Below are positions 1-49,935 of a stretch of 49,935 bases of DNA, one piece after another; positions within the stretch are counted from its first letter, which is position 1; the number at the start of each line of letters is the position of its first letter. Made by a program: the position numbers and the translations under genes. The stretch covers positions 1 to 49,935 of the forward strand of contig CABYHL010000008.1 of assembly GCA_902518895.1 (NCBI GenBank). Reading direction: 5' to 3'. The notes under the pieces are model-generated. The model was not told where the DNA came from and ran no database searches. It saw nothing but the letters and a program-made list of their open reading frames with translations. The DNA comes from an uncultured Alphaproteobacteria bacterium. Lineage in GTDB: Bacteria; Pseudomonadota; Alphaproteobacteria; HIMB59; GCA-002718135.

Positions 1-590
1 TTTTCAACTATTGTAGATGTATATTTTTCCTGATCATGAAGACATTTCTTTAGATCTATAAAAAAGTTTGAATAATCTTTTTTTAATTTTTCTTTTACAA
101 TATTTTTAAAACTACTATTAATTTCACCTAAGTCTACACCAACAATTTCTTCAAATGCTACGTTTTTAAACGCTTTAATTAATAAATTTTGATCTTTTTT
201 AGTATTTCCAATTTTAAGATCTCTAATATACTTATTCTTTAGATTTTTTTGTATTCCCTTGAATTCACTACTACCTATAGCTTCTACTCGTGCTTGTTCC
301 AAAACATTAATTATTTCGTTTGATAATTCATCTTGATTTAAAAAGTTTTGGTGTATGTCTTTTGAATGCAATCTGAACTCTAATGCAAAAGAGTCCGCTT
401 CAGCTCTTAAATATTCTAGATTATTTTTGAAATCTTCAATTTTTGGTTCAGTTAGATTTATAGTGTTACCAATAATTGAAGGATTTTCTTTAACAAAATT
501 AATCTCTATATCTTCTTTTTTACCTATTGATTTTATTGTAGCACTTAATGACTTTTTAAAATCTTCAATAATTTCGCTATTCTTTGACAT
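1..590 (-). CDS. cobT: Cobaltochelatase subunit CobT, N-terminal part (cut by window edge)
   Basis: Reading the reverse strand from ATG at 590 gives 196 codons open to the left edge. The product starts MSKNSEIIEDFKKSLSATI and carries LEQARVEAIGS near residue 95, which matches the QARVEAIG element of CobT. CobT pairs with the AAA+ protein CobS to form the chaperone-like part of the ATP-dependent aerobic cobaltochelatase that inserts cobalt into hydrogenobyrinate a,c-diamide with CobN. The start overlaps the end of cobS by 14 bases, so the two are probably translated together. The C-terminal von Willebrand-type metal-binding domain would lie outside the window. No other cobalamin gene is visible here, so the physiological role is not proven. 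Confidence 0.85.
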   Translation of the reverse strand, partial: MSKNSEIIEDFKKSLSATIKSIGKKEDIEINFVKENPSIIGNTINLTEPKIEDFKNNLEYLRAEADSFALEFRLHSKDIHQNFLNQDELSNEIINVLEQARVEAIGSSEFKGIQKNLKNKYIRDLKIGNTKKDQNLLIKAFKNVAFEEIVGVDLGEINSSFKNIVKEKLKKDYSNFFIDLKKCLHDQEKYTSTIVE

Positions 591-1560
591 TAGCTACCTT
601 AGCATCAGTAATATCAATTCCAAATGACCTTTGAAAATATTCCTGTAAGATAGATCTCTCCATTTCATCGCATCTATTTAAAAAAGATAGTTTAAAAGAA
701 TATTCTATATCATTGAATAGAAGATAATTTTCTGCCCAAGTCAATACAGTTCTTGGACTCATAACAGTTGAAATATCACCATTAATGAATCCTGATCTAG
801 AAAGATCTGCAGTAGCTACCATGCATTTAACAATTTCTTTGCCATCCTTATTATTAAGTTTTTTTACTTTACTTAAGATAATATTTATTTCTTGCTCGTT
901 ACTAAGGTAATTTAAAGTTGATACAATATTCCATCTATCCATTTGACCTTGATTTATTTGTTGAGTACCATGATACAAACCAGATGTATCACCAAGACCA
1001 ACAGTGTTTGCTGTAGCAAACAACCTAAAAAATTTGTGAGGTTTGATTACTCTTGATTGATCCAGTAGAGTTAATTTACCTTCTGACTCCAAAATACGTT
1101 GAATTACAAACATTACATCAGGTCTGCCTGCATCATATTCATCAAACACTAAAGCTACAGGATTTTTGTATGACCATGGAAGTATGCCATCCTGAAACTC
1201 TGTCACCTGTTTATTATCTTTGAGTACGATAGCATCTTTGCCAATCAAATCTATCCTGCTGATGTGGCTATCTAAATTAATTCTAATACATGGCCAATTA
1301 AGTCTGGCTGCTACTTGTTCAATATGGGTAGATTTACCAGTACCATGATATCCTTGTATCAATACCCTTCTATTAGATGAAAAACCAGCAAGTATTGAAA
1401 GAGTTGTCATTGGATCAAAAATATATGTTTGATCTATTTCTGGTACGTGTTCAGTTTTTTCTTTAAACTTATAAACCTCAAACTCACAGGAAACCCCAAA
1501 AGTTTCTTTGGGATCAATTTTGATACTAGGAGATATTTCTATATTTTTTTTATCAGTCAT
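577..1560 (-). CDS. cobS: Cobaltochelatase subunit CobS, AAA+ ATPase
   Basis: The 327-residue length fits CobS. The Walker A loop GYHGTGKSTHIEQVAARL lies near residues 69-86 and is almost diagnostic of the family. A Walker B segment ALVFDEYD lies near residue 136, followed by the sensor region LFATANTVGLGD. CobS hydrolyses ATP in a complex with CobT to drive metal insertion by CobN in the cytoplasm. The gene overlaps cobT at its 3' end and the J-domain gene at its 5' end by 8 bases, giving one reverse-strand unit (J-domain, cobS, cobT). This trio is often kept in alphaproteobacteria. Some streamlined marine alphaproteobacteria are thought to keep cobST without the full cobalamin route, so the metal-chelation role is an inference. 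Confidence 0.93.
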   Translation of the reverse strand: MTDKKNIEISPSIKIDPKETFGVSCEFEVYKFKEKTEHVPEIDQTYIFDPMTTLSILAGFSSNRRVLIQGYHGTGKSTHIEQVAARLNWPCIRINLDSHISRIDLIGKDAIVLKDNKQVTEFQDGILPWSYKNPVALVFDEYDAGRPDVMFVIQRILESEGKLTLLDQSRVIKPHKFFRLFATANTVGLGDTSGLYHGTQQINQGQMDRWNIVSTLNYLSNEQEINIILSKVKKLNNKDGKEIVKCMVATADLSRSGFINGDISTVMSPRTVLTWAENYLLFNDIEYSFKLSFLNRCDEMERSILQEYFQRSFGIDITDAKVANVKE

Positions 1561-2140
1561 TTTTAAATTTTTTTAAAAGTATTTTGTATGAGCTATTTAT
1601 TTCCTTAAACTTTTCTTCTGCTTTTTTATCGTTACCATTTACATCAGGGTGAAATATTTTCACTAGTTTTTTGTAAGTTTTTTTAATTTTATCCAACGTC
1701 AATGGTAGATCTAGATTGAATAATGATAGAGCTGCACTTTCTTCTTTTGTAAGATTTTCATCAACCAGCTTATTTCTAAAGTAATTATTATCTCTTTCAT
1801 TTGGATTTAAATCGTTCATTTCTTCGTTAAAAAAATTGTTAATTTGATCCATAACTTTGTGATAATTTCCCTTTAATGGCCAAGATGGCCTGTTCCAAAT
1901 AATATCTTCTCTCATTGAATTCTCAATTTCATTAACTGACAATCCTTTATAAAAATCCCATGACTTATTGTATTCCTTAATATGTTCCATGCAAAAATAA
2001 TAATATTGATTTAACAAAACTCTAGATTTTGGTGCTTTAAACTTACCTTCACTATTACAATCTTTGTTATCACATTTTCTAAAAAATGTTTTTTCCCAAG
2101 AAAGACTATTTTTATTAATATCTATTTTATGTTTACCCAT
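1553..2140 (-). CDS. J-domain (DnaJ-like) protein with N-terminal Cys cluster
   Basis: From ATG at 2140 the product is 195 residues. A C-terminal J domain (about residues 130-193) contains the HPD tripeptide in KIFHPDVNGND, which stimulates the ATPase of Hsp70 (DnaK) partners. The N-terminal half has Cys-x4-Cys (CDNKDC) and a later Cys-x2-His (CMEH), resembling a small metal-binding site. There is no Gly/Phe region or DnaJ zinc-finger repeat, so it is a specialised co-chaperone and not DnaJ itself. I prefer 2140 over an upstream start at 2200 because the latter would run into bolA, which diverges at 2164. The 8-base overlap with cobS suggests it serves the CobST complex or is simply co-transcribed. 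Confidence 0.85.
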   Translation of the reverse strand: MGKHKIDINKNSLSWEKTFFRKCDNKDCNSEGKFKAPKSRVLLNQYYYFCMEHIKEYNKSWDFYKGLSVNEIENSMREDIIWNRPSWPLKGNYHKVMDQINNFFNEEMNDLNPNERDNNYFRNKLVDENLTKEESAALSLFNLDLPLTLDKIKKTYKKLVKIFHPDVNGNDKKAEEKFKEINSSYKILLKKFKND

Positions 2141-2163
2141 ACCTATTATATAGTTTAAAAATA

Positions 2164-2418
2164 ATGAATCGTAAGCAAAGAATTGATAAAATATTGTCAA
2201 ATAAATTTGATAATTTTTTAGTAGAAATTATTGATAATTCAAATTTACATAAAGGGCATAATAATTTTACCGGTAGTGGTGAAACTCATATTAAAATCAT
2301 TTTGACGAAAAAAAATAATTCCTCATTTAATAGATTAAATATTCATAGGATTATCAATAAATTACTTGAAGAAGAATTTGCAAGGGGCTTACATTCTTTA
2401 GAAATTAAAATTAATTAA
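2164..2418 (+). CDS. bolA: BolA family protein
   Basis: The 84-residue product shows the BolA fold pattern: an N-terminal helix (MNRKQRIDKILSNKF), a loop with HKGHNNFTGSGETHIKI near residues 29-45, and RLNIHRIINKLL followed by a closing strand with the His of GLHSLEIKIN. The conserved His residues match those used by BolA proteins to share a [2Fe-2S] cluster with monothiol glutaredoxins. The likely role is iron-sulfur cluster trafficking or iron sensing. It is transcribed away from the J-domain gene across a 23-base gap. Its TAA stop overlaps the stop of the convergent corC-like gene within the 8-base palindrome TTAATTAA (2411-2418). Confidence 0.9.
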   Translation: MNRKQRIDKILSNKFDNFLVEIIDNSNLHKGHNNFTGSGETHIKIILTKKNNSSFNRLNIHRIINKLLEEEFARGLHSLEIKIN

Positions 2419-3658
2419 TTTTTGAAATTTCAACTTTTGATATTTGCTTTTTTGAATGTGATAAAACTTTATAATTAAAAAAATTATCTTTAAAAGATTC
2501 ACCATATGAAGGTATTTTTTTTGAAATATCTAAAATATATCCAGCTATTGTAGATGACTCAATTTCTGGTGGATCTAAATCAAAACTTTTATACAAATCT
2601 CTAATATTTTTCTCACCATTGATTATCACCTTGCCATAGTTATTTAGTTTAAATTCATTTTCTGGTACATCAATTTCATCTACTATTTCACCAACTATTT
2701 CTTCAATAATATCCTCTAAAGTTATTAACCCAAGTAATTCACCAAATTCATCAACAACAAATGCTAAGTGTTCTTTTCTTTTTTTAAATTCTACTAATTG
2801 TTCTAATAGATTTGTAGTTTCAGGAATAAACCATGGATTAGAAATTTTATCAAAAATAATTTCTTTTGATTCATTATGATTCTTTAAATCTATATTTAAA
2901 GTTCTAACGTTCAATAAACCTATTATATTTTCAGGATTATCTTTCCAAAAAGGAATACGGGTGTATCTAGAATTATTAATTTTTTGTATTATTTCGTTAG
3001 TTCTAAGAGATGAATCTATTGAGTAAATATTTTTTCGATGTGTAAAAATTTCTTCAACAGTTATGTCGTTTAACTGTAATATGCTTTGTAACATATCTTT
3101 TTCTTGCTCATAATCCGGATTTGAAGTTTTATAAAGATCTATTACTCCTTTTAATTCTTCTTCTGATTGAATGTCGTTATTTTTTATATCATTATCATTT
3201 TTTCTAAAAATCAATCTTACAATTAAATTAATTACAAATACAAAAATAAATAAAATTTTATTTAAATAATAAATAATTGGAGAAATTAATAATGCAGTCC
3301 TATTTGGTCTATTTATTGCATAAGTCTTAGGTAGAACCTCAGCAAATATTACAATTACAACTGTCATAATTAGAGTGGCATAAAAAATACCTTCCACTCC
3401 AAAAAGATCATAAAAAAATGCTGTAGCAAGAGAAGACGCAAGAATATTGACTAAATTGTTTGATAATAGCAGTGTAGATATTACATTATCTTTTTTGTCT
3501 AGTAGTTCAAGTACATACCCAGCTCTTTTACTACCCTTTTTTTTCTTATAAAGAATTCTTGCTTTTGAAGTTGCAGTTATCGCAGTTTCAGATCCTGATA
3601 AAAAACCTGATAGAGTTACAAGAATTATAAGTAATAAAAGAAGGAATATACTCGTCAT
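2411..3658 (-). CDS. CorC/HlyC-type (CNNM) membrane protein with CBS domains
   Basis: The 415-residue protein starts with a DUF21/CNNM transmembrane module (MTSIFLLLLLIILVTLSGFL, with further hydrophobic segments to about residue 150). A linker and a CBS pair follow (about 195-325, including FVVDEFGELLGLITLEDIIE), then a C-terminal CorC_HlyC domain (about 335-410). Members are linked to Mg2+/Co2+ efflux or homeostasis; older annotation calls them hemolysins. The start directly abuts the aroB stop at 3659, placing it last in an aroK-aroB-corC unit, an order I associate with alphaproteobacteria. Its stop is interlocked with that of bolA. The transported ion cannot be told from sequence. Confidence 0.88.
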   Translation of the reverse strand: MTSIFLLLLLIILVTLSGFLSGSETAITATSKARILYKKKKGSKRAGYVLELLDKKDNVISTLLLSNNLVNILASSLATAFFYDLFGVEGIFYATLIMTVVIVIFAEVLPKTYAINRPNRTALLISPIIYYLNKILFIFVFVINLIVRLIFRKNDNDIKNNDIQSEEELKGVIDLYKTSNPDYEQEKDMLQSILQLNDITVEEIFTHRKNIYSIDSSLRTNEIIQKINNSRYTRIPFWKDNPENIIGLLNVRTLNIDLKNHNESKEIIFDKISNPWFIPETTNLLEQLVEFKKRKEHLAFVVDEFGELLGLITLEDIIEEIVGEIVDEIDVPENEFKLNNYGKVIINGEKNIRDLYKSFDLDPPEIESSTIAGYILDISKKIPSYGESFKDNFFNYKVLSHSKKQISKVEISKIN

Positions 3659-4726
3659 TTATATGTTTTGTAAAATTTTATAAACCTTATTTTTATCAAG
3701 CTTTTTGTAAAAAATTGAATTACCTATTTTATCTATTAGTGAAAAAATAATATTATTTTGATAATTTTTTTTATCTTTAGTTATTTGACTTATTAACCTT
3801 TTATCTTTCAATATATTATCATTCAATTTGAGTCTATATTTTTTGAAATGTTTAATTATTCTTTCCAAATCATTTGATGAAAGTAAACCAAGATAATTAG
3901 ACATTTTTGCTTCAGTTATCATACCTATGGAGATTGCTTCTCCATGATTAAATTTTTTATAATTATAGTGACTTTCAATAGCGTGACCAATTGTATGTCC
4001 AAAATTTAACATTGCTCTAGAATTATTGTCTAAGAGAAATTCTTTTTCATCATTATTAACATAAAAAAGTTTAATCATGATAGATTTATAAATTGCTTTT
4101 TCTAAAATAGTTTTATCTAAATCAAGTAATTTTTTTGTATTTTCTTCTAACCAACAAAAAAATGAATAATCTTTTATCAAAGCATGCTTTATTATTTCTG
4201 CATACCCAGATTTTATTTCTTTTTTTGATAAACTATTTAATACAGAGATGTCAATTAACACCTCTTTTGGTTGATAGAAAGTTCCAAGTAAATTTTTTCC
4301 AAAAATAGAATTGATCCCATTTTTACCTCCTATAGAACTATCTACTTGCGATAAGAGCGTTGTTGGTATGAGATAAAAATCTAAACCTCTCATTACTGTG
4401 CTTGCAACAAATCCTGCTAAATCGCCTAGAGTACCTCCTCCAATAGCAATAATTACAGATTTTCTATTTACTTTACCTTTGATAAGTTTTTCAGAAAGAT
4501 TTTTATACCCATTAAAAGTTTTTATTTTCTCTCCACATTGAATAAATAAAATTTTTATATTTTTTTGTTTACTGTACTTTAAATTAATTTTAATTTTTGA
4601 ATCTACGATACAAAATACCTTTTCATTTTTTTTTGCAATAAGTTCAACAAATTTAGAAATATAATTATTTTTTATTAATATTGAAGTTTTTAATTTTTTA
4701 TTTTTTATAAATAATTTAGTTTTCAT
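3659..4726 (-). CDS. aroB: 3-dehydroquinate synthase
   Basis: This enzyme converts DAHP to 3-dehydroquinate, the second step of the shikimate pathway, using NAD+ and a divalent metal. The 355-residue length is typical. The NAD-binding segment GGGTLGDLAGFVAST and the following PTTLLSQVDSSIGGK are nearly invariant in AroB. Metal ligands are visible as Glu in SGYAEIIKHALI, His in NFGHTIGHA and His in HGEAISIGM. It overlaps the end of aroK by 11 bases and is followed without a gap by the CorC-like gene. aroK and aroB are adjacent in many proteobacteria, so joint expression is expected. Confidence 0.96.
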   Translation of the reverse strand: MKTKLFIKNKKLKTSILIKNNYISKFVELIAKKNEKVFCIVDSKIKINLKYSKQKNIKILFIQCGEKIKTFNGYKNLSEKLIKGKVNRKSVIIAIGGGTLGDLAGFVASTVMRGLDFYLIPTTLLSQVDSSIGGKNGINSIFGKNLLGTFYQPKEVLIDISVLNSLSKKEIKSGYAEIIKHALIKDYSFFCWLEENTKKLLDLDKTILEKAIYKSIMIKLFYVNNDEKEFLLDNNSRAMLNFGHTIGHAIESHYNYKKFNHGEAISIGMITEAKMSNYLGLLSSNDLERIIKHFKKYRLKLNDNILKDKRLISQITKDKKNYQNNIIFSLIDKIGNSIFYKKLDKNKVYKILQNI

Positions 4727-5252
4727 ATAATTTAAGTTCAGATTTAATTTTTTCTAACACTTTAAACTTATCATTATTGTTGCTTACAATTAAATCAGCT
4801 TTTTCATAAAATCTTCTTCTATCATTATAAAGATTTTGTAAAGTTTCTCTTTTATTTATATTTTTATTTAACAATGGTCTCTTCTTTGAAGATATAAGTC
4901 TTTCAAGTAAATTGTTTAATTTAACTTGTAAATAAATTGAATAAGAATTCTTTTTTATAATTTTTCTAATTGTACTATTTATTATGCTACCTCCACCTAA
5001 TGAAATCACACAATTATCTAGAGTTAACAAATCAGTGCAAACTTTTAATTCTATATCTCTAAAAAATGACTCTCCTTTTTCCTCAAAAATTGTACTAATG
5101 CTCTTTTTCATTTTCAATTCAATTTCCTTATCAGAGTCATAGAACTTTAAATTTAGATATTTGCTTAAATCTTTACCAATTATTGATTTTCCAGAGCCCA
5201 TAAGGCCCATTATACAAATATTTTTTTTTTTAATCTTAGTTAGGTCATACAT
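4716..5252 (-). CDS. aroK: Shikimate kinase
   Basis: The product phosphorylates shikimate at the 3-OH with ATP. With ATG at 5252 it is 178 residues, the usual AroK size. Visible motifs are Walker A GLMGSGKS, substrate-binding DSDKEIE and SFFRDIE, GGGSI, and the lid segment KKRPLL. A TTG at 5279 would add nine residues (MSRIRNFYN) with no family support, so I chose the ATG. The upstream 99 bases (5253-5351) separate it from a divergent small membrane ORF and should hold both promoters. First gene of the aroK-aroB-corC unit. Confidence 0.94.
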   Translation of the reverse strand: MYDLTKIKKKNICIMGLMGSGKSIIGKDLSKYLNLKFYDSDKEIELKMKKSISTIFEEKGESFFRDIELKVCTDLLTLDNCVISLGGGSIINSTIRKIIKKNSYSIYLQVKLNNLLERLISSKKRPLLNKNINKRETLQNLYNDRRRFYEKADLIVSNNNDKFKVLEKIKSELKLYEN

Positions 5253-5351
5253 ATTATAAAAATTTCTTATTCTTGACAAATTTTTGTTGAAATTAGAAAA
5301 AACTTAAAAAAATGGTAAAAACATATATTAGTCATTTTTGAAATAGCATAT

Positions 5352-5480
5352 ATGAAAAGTTCATACATTATATATTTTTTTATAATACTAACAATAATCG
5401 TTTTTACGACTCTATATCTAATTGAAATTCCCTCACCTTCAGCAATTATTACCGAAAAATACACACTAAATCTAAAATGA
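5352..5480 (+). CDS. Small single-span membrane protein, 42 residues
   Basis: ATG at 5352 opens 42 codons ending in TGA at 5478-5480. That stop overlaps the ATG of the next gene as ATGA. The product has one strongly hydrophobic segment (about residues 5-24, YIIYFFIILTIIVFTTLYLI), followed by EIPSPSAIITEKYTLNLK, which would sit outside the membrane. Short alphaproteobacterial proteins with a single span followed by an IPxP-type motif and an acidic/basic tail are familiar to me, so I judge it real. The tight coupling to the exported protein downstream supports this. Function is unknown; a membrane anchor or partner for the downstream protein is only a guess. It is easily missed because of its length. 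Confidence 0.65.
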   Translation: MKSSYIIYFFIILTIIVFTTLYLIEIPSPSAIITEKYTLNLK

Positions 5481-7237
5481 AATTAGTTTTTTTAATCTTT
5501 TTTATCCTATTTTCACATACCGTTTTTGCGAATGAAGAGAATAATAGTGCAGTAGAGGTAATCAATTTATATGAAACTAAGAGTCTTGATCAAATGGTAT
5601 TAGAAAATCTTAATGAGAATGAAGAAATTGAAGATGAATTTGAAACTTCAGATGAATTAACTGACACTCAAACTAATGAGGCTGAAGTAAAGCAAATTGA
5701 AATTGTAAAAAATAATTTCTTTATGAATAATGAGATTGACTATCTCAAAAAATATTTTGCAAATATTCAAAATATTAATTCAAAAACATTACAAATACAA
5801 ATTATTGAAGTTTTAGAAGATCTACAATTAAATTTAGAAATTGAGAAAGATAAACAAATCTTTTTTCTTATTATAAATTATTTTAAATCTATTGGTCTAC
5901 TTAATAAGTCTTATGAATTAATTGATAAATACGATTTAAGAAATGATATAAATTTTAATTTCTATACCAAGGTTAAATTAAATTATTTGTTATCAACTTT
6001 TCAATTAAATGAAGCATGTAATTTTAAAGATGAATTAAATTCTAATATAAAATTAGAATTTTTCTTTTTAGAAAAACTAGATATATTTTGTCTGATTTTA
6101 AATGATAACCAATCTGAAGCTAATTTATTAAACTCAATTTTAATAGAATCTGAAAAAAATTCAGATATTTATTATCAACATTTGTTTTCACTCATATCTA
6201 ATCCACCTGACTCACAAAATTTTGATATTGAAATTAAAAATTCAGAAATTAATAAAGAATTATTATTTTTATATAGTGCAATGACTAGAATTGCAGAGCT
6301 ACCTTTTTCAAATTCATTTTATGAACTTGATAAAAAAAATCTATCAATTCCAATTATTTTAAACCAAGCTTCTCCTATCGAACTTAGAATTAAAGCTGCG
6401 AATAACAGTTTTTTAGAAAAATTAATAACAGTTGATAGTTTAGCAGCATTATATATGTCAGCTGATTTTAATTCAGATCAATTTAGTAATCCTCAACAAA
6501 CAATAGATTCTTTTTTAAATAATAAAGAATTAAGTATGGCTTTTTTATATCAACTGGTAAATATTCAAATTTTTCCAAAAGATAGACTAAATGTTTTGAT
6601 TCAATTTTGGGATTTTGCAAAACAAAATAATTTAGAGGAAATAGCATACAAATTATCAATAAATATGCTAAGCTCTATTGATCCTAGTTCTGAAAATATT
6701 ATTTATGGACCTCAAATTGCTTCAGCCTATATATTTAATAATGAATTTCAAAATGCAATAGAATGGATAGAATTGTATGAAAGTGCAAAGCAGGTTGACT
6801 CAAAAAGCATATATACTAGAATATTACTAGATATATATTCTTCTGATAATTTAAATTCGTTCATAAATTCTATTAATTTAACTTTTGAAAATTATAGTGA
6901 CGATTATTATAATGAAAATGCTGAATTGTTATTCGTTATTAAGGACGTAATGAATTTAGATATAAAATCTAATAATAATATAAATTTTGATAATATTTTT
7001 GATAATAGATCAATGCCTTCACTTTTTCTTTTAAATGAAATTAAAGAGAGTATTACTAACAGTAATCATGAAAAATTTCTTTTTTATTCACTAATTTCTT
7101 TAAATGGTAAAGAATGGAATGATTTACACCCAGAACATTTAAAACTTATTCTTGATGGATATATTAATTTTAAAGATGGGTCACTTTTTAGAAATTTAGT
7201 TTTAGAGATATTTAAAAGTTATAAATTCATTATATGA
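5477..7237 (+). CDS. Exported helical protein of unknown function
   Basis: The 586-residue product starts with a signal peptide (MKLVFLIFFILFSHTVFA, likely cut before NEENN). A strongly acidic low-complexity stretch follows (about residues 25-75, with ENLNENEEIEDEFETSDELT). The rest is alternating amphipathic helices with no enzyme motif I recognise, reminiscent of helical-repeat (TPR-like) periplasmic proteins. It starts in ATGA overlap with the 42-residue membrane protein and ends in ATGA overlap with accA, so all three are probably co-translated. The codon composition matches the surroundings. I cannot name a family. A structural or scaffolding role in the periplasm is inferred only from the layout. 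Confidence 0.8.
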   Translation: MKLVFLIFFILFSHTVFANEENNSAVEVINLYETKSLDQMVLENLNENEEIEDEFETSDELTDTQTNEAEVKQIEIVKNNFFMNNEIDYLKKYFANIQNINSKTLQIQIIEVLEDLQLNLEIEKDKQIFFLIINYFKSIGLLNKSYELIDKYDLRNDINFNFYTKVKLNYLLSTFQLNEACNFKDELNSNIKLEFFFLEKLDIFCLILNDNQSEANLLNSILIESEKNSDIYYQHLFSLISNPPDSQNFDIEIKNSEINKELLFLYSAMTRIAELPFSNSFYELDKKNLSIPIILNQASPIELRIKAANNSFLEKLITVDSLAALYMSADFNSDQFSNPQQTIDSFLNNKELSMAFLYQLVNIQIFPKDRLNVLIQFWDFAKQNNLEEIAYKLSINMLSSIDPSSENIIYGPQIASAYIFNNEFQNAIEWIELYESAKQVDSKSIYTRILLDIYSSDNLNSFINSINLTFENYSDDYYNENAELLFVIKDVMNLDIKSNNNINFDNIFDNRSMPSLFLLNEIKESITNSNHEKFLFYSLISLNGKEWNDLHPEHLKLILDGYINFKDGSLFRNLVLEIFKSYKFII

Positions 7238-8172
7238 TCAAATACTTTGAATTTGAAAAAGAAATAGAAAAAATTGAAATATTGTTAAGTCAATTAAATA
7301 ACAATAAAGAACTAAACTTTGATAAAATTAATAAATTAAGTAAAGAAAAAGATGAGTTATACAAAAAAATTTATTCAAATTTAGATCCTTGGCAAAAGGT
7401 TCAAGTATCTCGACATGGAGAAAGGCCTCATACAATTGATTACATTGAAAAAATTTTTAATGATGTTATTTTTTTACATGGAGATAAAAAATATGCCGAT
7501 GATAGCGCAATTATAGGAGGCTTAGCAAAAATAGATGGCAATTCTATATTTTTCGTAGGAACCGAAAAAGGCAATACTATGGAAACAAGAATTAAGCATA
7601 ACTTCGGAATGGCTAAACCAGAGGGTTATAGAAAAGTTCAAAGATTACTAAAATTAGCAGAAAAATTTAATTTACCTTTGATATCATTTGTTGATACGGC
7701 AGGTGCGTTTCCTGGAAAGGATGCAGAAGAAAGAGGGCAATCAGAGTCTATAGCATCATCAATACTTCATTTTTTAAAAACAAAAATTCCAACAATATCA
7801 ATAATTATTGGAGAAGGTGGGTCAGGTGGAGCAATAGGAATTGCTACTTCGGATAGAGTGCTAATGTTAGAACATTCGATTTATTCAGTTATTTCCCCTG
7901 AGGGTTGTGCTTCTATTTTATGGAGGAATACAGAATTTTCTCAGGAAGCTGCTAAAACCTTAAAATTAACATCTGTTGATTGTAAAAATTTTAATATTAT
8001 TGATGATATAATCTCAGAACCATATGGAGGAGCACATAGGCATCCTTTAAAGCAAGCAGAATTAATTAAAGAAAAAATTATTAGCATTATTAATGAGCTA
8101 AAAAATATTTCAATAAAAGAATTAGTTCAAATTAGAAAAGAAAAGTACTTAAATATCACTTCTGATATTTAG
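7234..8172 (+). CDS. accA: Acetyl-CoA carboxylase carboxyltransferase subunit alpha
   Basis: AccA and AccD form the carboxyltransferase that moves CO2 from carboxybiotin to acetyl-CoA, giving malonyl-CoA for fatty-acid synthesis. The 312-residue length and motifs are typical: an N-terminal helical leader ([18 protein letters not shown]), then [36 protein letters not shown] and the oxyanion region [20 protein letters not shown], then [14 protein letters not shown]. The start overlaps the preceding stop by 4 bases. Its TAG stop shares bases with the convergent secA stop (8169-8172). Confidence 0.96.
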
Positions 8173-10685
8173 CTACCATGACACTGTTTGTATTTTTTAC
8201 CTGAGCCGCAGGGACAAGGTTCATTTCTACCTATTTTTTTTGTAATTATTCTTCTAGGCTCTTTAGTCTGCTCTTCTGAGGAATTATTATTACTATCACT
8301 AACAAGCTTTATATTAAACAAAGTCTTTAAAACTCTTTCATTTTGGTTTGAAAGCATTTCATCAAAATAATCAAAAGATTCTTTTTTATATTCATAAAAT
8401 GGATCTTTACCTCCCATTGCTCTTAAATTAACACTACCACGTAAAGAATCCATTGCTGCTAAATGATCTCTCCAGTCTTTATCTATTTGAAATAACATTA
8501 CCCTTTTTTCTGCAAATTTAAATAATTCAGCTGAATATTGATGTTGTTTTTCTCTATATCTTTGATTTATTTCATCAAGTAATCTTTTTTTAATCTCTTC
8601 ATCATCAACACCTTCTTCATCGAACCATTTTGAAGCGGGTATATCTATAGCAAAAGTATCTTTAACTTTTTCTTTTAATAAACTTCCATTCCATTCATGA
8701 GAGTATTTTTTAGGTGGAATTGTTAATTCAATTAAGTAATTAATATAATCATAAATCATATCTTGAATGATTTTAGATTGATCATTGGTATTTAGAATCT
8801 CTCTTCTATTTTGGTAAATAATTTTTCTTTGATCGTTTAATATATCGTCAAATTTTAAGATTTGTTTTCGCATATCAAAATTATGACTCTCTACTTTTTG
8901 TTGAGCTCTCTCTAAAGATTTAGTGATCATAGAATGAGTAATAACTTCACCATCTTTAAGGCCTAATTTTGATAATACATTTTCAAGAGTTTTTGATCCA
9001 AATATTCTCATAAGATCATCTTCTAATGACAAAAAAAAGATACTTTCACCAATATCTCCTTGTCTACCTGATCTTCCTCTTAATTGATTATCAATTCTTC
9101 TACTTTCATGCCTTTCTGTACCAATTATGAGCAAACCACCTGCTTCAATTGCTTCTTTTTTTAAATTAACATCACCATTTCCCAATTTAATATCAGTACC
9201 TCTTCCAGCCATATTAGTTGAAATGGTTATATTGCTAGGCATTCCAGCTTCTTCAATAATTTTTGCTTCACTCGTATGATTTTTAGCATTTAGAATATTA
9301 TGCTTTAAATTTTCTTTTTTTAATAAATCAGAAATTTTTATAGAATTTTCTACTGATGTAGTTCCTATTAGGATTGGTTGATTGATTTTATTTCGTGACT
9401 TAACAAGATCTAAAACAGCATTGTATTTTTCTCTTTTTGTCATGTAAATTTGATCATTTTTATCAAGACGATTTACTTTAATATTAGGAGGAATTTCAAC
9501 AACCTCCAAATTATATATACTTTCAAATTCTTTTGCTTCTGTTGAAGCAGTTCCTGTCATCCCACTTAGACGATGATAAGTTCTGAAAAAGTTTTGATAG
9601 GTGACAGAAGCAATTGTTTGATTCTCTTTTTGGATCACTAAATTTTCTTTTGCTTCTATAGCTTGATGCAATCCATCACCATATCTTCTACCTTCCATTG
9701 CTCTACCAGTTAACTCATCAATTATAACTATACTCCTATCTTTAATTATATAATCTTTATCTTTTATAAATAAATGATGAGCTCTAAGTGCTTGGATAAT
9801 ATTATGGTTTAAAACCATATTTCCTAAATCCTGTAATGTACCTTCTTTAATAATTCCATTTTCCTTTAATAATTTTTCACAAAATTCCATTCCCTCTGTA
9901 GTAAGTAGAATACTTTTACTTTCTTCATTAATTTCAAAATCATTTTCTCTCAGAATTTTAATGATTTTATCAATTTTAGGAAATAAATCAGTATTAGAAT
10001 TTGATTCTGCAGATATTACAAGAGGTGTCCTAGCTTCATCAATTAAAATACTATCTACTTCATCTACTATTGCAAATGCATTTTTTTTAAAACACAAGTT
10101 ATTGTAATCATTTTTGAGATTATCTCTTAAATAATCAAATCCAATCTCATTATTAGTTGCATACACAACATCGGCATCATATTGATTAGATCTTTCTTCA
10201 TGTGCTGTTTCTGAAGTAACACATCCAACACTTAAACCAAGAAAATTATATATTTGACACATCCAATCTGCATCTCTTTTTGCTAGATAATCATTAACAG
10301 TAATAATATGTACAGATAAATTTTCTATAGCATTTGCATAAGCGGCTAGAGTAGCTACTAACGTTTTTCCTTCTCCTGTTTTCATTTCAGTTATCTTGTT
10401 TTCGTATAAGACCATTCCACCTATTATTTGAACATCATAGTGTCTCATATTTAATGTTCTTTTTGATGTCTCTCTAACTACAGCAAATATTTCTGGTAAA
10501 AATTTGGATATTGATCCAGCTTCATTAAATTTATTTTTAAAATAATTTGTTTTATTTTTTAATTCTTGATCAGATAGTTCTGAAATTTCTTCTTCCAATT
10601 TATTTACTTTCTCTACAAAACTCCCATATTTTTTAAGCGTATTAGATTTTATAGAACCAAATAATTTATTAACGATATTAATCAT
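8169..10685 (-). CDS. secA: Protein translocase ATPase SecA
   Basis: SecA drives post-translational export through SecYEG. The 838-residue product has nucleotide-binding motifs [19 protein letters not shown] (near residue 100) and [15 protein letters not shown], the second-fold motifs [15 protein letters not shown] and [18 protein letters not shown], and the helical scaffold/wing region. It ends with the zinc-binding SEC-C motif [14 protein letters not shown], used for SecB and lipid contact. It is slightly shorter than many proteobacterial SecA proteins because the acidic linker before the SEC-C tail is brief. The gene stands alone on the reverse strand, divergent from argJ across 76 bases. 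Confidence 0.97.
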
Positions 10686-10761
10686 CTTATGATAAATGGC
10701 AGTTAATATATGAAAAATATTTTTTCTACAAAGGAATTTAATCTAAATTATAGTCAATAAA

Positions 10762-11961
10762 ATGATTTCAATATTTAAGCCAAAAAAAATCAGAGATTTT
10801 AATCCTAATGGCCTTAAAATTTATACTTTCAATGCTGGATTTAAAAAAAAAGATAAAGATCTTTTAATAATAATTTTTGATCAAATTATTAATGTATGTT
10901 GTGTATATTCAAAAACGTCAACACCTTCAGCCCCAATAATTTGGGATAAACAAAATAACAAAGGTAAGGCTAAAGCATTAGTTGTGAATGCTGGTAATGC
11001 GAACGCGCATACTGGTAAAGAAGGTCTTAATATTATTGATAAATATGTAAAAGCATTAACAAAAAAAATTAAATGCAAATACAATGAAGTATTAGTATCA
11101 TCTACTGGTGTAATTGGTGAAAAATTTAATCCTAGTTTAATTATAAATAAATTTGAAAAAATAAATTCCAAAAACAAAAACAGCTTACTAGCAAGTGCTA
11201 AAGCAATTATGACAACAGATACTTTCCCAAAAGTATCAATTAAAAATATTAACTTAGATAATCAATCATTTAAAATTTATGGAATTGCAAAAGGGTCAGG
11301 TATGATACAACCAAATATGGGAACAATGCTGGTGTATATTTTTATAGAATGTGAAATTTCAAAACAGTTAATGATTAGATTACTTAAAAATAATTTAGAT
11401 AACACATTTAATTCAATAACTGTAGATAGCGATACATCAACAAGTGATACTTTAATGATGTTTTCTCTTGGTATTAAAAATATTAATTTAAATAAAAAGA
11501 ATTTTAAAATATTAAATTATAAAATTTATGAGTTAATGCATGATTTATCTCTTCAAGTAATTAAAGATGGAGAGGGTGTTTCTAAGCTAATAAGAGTTAA
11601 TGTTTTGAATGCAAGATCCAAAAATCAAGCAAAAAAAATTGCATTTAGTATTGCTAATTCTCCTTTGGTTAAAACAGCTGTAGCTGGTGAAGATGCAAAT
11701 TGGGGAAGGGTAATAATGGCAATTGGTAAAACTGAAGAAAATATAAATCAAAATAAAATCAAAGTTTTATTTGGAAACAATGTTGTATGTGAAAATGGTT
11801 CTATTAGTAAAAAAATAAATATTAAAAAACTTAATAATTATATGAAAAATAAAACTATAGATATCAATGTAAAATTAAATTTGGGTAAGTATTTTTACAC
11901 GGTTCATGGAAATGATCTTACCTTTGAATATTTAAAGATTAATGCTGATTACAGATCTTAA
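10762..11961 (+). CDS. argJ: Glutamate N-acetyltransferase / amino-acid N-acetyltransferase
   Basis: ArgJ recycles the acetyl group from N-acetylornithine to glutamate, and in its bifunctional form also acetylates glutamate from acetyl-CoA, for arginine synthesis. The 399-residue protein contains SSTGVIGE, the self-cleavage region GMIQPNMGTMLVYIF with the nucleophile Thr at residue 188, and SPLVKTAVAGEDANWGRVI. The precursor splits before this Thr into alpha and beta chains. In many alphaproteobacteria a peptidyl-prolyl isomerase sits between secA and argJ; none is present here. The stop lies 2 bases from the convergent methyltransferase stop. Confidence 0.95.
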   Translation: MISIFKPKKIRDFNPNGLKIYTFNAGFKKKDKDLLIIIFDQIINVCCVYSKTSTPSAPIIWDKQNNKGKAKALVVNAGNANAHTGKEGLNIIDKYVKALTKKIKCKYNEVLVSSTGVIGEKFNPSLIINKFEKINSKNKNSLLASAKAIMTTDTFPKVSIKNINLDNQSFKIYGIAKGSGMIQPNMGTMLVYIFIECEISKQLMIRLLKNNLDNTFNSITVDSDTSTSDTLMMFSLGIKNINLNKKNFKILNYKIYELMHDLSLQVIKDGEGVSKLIRVNVLNARSKNQAKKIAFSIANSPLVKTAVAGEDANWGRVIMAIGKTEENINQNKIKVLFGNNVVCENGSISKKINIKKLNNYMKNKTIDINVKLNLGKYFYTVHGNDLTFEYLKINADYRS

Positions 11962-11963
11962 TT

Positions 11964-12740
11964 TTATTTTTTCCAAGCACAAATTGTATTAAAATTTATA
12001 TCAAGATTAAAACTATCTTCATAATATTTTTTTTTGAATTTTTTCTCCAAAAGAATAAAGTATTTCTTATTCTCAAAATTATTTTTTTTATCTTTACCTG
12101 CATAGGGTAAGTTCAAAAATCTTACATCATCAAGTAGTTTTTTAAAAACTGAATATTCAATAGTAAAGTTATTATTATTTATTAAAGGTGCATCAAAGTT
12201 ATACACTTTAAGCAGCTTAAAAATATCATTTGTATCTAAAATTGGATTAACTCTTTGATACATACCTCCGTATAAAATATTGTCTGTTTCATACATTGAA
12301 TTTATAAGCTGATATGCATTTTCAGCACTTGGAATTGTTGCTATAAAAAATCCATTGGAATTTAGGCTTTGAAAAATAGTTTTTATAAATTTCTCAAAAT
12401 TGGATGTTAATTGACAAAAAAAATTACTATATATTAAATCAAATTTTTTATCTTTAATTTGTATATCGTCCATATCAATTTCTATTAATTGTCGATCTGT
12501 TTTTTTAGTAAAAAATGACAAATCGATATCAGCACTTGTTATAGAACAAGAAGGAAATCTTTCTTTCAGATAATTAATAATTAATTTGTCATTAATCCCA
12601 AGTTCTAAAATATTATTAAAAGGAACTTTCAAAATATCTAGGGAATCAATTATATTTTTACTTATTTCATTATATATAAAGTTTTCTCCATATTTTCTAT
12701 CCTTAGTTCTTAAAAGTTTAAGGTATTTTTTGTTTATCAT
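11964..12740 (-). CDS. SAM-dependent methyltransferase-like protein (NDUFAF5/BioC-like)
   Basis: From ATG at 12740 the product is 258 residues. It has a class I methyltransferase core: motif I-like NILELGINDKLIINYL, an acidic strand end SADIDLSF, then FDLIYSNFFCQLTSN and a motif with SNGFFIATIPSAENAYQL. The C-terminal half, with GGMYQRVNPILDTNDIFKLL and a late LPYAGKDKK, resembles the alphaproteobacterial proteins related to mitochondrial NDUFAF5, a complex I assembly factor. Motif I departs from the GxGxG form (ELGIND), so SAM binding may be altered. A TTG at 12764 would leave only 2 bases to the divergent gene, so ATG at 12740 is preferred. The neighbourhood (argJ side) is where this family usually lies. 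Confidence 0.72.
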   Translation of the reverse strand: MINKKYLKLLRTKDRKYGENFIYNEISKNIIDSLDILKVPFNNILELGINDKLIINYLKERFPSCSITSADIDLSFFTKKTDRQLIEIDMDDIQIKDKKFDLIYSNFFCQLTSNFEKFIKTIFQSLNSNGFFIATIPSAENAYQLINSMYETDNILYGGMYQRVNPILDTNDIFKLLKVYNFDAPLINNNNFTIEYSVFKKLLDDVRFLNLPYAGKDKKNNFENKKYFILLEKKFKKKYYEDSFNLDINFNTICAWKK

Positions 12741-12766
12741 TTTTCTATAAAGTATAAAAAGCAAAT

Positions 12767-13249
12767 ATGGATATTATTCTTAAAGAGATAGTTGCAATTA
12801 TTAAAGAAGAAACTGAAAATATTAATAAAAAAATCTATGGAACTACCTTTTTAGAAATACTAAAAGAAAAAATTTTAAACAGACAAGATCAAATTTCTTT
12901 TAAAAATCATGTAATACAAAATTCTAATATTGATTTGGAAGAAAATATAAATGTTCTTGAAAAAAATCTTTTTTTTAAATTATCCTGTTACCAAACTCCC
13001 AAATCATTATTGAAATTCGAATTGAAAAAAAATTTTCTACTTATTATTTTTAAAGAGCTTGTAAAAATTGATATTTTAAATCAAAATACTCAAAAATATA
13101 TCAATGTTAGCTTAAAACCTTTTATGGGTGTAACATTGTCAAAGGGAACAGTATGTAATTTAAATTTTCCAAAAAATTCACTAATTATGCAAATAGAAAC
13201 TGATGACGTTGATTTTGATATTGAAAAAAAAACAGATGTAACAATATAA
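12767..13249 (+). CDS. Unrecognised 160-residue protein
   Basis: I do not recognise a family. The N-terminal half is lysine- and glutamate-rich and probably helical (KEIVAIIKEETENINKKI, then EENINVLEKNLFFKL). The C-terminal half has strand-like segments (KYINVSLKPFMGVTLSKG, then SLIMQIETDDVDFDI). There is no signal peptide or membrane span. Six bases separate it from the DUF1178 gene downstream, so the two are likely co-transcribed. In larger alphaproteobacterial genomes I recall comF, a glutaredoxin and a nitrilase-like gene between the methyltransferase and DUF1178; this ORF stands in their place. It could be a lineage-specific gene or a much-diverged remnant. Confidence 0.65.
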   Translation: MDIILKEIVAIIKEETENINKKIYGTTFLEILKEKILNRQDQISFKNHVIQNSNIDLEENINVLEKNLFFKLSCYQTPKSLLKFELKKNFLLIIFKELVKIDILNQNTQKYINVSLKPFMGVTLSKGTVCNLNFPKNSLIMQIETDDVDFDIEKKTDVTI

Positions 13250-13254
13250 GAAAT

Positions 13255-13668
13255 ATGATCGTATTTAATCTTAATTGCTCTGATTGCGCCTCCTCTTTTG
13301 AAGGATGGTTCGAAAATACTAAGGACTACAATAAGCAAATTAGAAAAGGTTTACTTACTTGTCCTTCCTGCAATAGTGCTCAAATAAAAAAAGGTTTAAT
13401 GGCACCAAATGTATCAAAAAAATCAAATTCAAAAATTTCTAAAAGGAATAAATCAATTGCTTCAAATGTTAAGAAGTTAAAAAAGATTATAGAAAAAGAA
13501 TTTGATTATGTCGGTGATAAATTTACCGAGGAAGCAAAGAAAATTAAATATGGCGAAGCTAAGGAACGTGCCATATATGGCGAAGCCTCTATTGAGCAAA
13601 CTAAAGAATTAATAGATGAAGATATCGATGTACTACCATTGCCTTTTTCAACAAAAAAAACTAATTAA
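13255..13668 (+). CDS. DUF1178 family protein
   Basis: The 137-residue product begins MIVFNLNCSDCASSFEGWF and continues with TCPSCNSAQIKKGLMAPNV. This is the two-CxxC, zinc-ribbon-like N-terminus of DUF1178 proteins. The middle is a charged linker (about residues 55-80). The C-terminal part with YVGDKFTEEAKKIKYGEA and IYGEASIEQTKELIDEDID matches the second conserved block. Function is unknown in the family; it commonly neighbours ubiG in alphaproteobacteria, as here. Its stop overlaps the convergent ubiG stop by 8 bases. Confidence 0.88.
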   Translation: MIVFNLNCSDCASSFEGWFENTKDYNKQIRKGLLTCPSCNSAQIKKGLMAPNVSKKSNSKISKRNKSIASNVKKLKKIIEKEFDYVGDKFTEEAKKIKYGEAKERAIYGEASIEQTKELIDEDIDVLPLPFSTKKTN

Positions 13669-14368
13669 TTAAACTAGCGGTACAAAAATAATTTATCATG
13701 TAATTTTTTGATAATTTCCATTCCCTATTTAATGGATTAAAAACAAGACCTTTAATATTATTAAAATTAAATTTTTCTTTTAATAAAATTTTTTTTAATT
13801 CTTCAGGTTTAATTAATTTATTATAATCGTGGGTACCTTTTGGTATCCAATGGAGGATATTTTCTGCCATATTAATTGCAATTAGTTTAGAGAGTAAGTT
13901 TCTATTAATAGTAGAAATAATTATTAAACCATTCTTATTTAAATTTTTTTTTATATTTTTTATTGTTTTTTTCCAATCATCTAAATGTTCCAAAACTTCA
14001 AACATTAGTATTATATCAAATTTTTCATCTAATTTTGATTTCTCAATATCTTTATTAATATAATTAATTTTAAGTTTATTTTTTTTAGAATGTATCTTAG
14101 CAGCTATTATATTATTTGGAGCAAAATCTATTCCTGTAACCTTCGCACCCAGTCTTGCTAGTGGTTCACAAATTATTCCTCCACCACAGCCTACATCAAG
14201 TATTTTTAAATTTCTAATATTTCTATTATTTATTTGATCTAATATATAAGACATTCTATGACTTTTAATTTGATGCAGAATCTTAAATTTACCATTTTCA
14301 TTCCACCATTCATCTGAAAGTTGATTAAAGAAGGCAAATTCTTCATTTTTTGATTTTATATTCATCAT
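13661..14368 (-). CDS. ubiG: Ubiquinone biosynthesis O-methyltransferase UbiG
   Basis: UbiG carries out both O-methylations of the quinone ring with S-adenosylmethionine. The 235-residue protein has the expected N-terminal FFNQLSDEWWNENGKFKILH, the SAM motif KILDVGCGGGIICEPLARLG and VTGIDFA, then FDIILMFEVLEHLDDW. The later block WIPKGTHDYNKLIKPEEL is specific to UbiG among methyltransferases. It is a single-gene reverse unit, divergent from lysC (63 bases apart). Presence of this gene implies an aerobic, ubiquinone-based respiratory chain. Confidence 0.95.
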   Translation of the reverse strand: MMNIKSKNEEFAFFNQLSDEWWNENGKFKILHQIKSHRMSYILDQINNRNIRNLKILDVGCGGGIICEPLARLGAKVTGIDFAPNNIIAAKIHSKKNKLKINYINKDIEKSKLDEKFDIILMFEVLEHLDDWKKTIKNIKKNLNKNGLIIISTINRNLLSKLIAINMAENILHWIPKGTHDYNKLIKPEELKKILLKEKFNFNNIKGLVFNPLNREWKLSKNYMINYFCTASLIN

Positions 14369-14373
14369 ATATC

Positions 14374-14400
14374 TTGTTTGTTGGAAACAATAATTATAAT
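14374..14400 (+). promoter_or_regulatory. Candidate lysC promoter with inverted repeat
   Basis: TTGTTT (14374-14379), 15 bases, then consensus TATAAT (14395-14400), 31 bases before the lysC start. The -35 hexamer forms one arm of a perfect inverted repeat, TTGTTT-GTTGG-AAACAA (14374-14390), so a regulator or hairpin could act here. Read by eye only. Confidence 0.4.
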
Positions 14401-14431
14401 AGCTGAAATAATTTAAAAAAGATTTAAGTCA

Positions 14432-15643
14432 ATGAAACTCGTAGTAATGAAATTTGGTGGTACCTCAGTTGCCAGTATTGATAAAATCAATAATGTTGCT
14501 AACATTGTTGAAAAACAACTAAACGATAAAAAATTGATTGTTATTTTATCTGCAATGTCAGGTGTGACAAATAAAATGCAAGAATATATAGACGGAATTG
14601 GTTCAAATGAAATCATTGAAAACGATTTAATCTTAACATCTGGTGAAGCTGTATCTGTTGGACTTCTTTCAGCTATTTTAAAAAAAAGAAATATTAAATC
14701 CATCCCTTTGCTTGGGTGGCAAATACCAATTATTACAGATAGCAACCATCAAAAAGCTAAAATCTTAAATATTGATAAAAATAGAATCGATCAATTTCTA
14801 AAAGATTATGATGTAATAGTGGTTGCTGGATTTCAAGGCGTTGATAGAAATGGAAACATAACATCATTAGGAAGAGGTGGTTCTGACACAACTGCAGTTG
14901 CTATCGCTGCAGCTGTTGATGCAGAAAGATGTGATATTTATACTGATGTGGATGGTGTTTATACAACTGATCCAAATCTAGAGCCTAAAGCTAGAAAAAT
15001 TAATAAATTAGCATTTGAAGAAATGTTAGAAATGTCTTCTACTGGTGCAAAAGTACTTCATACTCGCTCTGTAGAATTAGCAATGAAGCACAATCTTACT
15101 TTGCAGGTACTCTCTTCAATAACAAAAAAAATTGGTACATTTGTTGTAGATGAAAATAAATTAATTGAAAAAGAAATAGTAAGCGGTGTAAGTTATAGTA
15201 ACAATGAATCAAAACTAACATTATCTGGTATTGCTGATAAACCTGGTATTTCAGCAACTATCTTTGGATTATTAGCTAATAATAATATTAATGTAGATAT
15301 GATTGTTCAAAATACATCACAAGACGGTGTTACCGCAAATATTACATTTACTGTTCCAAATAGTGAAATTGATAATGCTAAAAAACTATTAGAAGAAAAT
15401 CAAAATTTAATTGATTTTAGAGCTATTAAAACTGACACTAACATTTCTAAAATTTCAGTAATTGGCATGGGGATGATGTCTCAATCTGGTGTTGCAAAGA
15501 AGATGTTTACAACATTAGCTAATAATTCAATTAATATATTAGCTATCTCAACATCAGAAATAAAGATAAGCGTCTTAATTGATAAAAAATTTACAAAAAT
15601 TGCTGTAAAAAATTTACATGAAGCATATAATCTAGGTAGTTAA
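14432..15643 (+). CDS. lysC: Aspartate kinase
   Basis: LysC phosphorylates aspartate, the entry step to lysine, threonine and methionine. The 403-residue monofunctional enzyme shows the kinase start VMKFGGTSVAS, LTSGEAVSVGLLSA, and GRGGSDTTAVAIAAAVDAE followed by YTDVDGVYTTDP. The C-terminal third carries tandem ACT domains (ISATIFGLLANNNINVDMIV, and SGVAKKMFTTLANNSINILA), which bind lysine or threonine for feedback control. The ATG at 14432 follows an AT-rich 63-base spacer shared with ubiG. The last base of its stop codon (TAATG) is the first base of the next start, so it heads a long forward run. Confidence 0.96.
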   Translation: MKLVVMKFGGTSVASIDKINNVANIVEKQLNDKKLIVILSAMSGVTNKMQEYIDGIGSNEIIENDLILTSGEAVSVGLLSAILKKRNIKSIPLLGWQIPIITDSNHQKAKILNIDKNRIDQFLKDYDVIVVAGFQGVDRNGNITSLGRGGSDTTAVAIAAAVDAERCDIYTDVDGVYTTDPNLEPKARKINKLAFEEMLEMSSTGAKVLHTRSVELAMKHNLTLQVLSSITKKIGTFVVDENKLIEKEIVSGVSYSNNESKLTLSGIADKPGISATIFGLLANNNINVDMIVQNTSQDGVTANITFTVPNSEIDNAKKLLEENQNLIDFRAIKTDTNISKISVIGMGMMSQSGVAKKMFTTLANNSINILAISTSEIKISVLIDKKFTKIAVKNLHEAYNLGS

Positions 15644-16428
15644 TGAAAACAGTAGGTCAAATCTTATCAATTGCAAGAAACTCTAAAAATGTTTCAATTA
15701 CTGATATATCAATTGAATTAAAAATTTCGCAAAGTATCATTATTGATCTTGAAAATGATAATATCAAAAACAATTCAGATATTGTTTTTAATATTGGGCA
15801 TCTAAGATCATATTCAAAATATCTGGAACTAGATACCGATTCAATTATAAATAAATTTAAAGATGAAGTTTCATTTAATGATAAGGAAGAAAAAAAGAAT
15901 ATTACACCATTAGTTGAAAATAATTTTTTTAAAATAGAAAAGTTTTTTGCTACCTCTATTATCTTAATTATATTTTCTTCATTTTATTTTTTATTCATTG
16001 ATCAAAAAGATAATGAAATTAACTTTGCCTTAATACCAGATATACCTGAAAGTTTGGAGCCTATAGTAGAAAAAGCAAATACTTATAATAATCTATCTCA
16101 AAGTAGTGATGTTAATAAAAGTGCTTTTATAAATAATTCTAGTGCAGTAGCATCTATAGAATTAGATGAAGATGTGACTACAGTTGCTACATTAAAAATG
16201 TTAAATCCAACTTGGCTACAACTAAGAGATGAAAAGAATAACATTGTTCTAAGCAAGTTAATGGAAAAAGATGAAGAATTTTCATATGAATTAAAATTGA
16301 ACTACAACATTACTGCAGGTAATGCGGGTAATATTTTAGTACTAATAGATGGTGATGTCAGAGGAAAGATAGGTAAATACGGCGATATATTAGATTCTTT
16401 TGTTTTATATAAAGATTTTACTAATTAA
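15643..16428 (+). CDS. RodZ-like membrane protein with N-terminal HTH
   Basis: The 261-residue protein has a RodZ-type helix-turn-helix domain at residues 4-70 (VGQILSIARNSKNVSITDIS, then HLRSYSKYLELD). A single membrane span lies at about 104-124 (ATSIILIIFSSFYFLFI), then a low-complexity linker and a C-terminal DUF4115-like beta domain (WLQLRDEKNNIVLSKLM, ending GKYGDILDSFVL). RodZ links MreB filaments to the inner membrane and helps set rod shape. It precedes ispG, the usual place for the alphaproteobacterial homologue. Whether this cell has mreB is not visible, so I call it RodZ-like only. Confidence 0.85.
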   Translation: MKTVGQILSIARNSKNVSITDISIELKISQSIIIDLENDNIKNNSDIVFNIGHLRSYSKYLELDTDSIINKFKDEVSFNDKEEKKNITPLVENNFFKIEKFFATSIILIIFSSFYFLFIDQKDNEINFALIPDIPESLEPIVEKANTYNNLSQSSDVNKSAFINNSSAVASIELDEDVTTVATLKMLNPTWLQLRDEKNNIVLSKLMEKDEEFSYELKLNYNITAGNAGNILVLIDGDVRGKIGKYGDILDSFVLYKDFTN

Positions 16429-16432
16429 ATAG

Positions 16433-17530
16433 ATGTTAAGACCGTATCAACAAATTCATAGAAGAAAATCGCGTGTAGTTAAAGTTGGAAATGTAAGTAT
16501 TGGAGGCAGTAATCAAATTGCAGTTCAAACAATGACAAATACTCTGACTTCTAATGCCAAAGATACTATTGCTCAAATAGAAAGATCTGCAAAACTTGGA
16601 GTTGATTTAGTTCGCGTTTCTGTTCCAGATAAAGAGTCTTCACATTCTTTAAAAGAAATTATCAAACATAGCCCTGTACCTATAATTGCTGATATACATT
16701 TTCATTACAAAAGAGGTATTGAAGCAGCAAACAATGGCGCTTCTTGTATTAGAATTAATCCTGGTAATATTGGGAGCATTGAAAGAATAAAAGAAGTTAT
16801 AAAAGCTGCAAAAGATAATAATTGCTCAATTAGAGTAGGTGTTAATGCAGGAAGTTTAGAAAAACAAATTTTAGAAAAATTTTCTGAACCTAATCCAGAA
16901 GCCTTAGTTGAAAGCGCAAAATTAAACATAAAGATACTAGAAGATAATGATTTCACCAATTTCAAAATCAGTGTGAAATCCTCAGATATATTTATGACTA
17001 TAAAAGCATATGAGCAATTAGCTGAATTATGTGATTATCCATTGCATTTAGGTATTACAGAGGCAGGAGGAAAAAGAACAGGTTCAATTAAATCTTCAAT
17101 TGGAGTTGGAAATTTACTTTTGAGAGGAATAGGAGATACAATTAGAATATCATTGTCAGATGAGCCTGAGGAAGAGGTAAGAGTTGGTTTTGAAATCTTA
17201 AAAAGCTTAGGATTAAGGAATAGAGGTGTAAAAATTATATCATGCCCTTCATGTGCTAGACAACAATTTGAAGTAATAAAAACTGTAAAAAACTTAGAAA
17301 AAAAATTAGATGATATTTCTACCCCTATAACAGTGTCAATAATTGGATGTGTCGTTAATGGTCCAGGTGAAGCAACTATGACAAATATTGGAATAACTGG
17401 TGGGGGCAATAATACACATATGATTTATCTTGATGGTAAAAAAAATAACGTTGTAAAAAATGTTGATTTAGAAAATTATCTTGAAGATCTTATTAGAAAA
17501 AAAACTAAAGAAATAGAACTTAGTAATTAA
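16433..17530 (+). CDS. ispG: 4-hydroxy-3-methylbut-2-enyl diphosphate synthase (IspG/GcpE)
   Basis: IspG makes HMBPP from MEcPP, the penultimate step of the non-mevalonate isoprenoid pathway, using a [4Fe-4S] cluster. The 365-residue product shows the TIM-barrel start [44 protein letters not shown] and INPGNIGS. The cluster ligands are in [12 protein letters not shown] and [10 protein letters not shown]. It lacks the extra central domain of plant-type enzymes. The isoprenoid products feed the polyprenyl synthase at 24165-25046 and ubiquinone synthesis (ubiG). It lies 2 bases before hisS. Confidence 0.96.
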
Positions 17531-17531
17531 T

Positions 17532-18776
17532 ATGAAATTAAGACCAGTAAGAGGCACACATGATATATTTGGAGAAGAAATAGATAAATTTAACTTTATT
17601 TCAAATATCGTATCTAAAAATGCTAATTTAAAAGAATATAGAGAAATCCAGACACCAATTTTTGAATTTAGTGATTTATTTGCAAAACCTCTTGGTGAAC
17701 ATTCTGATGTTGTGTTGAAAGAAATGTATTCATTTGAAGACAGAAATAATGAATATTTAACACTACGCCCTGAGTACACAACGCCAATGATTAGAGCAGC
17801 TATTACTAATAATCTTTTAAACGATCTTCCATTAAAAATTTTTGGAATTGGACCGATGTTTAGAAGAGAAAGGCCACAAAAGGGTAGATATAGACAATTT
17901 AATCAAATTAACTTTGAAATACTTGGAACTAGAGATTTTCTTGCTGATGTTGAGTTAATTTCTCTATCAAATAATATTTTAAACGAGCTGTTGCCTAAAT
18001 CTAAAATAAAACTTTATATTAATTCTTTAGGAGATAAAAAAACATTAATTGATTTTAAAAAAAGTCTTACAAAATATTTTAATACCCATAAAAAAAAACT
18101 ATCAGAAGAAAGTATTAAAAAAATTGAAACTAACCCATTAAGAATATTAGATTCAAAAAATGAGGAAGATATAGAAATTTCACTATCTTCACCTAAAATT
18201 TATGAATACTTAACAGATGAAGCTAATAAACACTACGAAGATCTTAAAAGATCGTTAAATATACTAGAAATTGATTTTGAAGAAAACGCTAATCTTGTTA
18301 GAGGTCTTGATTATTATTGTAATACAGTATTCGAATACAAATCAGATAATTTAGGAAGTCAAGATACATTACTAGGTGGTGGAAGATATGATGGTTTAAT
18401 AAAAGTATTAGGTGGGCCTGATATACCCGGTATTGGATGGGCTGCAGGTATTGAAAGAATTGCATTATTAATGGAGTCTGAAAAAAAAATAAGCTCAACT
18501 ATTCATATTGCAGTAACAGATGAAAAATTTACAGATTATTTTCTTTATTTACAAAAATATTTATCTGAGAATAGAATTTCATATTTCTGGAATTATAAAT
18601 ATAATTTAAAAAAATCATTTACAAAAGCAAATACATCTTCAGCATCATATATAATTATTATTGGAGAAAATGAGTTTAATGGTGATTTTTTTACTATTAA
18701 AAATTTAATGACTGGCGAACAAAGAGAATTAAAGCTTAATCAAATATTTAATCATTTGAATGATAAATCTAGATAA
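17532..18776 (+). CDS. hisS: Histidyl-tRNA synthetase
   Basis: This class II synthetase charges tRNA-His. The 414-residue product contains motif 1 ([13 protein letters not shown] and onward), motif 2 [20 protein letters not shown], the His-binding blocks [14 protein letters not shown] and [15 protein letters not shown], and motif 3 [14 protein letters not shown]. The common RPEGT element reads [12 protein letters not shown], with Tyr in place of Gly. Motif 2 keeps the canonical bacterial form [10 protein letters not shown], unlike the divergent enzymes I associate with many Rhizobiales and Caulobacter relatives. It overlaps the prfA start by 17 bases. The anticodon-binding domain (about 325-410) is present but diverged. 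Confidence 0.95.
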
Positions 18777-19836
18777 ACAATTTTCAATAATCTTAGAAAA
18801 ATTTAAATTAATTGAAAATTCATTAAACAATATGAATGATATTGACTCTAACGAATTAATTAAATTAAACAGAGAATATTCAGAGCTTCGACCAATTGTA
18901 GAAAAAATTCAAGAATACAACGATTTACAAAAAGATATATTAAATCTAAATGAGTTAGTAAAAGATAATGATTTAGAAATTAGTAAAATAGCTGAAACGG
19001 AACTCATTGAAAAAAAAAATTATATTAAAGATCTTGAACAGGAATTATTAAAGTTACTAATACCAAAAGATGAAAATGACTCTAAAAATTCAATTTTAGA
19101 AATCAGAGCCGGTACTGGAGGTGATGAAGCATCTCTTTTTGCCTCTGATTTATTAAATATGTATCAGAGATATGCTGATTTAAATTCATGGAAATTTGAT
19201 ATTTTATCAATATCAGAAACAGGTTTAAAAGGCGTGAAGGAGGCTGTTTGCAATATTTCAGGATTAAATGTTTTTTCAAAACTAAAATTTGAATCTGGTG
19301 TGCATAGAGTGCAAAGAGTTCCAACGACTGAAAGTAGTGGAAGAGTACATACATCAGCGGCTACTGTAGCAGTTCTACCTGAAGCTGAAGAGGTTGATAT
19401 TGAAGTTCTTGATAAAGATCTAAGAATTGATGTTTTTAGATCAAGCGGGCCAGGAGGACAATCCGTCAACACTACTGATAGTGCTGTGAGAATAACGCAT
19501 GTTCCAACTGGTATAGTAGTTTCTCAACAAGATGAAAAATCTCAACATAAAAATAAAGCAAAAGCTCTAAAGATTTTACGATCAAGATTACTAGACAATC
19601 AAATACAAGAAAAAAACAAAGAAAGATCTGAACAAAGAAAAAATCAAGTAGGTTCTGGAGATAGATCTGAAAGAATAAGAACCTATAATTTTCCTCAAGG
19701 AAGGGTTTCTGATCATAGAATAAATCTTACATTGTATAATCTGTCAGAAATACTTGAGGGTAAAATAGATGAGTTGATAAATCCTCTAATTGCTGAAGAA
19801 GAGAGTACAAAGTTAGCAAATATGAAAAATGAATAA
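18760..19836 (+). CDS. prfA: Peptide chain release factor 1
   Basis: RF1 ends translation at UAA and UAG. The 358-residue length is standard. Domain 3 carries the GGQ hydrolysis motif (Gly232-Gly233-Gln234, in [18 protein letters not shown]), the target of PrmC methylation, whose gene is next and overlaps by 8 bases. The decoding region reads [19 protein letters not shown], with the RF1-type PxT motif as PTT/PVT-like RVPTTE. The C-terminus has [19 protein letters not shown]. The ATG at 18760 overlaps hisS by 17 bases, giving strong coupling. Both UAA and UAG stops are used by genes in this window. Confidence 0.96.
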
Positions 19837-20659
19837 TTTAATTAAAGAGAGTTTAACTAAATTAAAACAAAAAAACATAAGTAATCCTGAACTAGATCTA
19901 AAAATTTTACTAAAGCATGCTTCAAAAAAAAATAATGAAATTATTTTAAGTAATTTTAACTTAGACAATATTGATATTGTTAAATTTAAATCTTATCTTC
20001 AAAAAAGAATTAATAGACAACCAATAGCTAAAATTATCAAAAATAAACCTTTTTGGAAAAATGATTTTTATGTAAATAATTTTGTTTTAGATCCACGTCC
20101 TGAAACAGAATTAATAATTGAGGAAGCATTAAATATTTACAGAAATAAAAACCTTCAATTAAAAATATTAGATATTGGTACTGGATCAGGATGCATTGCA
20201 GTATCACTAGCAAAGGAATTTAAAAATGCATCTATTACAGCTATAGATATATCTAAAGAAGCATTAAAAGTTGCAGAAAAAAACTTAAAAATACATAATT
20301 GCTATAATCAAATTCAACTTAAGAAGATTGATTTTAAAAATATTATTTCCAAGTTTGATTTGATTGTATCTAATCCACCATACCTTACAAACGAACAGTT
20401 TAATAATGCTGATCCAGAAATTAGAAATTTCGAGCCGAAATTAGCCTTAGTTGGAGGAGATGATGGTTTGAAATTTTACAGAGAATATTCAAAAAATATT
20501 AAAAATTTAATGAATAAAAGTGCTTATTTTATATGTGAAATTGGCATTAATCAGAGACAAGATTGTGAAGAAATTTTTGAAAATTCTGGATTAAATTTGA
20601 ATAAAATAGTTAATGATCTTCAAGGAATCGAGAGAATTCTAAGTTTTTCCAAGATATAA
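19829..20659 (+). CDS. prmC: Release factor glutamine methyltransferase
   Basis: PrmC N5-methylates the Gln of the GGQ motif in release factors. The 276-residue product has an N-terminal helical domain, then [17 protein letters not shown] motif [20 protein letters not shown], and the catalytic [16 protein letters not shown] (NPPY binds the target Gln). The C-terminal [14 protein letters not shown] and [11 protein letters not shown] are family-typical. Its overlap with prfA pairs the enzyme with its substrate. Confidence 0.95.
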
Positions 20660-20660
20660 G

Positions 20661-20688
20661 TTGAAATAAATCAAATGAACTGTATAGG
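20661..20688 (+). promoter_or_regulatory. Candidate promoter for the DUF4167 gene
   Basis: TTGAAA (20661-20666), 16-base spacer, TATAGG (20683-20688), starting right after the prmC stop and 50 bases before the next ATG. It suggests that the DUF4167 gene can be transcribed apart from the upstream run. Hexamers were matched by eye. Confidence 0.35.
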
Positions 20689-20737
20689 TTATTGAAATAT
20701 TAATAATTTATTAAAAAATTTTTAATTTCCAAACAGA

Positions 20738-21151
20738 ATGTATAAAAAAAACGGTAGAACCGCTTATAAGAGTAATAGAAGAACCAGTTTTAGGAAACCT
20801 GGTGGGTATAAAAATTTCAATAATAGAAATAGAGGAAATGTATCCCAGCAATATAACAAGTACTTAAAACTAGCTAAAGAAGCATCAAGATCAGGTGATA
20901 GAATTCAATCTGAATACTATTATCAATTTACTGATCACTACTACAGAATAATGGTTGAACTTGGAATAAGTATAGAAGAAAATACAAATGTTGATGACCA
21001 AAAACATAGTACTTCAAATGAACAAACCTCAGATACTGATAATGAAACTATCGAAGTAAATGATAATGATAAAGTAGAAGATGATTCTATCGAATCTATT
21101 CCATTTATAGCTGAACCATCTAAAGAAAAAAGAACAAGATCAACAAAGTAG
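20738..21151 (+). CDS. DUF4167 domain protein
   Basis: The 137-residue product starts with an Arg/Asn/Gly-rich basic tail (NGRTAYKSNRRTSFRKPGGY). The DUF4167 core follows near residues 38-70 (QQYNKYLKLAKEASRSGDRI, QSEYYYQFTDHYYRIM). An acidic, disordered C-terminus (DTDNETIEVNDNDKVEDDS) ends in a basic patch. The family is common in alphaproteobacteria directly after prmC. The basic N-terminus suggests RNA or DNA contact, but the function is not established. It abuts, without any gap, the stop of the convergent peptidase gene. Confidence 0.88.
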   Translation: MYKKNGRTAYKSNRRTSFRKPGGYKNFNNRNRGNVSQQYNKYLKLAKEASRSGDRIQSEYYYQFTDHYYRIMVELGISIEENTNVDDQKHSTSNEQTSDTDNETIEVNDNDKVEDDSIESIPFIAEPSKEKRTRSTK

Positions 21152-22444
21152 TTATTCGTATAACATACTCAAATGATCAGCATATATTATTTTATATTCT
21201 TCTTTAAATTTTTCTAATTCTTTACCCTTAAGTATTTTTCCAGAAGGAAGTTTTAGTTTTAATGGATTTATATGTTTATTTTGATAAATAATTTCATAAT
21301 GAAGATGAGGTCCAGTAGAATTTCCTGTACTTCCTACATAGCCTATAACTTCACCTTGGTTTACTCTTACCCCTTTAGAAATACCTTTCTTATAATTTGA
21401 CAGATGTGCATACGCCGTTTTATATCCATTATTATGCCTTATACGAATATATTTCCCATATCCTCCATTCCTTCCAACATATTCGACAATTCCATTCCCT
21501 CCAGCATAAATTGGTGTTCCTGTGGGTGCAGCAAAATCAACACCTTTATGCATTTTATTGAAACCTGAAATAGGATGTTTTCGCATACCAAAATTTGATG
21601 AAATTCTTGCGCCATCTAATGGTGTCTTTAAAATTGATTTTTTAACATTTTTTCCCTCTCTGTTAAAATAATCTACATAACCATCATTTGTAATAAACTT
21701 AAAATATTCTAACTGTTTTCCATCAATTATTATCGAAGCATATTTAATATCGTTATATTCTAGTCTACCTGTTTCAACTATTTCATCAAATTCATAGGAT
21801 ATTGAAACAACTGTATCGACTTTAATATCTCTTTGAAAATCAAGATCAAAACTAAAAAGGCGTATAATTTTAACTAAAATATCTGATGATACGTCATTTT
21901 TAATACCATCTGAAAATAATGATTCTGAAATTGTATACTCTTTAGATTCAATAAATGAATTCTTTGTTAATTCTATTATATTTAGATTTATTTCTTTATC
22001 TAAATTAACAGAGATAATAGTCTCATTGTTTTTAAAAAATTCAATTTTTTTTATTTCAGCAAAATTATTTTCAAACACACTTATAATTTCTCCAGTTTTA
22101 ATTTTCTTTAAATCATAAGATTTTTCGATCTTACTAATGATTTCATAAATTTTTTTCTGCTTAAAGTTTAGATTTTCCAAAATAGAGACAAAAGTATCAC
22201 CTTGTAAAATTTCAATTTTTTTCTCAACAAATTTTTCTTTATCAATATTTTTTTTTATATTAGGTGTTGTTACTTCTTCTTTTTTTTCTTGAATAATTTC
22301 TTTTTTATCTTCTACTATTTCTTTTTTTATAATTTCTTCCTCAAAAATATATTTCTCTGATATGTTTAAGTATTCAGAAATAAACAAATAATATCCTGAC
22401 GATATTAAAGAAATTAAAATTAGATATCTTAAAATTCTAAACAC
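21152..22444 (-). CDS. M23 family metallopeptidase, membrane-anchored
   Basis: The 430-residue protein has an N-terminal membrane anchor (residues 1-22), a Lys/Glu-rich charged stretch (about 35-75), a LysM-like or OapA-type segment (ILQGDTFVSILENLNFKQ), and a C-terminal M23 (lysostaphin-type) domain. Zinc ligands appear as His and Asp in MHKGVDFAAPTG and His in GPHLHYEII; other family blocks are YIRIRHNNGYKTAYAHL and GEVIGYVGSTGNS. Such enzymes cut peptidoglycan cross-links during growth or division. It is last in the order acetyltransferase, flavin reductase, peptidase on the reverse strand. Its start abuts the flavin reductase stop. Confidence 0.92.
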   Translation of the reverse strand: MFRILRYLILISLISSGYYLFISEYLNISEKYIFEEEIIKKEIVEDKKEIIQEKKEEVTTPNIKKNIDKEKFVEKKIEILQGDTFVSILENLNFKQKKIYEIISKIEKSYDLKKIKTGEIISVFENNFAEIKKIEFFKNNETIISVNLDKEINLNIIELTKNSFIESKEYTISESLFSDGIKNDVSSDILVKIIRLFSFDLDFQRDIKVDTVVSISYEFDEIVETGRLEYNDIKYASIIIDGKQLEYFKFITNDGYVDYFNREGKNVKKSILKTPLDGARISSNFGMRKHPISGFNKMHKGVDFAAPTGTPIYAGGNGIVEYVGRNGGYGKYIRIRHNNGYKTAYAHLSNYKKGISKGVRVNQGEVIGYVGSTGNSTGPHLHYEIIYQNKHINPLKLKLPSGKILKGKELEKFKEEYKIIYADHLSMLYE

Positions 22445-22909
22445 CTAAAAATATTTTGAATTAAAATATACAAGTGGTTTCAATTTATCATTAGATTGTA
22501 ATTCCAATATCTTACATATAAATATTATGTGATCACCTTTTTTGATTTTATCTACTAGCTCACATTCAAGATTTGCTATGCAATTAGGTATAATTACTGT
22601 TTTATTTTTTCCTGCAAAAAATCTTATATCTTCTAAGTTAGGTACAGTTGAAGCAAAATTATCAGATATTTTTTTTTGTTTATTAGATAAAATATTTATT
22701 GATAAAAATTTAGTTTTTGAAAATTGCTTTATTGAAGACGAGTAATTACCCAAAGAAAACAGAACCATAGGAGGGTTAAGAGATAATGAGTTAAATGAAT
22801 TAACAGTTTTTCCATATATTGAATTATTATTTTTAACACATACAACAGTAATTCCTGTTGAAAACTTACTAAGTGTTTTTTTAAAATTATTAGTATTTAC
22901 CTTTTTCAT
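22445..22909 (-). CDS. Flavin reductase family protein
   Basis: The 154-residue product fits the flavin-reductase-like FMN-binding split barrel: FSTGITVVCVKNNN, GKTVNSFNSLSLNPPMVLF, FLSINILSNKQKKISDNFAS, ANLECELVDKIKKGDHIIF and a closing PLVYFNSKYF. Members supply reduced FMN or FAD to partner monooxygenases (HpaC-like) or act as stand-alone reductases. No monooxygenase is nearby, so the partner is unknown. It begins in ATGA overlap with the acetyltransferase upstream and is followed at once by the M23 peptidase. Confidence 0.88.
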   Translation of the reverse strand: MKKVNTNNFKKTLSKFSTGITVVCVKNNNSIYGKTVNSFNSLSLNPPMVLFSLGNYSSSIKQFSKTKFLSINILSNKQKKISDNFASTVPNLEDIRFFAGKNKTVIIPNCIANLECELVDKIKKGDHIIFICKILELQSNDKLKPLVYFNSKYF

Positions 22910-23406
22910 AATCTTTTTTGCATATAAATCGAATCAACCCATTTATTTTTTTTAAAACCAGCTTTCTTTATAGTTCCAACATATTGAAATCCATTATTTT
23001 TATGAATTTTTATAGAAGCAAAATTATTTTTGCCACCAATCACTGCAATCAAATTTTTAATCTTTGTAATTTTTTTACATATTTTGACAAGTTCTTTTAA
23101 TATTTCATTACCATAACCATTATTAGTGTAATCTGGATCTACATAGATTGAATGTTCATATGAAAATCTATATCCACTTTTTTCCCTAAATTTATTTACA
23201 AAGGCTAATCCAATAACTTCATTTTCTTCAATTGCTAAAATAAATGGTAACTTATTATTTTTAATTTTTTTTAATAATAAATAAAATGTTGATTTAGATA
23301 ATTTTTTCTCTTCAAAATTAGAGAATGAATTTTCAATAAAATAATTATAAATTTTTAGAGCTTTAGAGATTTCATTTTCTGTAAAATTGTTTTTTTTTAC
23401 CCTCAT
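22906..23406 (-). CDS. GNAT family N-acetyltransferase
   Basis: The 166-residue product shows a GNAT fold: VIGLAFVNKFREKSGYRFSY, the acetyl-CoA site YVDPDYTNNGYGNEILKELV, then VIGGKNNFASIKIHKNNGF and YVGTIKKAGFKKNKWVDS. The overall pattern is closest to the phosphinothricin/methionine-sulfoximine acetyltransferase type. The natural substrate is unknown, and chemical resistance should not be assumed. It is first gene of a three-gene reverse unit; the 222 bases upstream carry no gene. Confidence 0.88.
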   Translation of the reverse strand: MRVKKNNFTENEISKALKIYNYFIENSFSNFEEKKLSKSTFYLLLKKIKNNKLPFILAIEENEVIGLAFVNKFREKSGYRFSYEHSIYVDPDYTNNGYGNEILKELVKICKKITKIKNLIAVIGGKNNFASIKIHKNNGFQYVGTIKKAGFKKNKWVDSIYMQKRL

Positions 23407-23628
23407 TTATCTCCTAATATTAATATTCAATTGTATGAATAATTCTAAACTCTGAATATTATTTAATAAAAAATTGATCAATATGTTTATAATTTATTTA
23501 CCTAATTAATGATTAAAAAAGGTTAAATTATGTATAATTTAAAAATCTAATACGATCTTTCAATTATTGCTTTACCTTTAAAAGTCATTATATTTCAAAC
23601 ACTATATTTTTATAAAATAAAACTTATT
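23407..23628. other. AT-rich spacer, longest gene-free stretch in the window
   Basis: These 222 bases lie between the acetyltransferase start and tRNA-Val. I see no ORF, strong hairpin or repeat. TATAAT-like hexamers occur at 23488-23493 and 23533-23538, but neither has a well-spaced -35. It should contain divergent promoters for the tRNA and for the acetyltransferase unit. Confidence 0.6.
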
Positions 23629-23703
23629 GGGTGTGTAGCTCAGCGGTAGAGCACTGCCTCGACACGGCAGGGGTCACAGGTTCAATCCCTGTCACACCCA
23701 CCA
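23629..23703 (+). tRNA. tRNA-Val (anticodon GAC)
   Basis: A complete cloverleaf can be drawn. The acceptor arm GGGTGTG (23629-23635) pairs with CACACCC (23693-23699), followed by discriminator A and an encoded CCA (23701-23703). The D arm is GCTC...GAGC. The anticodon stem CTGCC/GGCAG encloses the loop TCGACAC with anticodon GAC. The T arm is ACAGG-TTCAATC-CCTGT. GAC reads valine codons GUC and GUU. The tRNA stands alone, 54 bases before the DUF2177 gene. Confidence 0.96.
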
Positions 23704-23757
23704 TATAAATTTTAATAAATATTCTTGAAATTTATTAATATGATATACTTATAGTAT

Positions 23758-24168
23758 ATGTTCAAATGTTTACTAGTAGCCACTCTGATCGCTTCATTGA
23801 TTTTCTTAATAATAGACGTAATTTGGCTAAGCTTTGCTACAAAATCTTTTTATAGACCTTTAATAGGTAATTTATTAGCTGATAAGCCTGTAATGTGGGC
23901 TGCTGCTCTTTTTTATATATTATATGTCTTTGGAATGGCTTTGGTTGTAATTCAACCTTGTGTTGATTCTGGTAACTTAATGAAAACATTGTACACTGGC
24001 TTCATATTTGGTTTGGTTGCATATGGCACATATAACTTAACAAATATGGCTGTACTTAAAGGATGGTCGCCAACTGTTACTTTCGTAGACATGTTCTGGG
24101 GTGGTTCATTAACAGCTGTATCAGCTACATCTGGATTATACTTAGCAAAAAAAATAGTAAATTTTTAA
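23758..24168 (+). CDS. DUF2177 family membrane protein
   Basis: The 136-residue product has four predicted membrane spans: LLVATLIASLIFLIIDVIWL, AAALFYILYVFGMALVVI, YTGFIFGLVAYGTYNLTNMA, and a C-terminal span after the FVDMFWGGSLTAVSA block. The IDVIWL start and YGTYNLTNMAVLKGW block are typical of DUF2177. Function is unknown. Its TAA stop shares a TTAA palindrome (24165-24168) with the stop of the convergent polyprenyl synthase. The sequence looks less AT-biased and more regular in codon use than some neighbours. Confidence 0.88.
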   Translation: MFKCLLVATLIASLIFLIIDVIWLSFATKSFYRPLIGNLLADKPVMWAAALFYILYVFGMALVVIQPCVDSGNLMKTLYTGFIFGLVAYGTYNLTNMAVLKGWSPTVTFVDMFWGGSLTAVSATSGLYLAKKIVNF

Positions 24169-25046
24169 TTTAGTCGATCCATTCCAAATTTTAGCATTTT
24201 TATTAGTATAGGGTTTTGATTTATTTTATTTTTATATTTTTTTATAAAAGTATTAATTTTATTATTACATAAATCAGTAACTTGTTTTTCACCAATTAAT
24301 TTTAGCAAGGTACTTTTTCCTTGCTCAACATCTTTACCTGGTGTTTTTCCAATTTTCTTAAAAGTTCCAATTTCATCGATTAAGTCATCTATAATTTGAA
24401 ATATTAAACCAAATAACATTCCATAATCTTTTGCAAATTGAATTTCTATTTTACTTTTATCTTTTAATATAAAAGGTGCAGCAAAAGAGAATTCAAATAA
24501 CTTACCAGTTTTTCTAGAATACATATCTAAAATTTTATTTTTAGATAACTTTTTATTTTCATATTCTAAATCTAAAGTTTGACCAAGAGCTAATCCTTTA
24601 TGCCCAATACACAAAGAAAGATAATTTATTAAATTTAATCTAGAAATAACATTTTTATTTTTAAAATTACCTGAGATCAATTCAAATGCTAAATCATGTA
24701 AAGCATCACCAGCTAATATTGCAGTAGCTTCATTAAATTTTTTATGAGTACTTAATTTACCTCTTCTGTAATCATCATCATCCATTGATGGTAAATCATC
24801 GTGAATTAAGGAATACGAATGTATACATTCAATACATGAGGCTATGATAAAGGCATCATTTGATGAAATTTTTGATATTTTTGCAGACTCCATTACTAAA
24901 AATGGCCTTATTCTTTTTCCTCCATTCATAGAGCCATAAAAGATTGCATTTGATAAACTTGATTTGTCTAGCTTATTTTTTAAAAGTCTTTTAAATTTAA
25001 TATCAAACTTTCTTTTATTTGCATTTATTAACGTATTTAAGTTCAT
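24165..25046 (-). CDS. ispA: Polyprenyl (farnesyl/geranylgeranyl) diphosphate synthase
   Basis: The enzyme condenses isopentenyl diphosphate units onto allylic diphosphates. With ATG at 25046 it has 293 residues, the usual IspA size; an upstream TTG at 25055 adds three residues. It shows GGKRIRPFLV, the first Asp-rich motif IHDDLPSMDDDDYRRG, LAGDALHDLAFELIS, and the second Asp-rich motif FQIIDDLIDEIG, followed by KTPGKDVEQGKSTLLKL. The DDxxxxD first motif with two inserted residues is the bacterial FPP synthase type. Product length is not certain from sequence. It draws on the ispG pathway and supplies undecaprenyl and quinone precursors. Confidence 0.9.
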   Translation of the reverse strand: MNLNTLINANKRKFDIKFKRLLKNKLDKSSLSNAIFYGSMNGGKRIRPFLVMESAKISKISSNDAFIIASCIECIHSYSLIHDDLPSMDDDDYRRGKLSTHKKFNEATAILAGDALHDLAFELISGNFKNKNVISRLNLINYLSLCIGHKGLALGQTLDLEYENKKLSKNKILDMYSRKTGKLFEFSFAAPFILKDKSKIEIQFAKDYGMLFGLIFQIIDDLIDEIGTFKKIGKTPGKDVEQGKSTLLKLIGEKQVTDLCNNKINTFIKKYKNKINQNPILIKMLKFGMDRLN

Positions 25047-25108
25047 AGATAACAATTTATATTTGTTTTAATTTTTAAATTATTTAATACAAATATGCGA
25101 ATGTATTT

Positions 25109-26146
25109 ATGAGAATCGAAGAAGAAATTAAACTTGACTACTCAGATGTCCTTTTTAGACCAAAGAGAAGTACTTTAAAAAGTAGGAAAGATGTTGATTT
25201 GAATAGAAAATATACTTTTAAACACTCAAGATCATCATGGAAAGGAATTCCAATAATAGCTTCTAATATGGATGGTGTTGGTGAAATAGATGTTGCAAAA
25301 AAACTAAGTTCTCACAAACTAATGACCGCTTTAACAAAACAGCACGACATTAATCAAATAGGAGCTATTTATAAAAGAAATATTTTTTTTGATTCAATTG
25401 CTCTCAGTTGCGGAACAAGTAAAGACAGTTATAATAGGTTAAATTCAATTCTAAAAAAATATCCAAAATTTAAATTTATATGTATTGATGTTGCAAATGG
25501 TTATTCAGAAAATTTTAGTAATTTTGTTTCAGAAGTAAGAAAAAAATATCCAAAAAAAACTATTATTGCAGGTAATGTTGTTACTGCAGATATGACTCAA
25601 GAATTAGTATTAAGTGGGGCAGATATTGTTAAAGTTGGTATCGGTCCTGGAAGTGTATGTACTACTAGAATACAAACAGGAGTAGGTTATCCACAACTAA
25701 GTGCTGTAATGGAATGCGCTGATGCAGCACATGGATTAGGAGCGCATATTATCGCTGATGGAGGATGCACTTGTCCTGGTGATGTTGCAAAGGGATTTGG
25801 TGCTGGTGCAGACTTTGTAATGCTTGGCGGAATGCTAGCAGGTCATAAGGAAGGAGGAGGTGATATAATCGAAGAAAATGGAAGTAAATTTATCGAATTT
25901 TATGGATCAAGTTCTGAAGAAGCAAATGATAAACATTATGGTGGTCTTGCAAATTATCGATCATCTGAAGGTAAAAAAGTTAAAATACAAATGAAGAATT
26001 CACTAGATAGTACAATTAGAGATATTCTTGGAGGTGTACGAAGTAGTTGTACTTACGTTGGTGCTTCATCATTGAAGCAGCTTAGTAAGTGTACTACATT
26101 TGTAAGAGTAAATAATCAGTATAATGACACTTTTGGGAAAGTATAG
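25109..26146 (+). CDS. guaC: GMP reductase
   Basis: GuaC reduces GMP to IMP with NADPH, returning guanine nucleotides to the common purine pool. The 345-residue length is close to the E. coli enzyme, and it lacks the CBS insert of IMP dehydrogenase. The catalytic Cys loop reads [55 protein letters not shown] and [16 protein letters not shown] match GuaC and not GuaB. It forms a one-gene forward unit whose stop is 1 base from the convergent gamma-glutamyltransferase gene. A dedicated GMP salvage enzyme is a little surprising in such a compact genome. Confidence 0.95.
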
Positions 26147-26147
26147 A

Positions 26148-27734
26148 CTAGTAACCTATTGCCATACCATCCTTTCGTGGATCTGACCCCCCGATAAGTA
26201 CTCCATTTTTTCTATCTATTTTTATACATTGACCACCACCAATAGCATTTTTATTTATTTTAATTTGATGACCAATATTTCGCAATTTTTTTACAATTTT
26301 ATTATCTAATGAATTTTCAACATTCAAAATGCCATTAAGAGCAAATGCACGAGGTAAATCTAAACCTTCTTGTACTGACATATCGTAGTCGATTATATTC
26401 TGAATCAAATGAGATTGACCAATTGGCTGATATTGCCCTCCCATTACTCCATAAGAATACAAGGTTTCATCCTTCTTATTAGTTATTAGGCCAGGGATTA
26501 TTGTATGAAGTGGTCTTTTTTGACTATCAATCGAGTTTGGGTGACCATCTTCTAATCTGAAATTTACACCTCTATTTTGAAAAAGAATTCCAGTTCTATT
26601 ACTTGTAATTCCACTTCCAAAACCATGACAAATTGAATTAATAAAAGATACTGAATTCAAATCTCTATCTACAACACTTAAATATATTGTTTCAGGGTGA
26701 GAAGTTACATAGCCTTTTTTTGAAGAATAAATTTTATTTTTATTTATTCTAGAACATAAAGAGCTTATATATTCATTACTTAAATAATCTTTTATATTTA
26801 TATTATTAAAATTAGGATCACCAAATATTGTTTCCTTAACCTCAAAACATATTTTTGAAATTTCAGCTTGAAGATGATATCTTTCAAAACTTGAAGGATT
26901 GTATTTTTTGATATTTAATTTCTCAGTCATCGCCATCATCATTAAGACAACTAATCCAGGACTATTTAAAGGACATTGATGGATTTTTAGATTTCTATAC
27001 GAATTAGTAATTGTTTTTGAAAATAATGTTTTTTGATTATAGAAATCCTCCTCTGTATGAAGTCCACCAAGGTTATTTAGTGTCTCGAGCATATCCTTTG
27101 TAATTTCACTTTGATAAAATCCTTTAATTTTATTTTTTGATATGATTCTTAAAGTATTTGCTAAAGGAATATTCTTAAAAACTTCACCAAAACAATAACT
27201 TAGATTTTTATTTAAAAATAATCTTTTAGAATTACGATTTAATTTTAGTTTTTTTTCGTTCTCCTTCCACGCTATTGCTTCAACTTCATGAACAGGAAAT
27301 CCATTTCTAGCAAAATTTTCTGCACCAGATAAAACTTCTTTAAAATCAATTCTTCCAAATTTTTCATGCATAGAACACCATGCATGAACTGCCCCGGGAA
27401 TAGTAACTGAATGCGGACTTGTTAAACCAATATGTTTTATTTTATTATCTTTATAAAATTGTAAGTTTGCTTTTTTTGGAGCAATTCCAGAACCATTTAC
27501 AGCAATTGGTTTTTTTCCATTCATTGAAACAATTGCAAAGCAATCTCCACCAATTCCTGTTGCACTAGGACATACTACAGATTGAACAGCTGAAGCTGCG
27601 ATAGCTGCATCAACTGCATTTCCTCCTTTTTGAAGTATATTTATAGCCACCATTGAACTTAATGGATTTGAAGTTGCTACCATCCCGTTATGGCCTAAAA
27701 CATTAGATCTACCGGGATAAGATAATTTTCTCAT
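26148..27734 (-). CDS. Gamma-glutamyltransferase family protein (YwrD-like)
   Basis: The 528-residue product (ATG at 27734; an upstream TTG at 27761 is unlikely) is an Ntn hydrolase of the gamma-glutamyltranspeptidase family. It shows HNGMVATSNPLSSMVAINIL, GGNAVDAAIAASAVQSVVCP, the GIGGDCFAIV block and late YGVMGGQYQPIGQSHLIQNI. By alignment to the TTHYSVVD site of E. coli GGT, the nucleophile Thr is residue 349 (in PETIYLSVVD); the next Thr is replaced by Ile. There is no signal peptide, so the protein is predicted cytoplasmic, as in YwrD-type members. Substrate could be glutathione or another gamma-glutamyl or acyl amide. Confidence 0.87.
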   Translation of the reverse strand: MRKLSYPGRSNVLGHNGMVATSNPLSSMVAINILQKGGNAVDAAIAASAVQSVVCPSATGIGGDCFAIVSMNGKKPIAVNGSGIAPKKANLQFYKDNKIKHIGLTSPHSVTIPGAVHAWCSMHEKFGRIDFKEVLSGAENFARNGFPVHEVEAIAWKENEKKLKLNRNSKRLFLNKNLSYCFGEVFKNIPLANTLRIISKNKIKGFYQSEITKDMLETLNNLGGLHTEEDFYNQKTLFSKTITNSYRNLKIHQCPLNSPGLVVLMMMAMTEKLNIKKYNPSSFERYHLQAEISKICFEVKETIFGDPNFNNINIKDYLSNEYISSLCSRINKNKIYSSKKGYVTSHPETIYLSVVDRDLNSVSFINSICHGFGSGITSNRTGILFQNRGVNFRLEDGHPNSIDSQKRPLHTIIPGLITNKKDETLYSYGVMGGQYQPIGQSHLIQNIIDYDMSVQEGLDLPRAFALNGILNVENSLDNKIVKKLRNIGHQIKINKNAIGGGQCIKIDRKNGVLIGGSDPRKDGMAIGY

Positions 27735-27754
27735 ATAATTAAGATAATATATGT

Positions 27755-27783
27755 TTGACAAAACAAATTACAGAATTTAAAGC
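27755..27783 (+). promoter_or_regulatory. Candidate rpmJ promoter
   Basis: A perfect -35 hexamer TTGACA (27755-27760) lies 31 bases before the rpmJ start. With a 17-base spacer, the -10 position reads TAAAGC (27778-27783), a poor match. The location in the divergent ggt-rpmJ spacer supports it; the weak -10 limits confidence. Confidence 0.3.
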
Positions 27784-27791
27784 GCTTTTTT

Positions 27792-27917
27792 ATGAAAGTT
27801 AAGTGCTCATTAAAAACAACAAAAAACAGAGACAAAGACTGTAAAGTTGTTCGCAGAAAAGGGAGAATTTATGTTATTAATAAAAAAAATCCCAGAATGA
27901 AAGCAAGACAGGGTTAA
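27792..27917 (+). CDS. rpmJ: 50S ribosomal protein bL36
   Basis: ATG at 27792 opens 41 codons ending TAA. The product starts [17 protein letters not shown], continues [16 protein letters not shown] and ends PRMKARQG, a clear bL36 of the alphaproteobacterial form. The zinc-binding CxxC...C...H set of the C+ type is absent: only the DC Cys remains near that site, and the usual His near the end is Met. This is the zinc-independent (C-) type. It stands alone between divergent ggt and convergent trxB, whose stop directly abuts. bL36 sits in domain V of 23S rRNA. The gene is short and easy to miss. Confidence 0.93.
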
Positions 27918-28859
27918 TTAACTCTCCGCTATATATTTTTCAGCTTCTAAAGCAGCCATACAACCCATACCAGCAGCAGTGACAGCCTGTCTGTAAGTTT
28001 TATCTTTTACATCTCCAGCTGCAAAAACCCCCTTAATACTTGTTTCAGTACTATCCGGTTTAGTAATTATATAATTTTCCTCATCCATTTCTAACTTATC
28101 AATAAAAAGTGAAGTAGCAGGATCGTGCCCTATAGCTATAAATGCACCATTTACATCTATAGTTGTTTTGCTACTATCTAATGTGCTTTCTAAAATTATT
28201 TTTTTTAATATATTTGGATTTTCATCTCCAACAAATTCGGAAACTTTACTGTTCCAAATTACTTCAATTTTTTTATTGTTAAACAGTCTTTCTTGTAAAA
28301 TTTTTTCTGCTCGCAAACTATCTCTTCTATGAATTAACAATACCTTTGAAGCAAACTTAGTCAAAAACATTGCCTCCTCTACCGCACTATTACCTCCACC
28401 TATCACTGCTACTTGTTGATCTTTGAAGAAAAATCCATCACAAGTTGCACAAGCAGAAATACCAAATCCTTTAAATTTTTTTTCACTCTCCAAATTCAGC
28501 CATCTAGCTTGAGCACCTGTTGCTATAATAATTGATTTTGATATAAATTCTTTTCCTGACTCAGTTTTGGAATTAAATGGATTTTTTTCAAAATCAACTG
28601 AAGTTACAATATCATTGTGAAAAATAGTTCCTACTTTTATAGCTTGTTCTTTCATTTGTTCCATAAGCCAAGGACCCTGAATAACATTTTCAAATCCTGG
28701 ATAGTTTTCTACATCCGTAGTGATGGTTAGCTGACCTCCTGGTTCTAAACCTGAAACTAAATGCGGTTTTAAATTTGCTCTTGCTGCATAGATTGCAGCA
28801 GTATAGCCTGCTGGTCCAGAGCCAATAATTAAGACATCATTTTCTATTTTTTCAGTCAT
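27918..28859 (-). CDS. trxB: Thioredoxin-disulfide reductase
   Basis: TrxB uses NADPH and FAD to reduce thioredoxin. The 313-residue low-molecular-weight form shows FAD-binding VLIIGSGPAGYTAAIYAARA, GGQLTITTDVENYPGF, the redox-active Cys137-Ala-Thr-Cys140 in ISACATCDGFF, NADPH-binding VAVIGGGNSAVEEAMFL and C-terminal GVFAAGDVKDKTYRQAVTAA. It is last in the reverse unit carA-carB-greA-ELM1-oxygenase-trxB, 17 bases after the oxygenase gene. The thioredoxin gene is not in the window. Confidence 0.96.
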   Translation of the reverse strand: MTEKIENDVLIIGSGPAGYTAAIYAARANLKPHLVSGLEPGGQLTITTDVENYPGFENVIQGPWLMEQMKEQAIKVGTIFHNDIVTSVDFEKNPFNSKTESGKEFISKSIIIATGAQARWLNLESEKKFKGFGISACATCDGFFFKDQQVAVIGGGNSAVEEAMFLTKFASKVLLIHRRDSLRAEKILQERLFNNKKIEVIWNSKVSEFVGDENPNILKKIILESTLDSSKTTIDVNGAFIAIGHDPATSLFIDKLEMDEENYIITKPDSTETSIKGVFAAGDVKDKTYRQAVTAAGMGCMAALEAEKYIAES

Positions 28860-28876
28860 ATAATTAAATTAATAAT

Positions 28877-29497
28877 TTAAGCACTTTTTTCAACTGGCCA
28901 ATCTGTATTAAAAGTAACATAATTTATTTGAATACATCTTCTCTCTTTTTGAATTTCTTTTAATTCAAGTCCATGCCAGGTATCATCCCCTGAAGAAAAA
29001 AAATAACCACTATTATGAATATATTCAATTGTTTTAACTAATTTAAAATTTTCATCATATAGGTCGGTACCTAAATTTGACGCTTCATTATATGGGTTTG
29101 CCCAAACCATCATCGTCATTAATTTTTCTGAAATATCTTTGTGTGGTTTTAACCAAAATCCTTTTTTATCTCCAATTACTTCTAATCTTACGTATGAATT
29201 TGATAAATCTTTATCAATTATTTTCGATATTTTATTTACCATTTCTTTGTTTTGTAAAGACTGAATTAATTTTGTTAGATATGGAAAATTTTGACAATTA
29301 TTTTTTGTTATAAAAAGTCTTAATTTACCATCAACTCCCTGTCCTGTATGATCGGCAGCTCTTGTCCCATCGTACATTCTGTCTCCTGACGGAATATTAC
29401 TATAGGAAATTTCATCTAATGCGCCTTCTTCTAAACAATTACTAAATACCCAGTGATTAAAAGGAAAATCTGCATGAATTAAGTTCTCAAGATTCAT
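28877..29497 (-). CDS. 2OG-Fe(II) oxygenase-like protein
   Basis: The 206-residue product has a likely facial triad: His119 and Asp121 in LKPHKDISEK and a distal His175 in DDTWHGLELK. An Arg pair at 186-187 (KERRCIQINYV) is placed to bind 2-oxoglutarate. Glu-Val strands (YVRLEVIGDKKGFWL) and SGYFFSSGDD fit the double-stranded beta helix. The substrate is unknown. It overlaps the ELM1-family gene upstream by 11 bases, so the two products are probably made together; a role on a cell-surface sugar or lipid is only an inference from that pairing. Confidence 0.78.
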   Translation of the reverse strand: MNLENLIHADFPFNHWVFSNCLEEGALDEISYSNIPSGDRMYDGTRAADHTGQGVDGKLRLFITKNNCQNFPYLTKLIQSLQNKEMVNKISKIIDKDLSNSYVRLEVIGDKKGFWLKPHKDISEKLMTMMVWANPYNEASNLGTDLYDENFKLVKTIEYIHNSGYFFSSGDDTWHGLELKEIQKERRCIQINYVTFNTDWPVEKSA

Positions 29498-30455
29498 TTT
29501 TCCTTTCTATAATTCTTTTTTTTATAATTCCAGCGATTCTTTCGCTTTCTTCTAGTTTCGTATATGTCCAATTTTCTAATTTGTCTAAAGTATTAAAATC
29601 TCTTGTTATATTCATTTTTCTAAATTCTTCATGAAATCTTATAAATCTTTTACTTTTTCTCTTCATTGGTAATTGATAAACATAAATTGGTTTACCAGAA
29701 ATACTTGCTTCAGAAATCATAGAGGTTGAGTCAGAAGTAATAATAAAATAACTAGAATTATAAAGAGCAAATTCGTATGGATTTTTTCCTTCTCCAAACC
29801 ACAAGGTAGATACAGAATTCAATTCTTTTTTTAAAATATTTTTAATTTCTTGATTAGTTCTTCTTGAGGTAATAACTAAAATTTCTTTATTATTATTATT
29901 ATTATTATAATTTTTTATTTTTTTTATTCTTTCGCAAAGATCTAAAGTATTTTCTTTTGAAAAATTATAGTGATTATTTTCACCTCCAATAATACAAGTA
30001 ATCAAATTTTTTGTATTAATTTCATAATGATTTTTTAAATTATTAGTTTTTTTAAAATGATGTATCGCACCTGTTGAATTGATTATATTTTCACCAAATA
30101 AAGCATCATGATTTGGAGCAATAATAAATGAAAAGTACTTTGAAGAAATTTTTGGGTTTTGAATATGAATATTAATTATATTAGGATATTTTTTTTTAAG
30201 ATAGACTGATAAGTAAACACTTTTTCTTCCACAACTAATAACCACATCAGGTATTTCGTTTCTAGGTAGCTTATTTTTAAATATCCAACTAAAAATAGGA
30301 AGTATGCCAGGTTGTAATCTATTCCAAGGAAAAATTATTTCAGTTTTTACTTCTTTTATATTTATACTTAATTCATTTGCTAGACCTTTAGTCTGACTTA
30401 TCATTCCTTGTGAACCATCAGTTAATGACCAAATTTTAGGATTGTCTATATTCAA
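29487..30455 (-). CDS. ELM1 family (mitochondrial fission ELM1-like) protein
   Basis: The 322-residue protein begins IWSLTDGSQGMISQTKGLAN and has FPWNRLQPGILP, PDVVISCGRKSVYLSVYL, NIHIQNPKISSKYFSFIIAP and ITSDSTSMISEASISGKPIY. This is the pattern of the bacterial ELM1/DUF1022 family, whose fold resembles GT-B glycosyltransferases. The plant homologue affects mitochondrial division; the bacterial role is unknown and may involve envelope sugars. A run of Asn codons (NNNNNN near residue 187) arises from a TTA trinucleotide repeat at 29887-29909. Its start overlaps the greA stop as ATGA. Confidence 0.87.
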   Translation of the reverse strand: MNIDNPKIWSLTDGSQGMISQTKGLANELSINIKEVKTEIIFPWNRLQPGILPIFSWIFKNKLPRNEIPDVVISCGRKSVYLSVYLKKKYPNIINIHIQNPKISSKYFSFIIAPNHDALFGENIINSTGAIHHFKKTNNLKNHYEINTKNLITCIIGGENNHYNFSKENTLDLCERIKKIKNYNNNNNNKEILVITSRRTNQEIKNILKKELNSVSTLWFGEGKNPYEFALYNSSYFIITSDSTSMISEASISGKPIYVYQLPMKRKSKRFIRFHEEFRKMNITRDFNTLDKLENWTYTKLEESERIAGIIKKRIIERKNES

Positions 30456-30925
30456 ATGTATTTTACTGATAATATTGTATAACTTTTTAAACCTTTTGGA
30501 CTATTGATTTCAACATTATCTTCTTCTGTTTTACCAATCAAGCCTCTTGCTAAGGGACTCGTAATTGAAAGTTTTTTATTTTCAATATCTGATTCATATT
30601 CCCCAACAATTTGATATTTTTGTTTTTCTCCACTTTCATCATCTTCTATTTCAACTGTTGCACCAAATTTAATGTCATCACTTTCAACAGATTTAACATC
30701 TATCACCTCTGCTTTACTAATAGCACTCTCTAAATCTATAATTCTTCCTTCAATTAAACTTTGTTGTTCTTTAGCATATTGGTATTCTGCATTTTCAGAT
30801 AAATCACCATGACTTCTAGCTTCTGCTATTGCTTCAATTATTTTTGGCCTATCTTCAGATGTTAATTTTTTTAATTCATCTTGTAATTTTGTATAACCAT
30901 CAGCTGTCATTGGAATTTTATTCAT
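30452..30925 (-). CDS. greA: Transcription elongation factor GreA
   Basis: GreA enters the RNA polymerase secondary channel and stimulates cleavage of backtracked RNA. The 157-residue length is standard. The N-terminal coiled coil starts KIPMTADGYTKLQDELKKL, with the acidic tip in ARSHGDLSENAEYQYAKEQQ. The C-terminal FKBP-like domain includes SITSPLARGLIGK. It lies 40 bases after carB and overlaps the ELM1 gene by 4 bases. The carAB-greA order is common in alphaproteobacteria. Confidence 0.96.
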   Translation of the reverse strand: MNKIPMTADGYTKLQDELKKLTSEDRPKIIEAIAEARSHGDLSENAEYQYAKEQQSLIEGRIIDLESAISKAEVIDVKSVESDDIKFGATVEIEDDESGEKQKYQIVGEYESDIENKKLSITSPLARGLIGKTEEDNVEINSPKGLKSYTILSVKYI

Positions 30926-30965
30926 AAACTCATGATGATTTATTTATTTTTTATAGTCAATAAAA

Positions 30966-33900
30966 TTAATTTATAGTTTGAAGACTTTTTATTGTGAATT
31001 CTTGAGTTTTCATATGTTCAATAGCATCTACAGCAACTTTTGCTCCAGCTATTGTTGTATAATATGGAATATTATACATTAATGATGTCCTTCTAATACT
31101 ATAGCTATCTCTAATAGATGATTGAGTTTTTGTTGTATTAATTACTAACTGAATTTCATTATTAATTAATGAATCAACTACATGAGGATTACCTTCTTTT
31201 ACTTTATTTACTATTTTTGTCTCGATGTTATTAGTATTTAAGTATTCAGCAGTCCCTTTAGTTGCAAGTAGATTAAAATCTAATTCTTTTAACTTTTGCG
31301 CTATCTCAATAATGAACTTTTTATTATCATTGTCTATTGAGATAAATACTTTACCTTTAGATGGAAGAATATTACCACAGGCTATTTGACTCTTTATATA
31401 GGAAGATAAAAAGGTTTCATCTATTCCCATAACTTCTCCTGTAGATTTCATTTCAGGACCTAATATTAGATCAACTCCATCAAATTTATTGAAAGGAAAT
31501 ACAGATTCTTTTACATTAAAGTTTTTTAATTCATTAATTTTATAATCATTCAAAATTGAATTAAGATTTTCCCCAACCATTACTTTTGCTGCAATTTTTG
31601 CGACTGGAATACCTTTTGATTTGGCCACAAATGGCACAGTCCTACTGGCTCTTGGGTTTACTTCTAAAACATATATTTTTTTATCTTTAATTGCTAATTG
31701 AGTATTCATTAATCCAACAACTTTAATTTCATTGGCAATTTTTGATACCCATTCAATTATTTTATTCTGAGTGTCTTTACTAACTGAATAGGGAGGTAAG
31801 GAACAAGCACTATCTCCAGAGTGAATTCCTGCCTCTTCGATGTGTTCCATAATCCCAGCTACAAATATTTCTCCATTTTTATCTCTAATTATATCTACAT
31901 CTATTTCTTTAGCATTCTCAAGATACTCATCAATTAAAATTACATTATTTGAAGAAACTTCAAGCGCTTCATTAGAGAATGATTCTAAATTATCTTTATC
32001 ATATGCGATTTGCATAGCTCTTCCTCCAAGTACATATGAAGGTCTAACTAAAACAGGATATCCAATTTCTTTGGCTTTTTCTAAAGTTTGAGCTACAGTA
32101 TTTGCAAAAGCATTTTTTGGTTGAGCAATTTTTAGTTTCATTAATATTTCACTGAATCTATCTCTATCTTCAGCTAAATCTATTGCTTCAGTTGAAGTTC
32201 CTATTACTTTTATTCCAGCCTCTTCTAATTCTTTTGCAATTTTCAAAGGAGTCTGGCCTCCAAATTGAACTAAAACACCAAGAACATTTCCATTACTCTT
32301 TTCTTTATTGTAAATTTCAATAACACTTTCAGCTGAAAGTGGTTCAAAATAAAGTCTATCAGCAGTATCATAGTCAGTTGAAACTGTTTCTGGGTTACAA
32401 TTTATCATTATTGTTTCAATGCTCTTTTCTTTCAATGCATATACAGCATGTACACAGCAATAATCAAATTCAATGCCTTGACCTATTCTATTAGGGCCAC
32501 CTCCAAGAATTATTACTTTGTCTTTGGATGTAGGATTTGCTTCACAGAATTTAGTATTTTCAAAATCCCAATCGTAAGTAGAATAAAGATACGGAGTTTT
32601 AGAACTAAATTCACCTGCACAAGTATCCACTAGTCTGAAGACAGGATTAATATCATTATTATTTCTAAATTTTCTTAATTCTATTTCTTTAATACTTAAT
32701 ATTGATGAGATTTTACTATCTGAGAAACCTATTTTCTTAGCATATAATATTATATCTTTGTTGAGGCCTTTTTCTTTTAATATTTTTTCAAAATCAATTA
32801 TTGTTTTTATTTGATATAAAAACCATTTATCATATTTTGTAGTTTGATTTATTTCATCAACTGTTAATCCAATTCTTAGAGCTTCTCCTACAACTAACAA
32901 GCGTTGAGAAGATTGTATTTTAAGTTCTTTCAAAATTGTATTTTTATCATTGGAGCAAAGTTTTGGTTTATCAAAACCAGTTAGACCGTACTCAAGAGAA
33001 TTAAACCCCTTTTGGATTGATTCATTAAAAGATCTACCTATACTCATTGCCTCACCAACTGATTTCATGGATGTTGTTAAGTCAGAATTAGCACCAACAA
33101 ATTTTTCAAAAGTAAATCTTGGAATTTTAGTTACAACATAATCAATAGTTGGTTCAAAACTTGCTGGTGTTGTCGTAGTAATATCATTTTCAAGTTCATC
33201 CAAAGTATAACCTACGGCTAATTTTGCAGCAATTTTTGCTATTGGAAAACCTGTAGCTTTTGATGCTAACGCAGAAGATCTACTAACTCTTGGATTCATT
33301 TCAATTACATTAATTTCTCCATCTTCAGGATTTATTGCAAATTGAACATTTGAACCTCCAGTATCTACACCTATTTTTCTGAGAACCTTAATGCTAGCAT
33401 TCCTTAAAATTTGATATTCCTTATCAGTTAATGTTAAGGATGGAGCTACTGTAATGCTATCTCCAGTATGAACACCCATTGGATCAACATTTTCAATTGA
33501 GCAAACAATAATGCAATTATCTTTATTATCTCTAACAACTTCCATCTCAAATTCTTTCCAACCTGAAACAGATTTTTCAATAAGGATCTGATTTGTTGGG
33601 CTAGCATTTAAACCCCTATTACATAAATCAATAAAACCCTCATCATCATAAGCAACACCACCTCCGGTACCTCCAAGTGTAAAACTTGGTCTTATGACAA
33701 GAGGTAAATTTAGTTCATTTTTTACTCTTTTTGACTCTTCAATAGTATTAACCACGTAACTTTTAGGACAGCTAAGACCAATTTCTTTCATAGCATCTTT
33801 AAATTTTTGCCTATCCTCAGCTAATTCTATAGCTGTTGGATTAGCTCCAATCATTTTTACTCCGTGTTTTTCAAGTATACGATTATTAAATAGTTCCATT

Positions 33901-34196
33901 GAAACGTTTAAAGCAGTTTGCCCTCCCATAGTTGGTAGAAGAGCATCTGGTTTTTCGATTTCGATTATTTTTTCTACAAATTCTTTAGTTATAGGTTCAA
34001 TATAAGTTTGATCAGCTAATTCTGGATCAGTCATTATTGTTGCAGGATTTGAATTAATTAATACAATTTTGTAGCCTTCATCTTTGAGAGACTTACATGC
34101 TTGAGCACCTGAGTAATCAAATTCACAAGCTTGACCAATAACTATAGGGCCTGCGCCTACTATTAATATTTTATTTATGTCAGTTCTTTTTGGCAT
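30966..34196 (-). CDS. carB: Carbamoyl-phosphate synthase large subunit
   Basis: CarB makes carbamoyl phosphate from bicarbonate, ammonia (from CarA) and two ATP, feeding pyrimidine and arginine synthesis. From ATG at 34196 (start [20 protein letters not shown]) it has 1076 residues, the family norm. Two ATP-grasp halves are visible: [17 protein letters not shown] and the [17 protein letters not shown] site in the first, [18 protein letters not shown] and [10 protein letters not shown] in the second. The last 130 residues are the MGS-like allosteric domain. Upstream in-frame codons would add 28 residues inside carA with no family support. The chosen start overlaps carA by 17 bases. Confidence 0.97.
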
Positions 34197-35349
34197 TTTG
34201 CTCAATAAGTTTATAAAATTCTTCAAATAAATAATGACTATCATGTGGACCAGGTGAGGCCTCTGGATGATATTGAACACTAAATACTGGTAAATGCTTA
34301 TGTCTTAAACCTTCATTAGTTCCGTCAAATAATGAAACATGAGTTTCAATTATATCTTTACCAAAACTATCTCTATCAACCTCAAAGCCATGATTTTGTG
34401 ATGTAATTTCAACAATACCTGTTGTAAGATTTTTGACGGGATGGTTTGAGCCTCTGTGACCTTGAAACATTTTTTTAGTCTTTGCATTTAATGCCAATCC
34501 TAAAATTTGATGCCCTAAACATATGCCAAATATTGGAATATTATCATCAATTAATTTTTTAATCACATCAACTATTTTACTACCTGTGGCATAAGGATCA
34601 CCAGGGCCGTTTGATAAAAAAATTCCTGCAGGATTAGTTTCTATTATTTCTTCATAGTTAGAAAATAAGTTTAATACAGTTGGGTTAAGATTAAATTCAT
34701 TAAGATTTCTTAAAATGTTATTTTTGATACCAAAGTCTAAGCAAGTGACATTATATTTAAATTGGTTTTTAATCGATTTATCACTTTTCCATATTCCTTT
34801 TTTCCAATTATAGTTTTGCTCTGTCGATACTATCCCTGCCAAATCTAAATTTTGAAGACCTTTCCACTCATTTATTTGAGTTTTAAGTTTTTCAATTTTA
34901 TTTTCACCTTCTCCAAAGTAAATAATTGCGGCCTTTTTAGCTCCCTCAACAGATAATTTCTTTGTTAAGTATCTTGTATCAATTCCAAAAATACATGGAA
35001 TTTTGTTTTTTAAAAAATATGAATTTAAGTCATTTTCTGCTCTCCAATTAGAATACTCTGATAATGGCTGATTTATTACACAGCCATCAGCGTAGATTTT
35101 TTTTGACTCTTGATCTTCTTGATTTGTACCTACAATTCCAACATGTGGAAAAGTAAATGTAATGATTTGTTTTGTATATGAGGGATCCGATAATGCCTCT
35201 TGATAGCCTGTTTGAGAGGTATTAAAACAAAGTTCACCTACGGCAGCCTTTTTTTCTCCTAATCCATAACCCCATAATATTTCACCATTTTCTAATACAA
35301 GAGCTGCAGTTTTATTGTGTATATGTGGTTCTTTTTTTAAAACTTCCAT
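34180..35349 (-). CDS. carA: Carbamoyl-phosphate synthase small subunit
   Basis: CarA is the glutaminase subunit supplying ammonia to CarB. From ATG at 35349 (an upstream TTG at 35367 is less likely) it has 389 residues. The N-terminal domain has [20 protein letters not shown]; the class I amidotransferase domain has FLSNGPGDP, the nucleophile Cys in [14 protein letters not shown], and His in [13 protein letters not shown]. It overlaps carB by 17 bases. A reverse-strand TTGACT hexamer (35404-35399) is a possible -35, but the correctly spaced -10 (TACTAA) is poor. Confidence 0.97.
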
Positions 35350-35411
35350 TATATTTAGATGAAGCAAAATGATAGTTAGTAGGCATTTATAACAATGTAG
35401 TCAAGGATTAG

Positions 35412-35439
35412 TTGAAATTAAAAAGAAGAATTATATTAT
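35412..35439 (+). promoter_or_regulatory. Candidate promoter of the yqeY-dnaG-rpoD unit
   Basis: TTGAAA (35412-35417), 16-base spacer and TATTAT (35434-35439) lie 31 bases before the GatB/YqeY-like start, in the 120-base spacer divergent from carA. The hexamers match 5 of 6 consensus bases each. Confidence 0.42.
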
Positions 35440-35469
35440 CAAATTAAATTTATTAGAAAGTGAAAAAAT

Positions 35470-35925
35470 ATGAGCTTAAAGGATAAAATTGAAAGTGATT
35501 ATAACAATTCTATCAAAGAAAAAGATAGTAATTCCATCAATACTTTAAGATTAATAAAGAGCGCAATTAAAGATAAGGAAATTTCTCTTAGAGGTAAGCA
35601 AGACTCTTTGACCGATTCTGATATTTTAAGTTTACTTCAAAGTTTAGTAAAACAAAGAAAAGATTCAATAGAAGCTTTTGAAAAAGCGAATCGGAATGAT
35701 CTTATTGAAAAGGAACTAAATGAAATCAAAGTAATAGAAATGTTTTTACCAAAACAAATGGATGAAGATGAAACAACATTTATCATAAAGAATATAATTC
35801 AAGAGAATAATTATACATCAATCAAAGAAATGGGCGCCCTTATGAAAATAATTAAGGAAAACTATACAGGAAAAATAGATATGGGTTTAGTAGGGAAAAT
35901 AGCTAAATCTTTACTGGGCAATTGA
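35470..35925 (+). CDS. GatB/YqeY domain protein
   Basis: The 151-residue protein shows the YqeY pattern: LKDKIESDYNNSIKEKDSN, TLRLIKSAIKDKEISLRG, SLVKQRKDSIEAFEKANRND and EIKVIEMFLPKQMDEDE. The C-terminal half resembles the tRNA-binding tail of GatB. Its function as a free protein is not settled; a link to tRNA or amidation is suggested by the GatB likeness. It sits immediately before dnaG, as commonly seen in bacteria, with the stop and next start joined as TGATG. Confidence 0.93.
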   Translation: MSLKDKIESDYNNSIKEKDSNSINTLRLIKSAIKDKEISLRGKQDSLTDSDILSLLQSLVKQRKDSIEAFEKANRNDLIEKELNEIKVIEMFLPKQMDEDETTFIIKNIIQENNYTSIKEMGALMKIIKENYTGKIDMGLVGKIAKSLLGN

Positions 35926-37673
35926 TGTCATTTTTAAAAAATGATCTTGAATTAATAAAATCAAAAATTCTTCTTTCACAAGAAATAGAAAAAAAAACAA
36001 AAGTCATAAAAAAAGGAAAGGATAGTTGGTGTTGTTGCCCATTTCACGATGAAAAAACTCCATCTTGCAAGATAAATGATGATTTGGGTTCTTATTACTG
36101 TTTTGGATGTGGAGCTAAAGGAGATATATTTACAATATATACAGAGCTTTATAATTTTTCATTCCCTGAAGCAGTAAAAGAATTAGCTCAAAGAGTTGGT
36201 ATCAGAATAGTTGATAATTTTGATTCAAATATTAATAAAAAAAATGATAAAATTTATAAAATTTTAGAAATTTCGACAAAATGGTTTCAAGATAATCTAG
36301 AGGTAAATAAAGATTGTCAAAGATATTTAAATAAAAGAAATTTATCAGACGAGACAATTAAATTTTTTAAGTTAGGATTTTCTTCTAATTCAAAACAAAC
36401 ACTTTATCAATTTCTAAAAGAAAAAGGTTTTGAAGATAAAGAACTGCTTGAAAGTAATGTAGTAAAAATTGATAAAAATAATAAGATACGTGATTTTTTT
36501 TATAATAGACTTATTTTCCCAATTGCAAATGAATATGGAAAAATTGTTGGATTTGGAGGAAGAGTATTAGATAATTCAAATCCAAAATATATTAATTCAC
36601 CAGAAAGTGATTTTTTTAAAAAAAGAAATATTTTGTATAATCTTTTTAACGCTAAACAAACCATAAGATCAAAAAAAAATATGTTAATTTGTGAGGGTTA
36701 TATGGATGTAATAAGTTTGTATGACAAAAATATTAAAACAGCTGTAGCTCCACTTGGCACCTCTTTAACTGATAGCCATCTTTTATTATCATGGAAATAT
36801 GTAAATAAACCAACATTAATGTTTGATGGAGATACATCAGGTTTAAAAGCTTCTTTTAAAAGTGCAGTATTGTCGTTACCATACTTAACTCCTTCAAAAT
36901 TATTACAATTTATTATTTTGCCAAATCAATATGATCCTGATACTTTCATAAATAAATATTCTTTAAGTAAATTTGCAACATATTTAAAAAATCCACTTTC
37001 AATTGTAGAATTTATTTTTCAAGAGTCATCAAAATCAATTGATCTCCAAAAATCAGATAATAAAGTTATTTTTGATAATTATATTGATGAATTGGTTGGC
37101 AATATTAAAGATAGTAAAATAAAATATTTTTACGAAAATGAATTTAAATCTTTGTTTTTTCAAAAATTAAAATCATTTTCTTCTAAAAAACAATCAATTA
37201 AAATGACTCCAAAAACGATTTCTTTAAAAGAGAAACAAATATACTCCTTTCTTGCTGCTTATTTGAATCATTCCCAGTTAAGAAAAGAGATTTATTTGCT
37301 GTTGATAGCTTCAGAATTATTAAATGATAACCAGGTTGAGTTCTTAAATTTTTTTCATAAAAATGAGTTTTTAGAGGATAATATAGATAGTATTGATACA
37401 GGTAAGTTTCCAAGTAAATTATCTGAAATTTATAAAAATACCAAGGATAACAGTATATTTCAACTTTTCCCATATTCTAGCCCAAATCATGACTCTGAAG
37501 AAGCAATAAAAGAAATTAGTGAATCTATAAATAATTTGAAGACAAGACTTTCAAATTTGAAAAAAATAAATAAAAGCCTAAATGATATACAAAATAACTC
37601 ATCTTCAATGACATGGGAAGAGTTAAAAAATATCACTTTTGATCTTCATAATAATGAAGAGTTATTAGAGTAA
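35925..37673 (+). CDS. dnaG: DNA primase
   Basis: DnaG lays down RNA primers at the replication fork. From ATG at 35925 (overlapping the upstream TGA by one base) it has 582 residues. The N-terminal zinc-binding domain ([13 protein letters not shown], then [11 protein letters not shown]) precedes a TOPRIM core with [20 protein letters not shown], the acidic [14 protein letters not shown] and [13 protein letters not shown]. The C-terminal 150 residues, where helicase (DnaB) contact occurs, are poorly conserved. It precedes rpoD by 4 bases, recalling the macromolecular synthesis operon. Confidence 0.95.
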
Positions 37674-37677
37674 AACT

Positions 37678-39852
37678 ATGGCAAAAAAGAAGAAAAAAAT
37701 TATTAAGAAAAAAACAACCCCACTTAAAAAGAAAACTTCTAATAAAAAAAAATTAATTAAGAAAAAAACAGTTTCCAAATCTTCCAATAAAACGAAACCA
37801 AAAATTATAAAAAAAACAATAAAAAAGAAAAAATCAATTACAAAAAAAGCATTACTTAAGGTCAAATCCTCAATAAAAGATAAGGCAAAAAAAATTCCAA
37901 AAGCAATTTCTGGCTTTGATGATAAAATAAAAGAAATTTTTACAAAACTTATAAATAAACATAAAGTAGACGGAATTTATACCCAAAAAATAATCGAAAA
38001 AGCCATTCCTAAAAGATACAGATTAGAAGAAAATATTAATAAATTTCAAGATTTTATAATTTCAAACAACATCAAGATTCATACAGAAGAAGAAGCTAAA
38101 GAATTAATTTCTTTAGCTAAAGAACAGACCGCTAAATCTGAAGATGGAAATGAAGAACAAGAAAAAAAACAAACTGGAAAAACAGATGACCCTGTAAGAT
38201 TATATTTGAGAGATATGGGTGCGGTAGAGCTACTTAGTCGAGAAGGTGAAATAGCTATTGCAAAAAGAATTGAAGCTGGCAGAGAAAAAATGATTGGAGC
38301 AATTTCTGAAAGTCCAATGACTATACGATCAATTATCAACTGGAAAGATGCAATAAAAGACGGAACTATGCTTCTAAGAGATATAGTAGATTTAGAGGCT
38401 ACTTACGATATGTCTGATATCTCAGAATCTAAAATTGATGACACACTTCAACTCATAGAAAGTGGTAACGATGAAAAAAATTTAAAAAACAATAATGAGA
38501 AAAATTCTCAAAATAAAGAAGAAAATGATAACGATAACGATAATGATAATGAACAGCAACAAGATGATGATGAAGAGGGATTAAATGTTTCATTAGCTGC
38601 AATGGAAGAAAAATTGAAGCCTAAAGTTCTAAATGACTTTAATGATATAACCAAACTTTTTAAAAAACTTCAAAAGCATAATCAAGAGTTAATTAATGCA
38701 GATAAAAAAAATGAAAAAAATTTTACTACCGTAGAAAAAAAATATCTTAAAATACAGAAAGAGATGATTGCTGCAATGAAAGCTGTGCATTTTAATTCTA
38801 CTACAATTGAAGCACTAATGGAGGCTTTATATGAGTTAAATAAAAAACTTTTACTTCGTGAAGGAAAGATGCTGCGAATGGCAACTAATGCTGGAGTCAA
38901 AAGAGAAGATTTTATATCACAATATTTAAACTTTAATTTTGAAAAAAATTGGATACAATCTCTTTTAGCTACAAAAGACAAAAATTGGGAAAAATTCATT
39001 AATAGAAACCATATTGAAATTAATAAAAATATTGAAGAGATCAAAGAAATTCAAGCTGCTTCAGAATTACCACTTTCAGAATTTAGAAGAATTGTAGGAA
39101 CTGTTCAGCAAGGTGAAAGATCTGCAAATAGAGCAAAGAAAGAAATGATAGAATCAAATCTTAGATTGGTTATATCAATAGCAAAAAAATATACAAATAG
39201 AGGTCTGCAATTTTTAGATTTAATTCAAGAGGGTAATATTGGTCTAATGAAAGCAGTTGATAAATTTGAATATAGAAGGGGTTATAAATTTTCCACTTAT
39301 GCCACATGGTGGATTAGACAAGCTATAACGAGATCAATAGCTGATCAAGCAAGAACAATAAGAATACCTGTTCACATGATAGAAACTATAAATAAAATAG
39401 TTAGAACAACTAGACAAATTATGTCTGAGATAGGAAGAGAACCGACTCCAAATGAATTAGCGGATAGACTACATATGCCGTTAGATAAAGTTAAAAAAGT
39501 TTTAAAAATTGCTAAAGAACCAATTAGTTTAGAAACTCCTGTAGGAGATGAAGAAGATAGTTCTCTTGGTGATTTCATTGAAGATAAAAATGCTCTTATT
39601 CCTATAGATGCAGCAGTAAAAAGTTCTCTGCGTGATACCACAACAAGGATTCTTTCTTCTCTAACTCCAAGAGAAGAAAGAGTTTTAAGAATGCGATTTG
39701 GTATTGGTATGAATAGCGATCATACTTTAGAAGAAGTTGGTCAACAATTTAGTGTTACAAGGGAAAGAATAAGGCAAATTGAAGCTAAAGCCCTTAGAAA
39801 GTTAAAACACCCAACGAGAGCTAGGAAGTTAAAAACATTTCTTGACGAATAA
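37678..39852 (+). CDS. rpoD: RNA polymerase primary sigma factor RpoD
   Basis: The 724-residue product directs RNA polymerase to housekeeping promoters. It opens with a very Lys-rich tail: 31 of the first 65 residues are Lys. A region 1.1-like domain follows (about 73-140, [20 protein letters not shown]). Region 1.2 is [20 protein letters not shown], and the long non-conserved insert includes an acidic Asn/Asp stretch. Regions 2-3 begin at [20 protein letters not shown], with [20 protein letters not shown]. Region 4 ends with the helix-turn-helix [20 protein letters not shown]. Region 2.4/4.2 residues are canonical, so -35/-10 promoters near TTGACA/TATAAT are expected. Its stop overlaps the next ATG by one base. 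Confidence 0.97.
38523..38552 (+). repeat. Short tandem repeat inside rpoD coding Asn-Asp
   Basis: Near-perfect copies of GATAAC/GATAAT in tandem encode an alternating Asn-Asp tract (DNDNDNDN) in the non-conserved insert of sigma-70. The repeat keeps frame, so length changes in multiples of six would be tolerated. Confidence 0.7.
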
Positions 39853-40679
39853 TGAAGCTAACGCTTCTTGGAACTGGATGCCCTTCTGTTGATCATAAAA
39901 GATGCGGTTCATCTAATCTAGTATATTCAAAAAAAAGTAAAATCTTAGTTGATTGTGGTTCAGGGGTAACACAAAGATTAAATCAAAGTGGAAATTCTTC
40001 TGCTGATATTGATGCTTTATTACTTACTCATCTTCATACAGATCATGTTGTAGATTTATATCAACTTATCATTTCCTCCTGGCATTCTGATAGAGATTCA
40101 ATTTGGAAAATATATGGACCTAAAGGTACAAAAAAATTTATAGATAAAATATTTTTAGCTTGGAGAGATGAGCGTATACTGAGAATTAATTATGAAAAGA
40201 GAAAATCTATAAAAGCTCTAAAATACAAAGTTTATGAGTTCAATAAAGAAGGTAATATAAAAATTAATGATATAAAAATTAAATATTTTGAAGTTGATCA
40301 TAAACCAGTTCCTTTTGCTTATGGCTTCTCTTTTTTTAATAATAAAAAAAAATTAACAATTAGTGGTGACACAAGACCATGTGAGAGCTTAATGGTTAAT
40401 GCTCAAAATGCAGATGTTCTTTTACATGAAGTTTTTATTGAATATGAAATGAATAAGACTTCAAAACTTAGAACTAAAAAAACTTTACACAATGTAAAGG
40501 AATATCATACGCCCAGCAATTTAGTTGGGAAGGTAGCAAAATTATCTAATTGTAAAAAACTTGTATTAACTCATTTTGTTCCAACAAAGTTTAATATTTC
40601 AAAACTTAAAAAAATAGTTCGAAAAGACTTTGGAAAAGACCCAATAATTGGAGAAGATTTACTAACTATAAAAATTTAA
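39852..40679 (+). CDS. MBL-fold metal-dependent hydrolase (RNase Z-like)
   Basis: The 275-residue protein begins [20 protein letters not shown] and carries the metal site LLTHLHTDHVVDLYQLI (HxHxDH). Further ligand regions appear as YFEVDHKPVPFAYGF, the Asp in LTISGDTRPCESLM, LLHEVFIEYEM and the final His in LVLTHFVPTKF. This pattern is that of RNase Z and arylsulfatase-like MBL proteins. A tRNA 3'-processing role is possible, although the one tRNA here encodes its CCA. It is coupled to rpoD by TAATG, and its TAA stop shares TTAA with the convergent PanB-like gene. Confidence 0.88.
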   Translation: MKLTLLGTGCPSVDHKRCGSSNLVYSKKSKILVDCGSGVTQRLNQSGNSSADIDALLLTHLHTDHVVDLYQLIISSWHSDRDSIWKIYGPKGTKKFIDKIFLAWRDERILRINYEKRKSIKALKYKVYEFNKEGNIKINDIKIKYFEVDHKPVPFAYGFSFFNNKKKLTISGDTRPCESLMVNAQNADVLLHEVFIEYEMNKTSKLRTKKTLHNVKEYHTPSNLVGKVAKLSNCKKLVLTHFVPTKFNISKLKKIVRKDFGKDPIIGEDLLTIKI

Positions 40680-41503
40680 CCAACTTTATTTAAAAATTTT
40701 TCAAATTCCTCATCTTTAATCTGAACAATATTTGAAGTTGTTGGAAATTTTTTAGTTTTAACGCCATCTATAAAGTTTTTTAGACCTTCTACTGTGTCAT
40801 CTAAAAGTTTTTCATAAGACTTATTTGTATCTTTAAATACTTTTGCATGACGAGGTATTCGATCGGTATTAGTCCCAATTACATCTTGAATAAATAAAAA
40901 CTCAACATCACAATTTGGGCCACTACCCATTGACAATGTCAAAAGATTTACTTTTTTTGTAATTAATTCAGCAACTCGATCAGGGACGCATTCTACTTCT
41001 AGACCAATAGCTCCTGCATTATCATATGCAATAGCATCTTGATAAACTTTAAAAGCTGAGTCAGCATCTTTTCCTACTGCTTTAAAACCTCCGGTCCAAG
41101 TACTTTTATAAGGAATTAATCCAATATGACTTACAGAAGGTAAACCTTCTTTGCGAAGAGCTTCAATATATTTTGGACTATTTCCACAATAAACAGCATC
41201 AGCTCCATTATCTCTAGCAATTAACGCTGCATCTATTGCTTTCTCAGTCGACGAAAGTTGACCAAGACCAAATATCATAAAAGTATTTGGAGCAGCTTCT
41301 CTGATATCTTTTATATGAGCATCTCTGAACCATCTATTTGTTGGCACACCCGTTCTTAGTGTTTCTTTTTTAAAAGATACAATTTGGATATCTATGCCAG
41401 CTTTTTCTGCAGCATAAGCCTCTAATGCATTAGTTACATATAGCTCAGTTAATTTAACTTTTCCCTTTTTCTCAAATAAATCTTTAACAGTTAGTTTAGC
41501 CAT
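40676..41503 (-). CDS. PanB-fold (ketopantoate hydroxymethyltransferase-like) protein
   Basis: From ATG at 41503 it has 275 residues. Its second half aligns by eye with PanB: SHIGLIPYKSTWTGGFKAVG (residues 125-144), IGLEVECVPDRVAELI (167-182), then LTLSMGSGPNCDVEFLFIQD. Glu171 corresponds to the catalytic Glu181 of E. coli PanB. At the PanB metal ligands (Asp45, Asp84, Glu114) this protein reads VSFK (42-45), FGL (78-80) and YCG (105-107), so all three acids seem absent. It is therefore unlikely to make ketopantoate. It lies last in a unit with a family 4 glycosidase (joined TGATG) and an oxygenase. A carbon-carbon lyase acting on the released compound is plausible but unproven. Confidence 0.7.
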   Translation of the reverse strand: MAKLTVKDLFEKKGKVKLTELYVTNALEAYAAEKAGIDIQIVSFKKETLRTGVPTNRWFRDAHIKDIREAAPNTFMIFGLGQLSSTEKAIDAALIARDNGADAVYCGNSPKYIEALRKEGLPSVSHIGLIPYKSTWTGGFKAVGKDADSAFKVYQDAIAYDNAGAIGLEVECVPDRVAELITKKVNLLTLSMGSGPNCDVEFLFIQDVIGTNTDRIPRHAKVFKDTNKSYEKLLDDTVEGLKNFIDGVKTKKFPTTSNIVQIKDEEFEKFLNKVG

Positions 41504-42867
41504 CAATTATATTGAGGTAAATAATTGCCATGTGCTTCAATCATCTTATCTGTCATGCTATAAATTTCATCTATTGTCAGATTAGCTCCTGTTAAAGGAT
41601 CAAGCATTGCAGCATGGTATATGTGTTCTCTTTTTTTTGTTAGAGCAGCTTGTGCAGTTAGTATTTGCACATTAATATTAGTACGCATTAGAGCCGCTAA
41701 TTGTTCTGGTAATTTACCAAACTTTTGAGGTTTATAACCCTTTGAATTAATTATTACAGGTACCTCTACACAGCAATTTGATGGTAAATTTTCAATTAAA
41801 TTATTATTCATAACATTAGCATTGATAGTAATTTCATTATTATTTGCAATTCCATCCATGATAAATGACGCATACTCATTACTTCTTTTAAGAGGCATAT
41901 CATAAATTGGAGTCATATCTTTTTCTAAATCTTTCCAAAGTTTAATATTGCTTTTGCATCTATCAATATACTCTTCTATTGGTATCTTATATTTTTTTAT
42001 AACATCATCTCTATTTTGTTTTATGAACCACGGAACATATTCAGCAAAGTGCTCACTAGATTCTGTTACGAAGTAACCAAATCGTCTAAGAATTTCATAA
42101 CGTACTTTTTCATGAAGCACCTTATTAGATTCATGATCAGTTTTTTTACTTCTTGAAGATATTTCTTCATCATTTACAATTTTATCGGCTAGTTGTTTTA
42201 ATCTAGGATATAAATCTTCGTTTTGATTGCCATTAATTTTCTTTTCAAATTTTTTATAAAAGGCCATATGGTTTATGCCACCACATAGGTAATCAATATC
42301 ATTTATATTTTCATCCAAGTCTTTCGCTAGCATTTCAGCAGTTCCTTGAACAGAGTGACATAGACCCATAGCTTTGATTTCTGGAAAAGCAGTATTTATT
42401 GCAATCATGTTTGAGCACATTGGATTTACGTATTGCAACCAAGTAGCATTAGGACAAATATCCATAATATCTTTTGCGATATCTAGTAAAACAGGAATAG
42501 TTCGTAGACCTCTCATTATTCCACCTATGCCGAGAGTATCTGCTATAGTTTGTCTTAACCCAAACTCATTAGGAATTTTAAAATCTATAACTGTGGATGG
42601 CTCATATCCCCCTACTTGAATTGTTGTTTGAACAAAGTCTGCACCAACTAAAGATTCTCGTCTGTCAGTATGGGAAGTAACTTTCGGTGAAACACTTAAT
42701 TTTTTTGAAATTACATCTATTAAATCATGTGATGCTTTTAATCTTACAGGATCAATATCTTGTAATGCAATCTCCATATTTTTAAATTGCTCAATAGCTA
42801 AAAGATCGGTTACAATTCTTCTTGTAAAAACAGCACTACCAGCTCCAATAATTGTAAGTTTAATCAT
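41503..42867 (-). CDS. Family 4 glycoside hydrolase (alpha-galactosidase/glucosidase MelA-like), copy A
   Basis: The 454-residue product belongs to GH4, whose members cleave glycosides by an NAD+- and Mn2+-dependent oxidation-elimination route. NAD binding is seen in KLTIIGAGSAVFTRRIV. TTIQVGGYEPSTVIDFKIP, GLRQTIADTLGIGGIMRGLR and YVNPM (Asn148) are family blocks. The metal and catalytic residues Cys170-His171 (GLCHSVQGT) and His200 (GGINHMAFY) are intact, as in AglA. The block QTIADTLGIGGI points to the MelA/AglA (alpha-glycoside) branch. No PTS or sugar kinase is nearby, so unphosphorylated substrates are likelier. It overlaps the oxygenase gene by 8 bases. Exact sugar unknown. Confidence 0.88.
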   Translation of the reverse strand: MIKLTIIGAGSAVFTRRIVTDLLAIEQFKNMEIALQDIDPVRLKASHDLIDVISKKLSVSPKVTSHTDRRESLVGADFVQTTIQVGGYEPSTVIDFKIPNEFGLRQTIADTLGIGGIMRGLRTIPVLLDIAKDIMDICPNATWLQYVNPMCSNMIAINTAFPEIKAMGLCHSVQGTAEMLAKDLDENINDIDYLCGGINHMAFYKKFEKKINGNQNEDLYPRLKQLADKIVNDEEISSRSKKTDHESNKVLHEKVRYEILRRFGYFVTESSEHFAEYVPWFIKQNRDDVIKKYKIPIEEYIDRCKSNIKLWKDLEKDMTPIYDMPLKRSNEYASFIMDGIANNNEITINANVMNNNLIENLPSNCCVEVPVIINSKGYKPQKFGKLPEQLAALMRTNINVQILTAQAALTKKREHIYHAAMLDPLTGANLTIDEIYSMTDKMIEAHGNYLPQYN

Positions 42868-43600
42868 TTTGATACTCCATGATTGAATTATGAGGTGCCA
42901 CTTTTAAAGGAGTGTACCTTGCATGTCCAATTTCTTTATAGGGATTATTTGTTTTAGTATTAAAACATACTATTAAAGTTCTTCTTGAGTAATTTGAATT
43001 ATTTGCCTCTGATGAATGTAAAAGATTTGCATGAAAAAAAAGAGCATCGCCTGGATCAGCTTCAATATAAATACATTCGTGTCTTTTTTCTAATTCACAT
43101 ATTCTATCTAAATCTGCTGTTTGCTCGGGAGTATCTGATACTCCGTGTCCTATTCTTCCAACTTTTTGAGATCCTTTTAAAACTTTGAGACAACCATTTT
43201 CTTTTGTAGCCTTATCTAACATTATAAAACAAGATCCCATATCTGGATACAGACATGCATTATGATACCAATAACCATAATCTTGATGCCAATCAAACCC
43301 ACCATCACCTGGTTTTTTCCAAATTACTTTTGAATGATAGTGGTAAACTTCATCTTCAAGGAATTCTTCCATTGGTTTTACAATTCTTTCATTAGTAGAA
43401 AATTTCCCAAATAAATCATTTGAAGGTTCATTCCATAATGTAATATTTAATTTACCTGTAGAACTAAACGTTTCTCTAGCTTGATTTTCTTTCTCAGAAT
43501 TTCTTTCAATAAATTCAGTTAATTTAGATATCTCATCTTCTGAAAAGAGTTTTCTTTTAAGAATGTATCCATTATCTCTGAAATCTTTGAAATCTGACAT
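42860..43600 (-). CDS. Phytanoyl-CoA dioxygenase (PhyH) family 2OG-Fe(II) oxygenase
   Basis: The 246-residue product has the iron triad His105 and Asp107 (FDWHQDYGYW) and His195 (FHANLLHSSEA), with Arg206/207 (YSRRTLIVCF) to bind 2-oxoglutarate. GSCFIMLDKATKENGCLKVL and GSQKVGRIGH are PhyH-type strands. Members hydroxylate varied small molecules, including fatty acyl-CoAs, ectoine and phosphonates. Being first in the unit with GH4 copy A and the PanB-like protein, it probably hydroxylates a substrate of that pathway. A good reverse-strand promoter (43638-43610) precedes it, leaving a very short leader. Confidence 0.88.
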   Translation of the reverse strand: MSDFKDFRDNGYILKRKLFSEDEISKLTEFIERNSEKENQARETFSSTGKLNITLWNEPSNDLFGKFSTNERIVKPMEEFLEDEVYHYHSKVIWKKPGDGGFDWHQDYGYWYHNACLYPDMGSCFIMLDKATKENGCLKVLKGSQKVGRIGHGVSDTPEQTADLDRICELEKRHECIYIEADPGDALFFHANLLHSSEANNSNYSRRTLIVCFNTKTNNPYKEIGHARYTPLKVAPHNSIMEYQND

Positions 43601-43609
43601 ATTAATTTC

Positions 43610-43638
43610 ATGTTAAAAATAAATAATAATATTGTCAA
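43610..43638 (-). promoter_or_regulatory. Promoter of the oxygenase-GH4-PanB-like unit
   Basis: Reading the reverse strand: a perfect TTGACA (43638-43633), 17-base spacer, TAACAT (43615-43610). The start codon is at 43600, giving a leader of only a few bases. The -35 shares bases with the opposing candidate promoter. Confidence 0.5.
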
Positions 43639-43660
43639 ATAATTTAAGGTGTTTAAGAAT
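43632..43660 (+). promoter_or_regulatory. Opposing candidate promoter of GH4 copy B
   Basis: TTGTCA (43632-43637), 17-base spacer, AAGAAT (43655-43660). Transcription would begin near 43667, the A of the start codon, implying a leaderless message. The -10 match is 4 of 6. Confidence 0.3.
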
Positions 43661-43666
43661 AATCTT

Positions 43667-45130
43667 ATGAAAGTATCATTTCTTGGTGCAGGCAGTGTAG
43701 GCTTCACTCAAACCCTTGTTCGAGATATATTAAAAGTTAAAAAACTTCAAAATATAGAAATTTCTCTACACGATATATCTAGAAGTAATTTGTTAATGGT
43801 AGCAGAGTTAATTCAAAAAGATATTAAAGCTAATAATCTTCCAACTAAACTTAGTATTGATCCAATTAGAAAAGAATCAATAAGAAATGCAAAATATATT
43901 ATTAGCTGTGTAAGAGTTGGTGGTTTAGAAGCATTTGAAACTGATATATCAATCCCATTAAAATATGGTATCGATCAATGTGTTGGTGATACTATTTGTG
44001 CTGGTGGCATAATGTACGGTCAACGCAACATCCCAGTCATTCTAGACTTTTGTAAAGATATAAAAAAATATGCAAAAAAAAATGCACTTTTTTTAAATTA
44101 TGCAAATCCTATGGCTATGAATACTTGGGTAGCTAATGAGATTGGTAAAGTTAATACAGTTGGTTTATGTCATGGTGTTCAGGGCGGTGCAAAATTAATT
44201 GAAGACTCATTAAATATTCCATCTGGAAAAATGAAATATTCTTGCAGCGGCATAAATCATATGACTTGGTATTTAGATTTGAATTATAAAGGTAAAAAAA
44301 TAACAAAAGAACAACTTTCTAAATCGTTAAAGAAACATAAAAAATTTTCAAGAGATGAAAAAGTAAGAATAGATGTTCTAGATAAATTCGGATATTTTTC
44401 TACGGAAAGTAATGGCCATTTAAGTGAGTATTTACCATGGTACAGGCGTACTCAAAAAGATGTTAAGAAATGGAGTAGTCTTTCAAATTGGATACATGGC
44501 GAGACCGGTGGCTACTTAAGAGTATGTAATGAAAAGAGAAATTGGTTTGTTGAGGATTACCCAAAATATTTAAAAAACTCTGGAATTAAACTTAAAGATT
44601 ATAAAAGATCAACTGAACATGGAAGTTATATCATTGAAGCAATCGAAACTGGAAAAAAATATAGAGGTCACTTTAATGTTATTAATAAAAAAACAATTTC
44701 TAATTTAGATGATGATTGCGTAATTGAGAGTACAGGATACGTAGATTCAAAAGGTATAAAAATGATTGAAGGAGTAAACTTACCGCTGCAATGTGCTTCT
44801 CTATGCAGTACCTCAATAGATGTTCAAAGAATGGCTGTGAGGGCCGCTGTAAAGGGAGATATTGAATTATTAAAACTTGCTGTGCTACAAGACCCTCTTG
44901 TCAGCTCTGTATGTTCATCAGAGGAAGTTTGGCAAATGGTAGACGAGATGCTTGTTGCACAAGCTCAATGGCTTCCACAATATAAATCTAAAATTAAGAG
45001 TGTTAAAAAGAATCTAAGAAAAATCAAAAATTATAAATATAATAAATCAATTAAAGGATTGACCAAAAAAACAAGACACAATCAACAGAAAAGGTCAGTT
45101 TTAGTCGAAAAAGAGGCATTTAATTTATAA
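43667..45130 (+). CDS. Family 4 glycoside hydrolase, copy B, with basic C-terminal tail
   Basis: From ATG at 43667 (MKVSFLGAGSVGFTQ; a GTG at 43649 adds six residues without support) the product has 487 residues. NAD-binding GAGSVGFT, Asn147 in NYANPMAMNTW, Cys168-His169 in GLCHGVQGG and His198 in GINHMTWYLDL show that the GH4 active site is complete. It is clearly diverged from copy A (for example CVGDTICAGGIMYGQR), so the two probably act on different linkages or anomers. After QWLPQY, where copy A ends, there is a 48-residue extension with 14 Lys and 3 Arg. It is first in the forward unit leading to the ABC importer, 79 bases upstream of the binding-protein gene. Confidence 0.86.
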   Translation: MKVSFLGAGSVGFTQTLVRDILKVKKLQNIEISLHDISRSNLLMVAELIQKDIKANNLPTKLSIDPIRKESIRNAKYIISCVRVGGLEAFETDISIPLKYGIDQCVGDTICAGGIMYGQRNIPVILDFCKDIKKYAKKNALFLNYANPMAMNTWVANEIGKVNTVGLCHGVQGGAKLIEDSLNIPSGKMKYSCSGINHMTWYLDLNYKGKKITKEQLSKSLKKHKKFSRDEKVRIDVLDKFGYFSTESNGHLSEYLPWYRRTQKDVKKWSSLSNWIHGETGGYLRVCNEKRNWFVEDYPKYLKNSGIKLKDYKRSTEHGSYIIEAIETGKKYRGHFNVINKKTISNLDDDCVIESTGYVDSKGIKMIEGVNLPLQCASLCSTSIDVQRMAVRAAVKGDIELLKLAVLQDPLVSSVCSSEEVWQMVDEMLVAQAQWLPQYKSKIKSVKKNLRKIKNYKYNKSIKGLTKKTRHNQQKRSVLVEKEAFNL

Positions 45131-45200
45131 ATTACTCAATCTACTCCTAAATAGTACTTCTCAATAATCTAATTTTATTATAGGTTTTTTTAAATTTAGT

Positions 45201-45205
45201 GGAGG
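45201..45205 (+). promoter_or_regulatory. Strong ribosome-binding site for the binding protein
   Basis: GGAGG, four bases before ATG at 45210. Most starts in this window have no comparable Shine-Dalgarno, so this marks the gene for high translation. Confidence 0.7.
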
Positions 45206-45209
45206 ACAG

Positions 45210-47261
45210 ATGAAAAAAAATAAATTTAGATCCACATTACTTGCTAGCGTAGCATCAGCTACTTTTGCATTAACTAGTACAAATGCATCTGCTAGACCGG
45301 AAGGTGCAATAGCACTTCCATCAGCACCCGCAATTGAAAATATGCAAGAAGTTCAGTTCATTGGAAGAAATGAATTGATGAGCTATCAAGATATTGGAGA
45401 CTTTGAATTTTTATATGAGCCAGAATACATTAGTGCTCTAGTTCAAGAAGGAAAACTACCACCAATTTGGGAACGTTTACCAAAAAGACCTTTAGTTTTT
45501 AATGGAGATGCAATGCCGGATGGTATTGGTCGTTACGGAGGAACTTTTAGACATACAATTGGTGGAAGACCTGAAGGATGGAACTGGACTGCTTCACAAC
45601 ATCAAGGATGGGGTGGAATTAATTATACAGTTCAAGAATGTCTAACAAGAAATGGTCCAATGGTAAGATTAAAAGCTGAAGATTCTTATCCTTTACCAAA
45701 CTTAGCTACTGATTGGGAATGGGATGGAAACAAACTTACTATGAACCTTATTGATGGAGCAAAGTGGTCAGATGGCGATCCATTTGATGCAGAAGATGTT
45801 CGTTTTTGGTGGGAAGATAACGTTCTAGATGAGAATGTTCCAACAAGAATGAATGCAACCACAATGGGAGAAGGGACTTCTTTAGAAGTACTTAGCCCAA
45901 CTCAGATTAGATGGACATTTCCACAAGAGGAACCTAAATTAGTTCTTCACTCCATGGCATATATAAATGGATGCCCTGGACCATCACATTTACTTAAAGA
46001 ACATCACCCTAAATATGGTGGTACGTCTTATGATGATTATGTTCAAGCGTTCCCTGCCGGACGTTTACCGTGGGTTAGCATGGGTGCATGGACTGCTGTT
46101 GAATATAAACAAGACGAGGTAGTAATACTTCGTAGAAATCCATACTATTGGAAAGTTGATAGTAAAGGACAACAACTTCCGTATATGAACGAGATGGTGT
46201 TCCAGTTAAAAACTTGGGGCCAAAGAACGGTTGATACCTTAGCAGGTAACGCTGATTTCTCAAATATGGAGAACGTACCTTTATACTTAGAAGCTGTTAA
46301 AGAGTCTAAGAGTGATGATGCACAAGCTCAACTATCTTTTAGTGGAAGAACTATGGGATATCAACTCGCCATGAACCAAGCAATTGGGTTAGGTGTATTG
46401 GATGATCAAATGGCAGCTATTCGAGATCTAAATAGAAATTTAGAATTCAGAAAAGCTGTTAAGCATGCAATTGATGGTAAAGCATTTGCAAAAGCAATGT
46501 CCAAAGGACCATTTGTGACAGTTTATGCAGGCGGTCTTGCTAGAGATAGTGCTTTCTTTGATGCAGATGCTACTTCATTTTTCCCTTATAATCCAGCAGG
46601 TGCAAATTCTATACTTGATGGATTAGGTCTTATAGATACTGATGGTAACGGAATTCGAAACCTTCCAAATGGAGGCGGAGATCTAGTTATTAATTTAGTT
46701 CAAAATAAAGGCAGTGATAATGAAATGTTGATTGGCGATGGAATGGCAACTATGATGGCTGAAGTTGGTATTAAAATTAATATTAAACCAATGGAAGATA
46801 CTGAGCCAACAAGACAAGCAGGTGAATGGGATTGGTTACTTGTAAGATCTCAACAAGAAATGGCCTTCCCTAATTCGGGTTATTGGTCAGATATGGGTCC
46901 TGTAACTACGTCTTCATTTGATCCTCACTTAGGAACTGATGAACACCCTCAACAACTTCAACCATTTGAGAAAGAAATCGTAAGTATTCTTGAAGAGTGG
47001 AGAGATGGTGTTGAAGGAGCAGAGGCTCAAGCATTAATGTCTCGCTATCAGAAACTATTTACAGAAAATGTTTATATGCCTGGTATAGTTCAATATCCAA
47101 CAGCACTTTTGATAAACAAAAGAATTCAAAACTTAGCTGATGGAATGCCTGTTTTGGCTTATCAATGGGCTGAAGATACAGTTATCCGTGAACAATTCTG
47201 GGTTTATCAATATGATCAGTTAGATGAACTTTTCCCTGGAAGAGTTCCTGGTATTGATTAA
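45210..47261 (+). CDS. ABC importer periplasmic binding protein, family 5 (peptide/alpha-galactoside type)
   Basis: The 683-residue product has a signal peptide ending TNASA (cut before RPEG, about residue 30). The family-5 fold is shown by GRYGGTFRHTIGGRPEGW, LATDWEWDGNKLTMNL, GAKWSDGDPFDAEDVRFWW, LRRNPYYWKVD and NLEFRKAVKHAIDGKAFAKA. At about 680 residues it is longer than DppA or OppA and resembles the large group that includes the alpha-galactoside binder AgpA of Sinorhizobium, which is also encoded near MelA-type glycosidases. With GH4 genes adjacent, a glycoside ligand is more likely than a peptide. Codon use looks less AT-driven than neighbours, and the start has a strong GGAGG, fitting high expression. 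A terminator hairpin follows. Confidence 0.9.
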   Translation: MKKNKFRSTLLASVASATFALTSTNASARPEGAIALPSAPAIENMQEVQFIGRNELMSYQDIGDFEFLYEPEYISALVQEGKLPPIWERLPKRPLVFNGDAMPDGIGRYGGTFRHTIGGRPEGWNWTASQHQGWGGINYTVQECLTRNGPMVRLKAEDSYPLPNLATDWEWDGNKLTMNLIDGAKWSDGDPFDAEDVRFWWEDNVLDENVPTRMNATTMGEGTSLEVLSPTQIRWTFPQEEPKLVLHSMAYINGCPGPSHLLKEHHPKYGGTSYDDYVQAFPAGRLPWVSMGAWTAVEYKQDEVVILRRNPYYWKVDSKGQQLPYMNEMVFQLKTWGQRTVDTLAGNADFSNMENVPLYLEAVKESKSDDAQAQLSFSGRTMGYQLAMNQAIGLGVLDDQMAAIRDLNRNLEFRKAVKHAIDGKAFAKAMSKGPFVTVYAGGLARDSAFFDADATSFFPYNPAGANSILDGLGLIDTDGNGIRNLPNGGGDLVINLVQNKGSDNEMLIGDGMATMMAEVGIKINIKPMEDTEPTRQAGEWDWLLVRSQQEMAFPNSGYWSDMGPVTTSSFDPHLGTDEHPQQLQPFEKEIVSILEEWRDGVEGAEAQALMSRYQKLFTENVYMPGIVQYPTALLINKRIQNLADGMPVLAYQWAEDTVIREQFWVYQYDQLDELFPGRVPGID

Positions 47262-47271
47262 TAAATTTTTT

Positions 47272-47302
47272 AGTAAGGGGCTTAAATAGCCCCTTACTTT
47301 TT
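47272..47302 (+). terminator. Intrinsic terminator or attenuator after the binding-protein gene
   Basis: A perfect 11-base stem AGTAAGGGGCT (47272-47282) pairs with AGCCCCTTACT (47288-47298) around a 5-base loop, followed by TTTT. It starts 10 bases after the stop at 47261 and ends about 8 bases before the permease ATG at 47310. Read-through past a short U-run would give excess binding protein over permease. Confidence 0.8.
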
Positions 47303-47309
47303 AAAAAAA

Positions 47310-48308
47310 ATGCTTTCATTTATATTCAGAAGAATTCTTTATTCAATTCCATTACTGTTCGTAATCAGTATTATAATTTTTTTTATTATTGAATTACCGC
47401 CTGGTGATTATGCAACATGGTATGTTAGCCAAACTAAAGCTTTAGCAAATATCACACAAGAACAAGCTTTAGAACTAACAATAATGTTGAGAGAAAAATA
47501 CGGACTTAATGAACCATTAGTAATAAGATATTTCAATTGGATTAAAAATATTGTTTTAAATTTCGATTTTGGTTTTTCCATGCATTACAACAAACCTGTC
47601 AGTGAAATGTTAGGTGATAGATTACCTCGAACTCTAGTAATAGCATTAATTTGTCATTTTTTTGCTACAACTATAGGTGTTTTTATAGGAATTTATGCTG
47701 CAAAAAATCAAAATAAGTTAGGTGATAATGTAGCTACAATATTCGCTTTTTTAGGAATGACCATTCCACGTTTCTTTCTAGCATTACTAATTATGTATTG
47801 GTTAGCAATTGTTCTAAATTCAGACAACACTGGATCAATGTATTCTCCATACTACGCTGTTCAACCAATGTCTTTTGCAAAACTATGGAATGGCATACTT
47901 CATATTTGGCCAATATTTGTCATCGCAATAATCGGAGGTCTTGCCTACAATATGAGAGTAATGCGTGGAAATTTACTAGATGTAATGCGTATGCAATACA
48001 TTGAAACAGCAAGAGCAAAAGGTTTGTCTGAAAATCAAACATTGTACCGTCATGCAGTACCAAATGCTTTGCATCCCCTTGTAATGTTTCAGGGTATTGC
48101 TTTACCATATATGCTAATGGGAGAACTAGAAGCTGCGATCGTTTTATCTATTCCAACTGCAGGACCACTTTTAGTAGAATCTATTCAAAGACAAGACACT
48201 TATACCACTGCAGCAATTTTATTTTGCTTAACAGTAATATTAATTATTGGAAATATTATTGCTGATATTTTGCTAGCAATTTTAGATCCTCGAGTAAGAC
48301 AGAATTAA
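47310..48308 (+). CDS. ABC importer permease, DppB/AgpB type
   Basis: The 332-residue inner-membrane protein has the DppB/OppB architecture: an N-terminal span (RRILYSIPLLFVISIIIFFI), the family block ELPPGDYATWYV, a periplasmic loop, then five further spans. The EAA coupling loop reads ARAKGLSENQTLYRHAVPNA, which docks on the ATPase. Its ATG lies 12 bases past the terminator stem and lacks a visible Shine-Dalgarno. It works with the second permease (5 bases downstream) and with the binding protein upstream. Confidence 0.93.
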   Translation: MLSFIFRRILYSIPLLFVISIIIFFIIELPPGDYATWYVSQTKALANITQEQALELTIMLREKYGLNEPLVIRYFNWIKNIVLNFDFGFSMHYNKPVSEMLGDRLPRTLVIALICHFFATTIGVFIGIYAAKNQNKLGDNVATIFAFLGMTIPRFFLALLIMYWLAIVLNSDNTGSMYSPYYAVQPMSFAKLWNGILHIWPIFVIAIIGGLAYNMRVMRGNLLDVMRMQYIETARAKGLSENQTLYRHAVPNALHPLVMFQGIALPYMLMGELEAAIVLSIPTAGPLLVESIQRQDTYTTAAILFCLTVILIIGNIIADILLAILDPRVRQN

Positions 48309-48313
48309 ATATT

Positions 48314-49417
48314 ATGGACACAACTTCAAACTTACAAAATTCATATTTTTCACTAGTAAGAAAAAGATTTTTGAAAAATAGAGTTGGAATATTAGGCTTA
48401 ATTTTTGTAGGCTTTCTTATTTTCTCTGCTGTTTTTGCAGATTTTTTATCTCCATATGATCCAGCAGCAAGAGATAGTGATAGAGTTTTTTATCCTCCTC
48501 AGGGAATACATTTCTTTGACGAGGATAATAATTTTTCGTTAAGACCTTTCGCTTATGGTTTTACTGAAGGATTTGATCCTGACACATATCTTCCAATAAT
48601 GGAGATTGATTATACACAAAAAAACTATCTTTATTTTTTTACTAGAGGATGGGAATATAAGTTTCTAGGCTTAAATTTGGACTTACATTTATTTACTACT
48701 AAAGACGGGTCTAAAGTTTTTTTTATTGGATCAGACGCCTATGGAAGGGATATGTTATCAAGAATTTTTAAGGGAAGTAGGGTAACGCTTTTATTCGCTC
48801 TCATAGTTGTAAGTATAACAACTTTTATTGGTATTTTAGTTGGAATTAGCTCAGGTTATTTTTCTGGAAAATTTGATATAGCTTCACAAAGAGTTACGGA
48901 ACTTGCTTTAGCTTTTCCAGATCTACCTTTGTATTTATCCTTGGTAGCAATTCTTCCAAGGCAAATGGATCCATTTCTGATTTTTATCTTTATGGCATTT
49001 ATTTTATCCTCTTTACGGTGGGCTCAACTATCAAGAGAGGTCCGGGGAAAAACCCTTTCTTTAAGAAGATTAGACTATATTAAAGCAGCTGAAGCTTTAG
49101 GCTCCAATGATCTAAGAATTATTTATAGACATCTACTTCCTAATGTAACAAGTCACGTTATAGTAAGTGTTTCTTTATTGATACCTTCTGTAATTTTGAC
49201 AGAAAGTTTTTTTAGCTTTTTAGGTTTAGGCATTCAATCTCCATTTGTTAGTTGGGGTCTTCAATTAAATTCTGCTCAAGATATGCGAACAATTGGAAGT
49301 TATCCATGGGTTTTAAGTCCTGTCTTTGCAATCTTAATTTCAGTTTTAGGATTTAATGCTCTTGGTGATGCTTTACGCGATGCAATTGATCCATATGCAA
49401 CAACAACAAAAAAATAA
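48314..49417 (+). CDS. ABC importer permease, DppC/AgpC type
   Basis: The 367-residue protein has a DppC-type start (VRKRFLKNRVGILGLIFVGF) and a long periplasmic insert between spans 1 and 2 (about 55-145, with YPPQGIHFFDEDNNFSLRPF). GSDAYGRDMLSRIFKGSRVT precedes the core spans, and the EAA loop reads IKAAEALGSNDLRIIYRHLL. The insert makes it longer than DppC and resembles permeases paired with large family-5 binding proteins. The stop TAA overlaps the ATPase ATG by one base (TAATG). Confidence 0.92.
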   Translation: MDTTSNLQNSYFSLVRKRFLKNRVGILGLIFVGFLIFSAVFADFLSPYDPAARDSDRVFYPPQGIHFFDEDNNFSLRPFAYGFTEGFDPDTYLPIMEIDYTQKNYLYFFTRGWEYKFLGLNLDLHLFTTKDGSKVFFIGSDAYGRDMLSRIFKGSRVTLLFALIVVSITTFIGILVGISSGYFSGKFDIASQRVTELALAFPDLPLYLSLVAILPRQMDPFLIFIFMAFILSSLRWAQLSREVRGKTLSLRRLDYIKAAEALGSNDLRIIYRHLLPNVTSHVIVSVSLLIPSVILTESFFSFLGLGIQSPFVSWGLQLNSAQDMRTIGSYPWVLSPVFAILISVLGFNALGDALRDAIDPYATTTKK

Positions 49418-49935
49418 TGACCAATCTTGTTGAAATTGAAAATCTTCAAGTAAAGTTTAATACAGATAGTGGTGAAGTAAATGCAGTGAATGGCATATCC
49501 TTTAATATTAAAAAGGGTGAAACATTAGCACTAGTAGGAGAGAGTGGTTCTGGTAAATCTGTTACTGCTAGAGGAATTATTCGATTACTTGCAGAAAATG
49601 CAATTATATCTGATCAAACATCAATAAAGTTTAATGGTACAAATATAAATTCTTATTCTGAAAAAGAGTATCAAAATATTAGAGGAAAAAATATTTCAAT
49701 GATTTTTCAAGAACCAATGAGTTCTTTAAATCCAATATATACAATTGAAAACCAAATTAGTGAGGTTTTAAAAATTCATGGAAAATTTTCAGATAAAGAA
49801 CTCAAAGAAAAATGTCTTGAATTACTAAAACAAGTTCAAATTCCAGAACCAGAGTCTAGATTATCACAGTATCCACATCAATTGTCAGGAGGACAAAGAC
49901 AAAGAATTATGATTGCTATCGCCATAGCTAATAAT
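49417..49935 (+). CDS. ABC importer ATP-binding protein, DppD type (cut by window edge)
   Basis: ATG at 49417 opens 173 codons to the right edge. The product shows Walker A LVGESGSGKSVTARGIIRLL, the Q-loop IFQEPMSSLNPIYTIENQI and the ABC signature QLSGGQRQRIMIAIAIANN; Walker B would follow immediately beyond the window. This is the DppD/OppD class that energises family-5 importers, usually partnered by a DppF-type protein, whose gene may be just downstream. Confidence 0.93.
   Translation, partial: MTNLVEIENLQVKFNTDSGEVNAVNGISFNIKKGETLALVGESGSGKSVTARGIIRLLAENAIISDQTSIKFNGTNINSYSEKEYQNIRGKNISMIFQEPMSSLNPIYTIENQISEVLKIHGKFSDKELKEKCLELLKQVQIPEPESRLSQYPHQLSGGQRQRIMIAIAIANN

Follow-up and report, generated by a model that had tools for sequence, protein, structure and literature searches.

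The closest described relatives of the locus analysed here are the mel/agp operons of rhizobia. In the portions of the sources available to us, melA and the genes downstream of it are required for alpha-galactosides in S. meliloti (PMC4254191), and in Agrobacterium a mel gene for uptake handles melibiose, galactinol, raffinose and stachyose (PMC6683767); transporters for galactose, raffinose, stachyose and melibiose have already been reported in some AEGEAN-169/HIMB59 members (PMC10308909). The available part of another account describes a P450 of marine Flavobacteriia that oxidatively demethylates 6-O-methyl-galactose to galactose and formaldehyde (PMC10033563). The window (the whole stretch of DNA that was analysed, 49,935 nucleotides) ends in a divergent cluster that is probably the rhizobial mel/agp operon in a marine form, with an oxidative module attached, a reading that combines import and cleavage of alpha-galactosides with a functional pairing of an oxygenase and a protein resembling PanB (ketopantoate hydroxymethyltransferase). 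The mel/agp core is already known; the new part is the set of extras, namely the genes for a PhyH-family oxygenase, the PanB-like protein and a flavin-halogenase-family protein.

All eight reading frames of the original prediction were recovered at their coordinates, and each protein was assigned a Pfam family (Table 1). The genes overlap by a few bases. For the PanB-like gene the mechanical ORF begins at 41506, one codon before the start adopted here, and for GH4b it begins at a GTG at 43649. The GTG is an unlikely start because the spacer is conserved and five relatives (L013, L014, L167, L173 and L175) encode a 487-residue GH4b read from the same ATG; the predicted 66-base divergent spacer holds if GH4b begins at this ATG. 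The ATPase that the contig end truncates is complete in relative L010, at 540 residues with two ATPase domains.

Table 1. Features of the divergent cluster, with positions in the window.
Feature	Positions	Strand	Basis
PanB-like protein, 275 aa	40676..41503	-	Pfam Pantoate_transf 8.9e-38
GH4a, GH4 glycosidase with CHSVQ motif, alpha-galactosidase subfamily	41503..42867	-	NF011657, 584.4 bits against cut-off 486
PhyH-family Fe(II)/2-oxoglutarate oxygenase	42860..43600	-	Pfam PhyH 1.2e-32
Divergent spacer, 66 bases, conserved, with TTGTCA-containing stretch	43601..43666	.	Alignment of 11 sequences
GH4b, GH4 glycosidase with CHGVQ motif	43667..45130	+	NF011657, 542.3 bits against 486
Periplasmic family-5 binding protein, 683 aa, MelB/AgpA type	45210..47261	+	Match to 6EPY
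ABC permease B	47310..48308	+	Pfam
ABC permease C	48314..49417	+	Pfam
ABC ATPase, cut by contig end	49417..49935	+	ORF list; contig ends at 49935

Judged by sequence, the binding protein is related to Agrobacterium MelB along its full length: it matches the periplasmic alpha-galactoside-binding protein 6EPY with 597.7 bits over residues 37-681, and the next best distinct sequence reaches only 94.6 bits. Both GH4 enzymes score above the threshold of the MelA-type alpha-galactosidase model. The CHSVQ motif of GH4a is present in 65/65 homologues and the CHGVQ motif of GH4b in 77/82, the pattern missing the other five. Given that the binding protein, permeases, ATPase and both GH4 enzymes match the known mel/agp operon, the substrate class, which had been called unidentified, can be named as alpha-galactosides, and the expectation that the cluster begins with glycoside import and GH4 cleavage agrees with this homology. 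Thus, the import and cleavage of alpha-galactosides by the predicted transporter and the GH4 pair is well supported. In the periplasm, the binding protein would capture an alpha-galactoside, which the two permeases with the double ATPase would import, as strong homology suggests. The two GH4 enzymes would then cleave it in the cytoplasm and the galactose would pass to a galactokinase encoded elsewhere. Such a gene lies at C1:79788 of the same genome, one of 11 genomes among 13 of the order with a galactokinase above cut-off, which corrects the earlier statement that no sugar kinase is visible.

We analysed the distribution of the cluster among its relatives. In all 11 close relatives fetched via GH4b, the eight genes have identical order and orientation, so that the grouping is more than chance; co-occurrence, named beforehand as the point on which the original prediction of a cluster could fail, thus held in 11/11. 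To the right of 49935, where that prediction had suggested looking for genes, the nearest relatives carry a flavin-halogenase-family gene directly after the ATPase gene, and this gene accompanies PanB-like, GH4, PhyH, GH4 and transporter genes in 11/11. The combination is lineage-specific: at 80% identity or more, the PanB-like gene turned up in 19 of the 37 genus genomes, which are incomplete, and in none of the 24 sister-family genomes searched. Neither PhyH (at least 40% identity) nor the PanB-like gene (at least 35%) was found in any of 69 other GH4b loci within a sample of the best-scoring 80 of a longer list, several of them short. Of these 69, 55 have a complete transporter and 51 of the 55 also have GH4a. 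More distant PhyH genes adjoin GH4b in two deltaproteobacterial MAGs (L021, where Pfam was checked, and L023).

The halogenase-family gene, also present at 42% identity or more in 17 of the 69 other loci (three partly covered), encodes a predicted flavin-dependent halogenase. In an alignment of 28 sequences that includes the L010 query a second time, the Lys is present in 26 (two gaps) and WxWxIP and the Glu in all 28; we take these to be the catalytic features of such enzymes. Across 289 genomes sampled from the whole class, the halogenase (E<=1e-60) occurs in 12 and GH4b-like genes in nine. They overlap only in G194, the other halogenase copies have 32–36% identity, and we rejected the halogenase as a general partner of GH4b.

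These distributions bear on the simplest alternative, that the locus is a plain mel/agp operon for ordinary alpha-galactosides and that the PhyH, PanB-like and halogenase genes are mere neighbours with other roles. In its favour are the single-genome overlap of halogenase and GH4b-like genes and the rhizobial operon, which functions without these extras in the part of the account available (PMC4254191). However, the extras stay in place in 11/11 close relatives although the incomplete genus assemblies measure just 0.9–1.6 Mb, the genes overlap by a few bases, and the GH4a–PanB-like pair is retained where the cluster carries a different transporter. We consider this alternative unlikely. Counting against the oxygenase module, four loci have GH4a–PanB-like without an adjoining PhyH gene, although one lies farther along in three; the four were assigned from sequence, with a Pfam check in L169 only.

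The PhyH protein matches its family profile and has the expected HxD...H arrangement, with HQD occupying residues 105-107 and more His residues after it, H195 among them. That the PhyH and PanB-like genes belong together, as first proposed, is borne out by linkage: in 17 genomes of the order, hand-picked from 61 searched, 48/55 PanB-like genes lie within 1.5 kb of a gene for PhyH or a MocD-like FA_desaturase (about 2.0 expected), as against 0/9 canonical PanB genes of the same genomes, weak matches (about 30% identity) being taken as canonical. Two of the seven PanB-like genes with no oxygenase gene within 1.5 kb (G018, G022) lie near contig ends. Outside the order, an oxygenase lies within 4 kb in 14 of 22 PanB-like loci (FA_desaturase in seven, PhyH in three, sterol-desaturase type in three and Rieske in one), calls that were mostly made with our own profiles or single seeds, with Pfam checks of six loci (L140-L142, L145, L153 for ferredoxin, and L178). 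Two more have only ferredoxin or ferredoxin and reductase, and six have no oxygenase within 4 kb, two of these being less than 1 kb from a contig end. Eight of the 22 are plasmid loci (L008, L009, L176-L181) chosen by rank, organism or identity with their neighbours then unseen. VGDS-type PanB paralogues also have such oxygenase neighbours in 3/7 cases. On the best tree, which has 37 PanB-like rows (29 labelled), the class of oxygenase partner changes at least six times, and well-supported branches alone force fewer changes, three for PhyH and two for the desaturase; each row was cut to its matching part, and the two rows with both classes (L101 and L107) carry the PhyH label. We infer a joint action of the PanB-like protein and an oxygenase from gene linkage, and not from biochemistry. 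Among the matches listed, no literature on the gene combination was found, the PanB-like/oxygenase pair by name lying outside the scope of the search.

The PanB-like protein belongs to the same Pfam family as PanB over nearly its full length and retains His136 and Glu181, with a Glu also at position 179; in the numbering of the window protein these are His126, Glu171 and Glu169. Unlike PanB, it misses the equivalog cut-off (106.4 of 207.55 bits required) and forms a separate clade with 100/100 support against seven VGDS-type PanB rows. When aligned with the PanB of E. coli and the true PanB from its own genome, the protein proved to lack the PanB metal ligands, as predicted: Asp45, Asp84, Glu114 and Lys112 are replaced by Phe, Gly, Gly and Tyr. 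We take the first three to be the metal ligands that, together with Lys112, hold Mg and the 2-oxo acid. Because these four residues are missing, the protein should not chelate a 2-oxo acid in the manner of PanB; other chemistry is possible. A structure predicted from 12 close sequences had a mean pLDDT of 38.1 and was discarded.

The loss of these residues bears on the order of events first proposed, in which a glycoside is cleaved, the aglycone is hydroxylated by PhyH and the PanB-like protein then splits the product by an aldolase-type reaction. In favour of this order, PanB belongs to the aldol-type enzymes, His136, Glu181 and the Glu at 179 could form another site, and sugar-acid dehydratase and lactonase genes lie near the PanB-like copy in L102. 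However, the Mg and 2-oxo acid residues are gone in the clade, and the gene contexts to which the clade is linked (inositol-type, sialic-acid-type and sugar-acid) have no common aglycone. The ordered hypothesis ending in carbon–carbon cleavage is not supported, and we regard an aglycone pathway as improbable. Equally improbable is the scavenging of a compatible solute that the extras modify rather than degrade: alpha-galactosides such as floridoside and galactosylglycerol are made by red algae and phytoplankton and ectoine hydroxylase is a PhyH-family relative (TIGR02408, 3.4e-17, 62.7 bits, far under the cut-off of 336.5), but catabolism is favoured because two hydrolases and a galactokinase are present.

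Returning to a mel/agp operon joined to an oxidative module, PhyH, with a MocD-like desaturase in some relatives, would oxidise a group carried by the sugar or aglycone; the PanB-like protein would act on the product that this oxidation releases. Tentatively, the step may take O-methyl groups off methylated galactosides by oxidation; the one-carbon unit would then be handed on by the PanB-like protein, possibly with tetrahydrofolate as acceptor. More speculatively, the PanB-like clade could be an unrecognised family that takes up the one-carbon unit freed by oxygenase O-demethylation of a sugar. It could form a portable module, bolted onto different sugar pathways, in which PhyH, MocD-type desaturase, sterol-desaturase type and Rieske oxygenases replace one another. 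In L008, L009 and L176, mocDEF-like genes have a PanB-like gene of this clade behind them, and in Rhizobium the arrangement matches the regulator/TIM-barrel layout around mocDEF of O-methyl-inosamine catabolism, as given in the available part of PMC3538637. purU lies within 4 kb of the PanB-like gene in four of the 22 loci outside the order (L009, L153, L176, L181). PurU scored above cut-off in 0/13 genomes of the order, so the link does not extend to these genomes, and PurU as a general partner was rejected for the window. Oxygenases catalyse many reactions besides demethylation. Sugar-acid genes adjoin some PanB-like copies, an arrangement that would suit another chemistry.

Through the core, an ABC system from a streamlined lineage of the ocean, likely AEGEAN-169/HIMB59, gains a concrete substrate class; the AG-named relatives are presumably marine. 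The PanB-like/oxygenase pair marks an enzyme family that is annotated as vitamin biosynthesis and probably has another function. If the portable-module reading is true, abundant marine bacteria would use it to consume methylated sugars of dissolved organic matter, here alpha-galactosides.

Among known systems, the P450 demethylation of 6-O-methyl-D-galactose in Flavobacteriia is a possible parallel, being a marine case in which galactose is oxidatively stripped of a methyl group. Its oxygenase is unrelated, and the available part of that account (PMC10033563) does not mention a PanB-like protein. The mocDEF module for rhizopine (3-O-methyl-scyllo-inosamine) is alike in the same-clade PanB-like gene behind mocDEF-like genes and in the desaturase within the cluster of four relatives (L013, L014, L173, L175). 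Unlike mocDEF, the window cluster has PhyH in place of MocD and a galactoside in place of an inositol context; ORFs and Pfam revealed no MocD-type desaturase, MocE ferredoxin or reductase in it, and the four relatives have the desaturase alone. The rhizobial order AraC–GH4–SBP–permease–permease–ATPase–GH4 was present in 2/2 plasmids examined; no AraC-type activator was found among ORFs of at least 120 residues at 36000-49935 or L010 genes of at least 100 residues. With mel/agp (S. meliloti agpT-melA-agp; Agrobacterium mel), the cluster shares the binding protein, two permeases, ATPase and both GH4 types, at 41–58% identity in S. meliloti L075 and in L006/L007, as well as the order GH4b–SBP–permease–permease–ATPase. 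It differs in that GH4a lies in a divergent unit with PhyH and the PanB-like gene, and in the halogenase-family gene added in its relatives.

The cluster at the right end of the window consists of two divergent units, a layout that was originally predicted and that the open reading frames and Pfam, which backs the family of every cluster protein, bear out. PhyH, GH4a and the PanB-like gene run leftward with overlapping gene ends, and GH4b, the binding protein, two permeases and an ATPase run rightward, the ATPase being incomplete where the contig stops at 49935. The core of this cluster is a known system of alpha-galactoside type, and not one for an unidentified glycosylated substrate as had been proposed. 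The binding protein matches 6EPY, a periplasmic alpha-galactoside-binding protein, over almost its full length (597.7 bits; 94.6 bits for the second-best solved sequence), GH4a and GH4b (584 and 542 bits) both exceed the 486-bit cut-off of the alpha-galactosidase subfamily, and two rhizobial plasmids examined carry the row AraC, GH4, binding protein, permease, permease, ATPase, GH4. CHSVQ occurs in 65/65 GH4a homologues and CHGVQ in 77/82 GH4b homologues. In the passages cited, S. meliloti melA and its downstream genes serve melibiose and raffinose use (PMC4254191), and the Agrobacterium operon is connected with galactinol (PMC6683767).

From genome records we took the best 80 GH4b loci among the matches listed. 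Of these, 11 belong to close relatives, whose records are named AG-... and presumably come from marine single cells; the remaining 69 form a second group. All 11 of the former and 55/69 of the latter hold a recognisable complete transporter, with GH4a inside the transporter-bearing locus in 11/11 and 51/55. Eleven genomes out of 13 from the order, the window genome among them, encode a galactokinase scoring above cut-off. We infer that this genome belongs to AEGEAN-169, for which a passage of PMC10308909 lists galactose/raffinose/stachyose/melibiose transporters and galKMT. In two close relatives (L013, L014) GH4a shares only 77-78% identity with that of the window, against 91-100% for the binding protein and permeases, a mosaic that suggests recombination within the cluster.

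The window's PanB-like gene (at least 80% identity) was found in 19 of 37 genus genomes, whose assemblies are incomplete, and in none of the 24 genomes searched from the sister family. GH4a and the PanB-like gene are the constant part of the site, because variants across thirteen additional loci (L163-L175) change the other genes. The pair adjoins the RNase-Z-like gene in 12/13; that gene also neighbours the PanB-like gene in 11/11 close relatives. Over the stretch retrieved, L167, L173 and L175 are arranged like the window, with an extra desaturase in L173 and L175. In L168 the transporter is a second version (43-59% identical) and the halogenase gene is relocated. Neither GH4b nor the family-5 transporter nor the halogenase gene is present in four loci (L164, L169, L172, L174), which carry a family-1 sugar ABC system there (Pfam check on L169). 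L170 shows two PhyH genes and GH4b as far as its contig end, L163, L165 and L171 reach a contig edge after or inside GH4a, and L166 has the PanB-like gene without GH4a. Among the close relatives, L015-L020 share with L168 a second family-5 transporter (binding protein 43% identical), with the site and left-hand genes unchanged. Additional PhyH genes in L014 and L167 lie right of the halogenase gene or adjoin a class II aldolase gene.

Coordinates of features in the window and in fetched loci
Feature	Locus	Positions	Remark
Divergent spacer	window	43601-43666	GH4b taken to start at ATG 43667, as relatives suggest
RNase-Z-like metallo-hydrolase gene	window	39852-40676	score under equivalog cut-offs
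Flavin-halogenase-family gene	L010	17391-18917	inside alpha-galactoside operon
Additional PhyH gene	L014	18912-19745	
Additional PhyH gene	L167	3159-3980	
Additional PhyH gene	L167	6412-7245	
Tandem PanB-like pair, three PhyH genes	L106	486-16544	NanE/ROK/BNR cluster

Beyond the point where the window's contig ends, the close relative L010 encodes a 540-aa ATPase with two ATPase domains and, after a one-base overlap, a 508-aa protein of the Trp_halogenase family; in L015-L020 this gene instead separates GH4b from the binding protein. On alignment the protein retains the catalytic residues of flavin-dependent halogenases. Among the best 80 GH4b loci the gene occurs in 11/11 close relatives and 17/69 others. 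Genera with the gene at a GH4b locus include Devosia and Kaistia, and a deltaproteobacterial MAG has it too. The MAG locus L021 holds two PhyH genes, GH4b, the transporter, GH4a and a halogenase-family gene of this type. Among 17 genomes that we chose from the order, 7 have a single copy, always on the same contig as the window's type of PanB-like gene and within 10 kb of it, and in 10 no copy was found; none was found in the window's own genome, whose contig stops short of the expected place. The halogenase link concerns this GH4b type in particular, since halogenase and GH4b-like genes coincide in one genome only of a class-wide sample.

The PanB-like protein was predicted to lack the PanB metal ligands, and alignment of 63 distinct homologues, the window gene included, to E. 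coli PanB agrees. The VGDS motif is missing in 56/63, and none of these 56 has Lys112 or Glu114; among them, Asp is seen at 84 in L131 alone and, in a different context, at column 45 in L119 alone. His136, Gly138 and Glu181 are retained in 56/56, and a Glu stands at 179 in 56/56. VGDS is present in seven, of which two, including the window genome's true PanB, have the full ligand set and five are altered at 84 and 114, with Glu179 also present. A 44-sequence tree splits 37 PanB-like from 7 VGDS rows at 100/100.

We consider it highly probable that the PanB-like protein is paired with oxygenases. Across the 17 selected genomes of the order, PhyH or FA_desaturase lies less than 1.5 kb from 48 of 55 PanB-like genes, where gene density predicts 2.0, and from 0/9 canonical PanB genes. 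Outside the order, 14 of 22 PanB-like loci have an oxygenase within 4 kb, 2 more have ferredoxin or ferredoxin plus reductase alone, and 6 have neither within that distance, two of them less than 1 kb from a contig end. Such a neighbour accompanies 3/7 VGDS-type genes, two being PhyH more than 3 kb off and one a desaturase on the opposite strand. By eye, the VGDS-type paralogues of L152 and L155 each seem to lie in one TRAP transporter unit together with a PhyH gene 3-3.5 kb away. On the best tree of 37, partner class changes at least 6 times, and supported branches alone require fewer.

PanB draws its one-carbon unit from methylene-tetrahydrofolate. Formaldehyde from O-demethylation is one plausible product common to such varied oxygenases and unrelated sugars, and PurU, in the vicinity of four PanB-like genes, agrees with a one-carbon reading; PurU above cut-off in 0/13 genomes of the order, however, counts against simply transferring the PurU idea there. 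On this balance, O-demethylation by the oxygenase with a one-carbon role for the PanB-like protein is a tentative proposal, less likely than not. The marine oxidative demethylation of 6-O-methyl-galactose described in a passage of PMC10033563 is P450-based.

PanB-like genes also stand in other sugar contexts: inositol-type (an IolC-like PfkB+DUF2090 protein in L153, an inositol oxygenase family member in L180), sialic-acid type (NanE/ROK/BNR genes in L106) and beside a lactonase and a sugar-acid dehydratase (L102). L108 has a tandem PanB-like pair with two PhyH genes. Clusters holding PanB-like genes further include mocDEF-like genes, and the layout of one such locus, L008, matches the mocDEF neighbourhood as a passage of PMC3538637 describes it.
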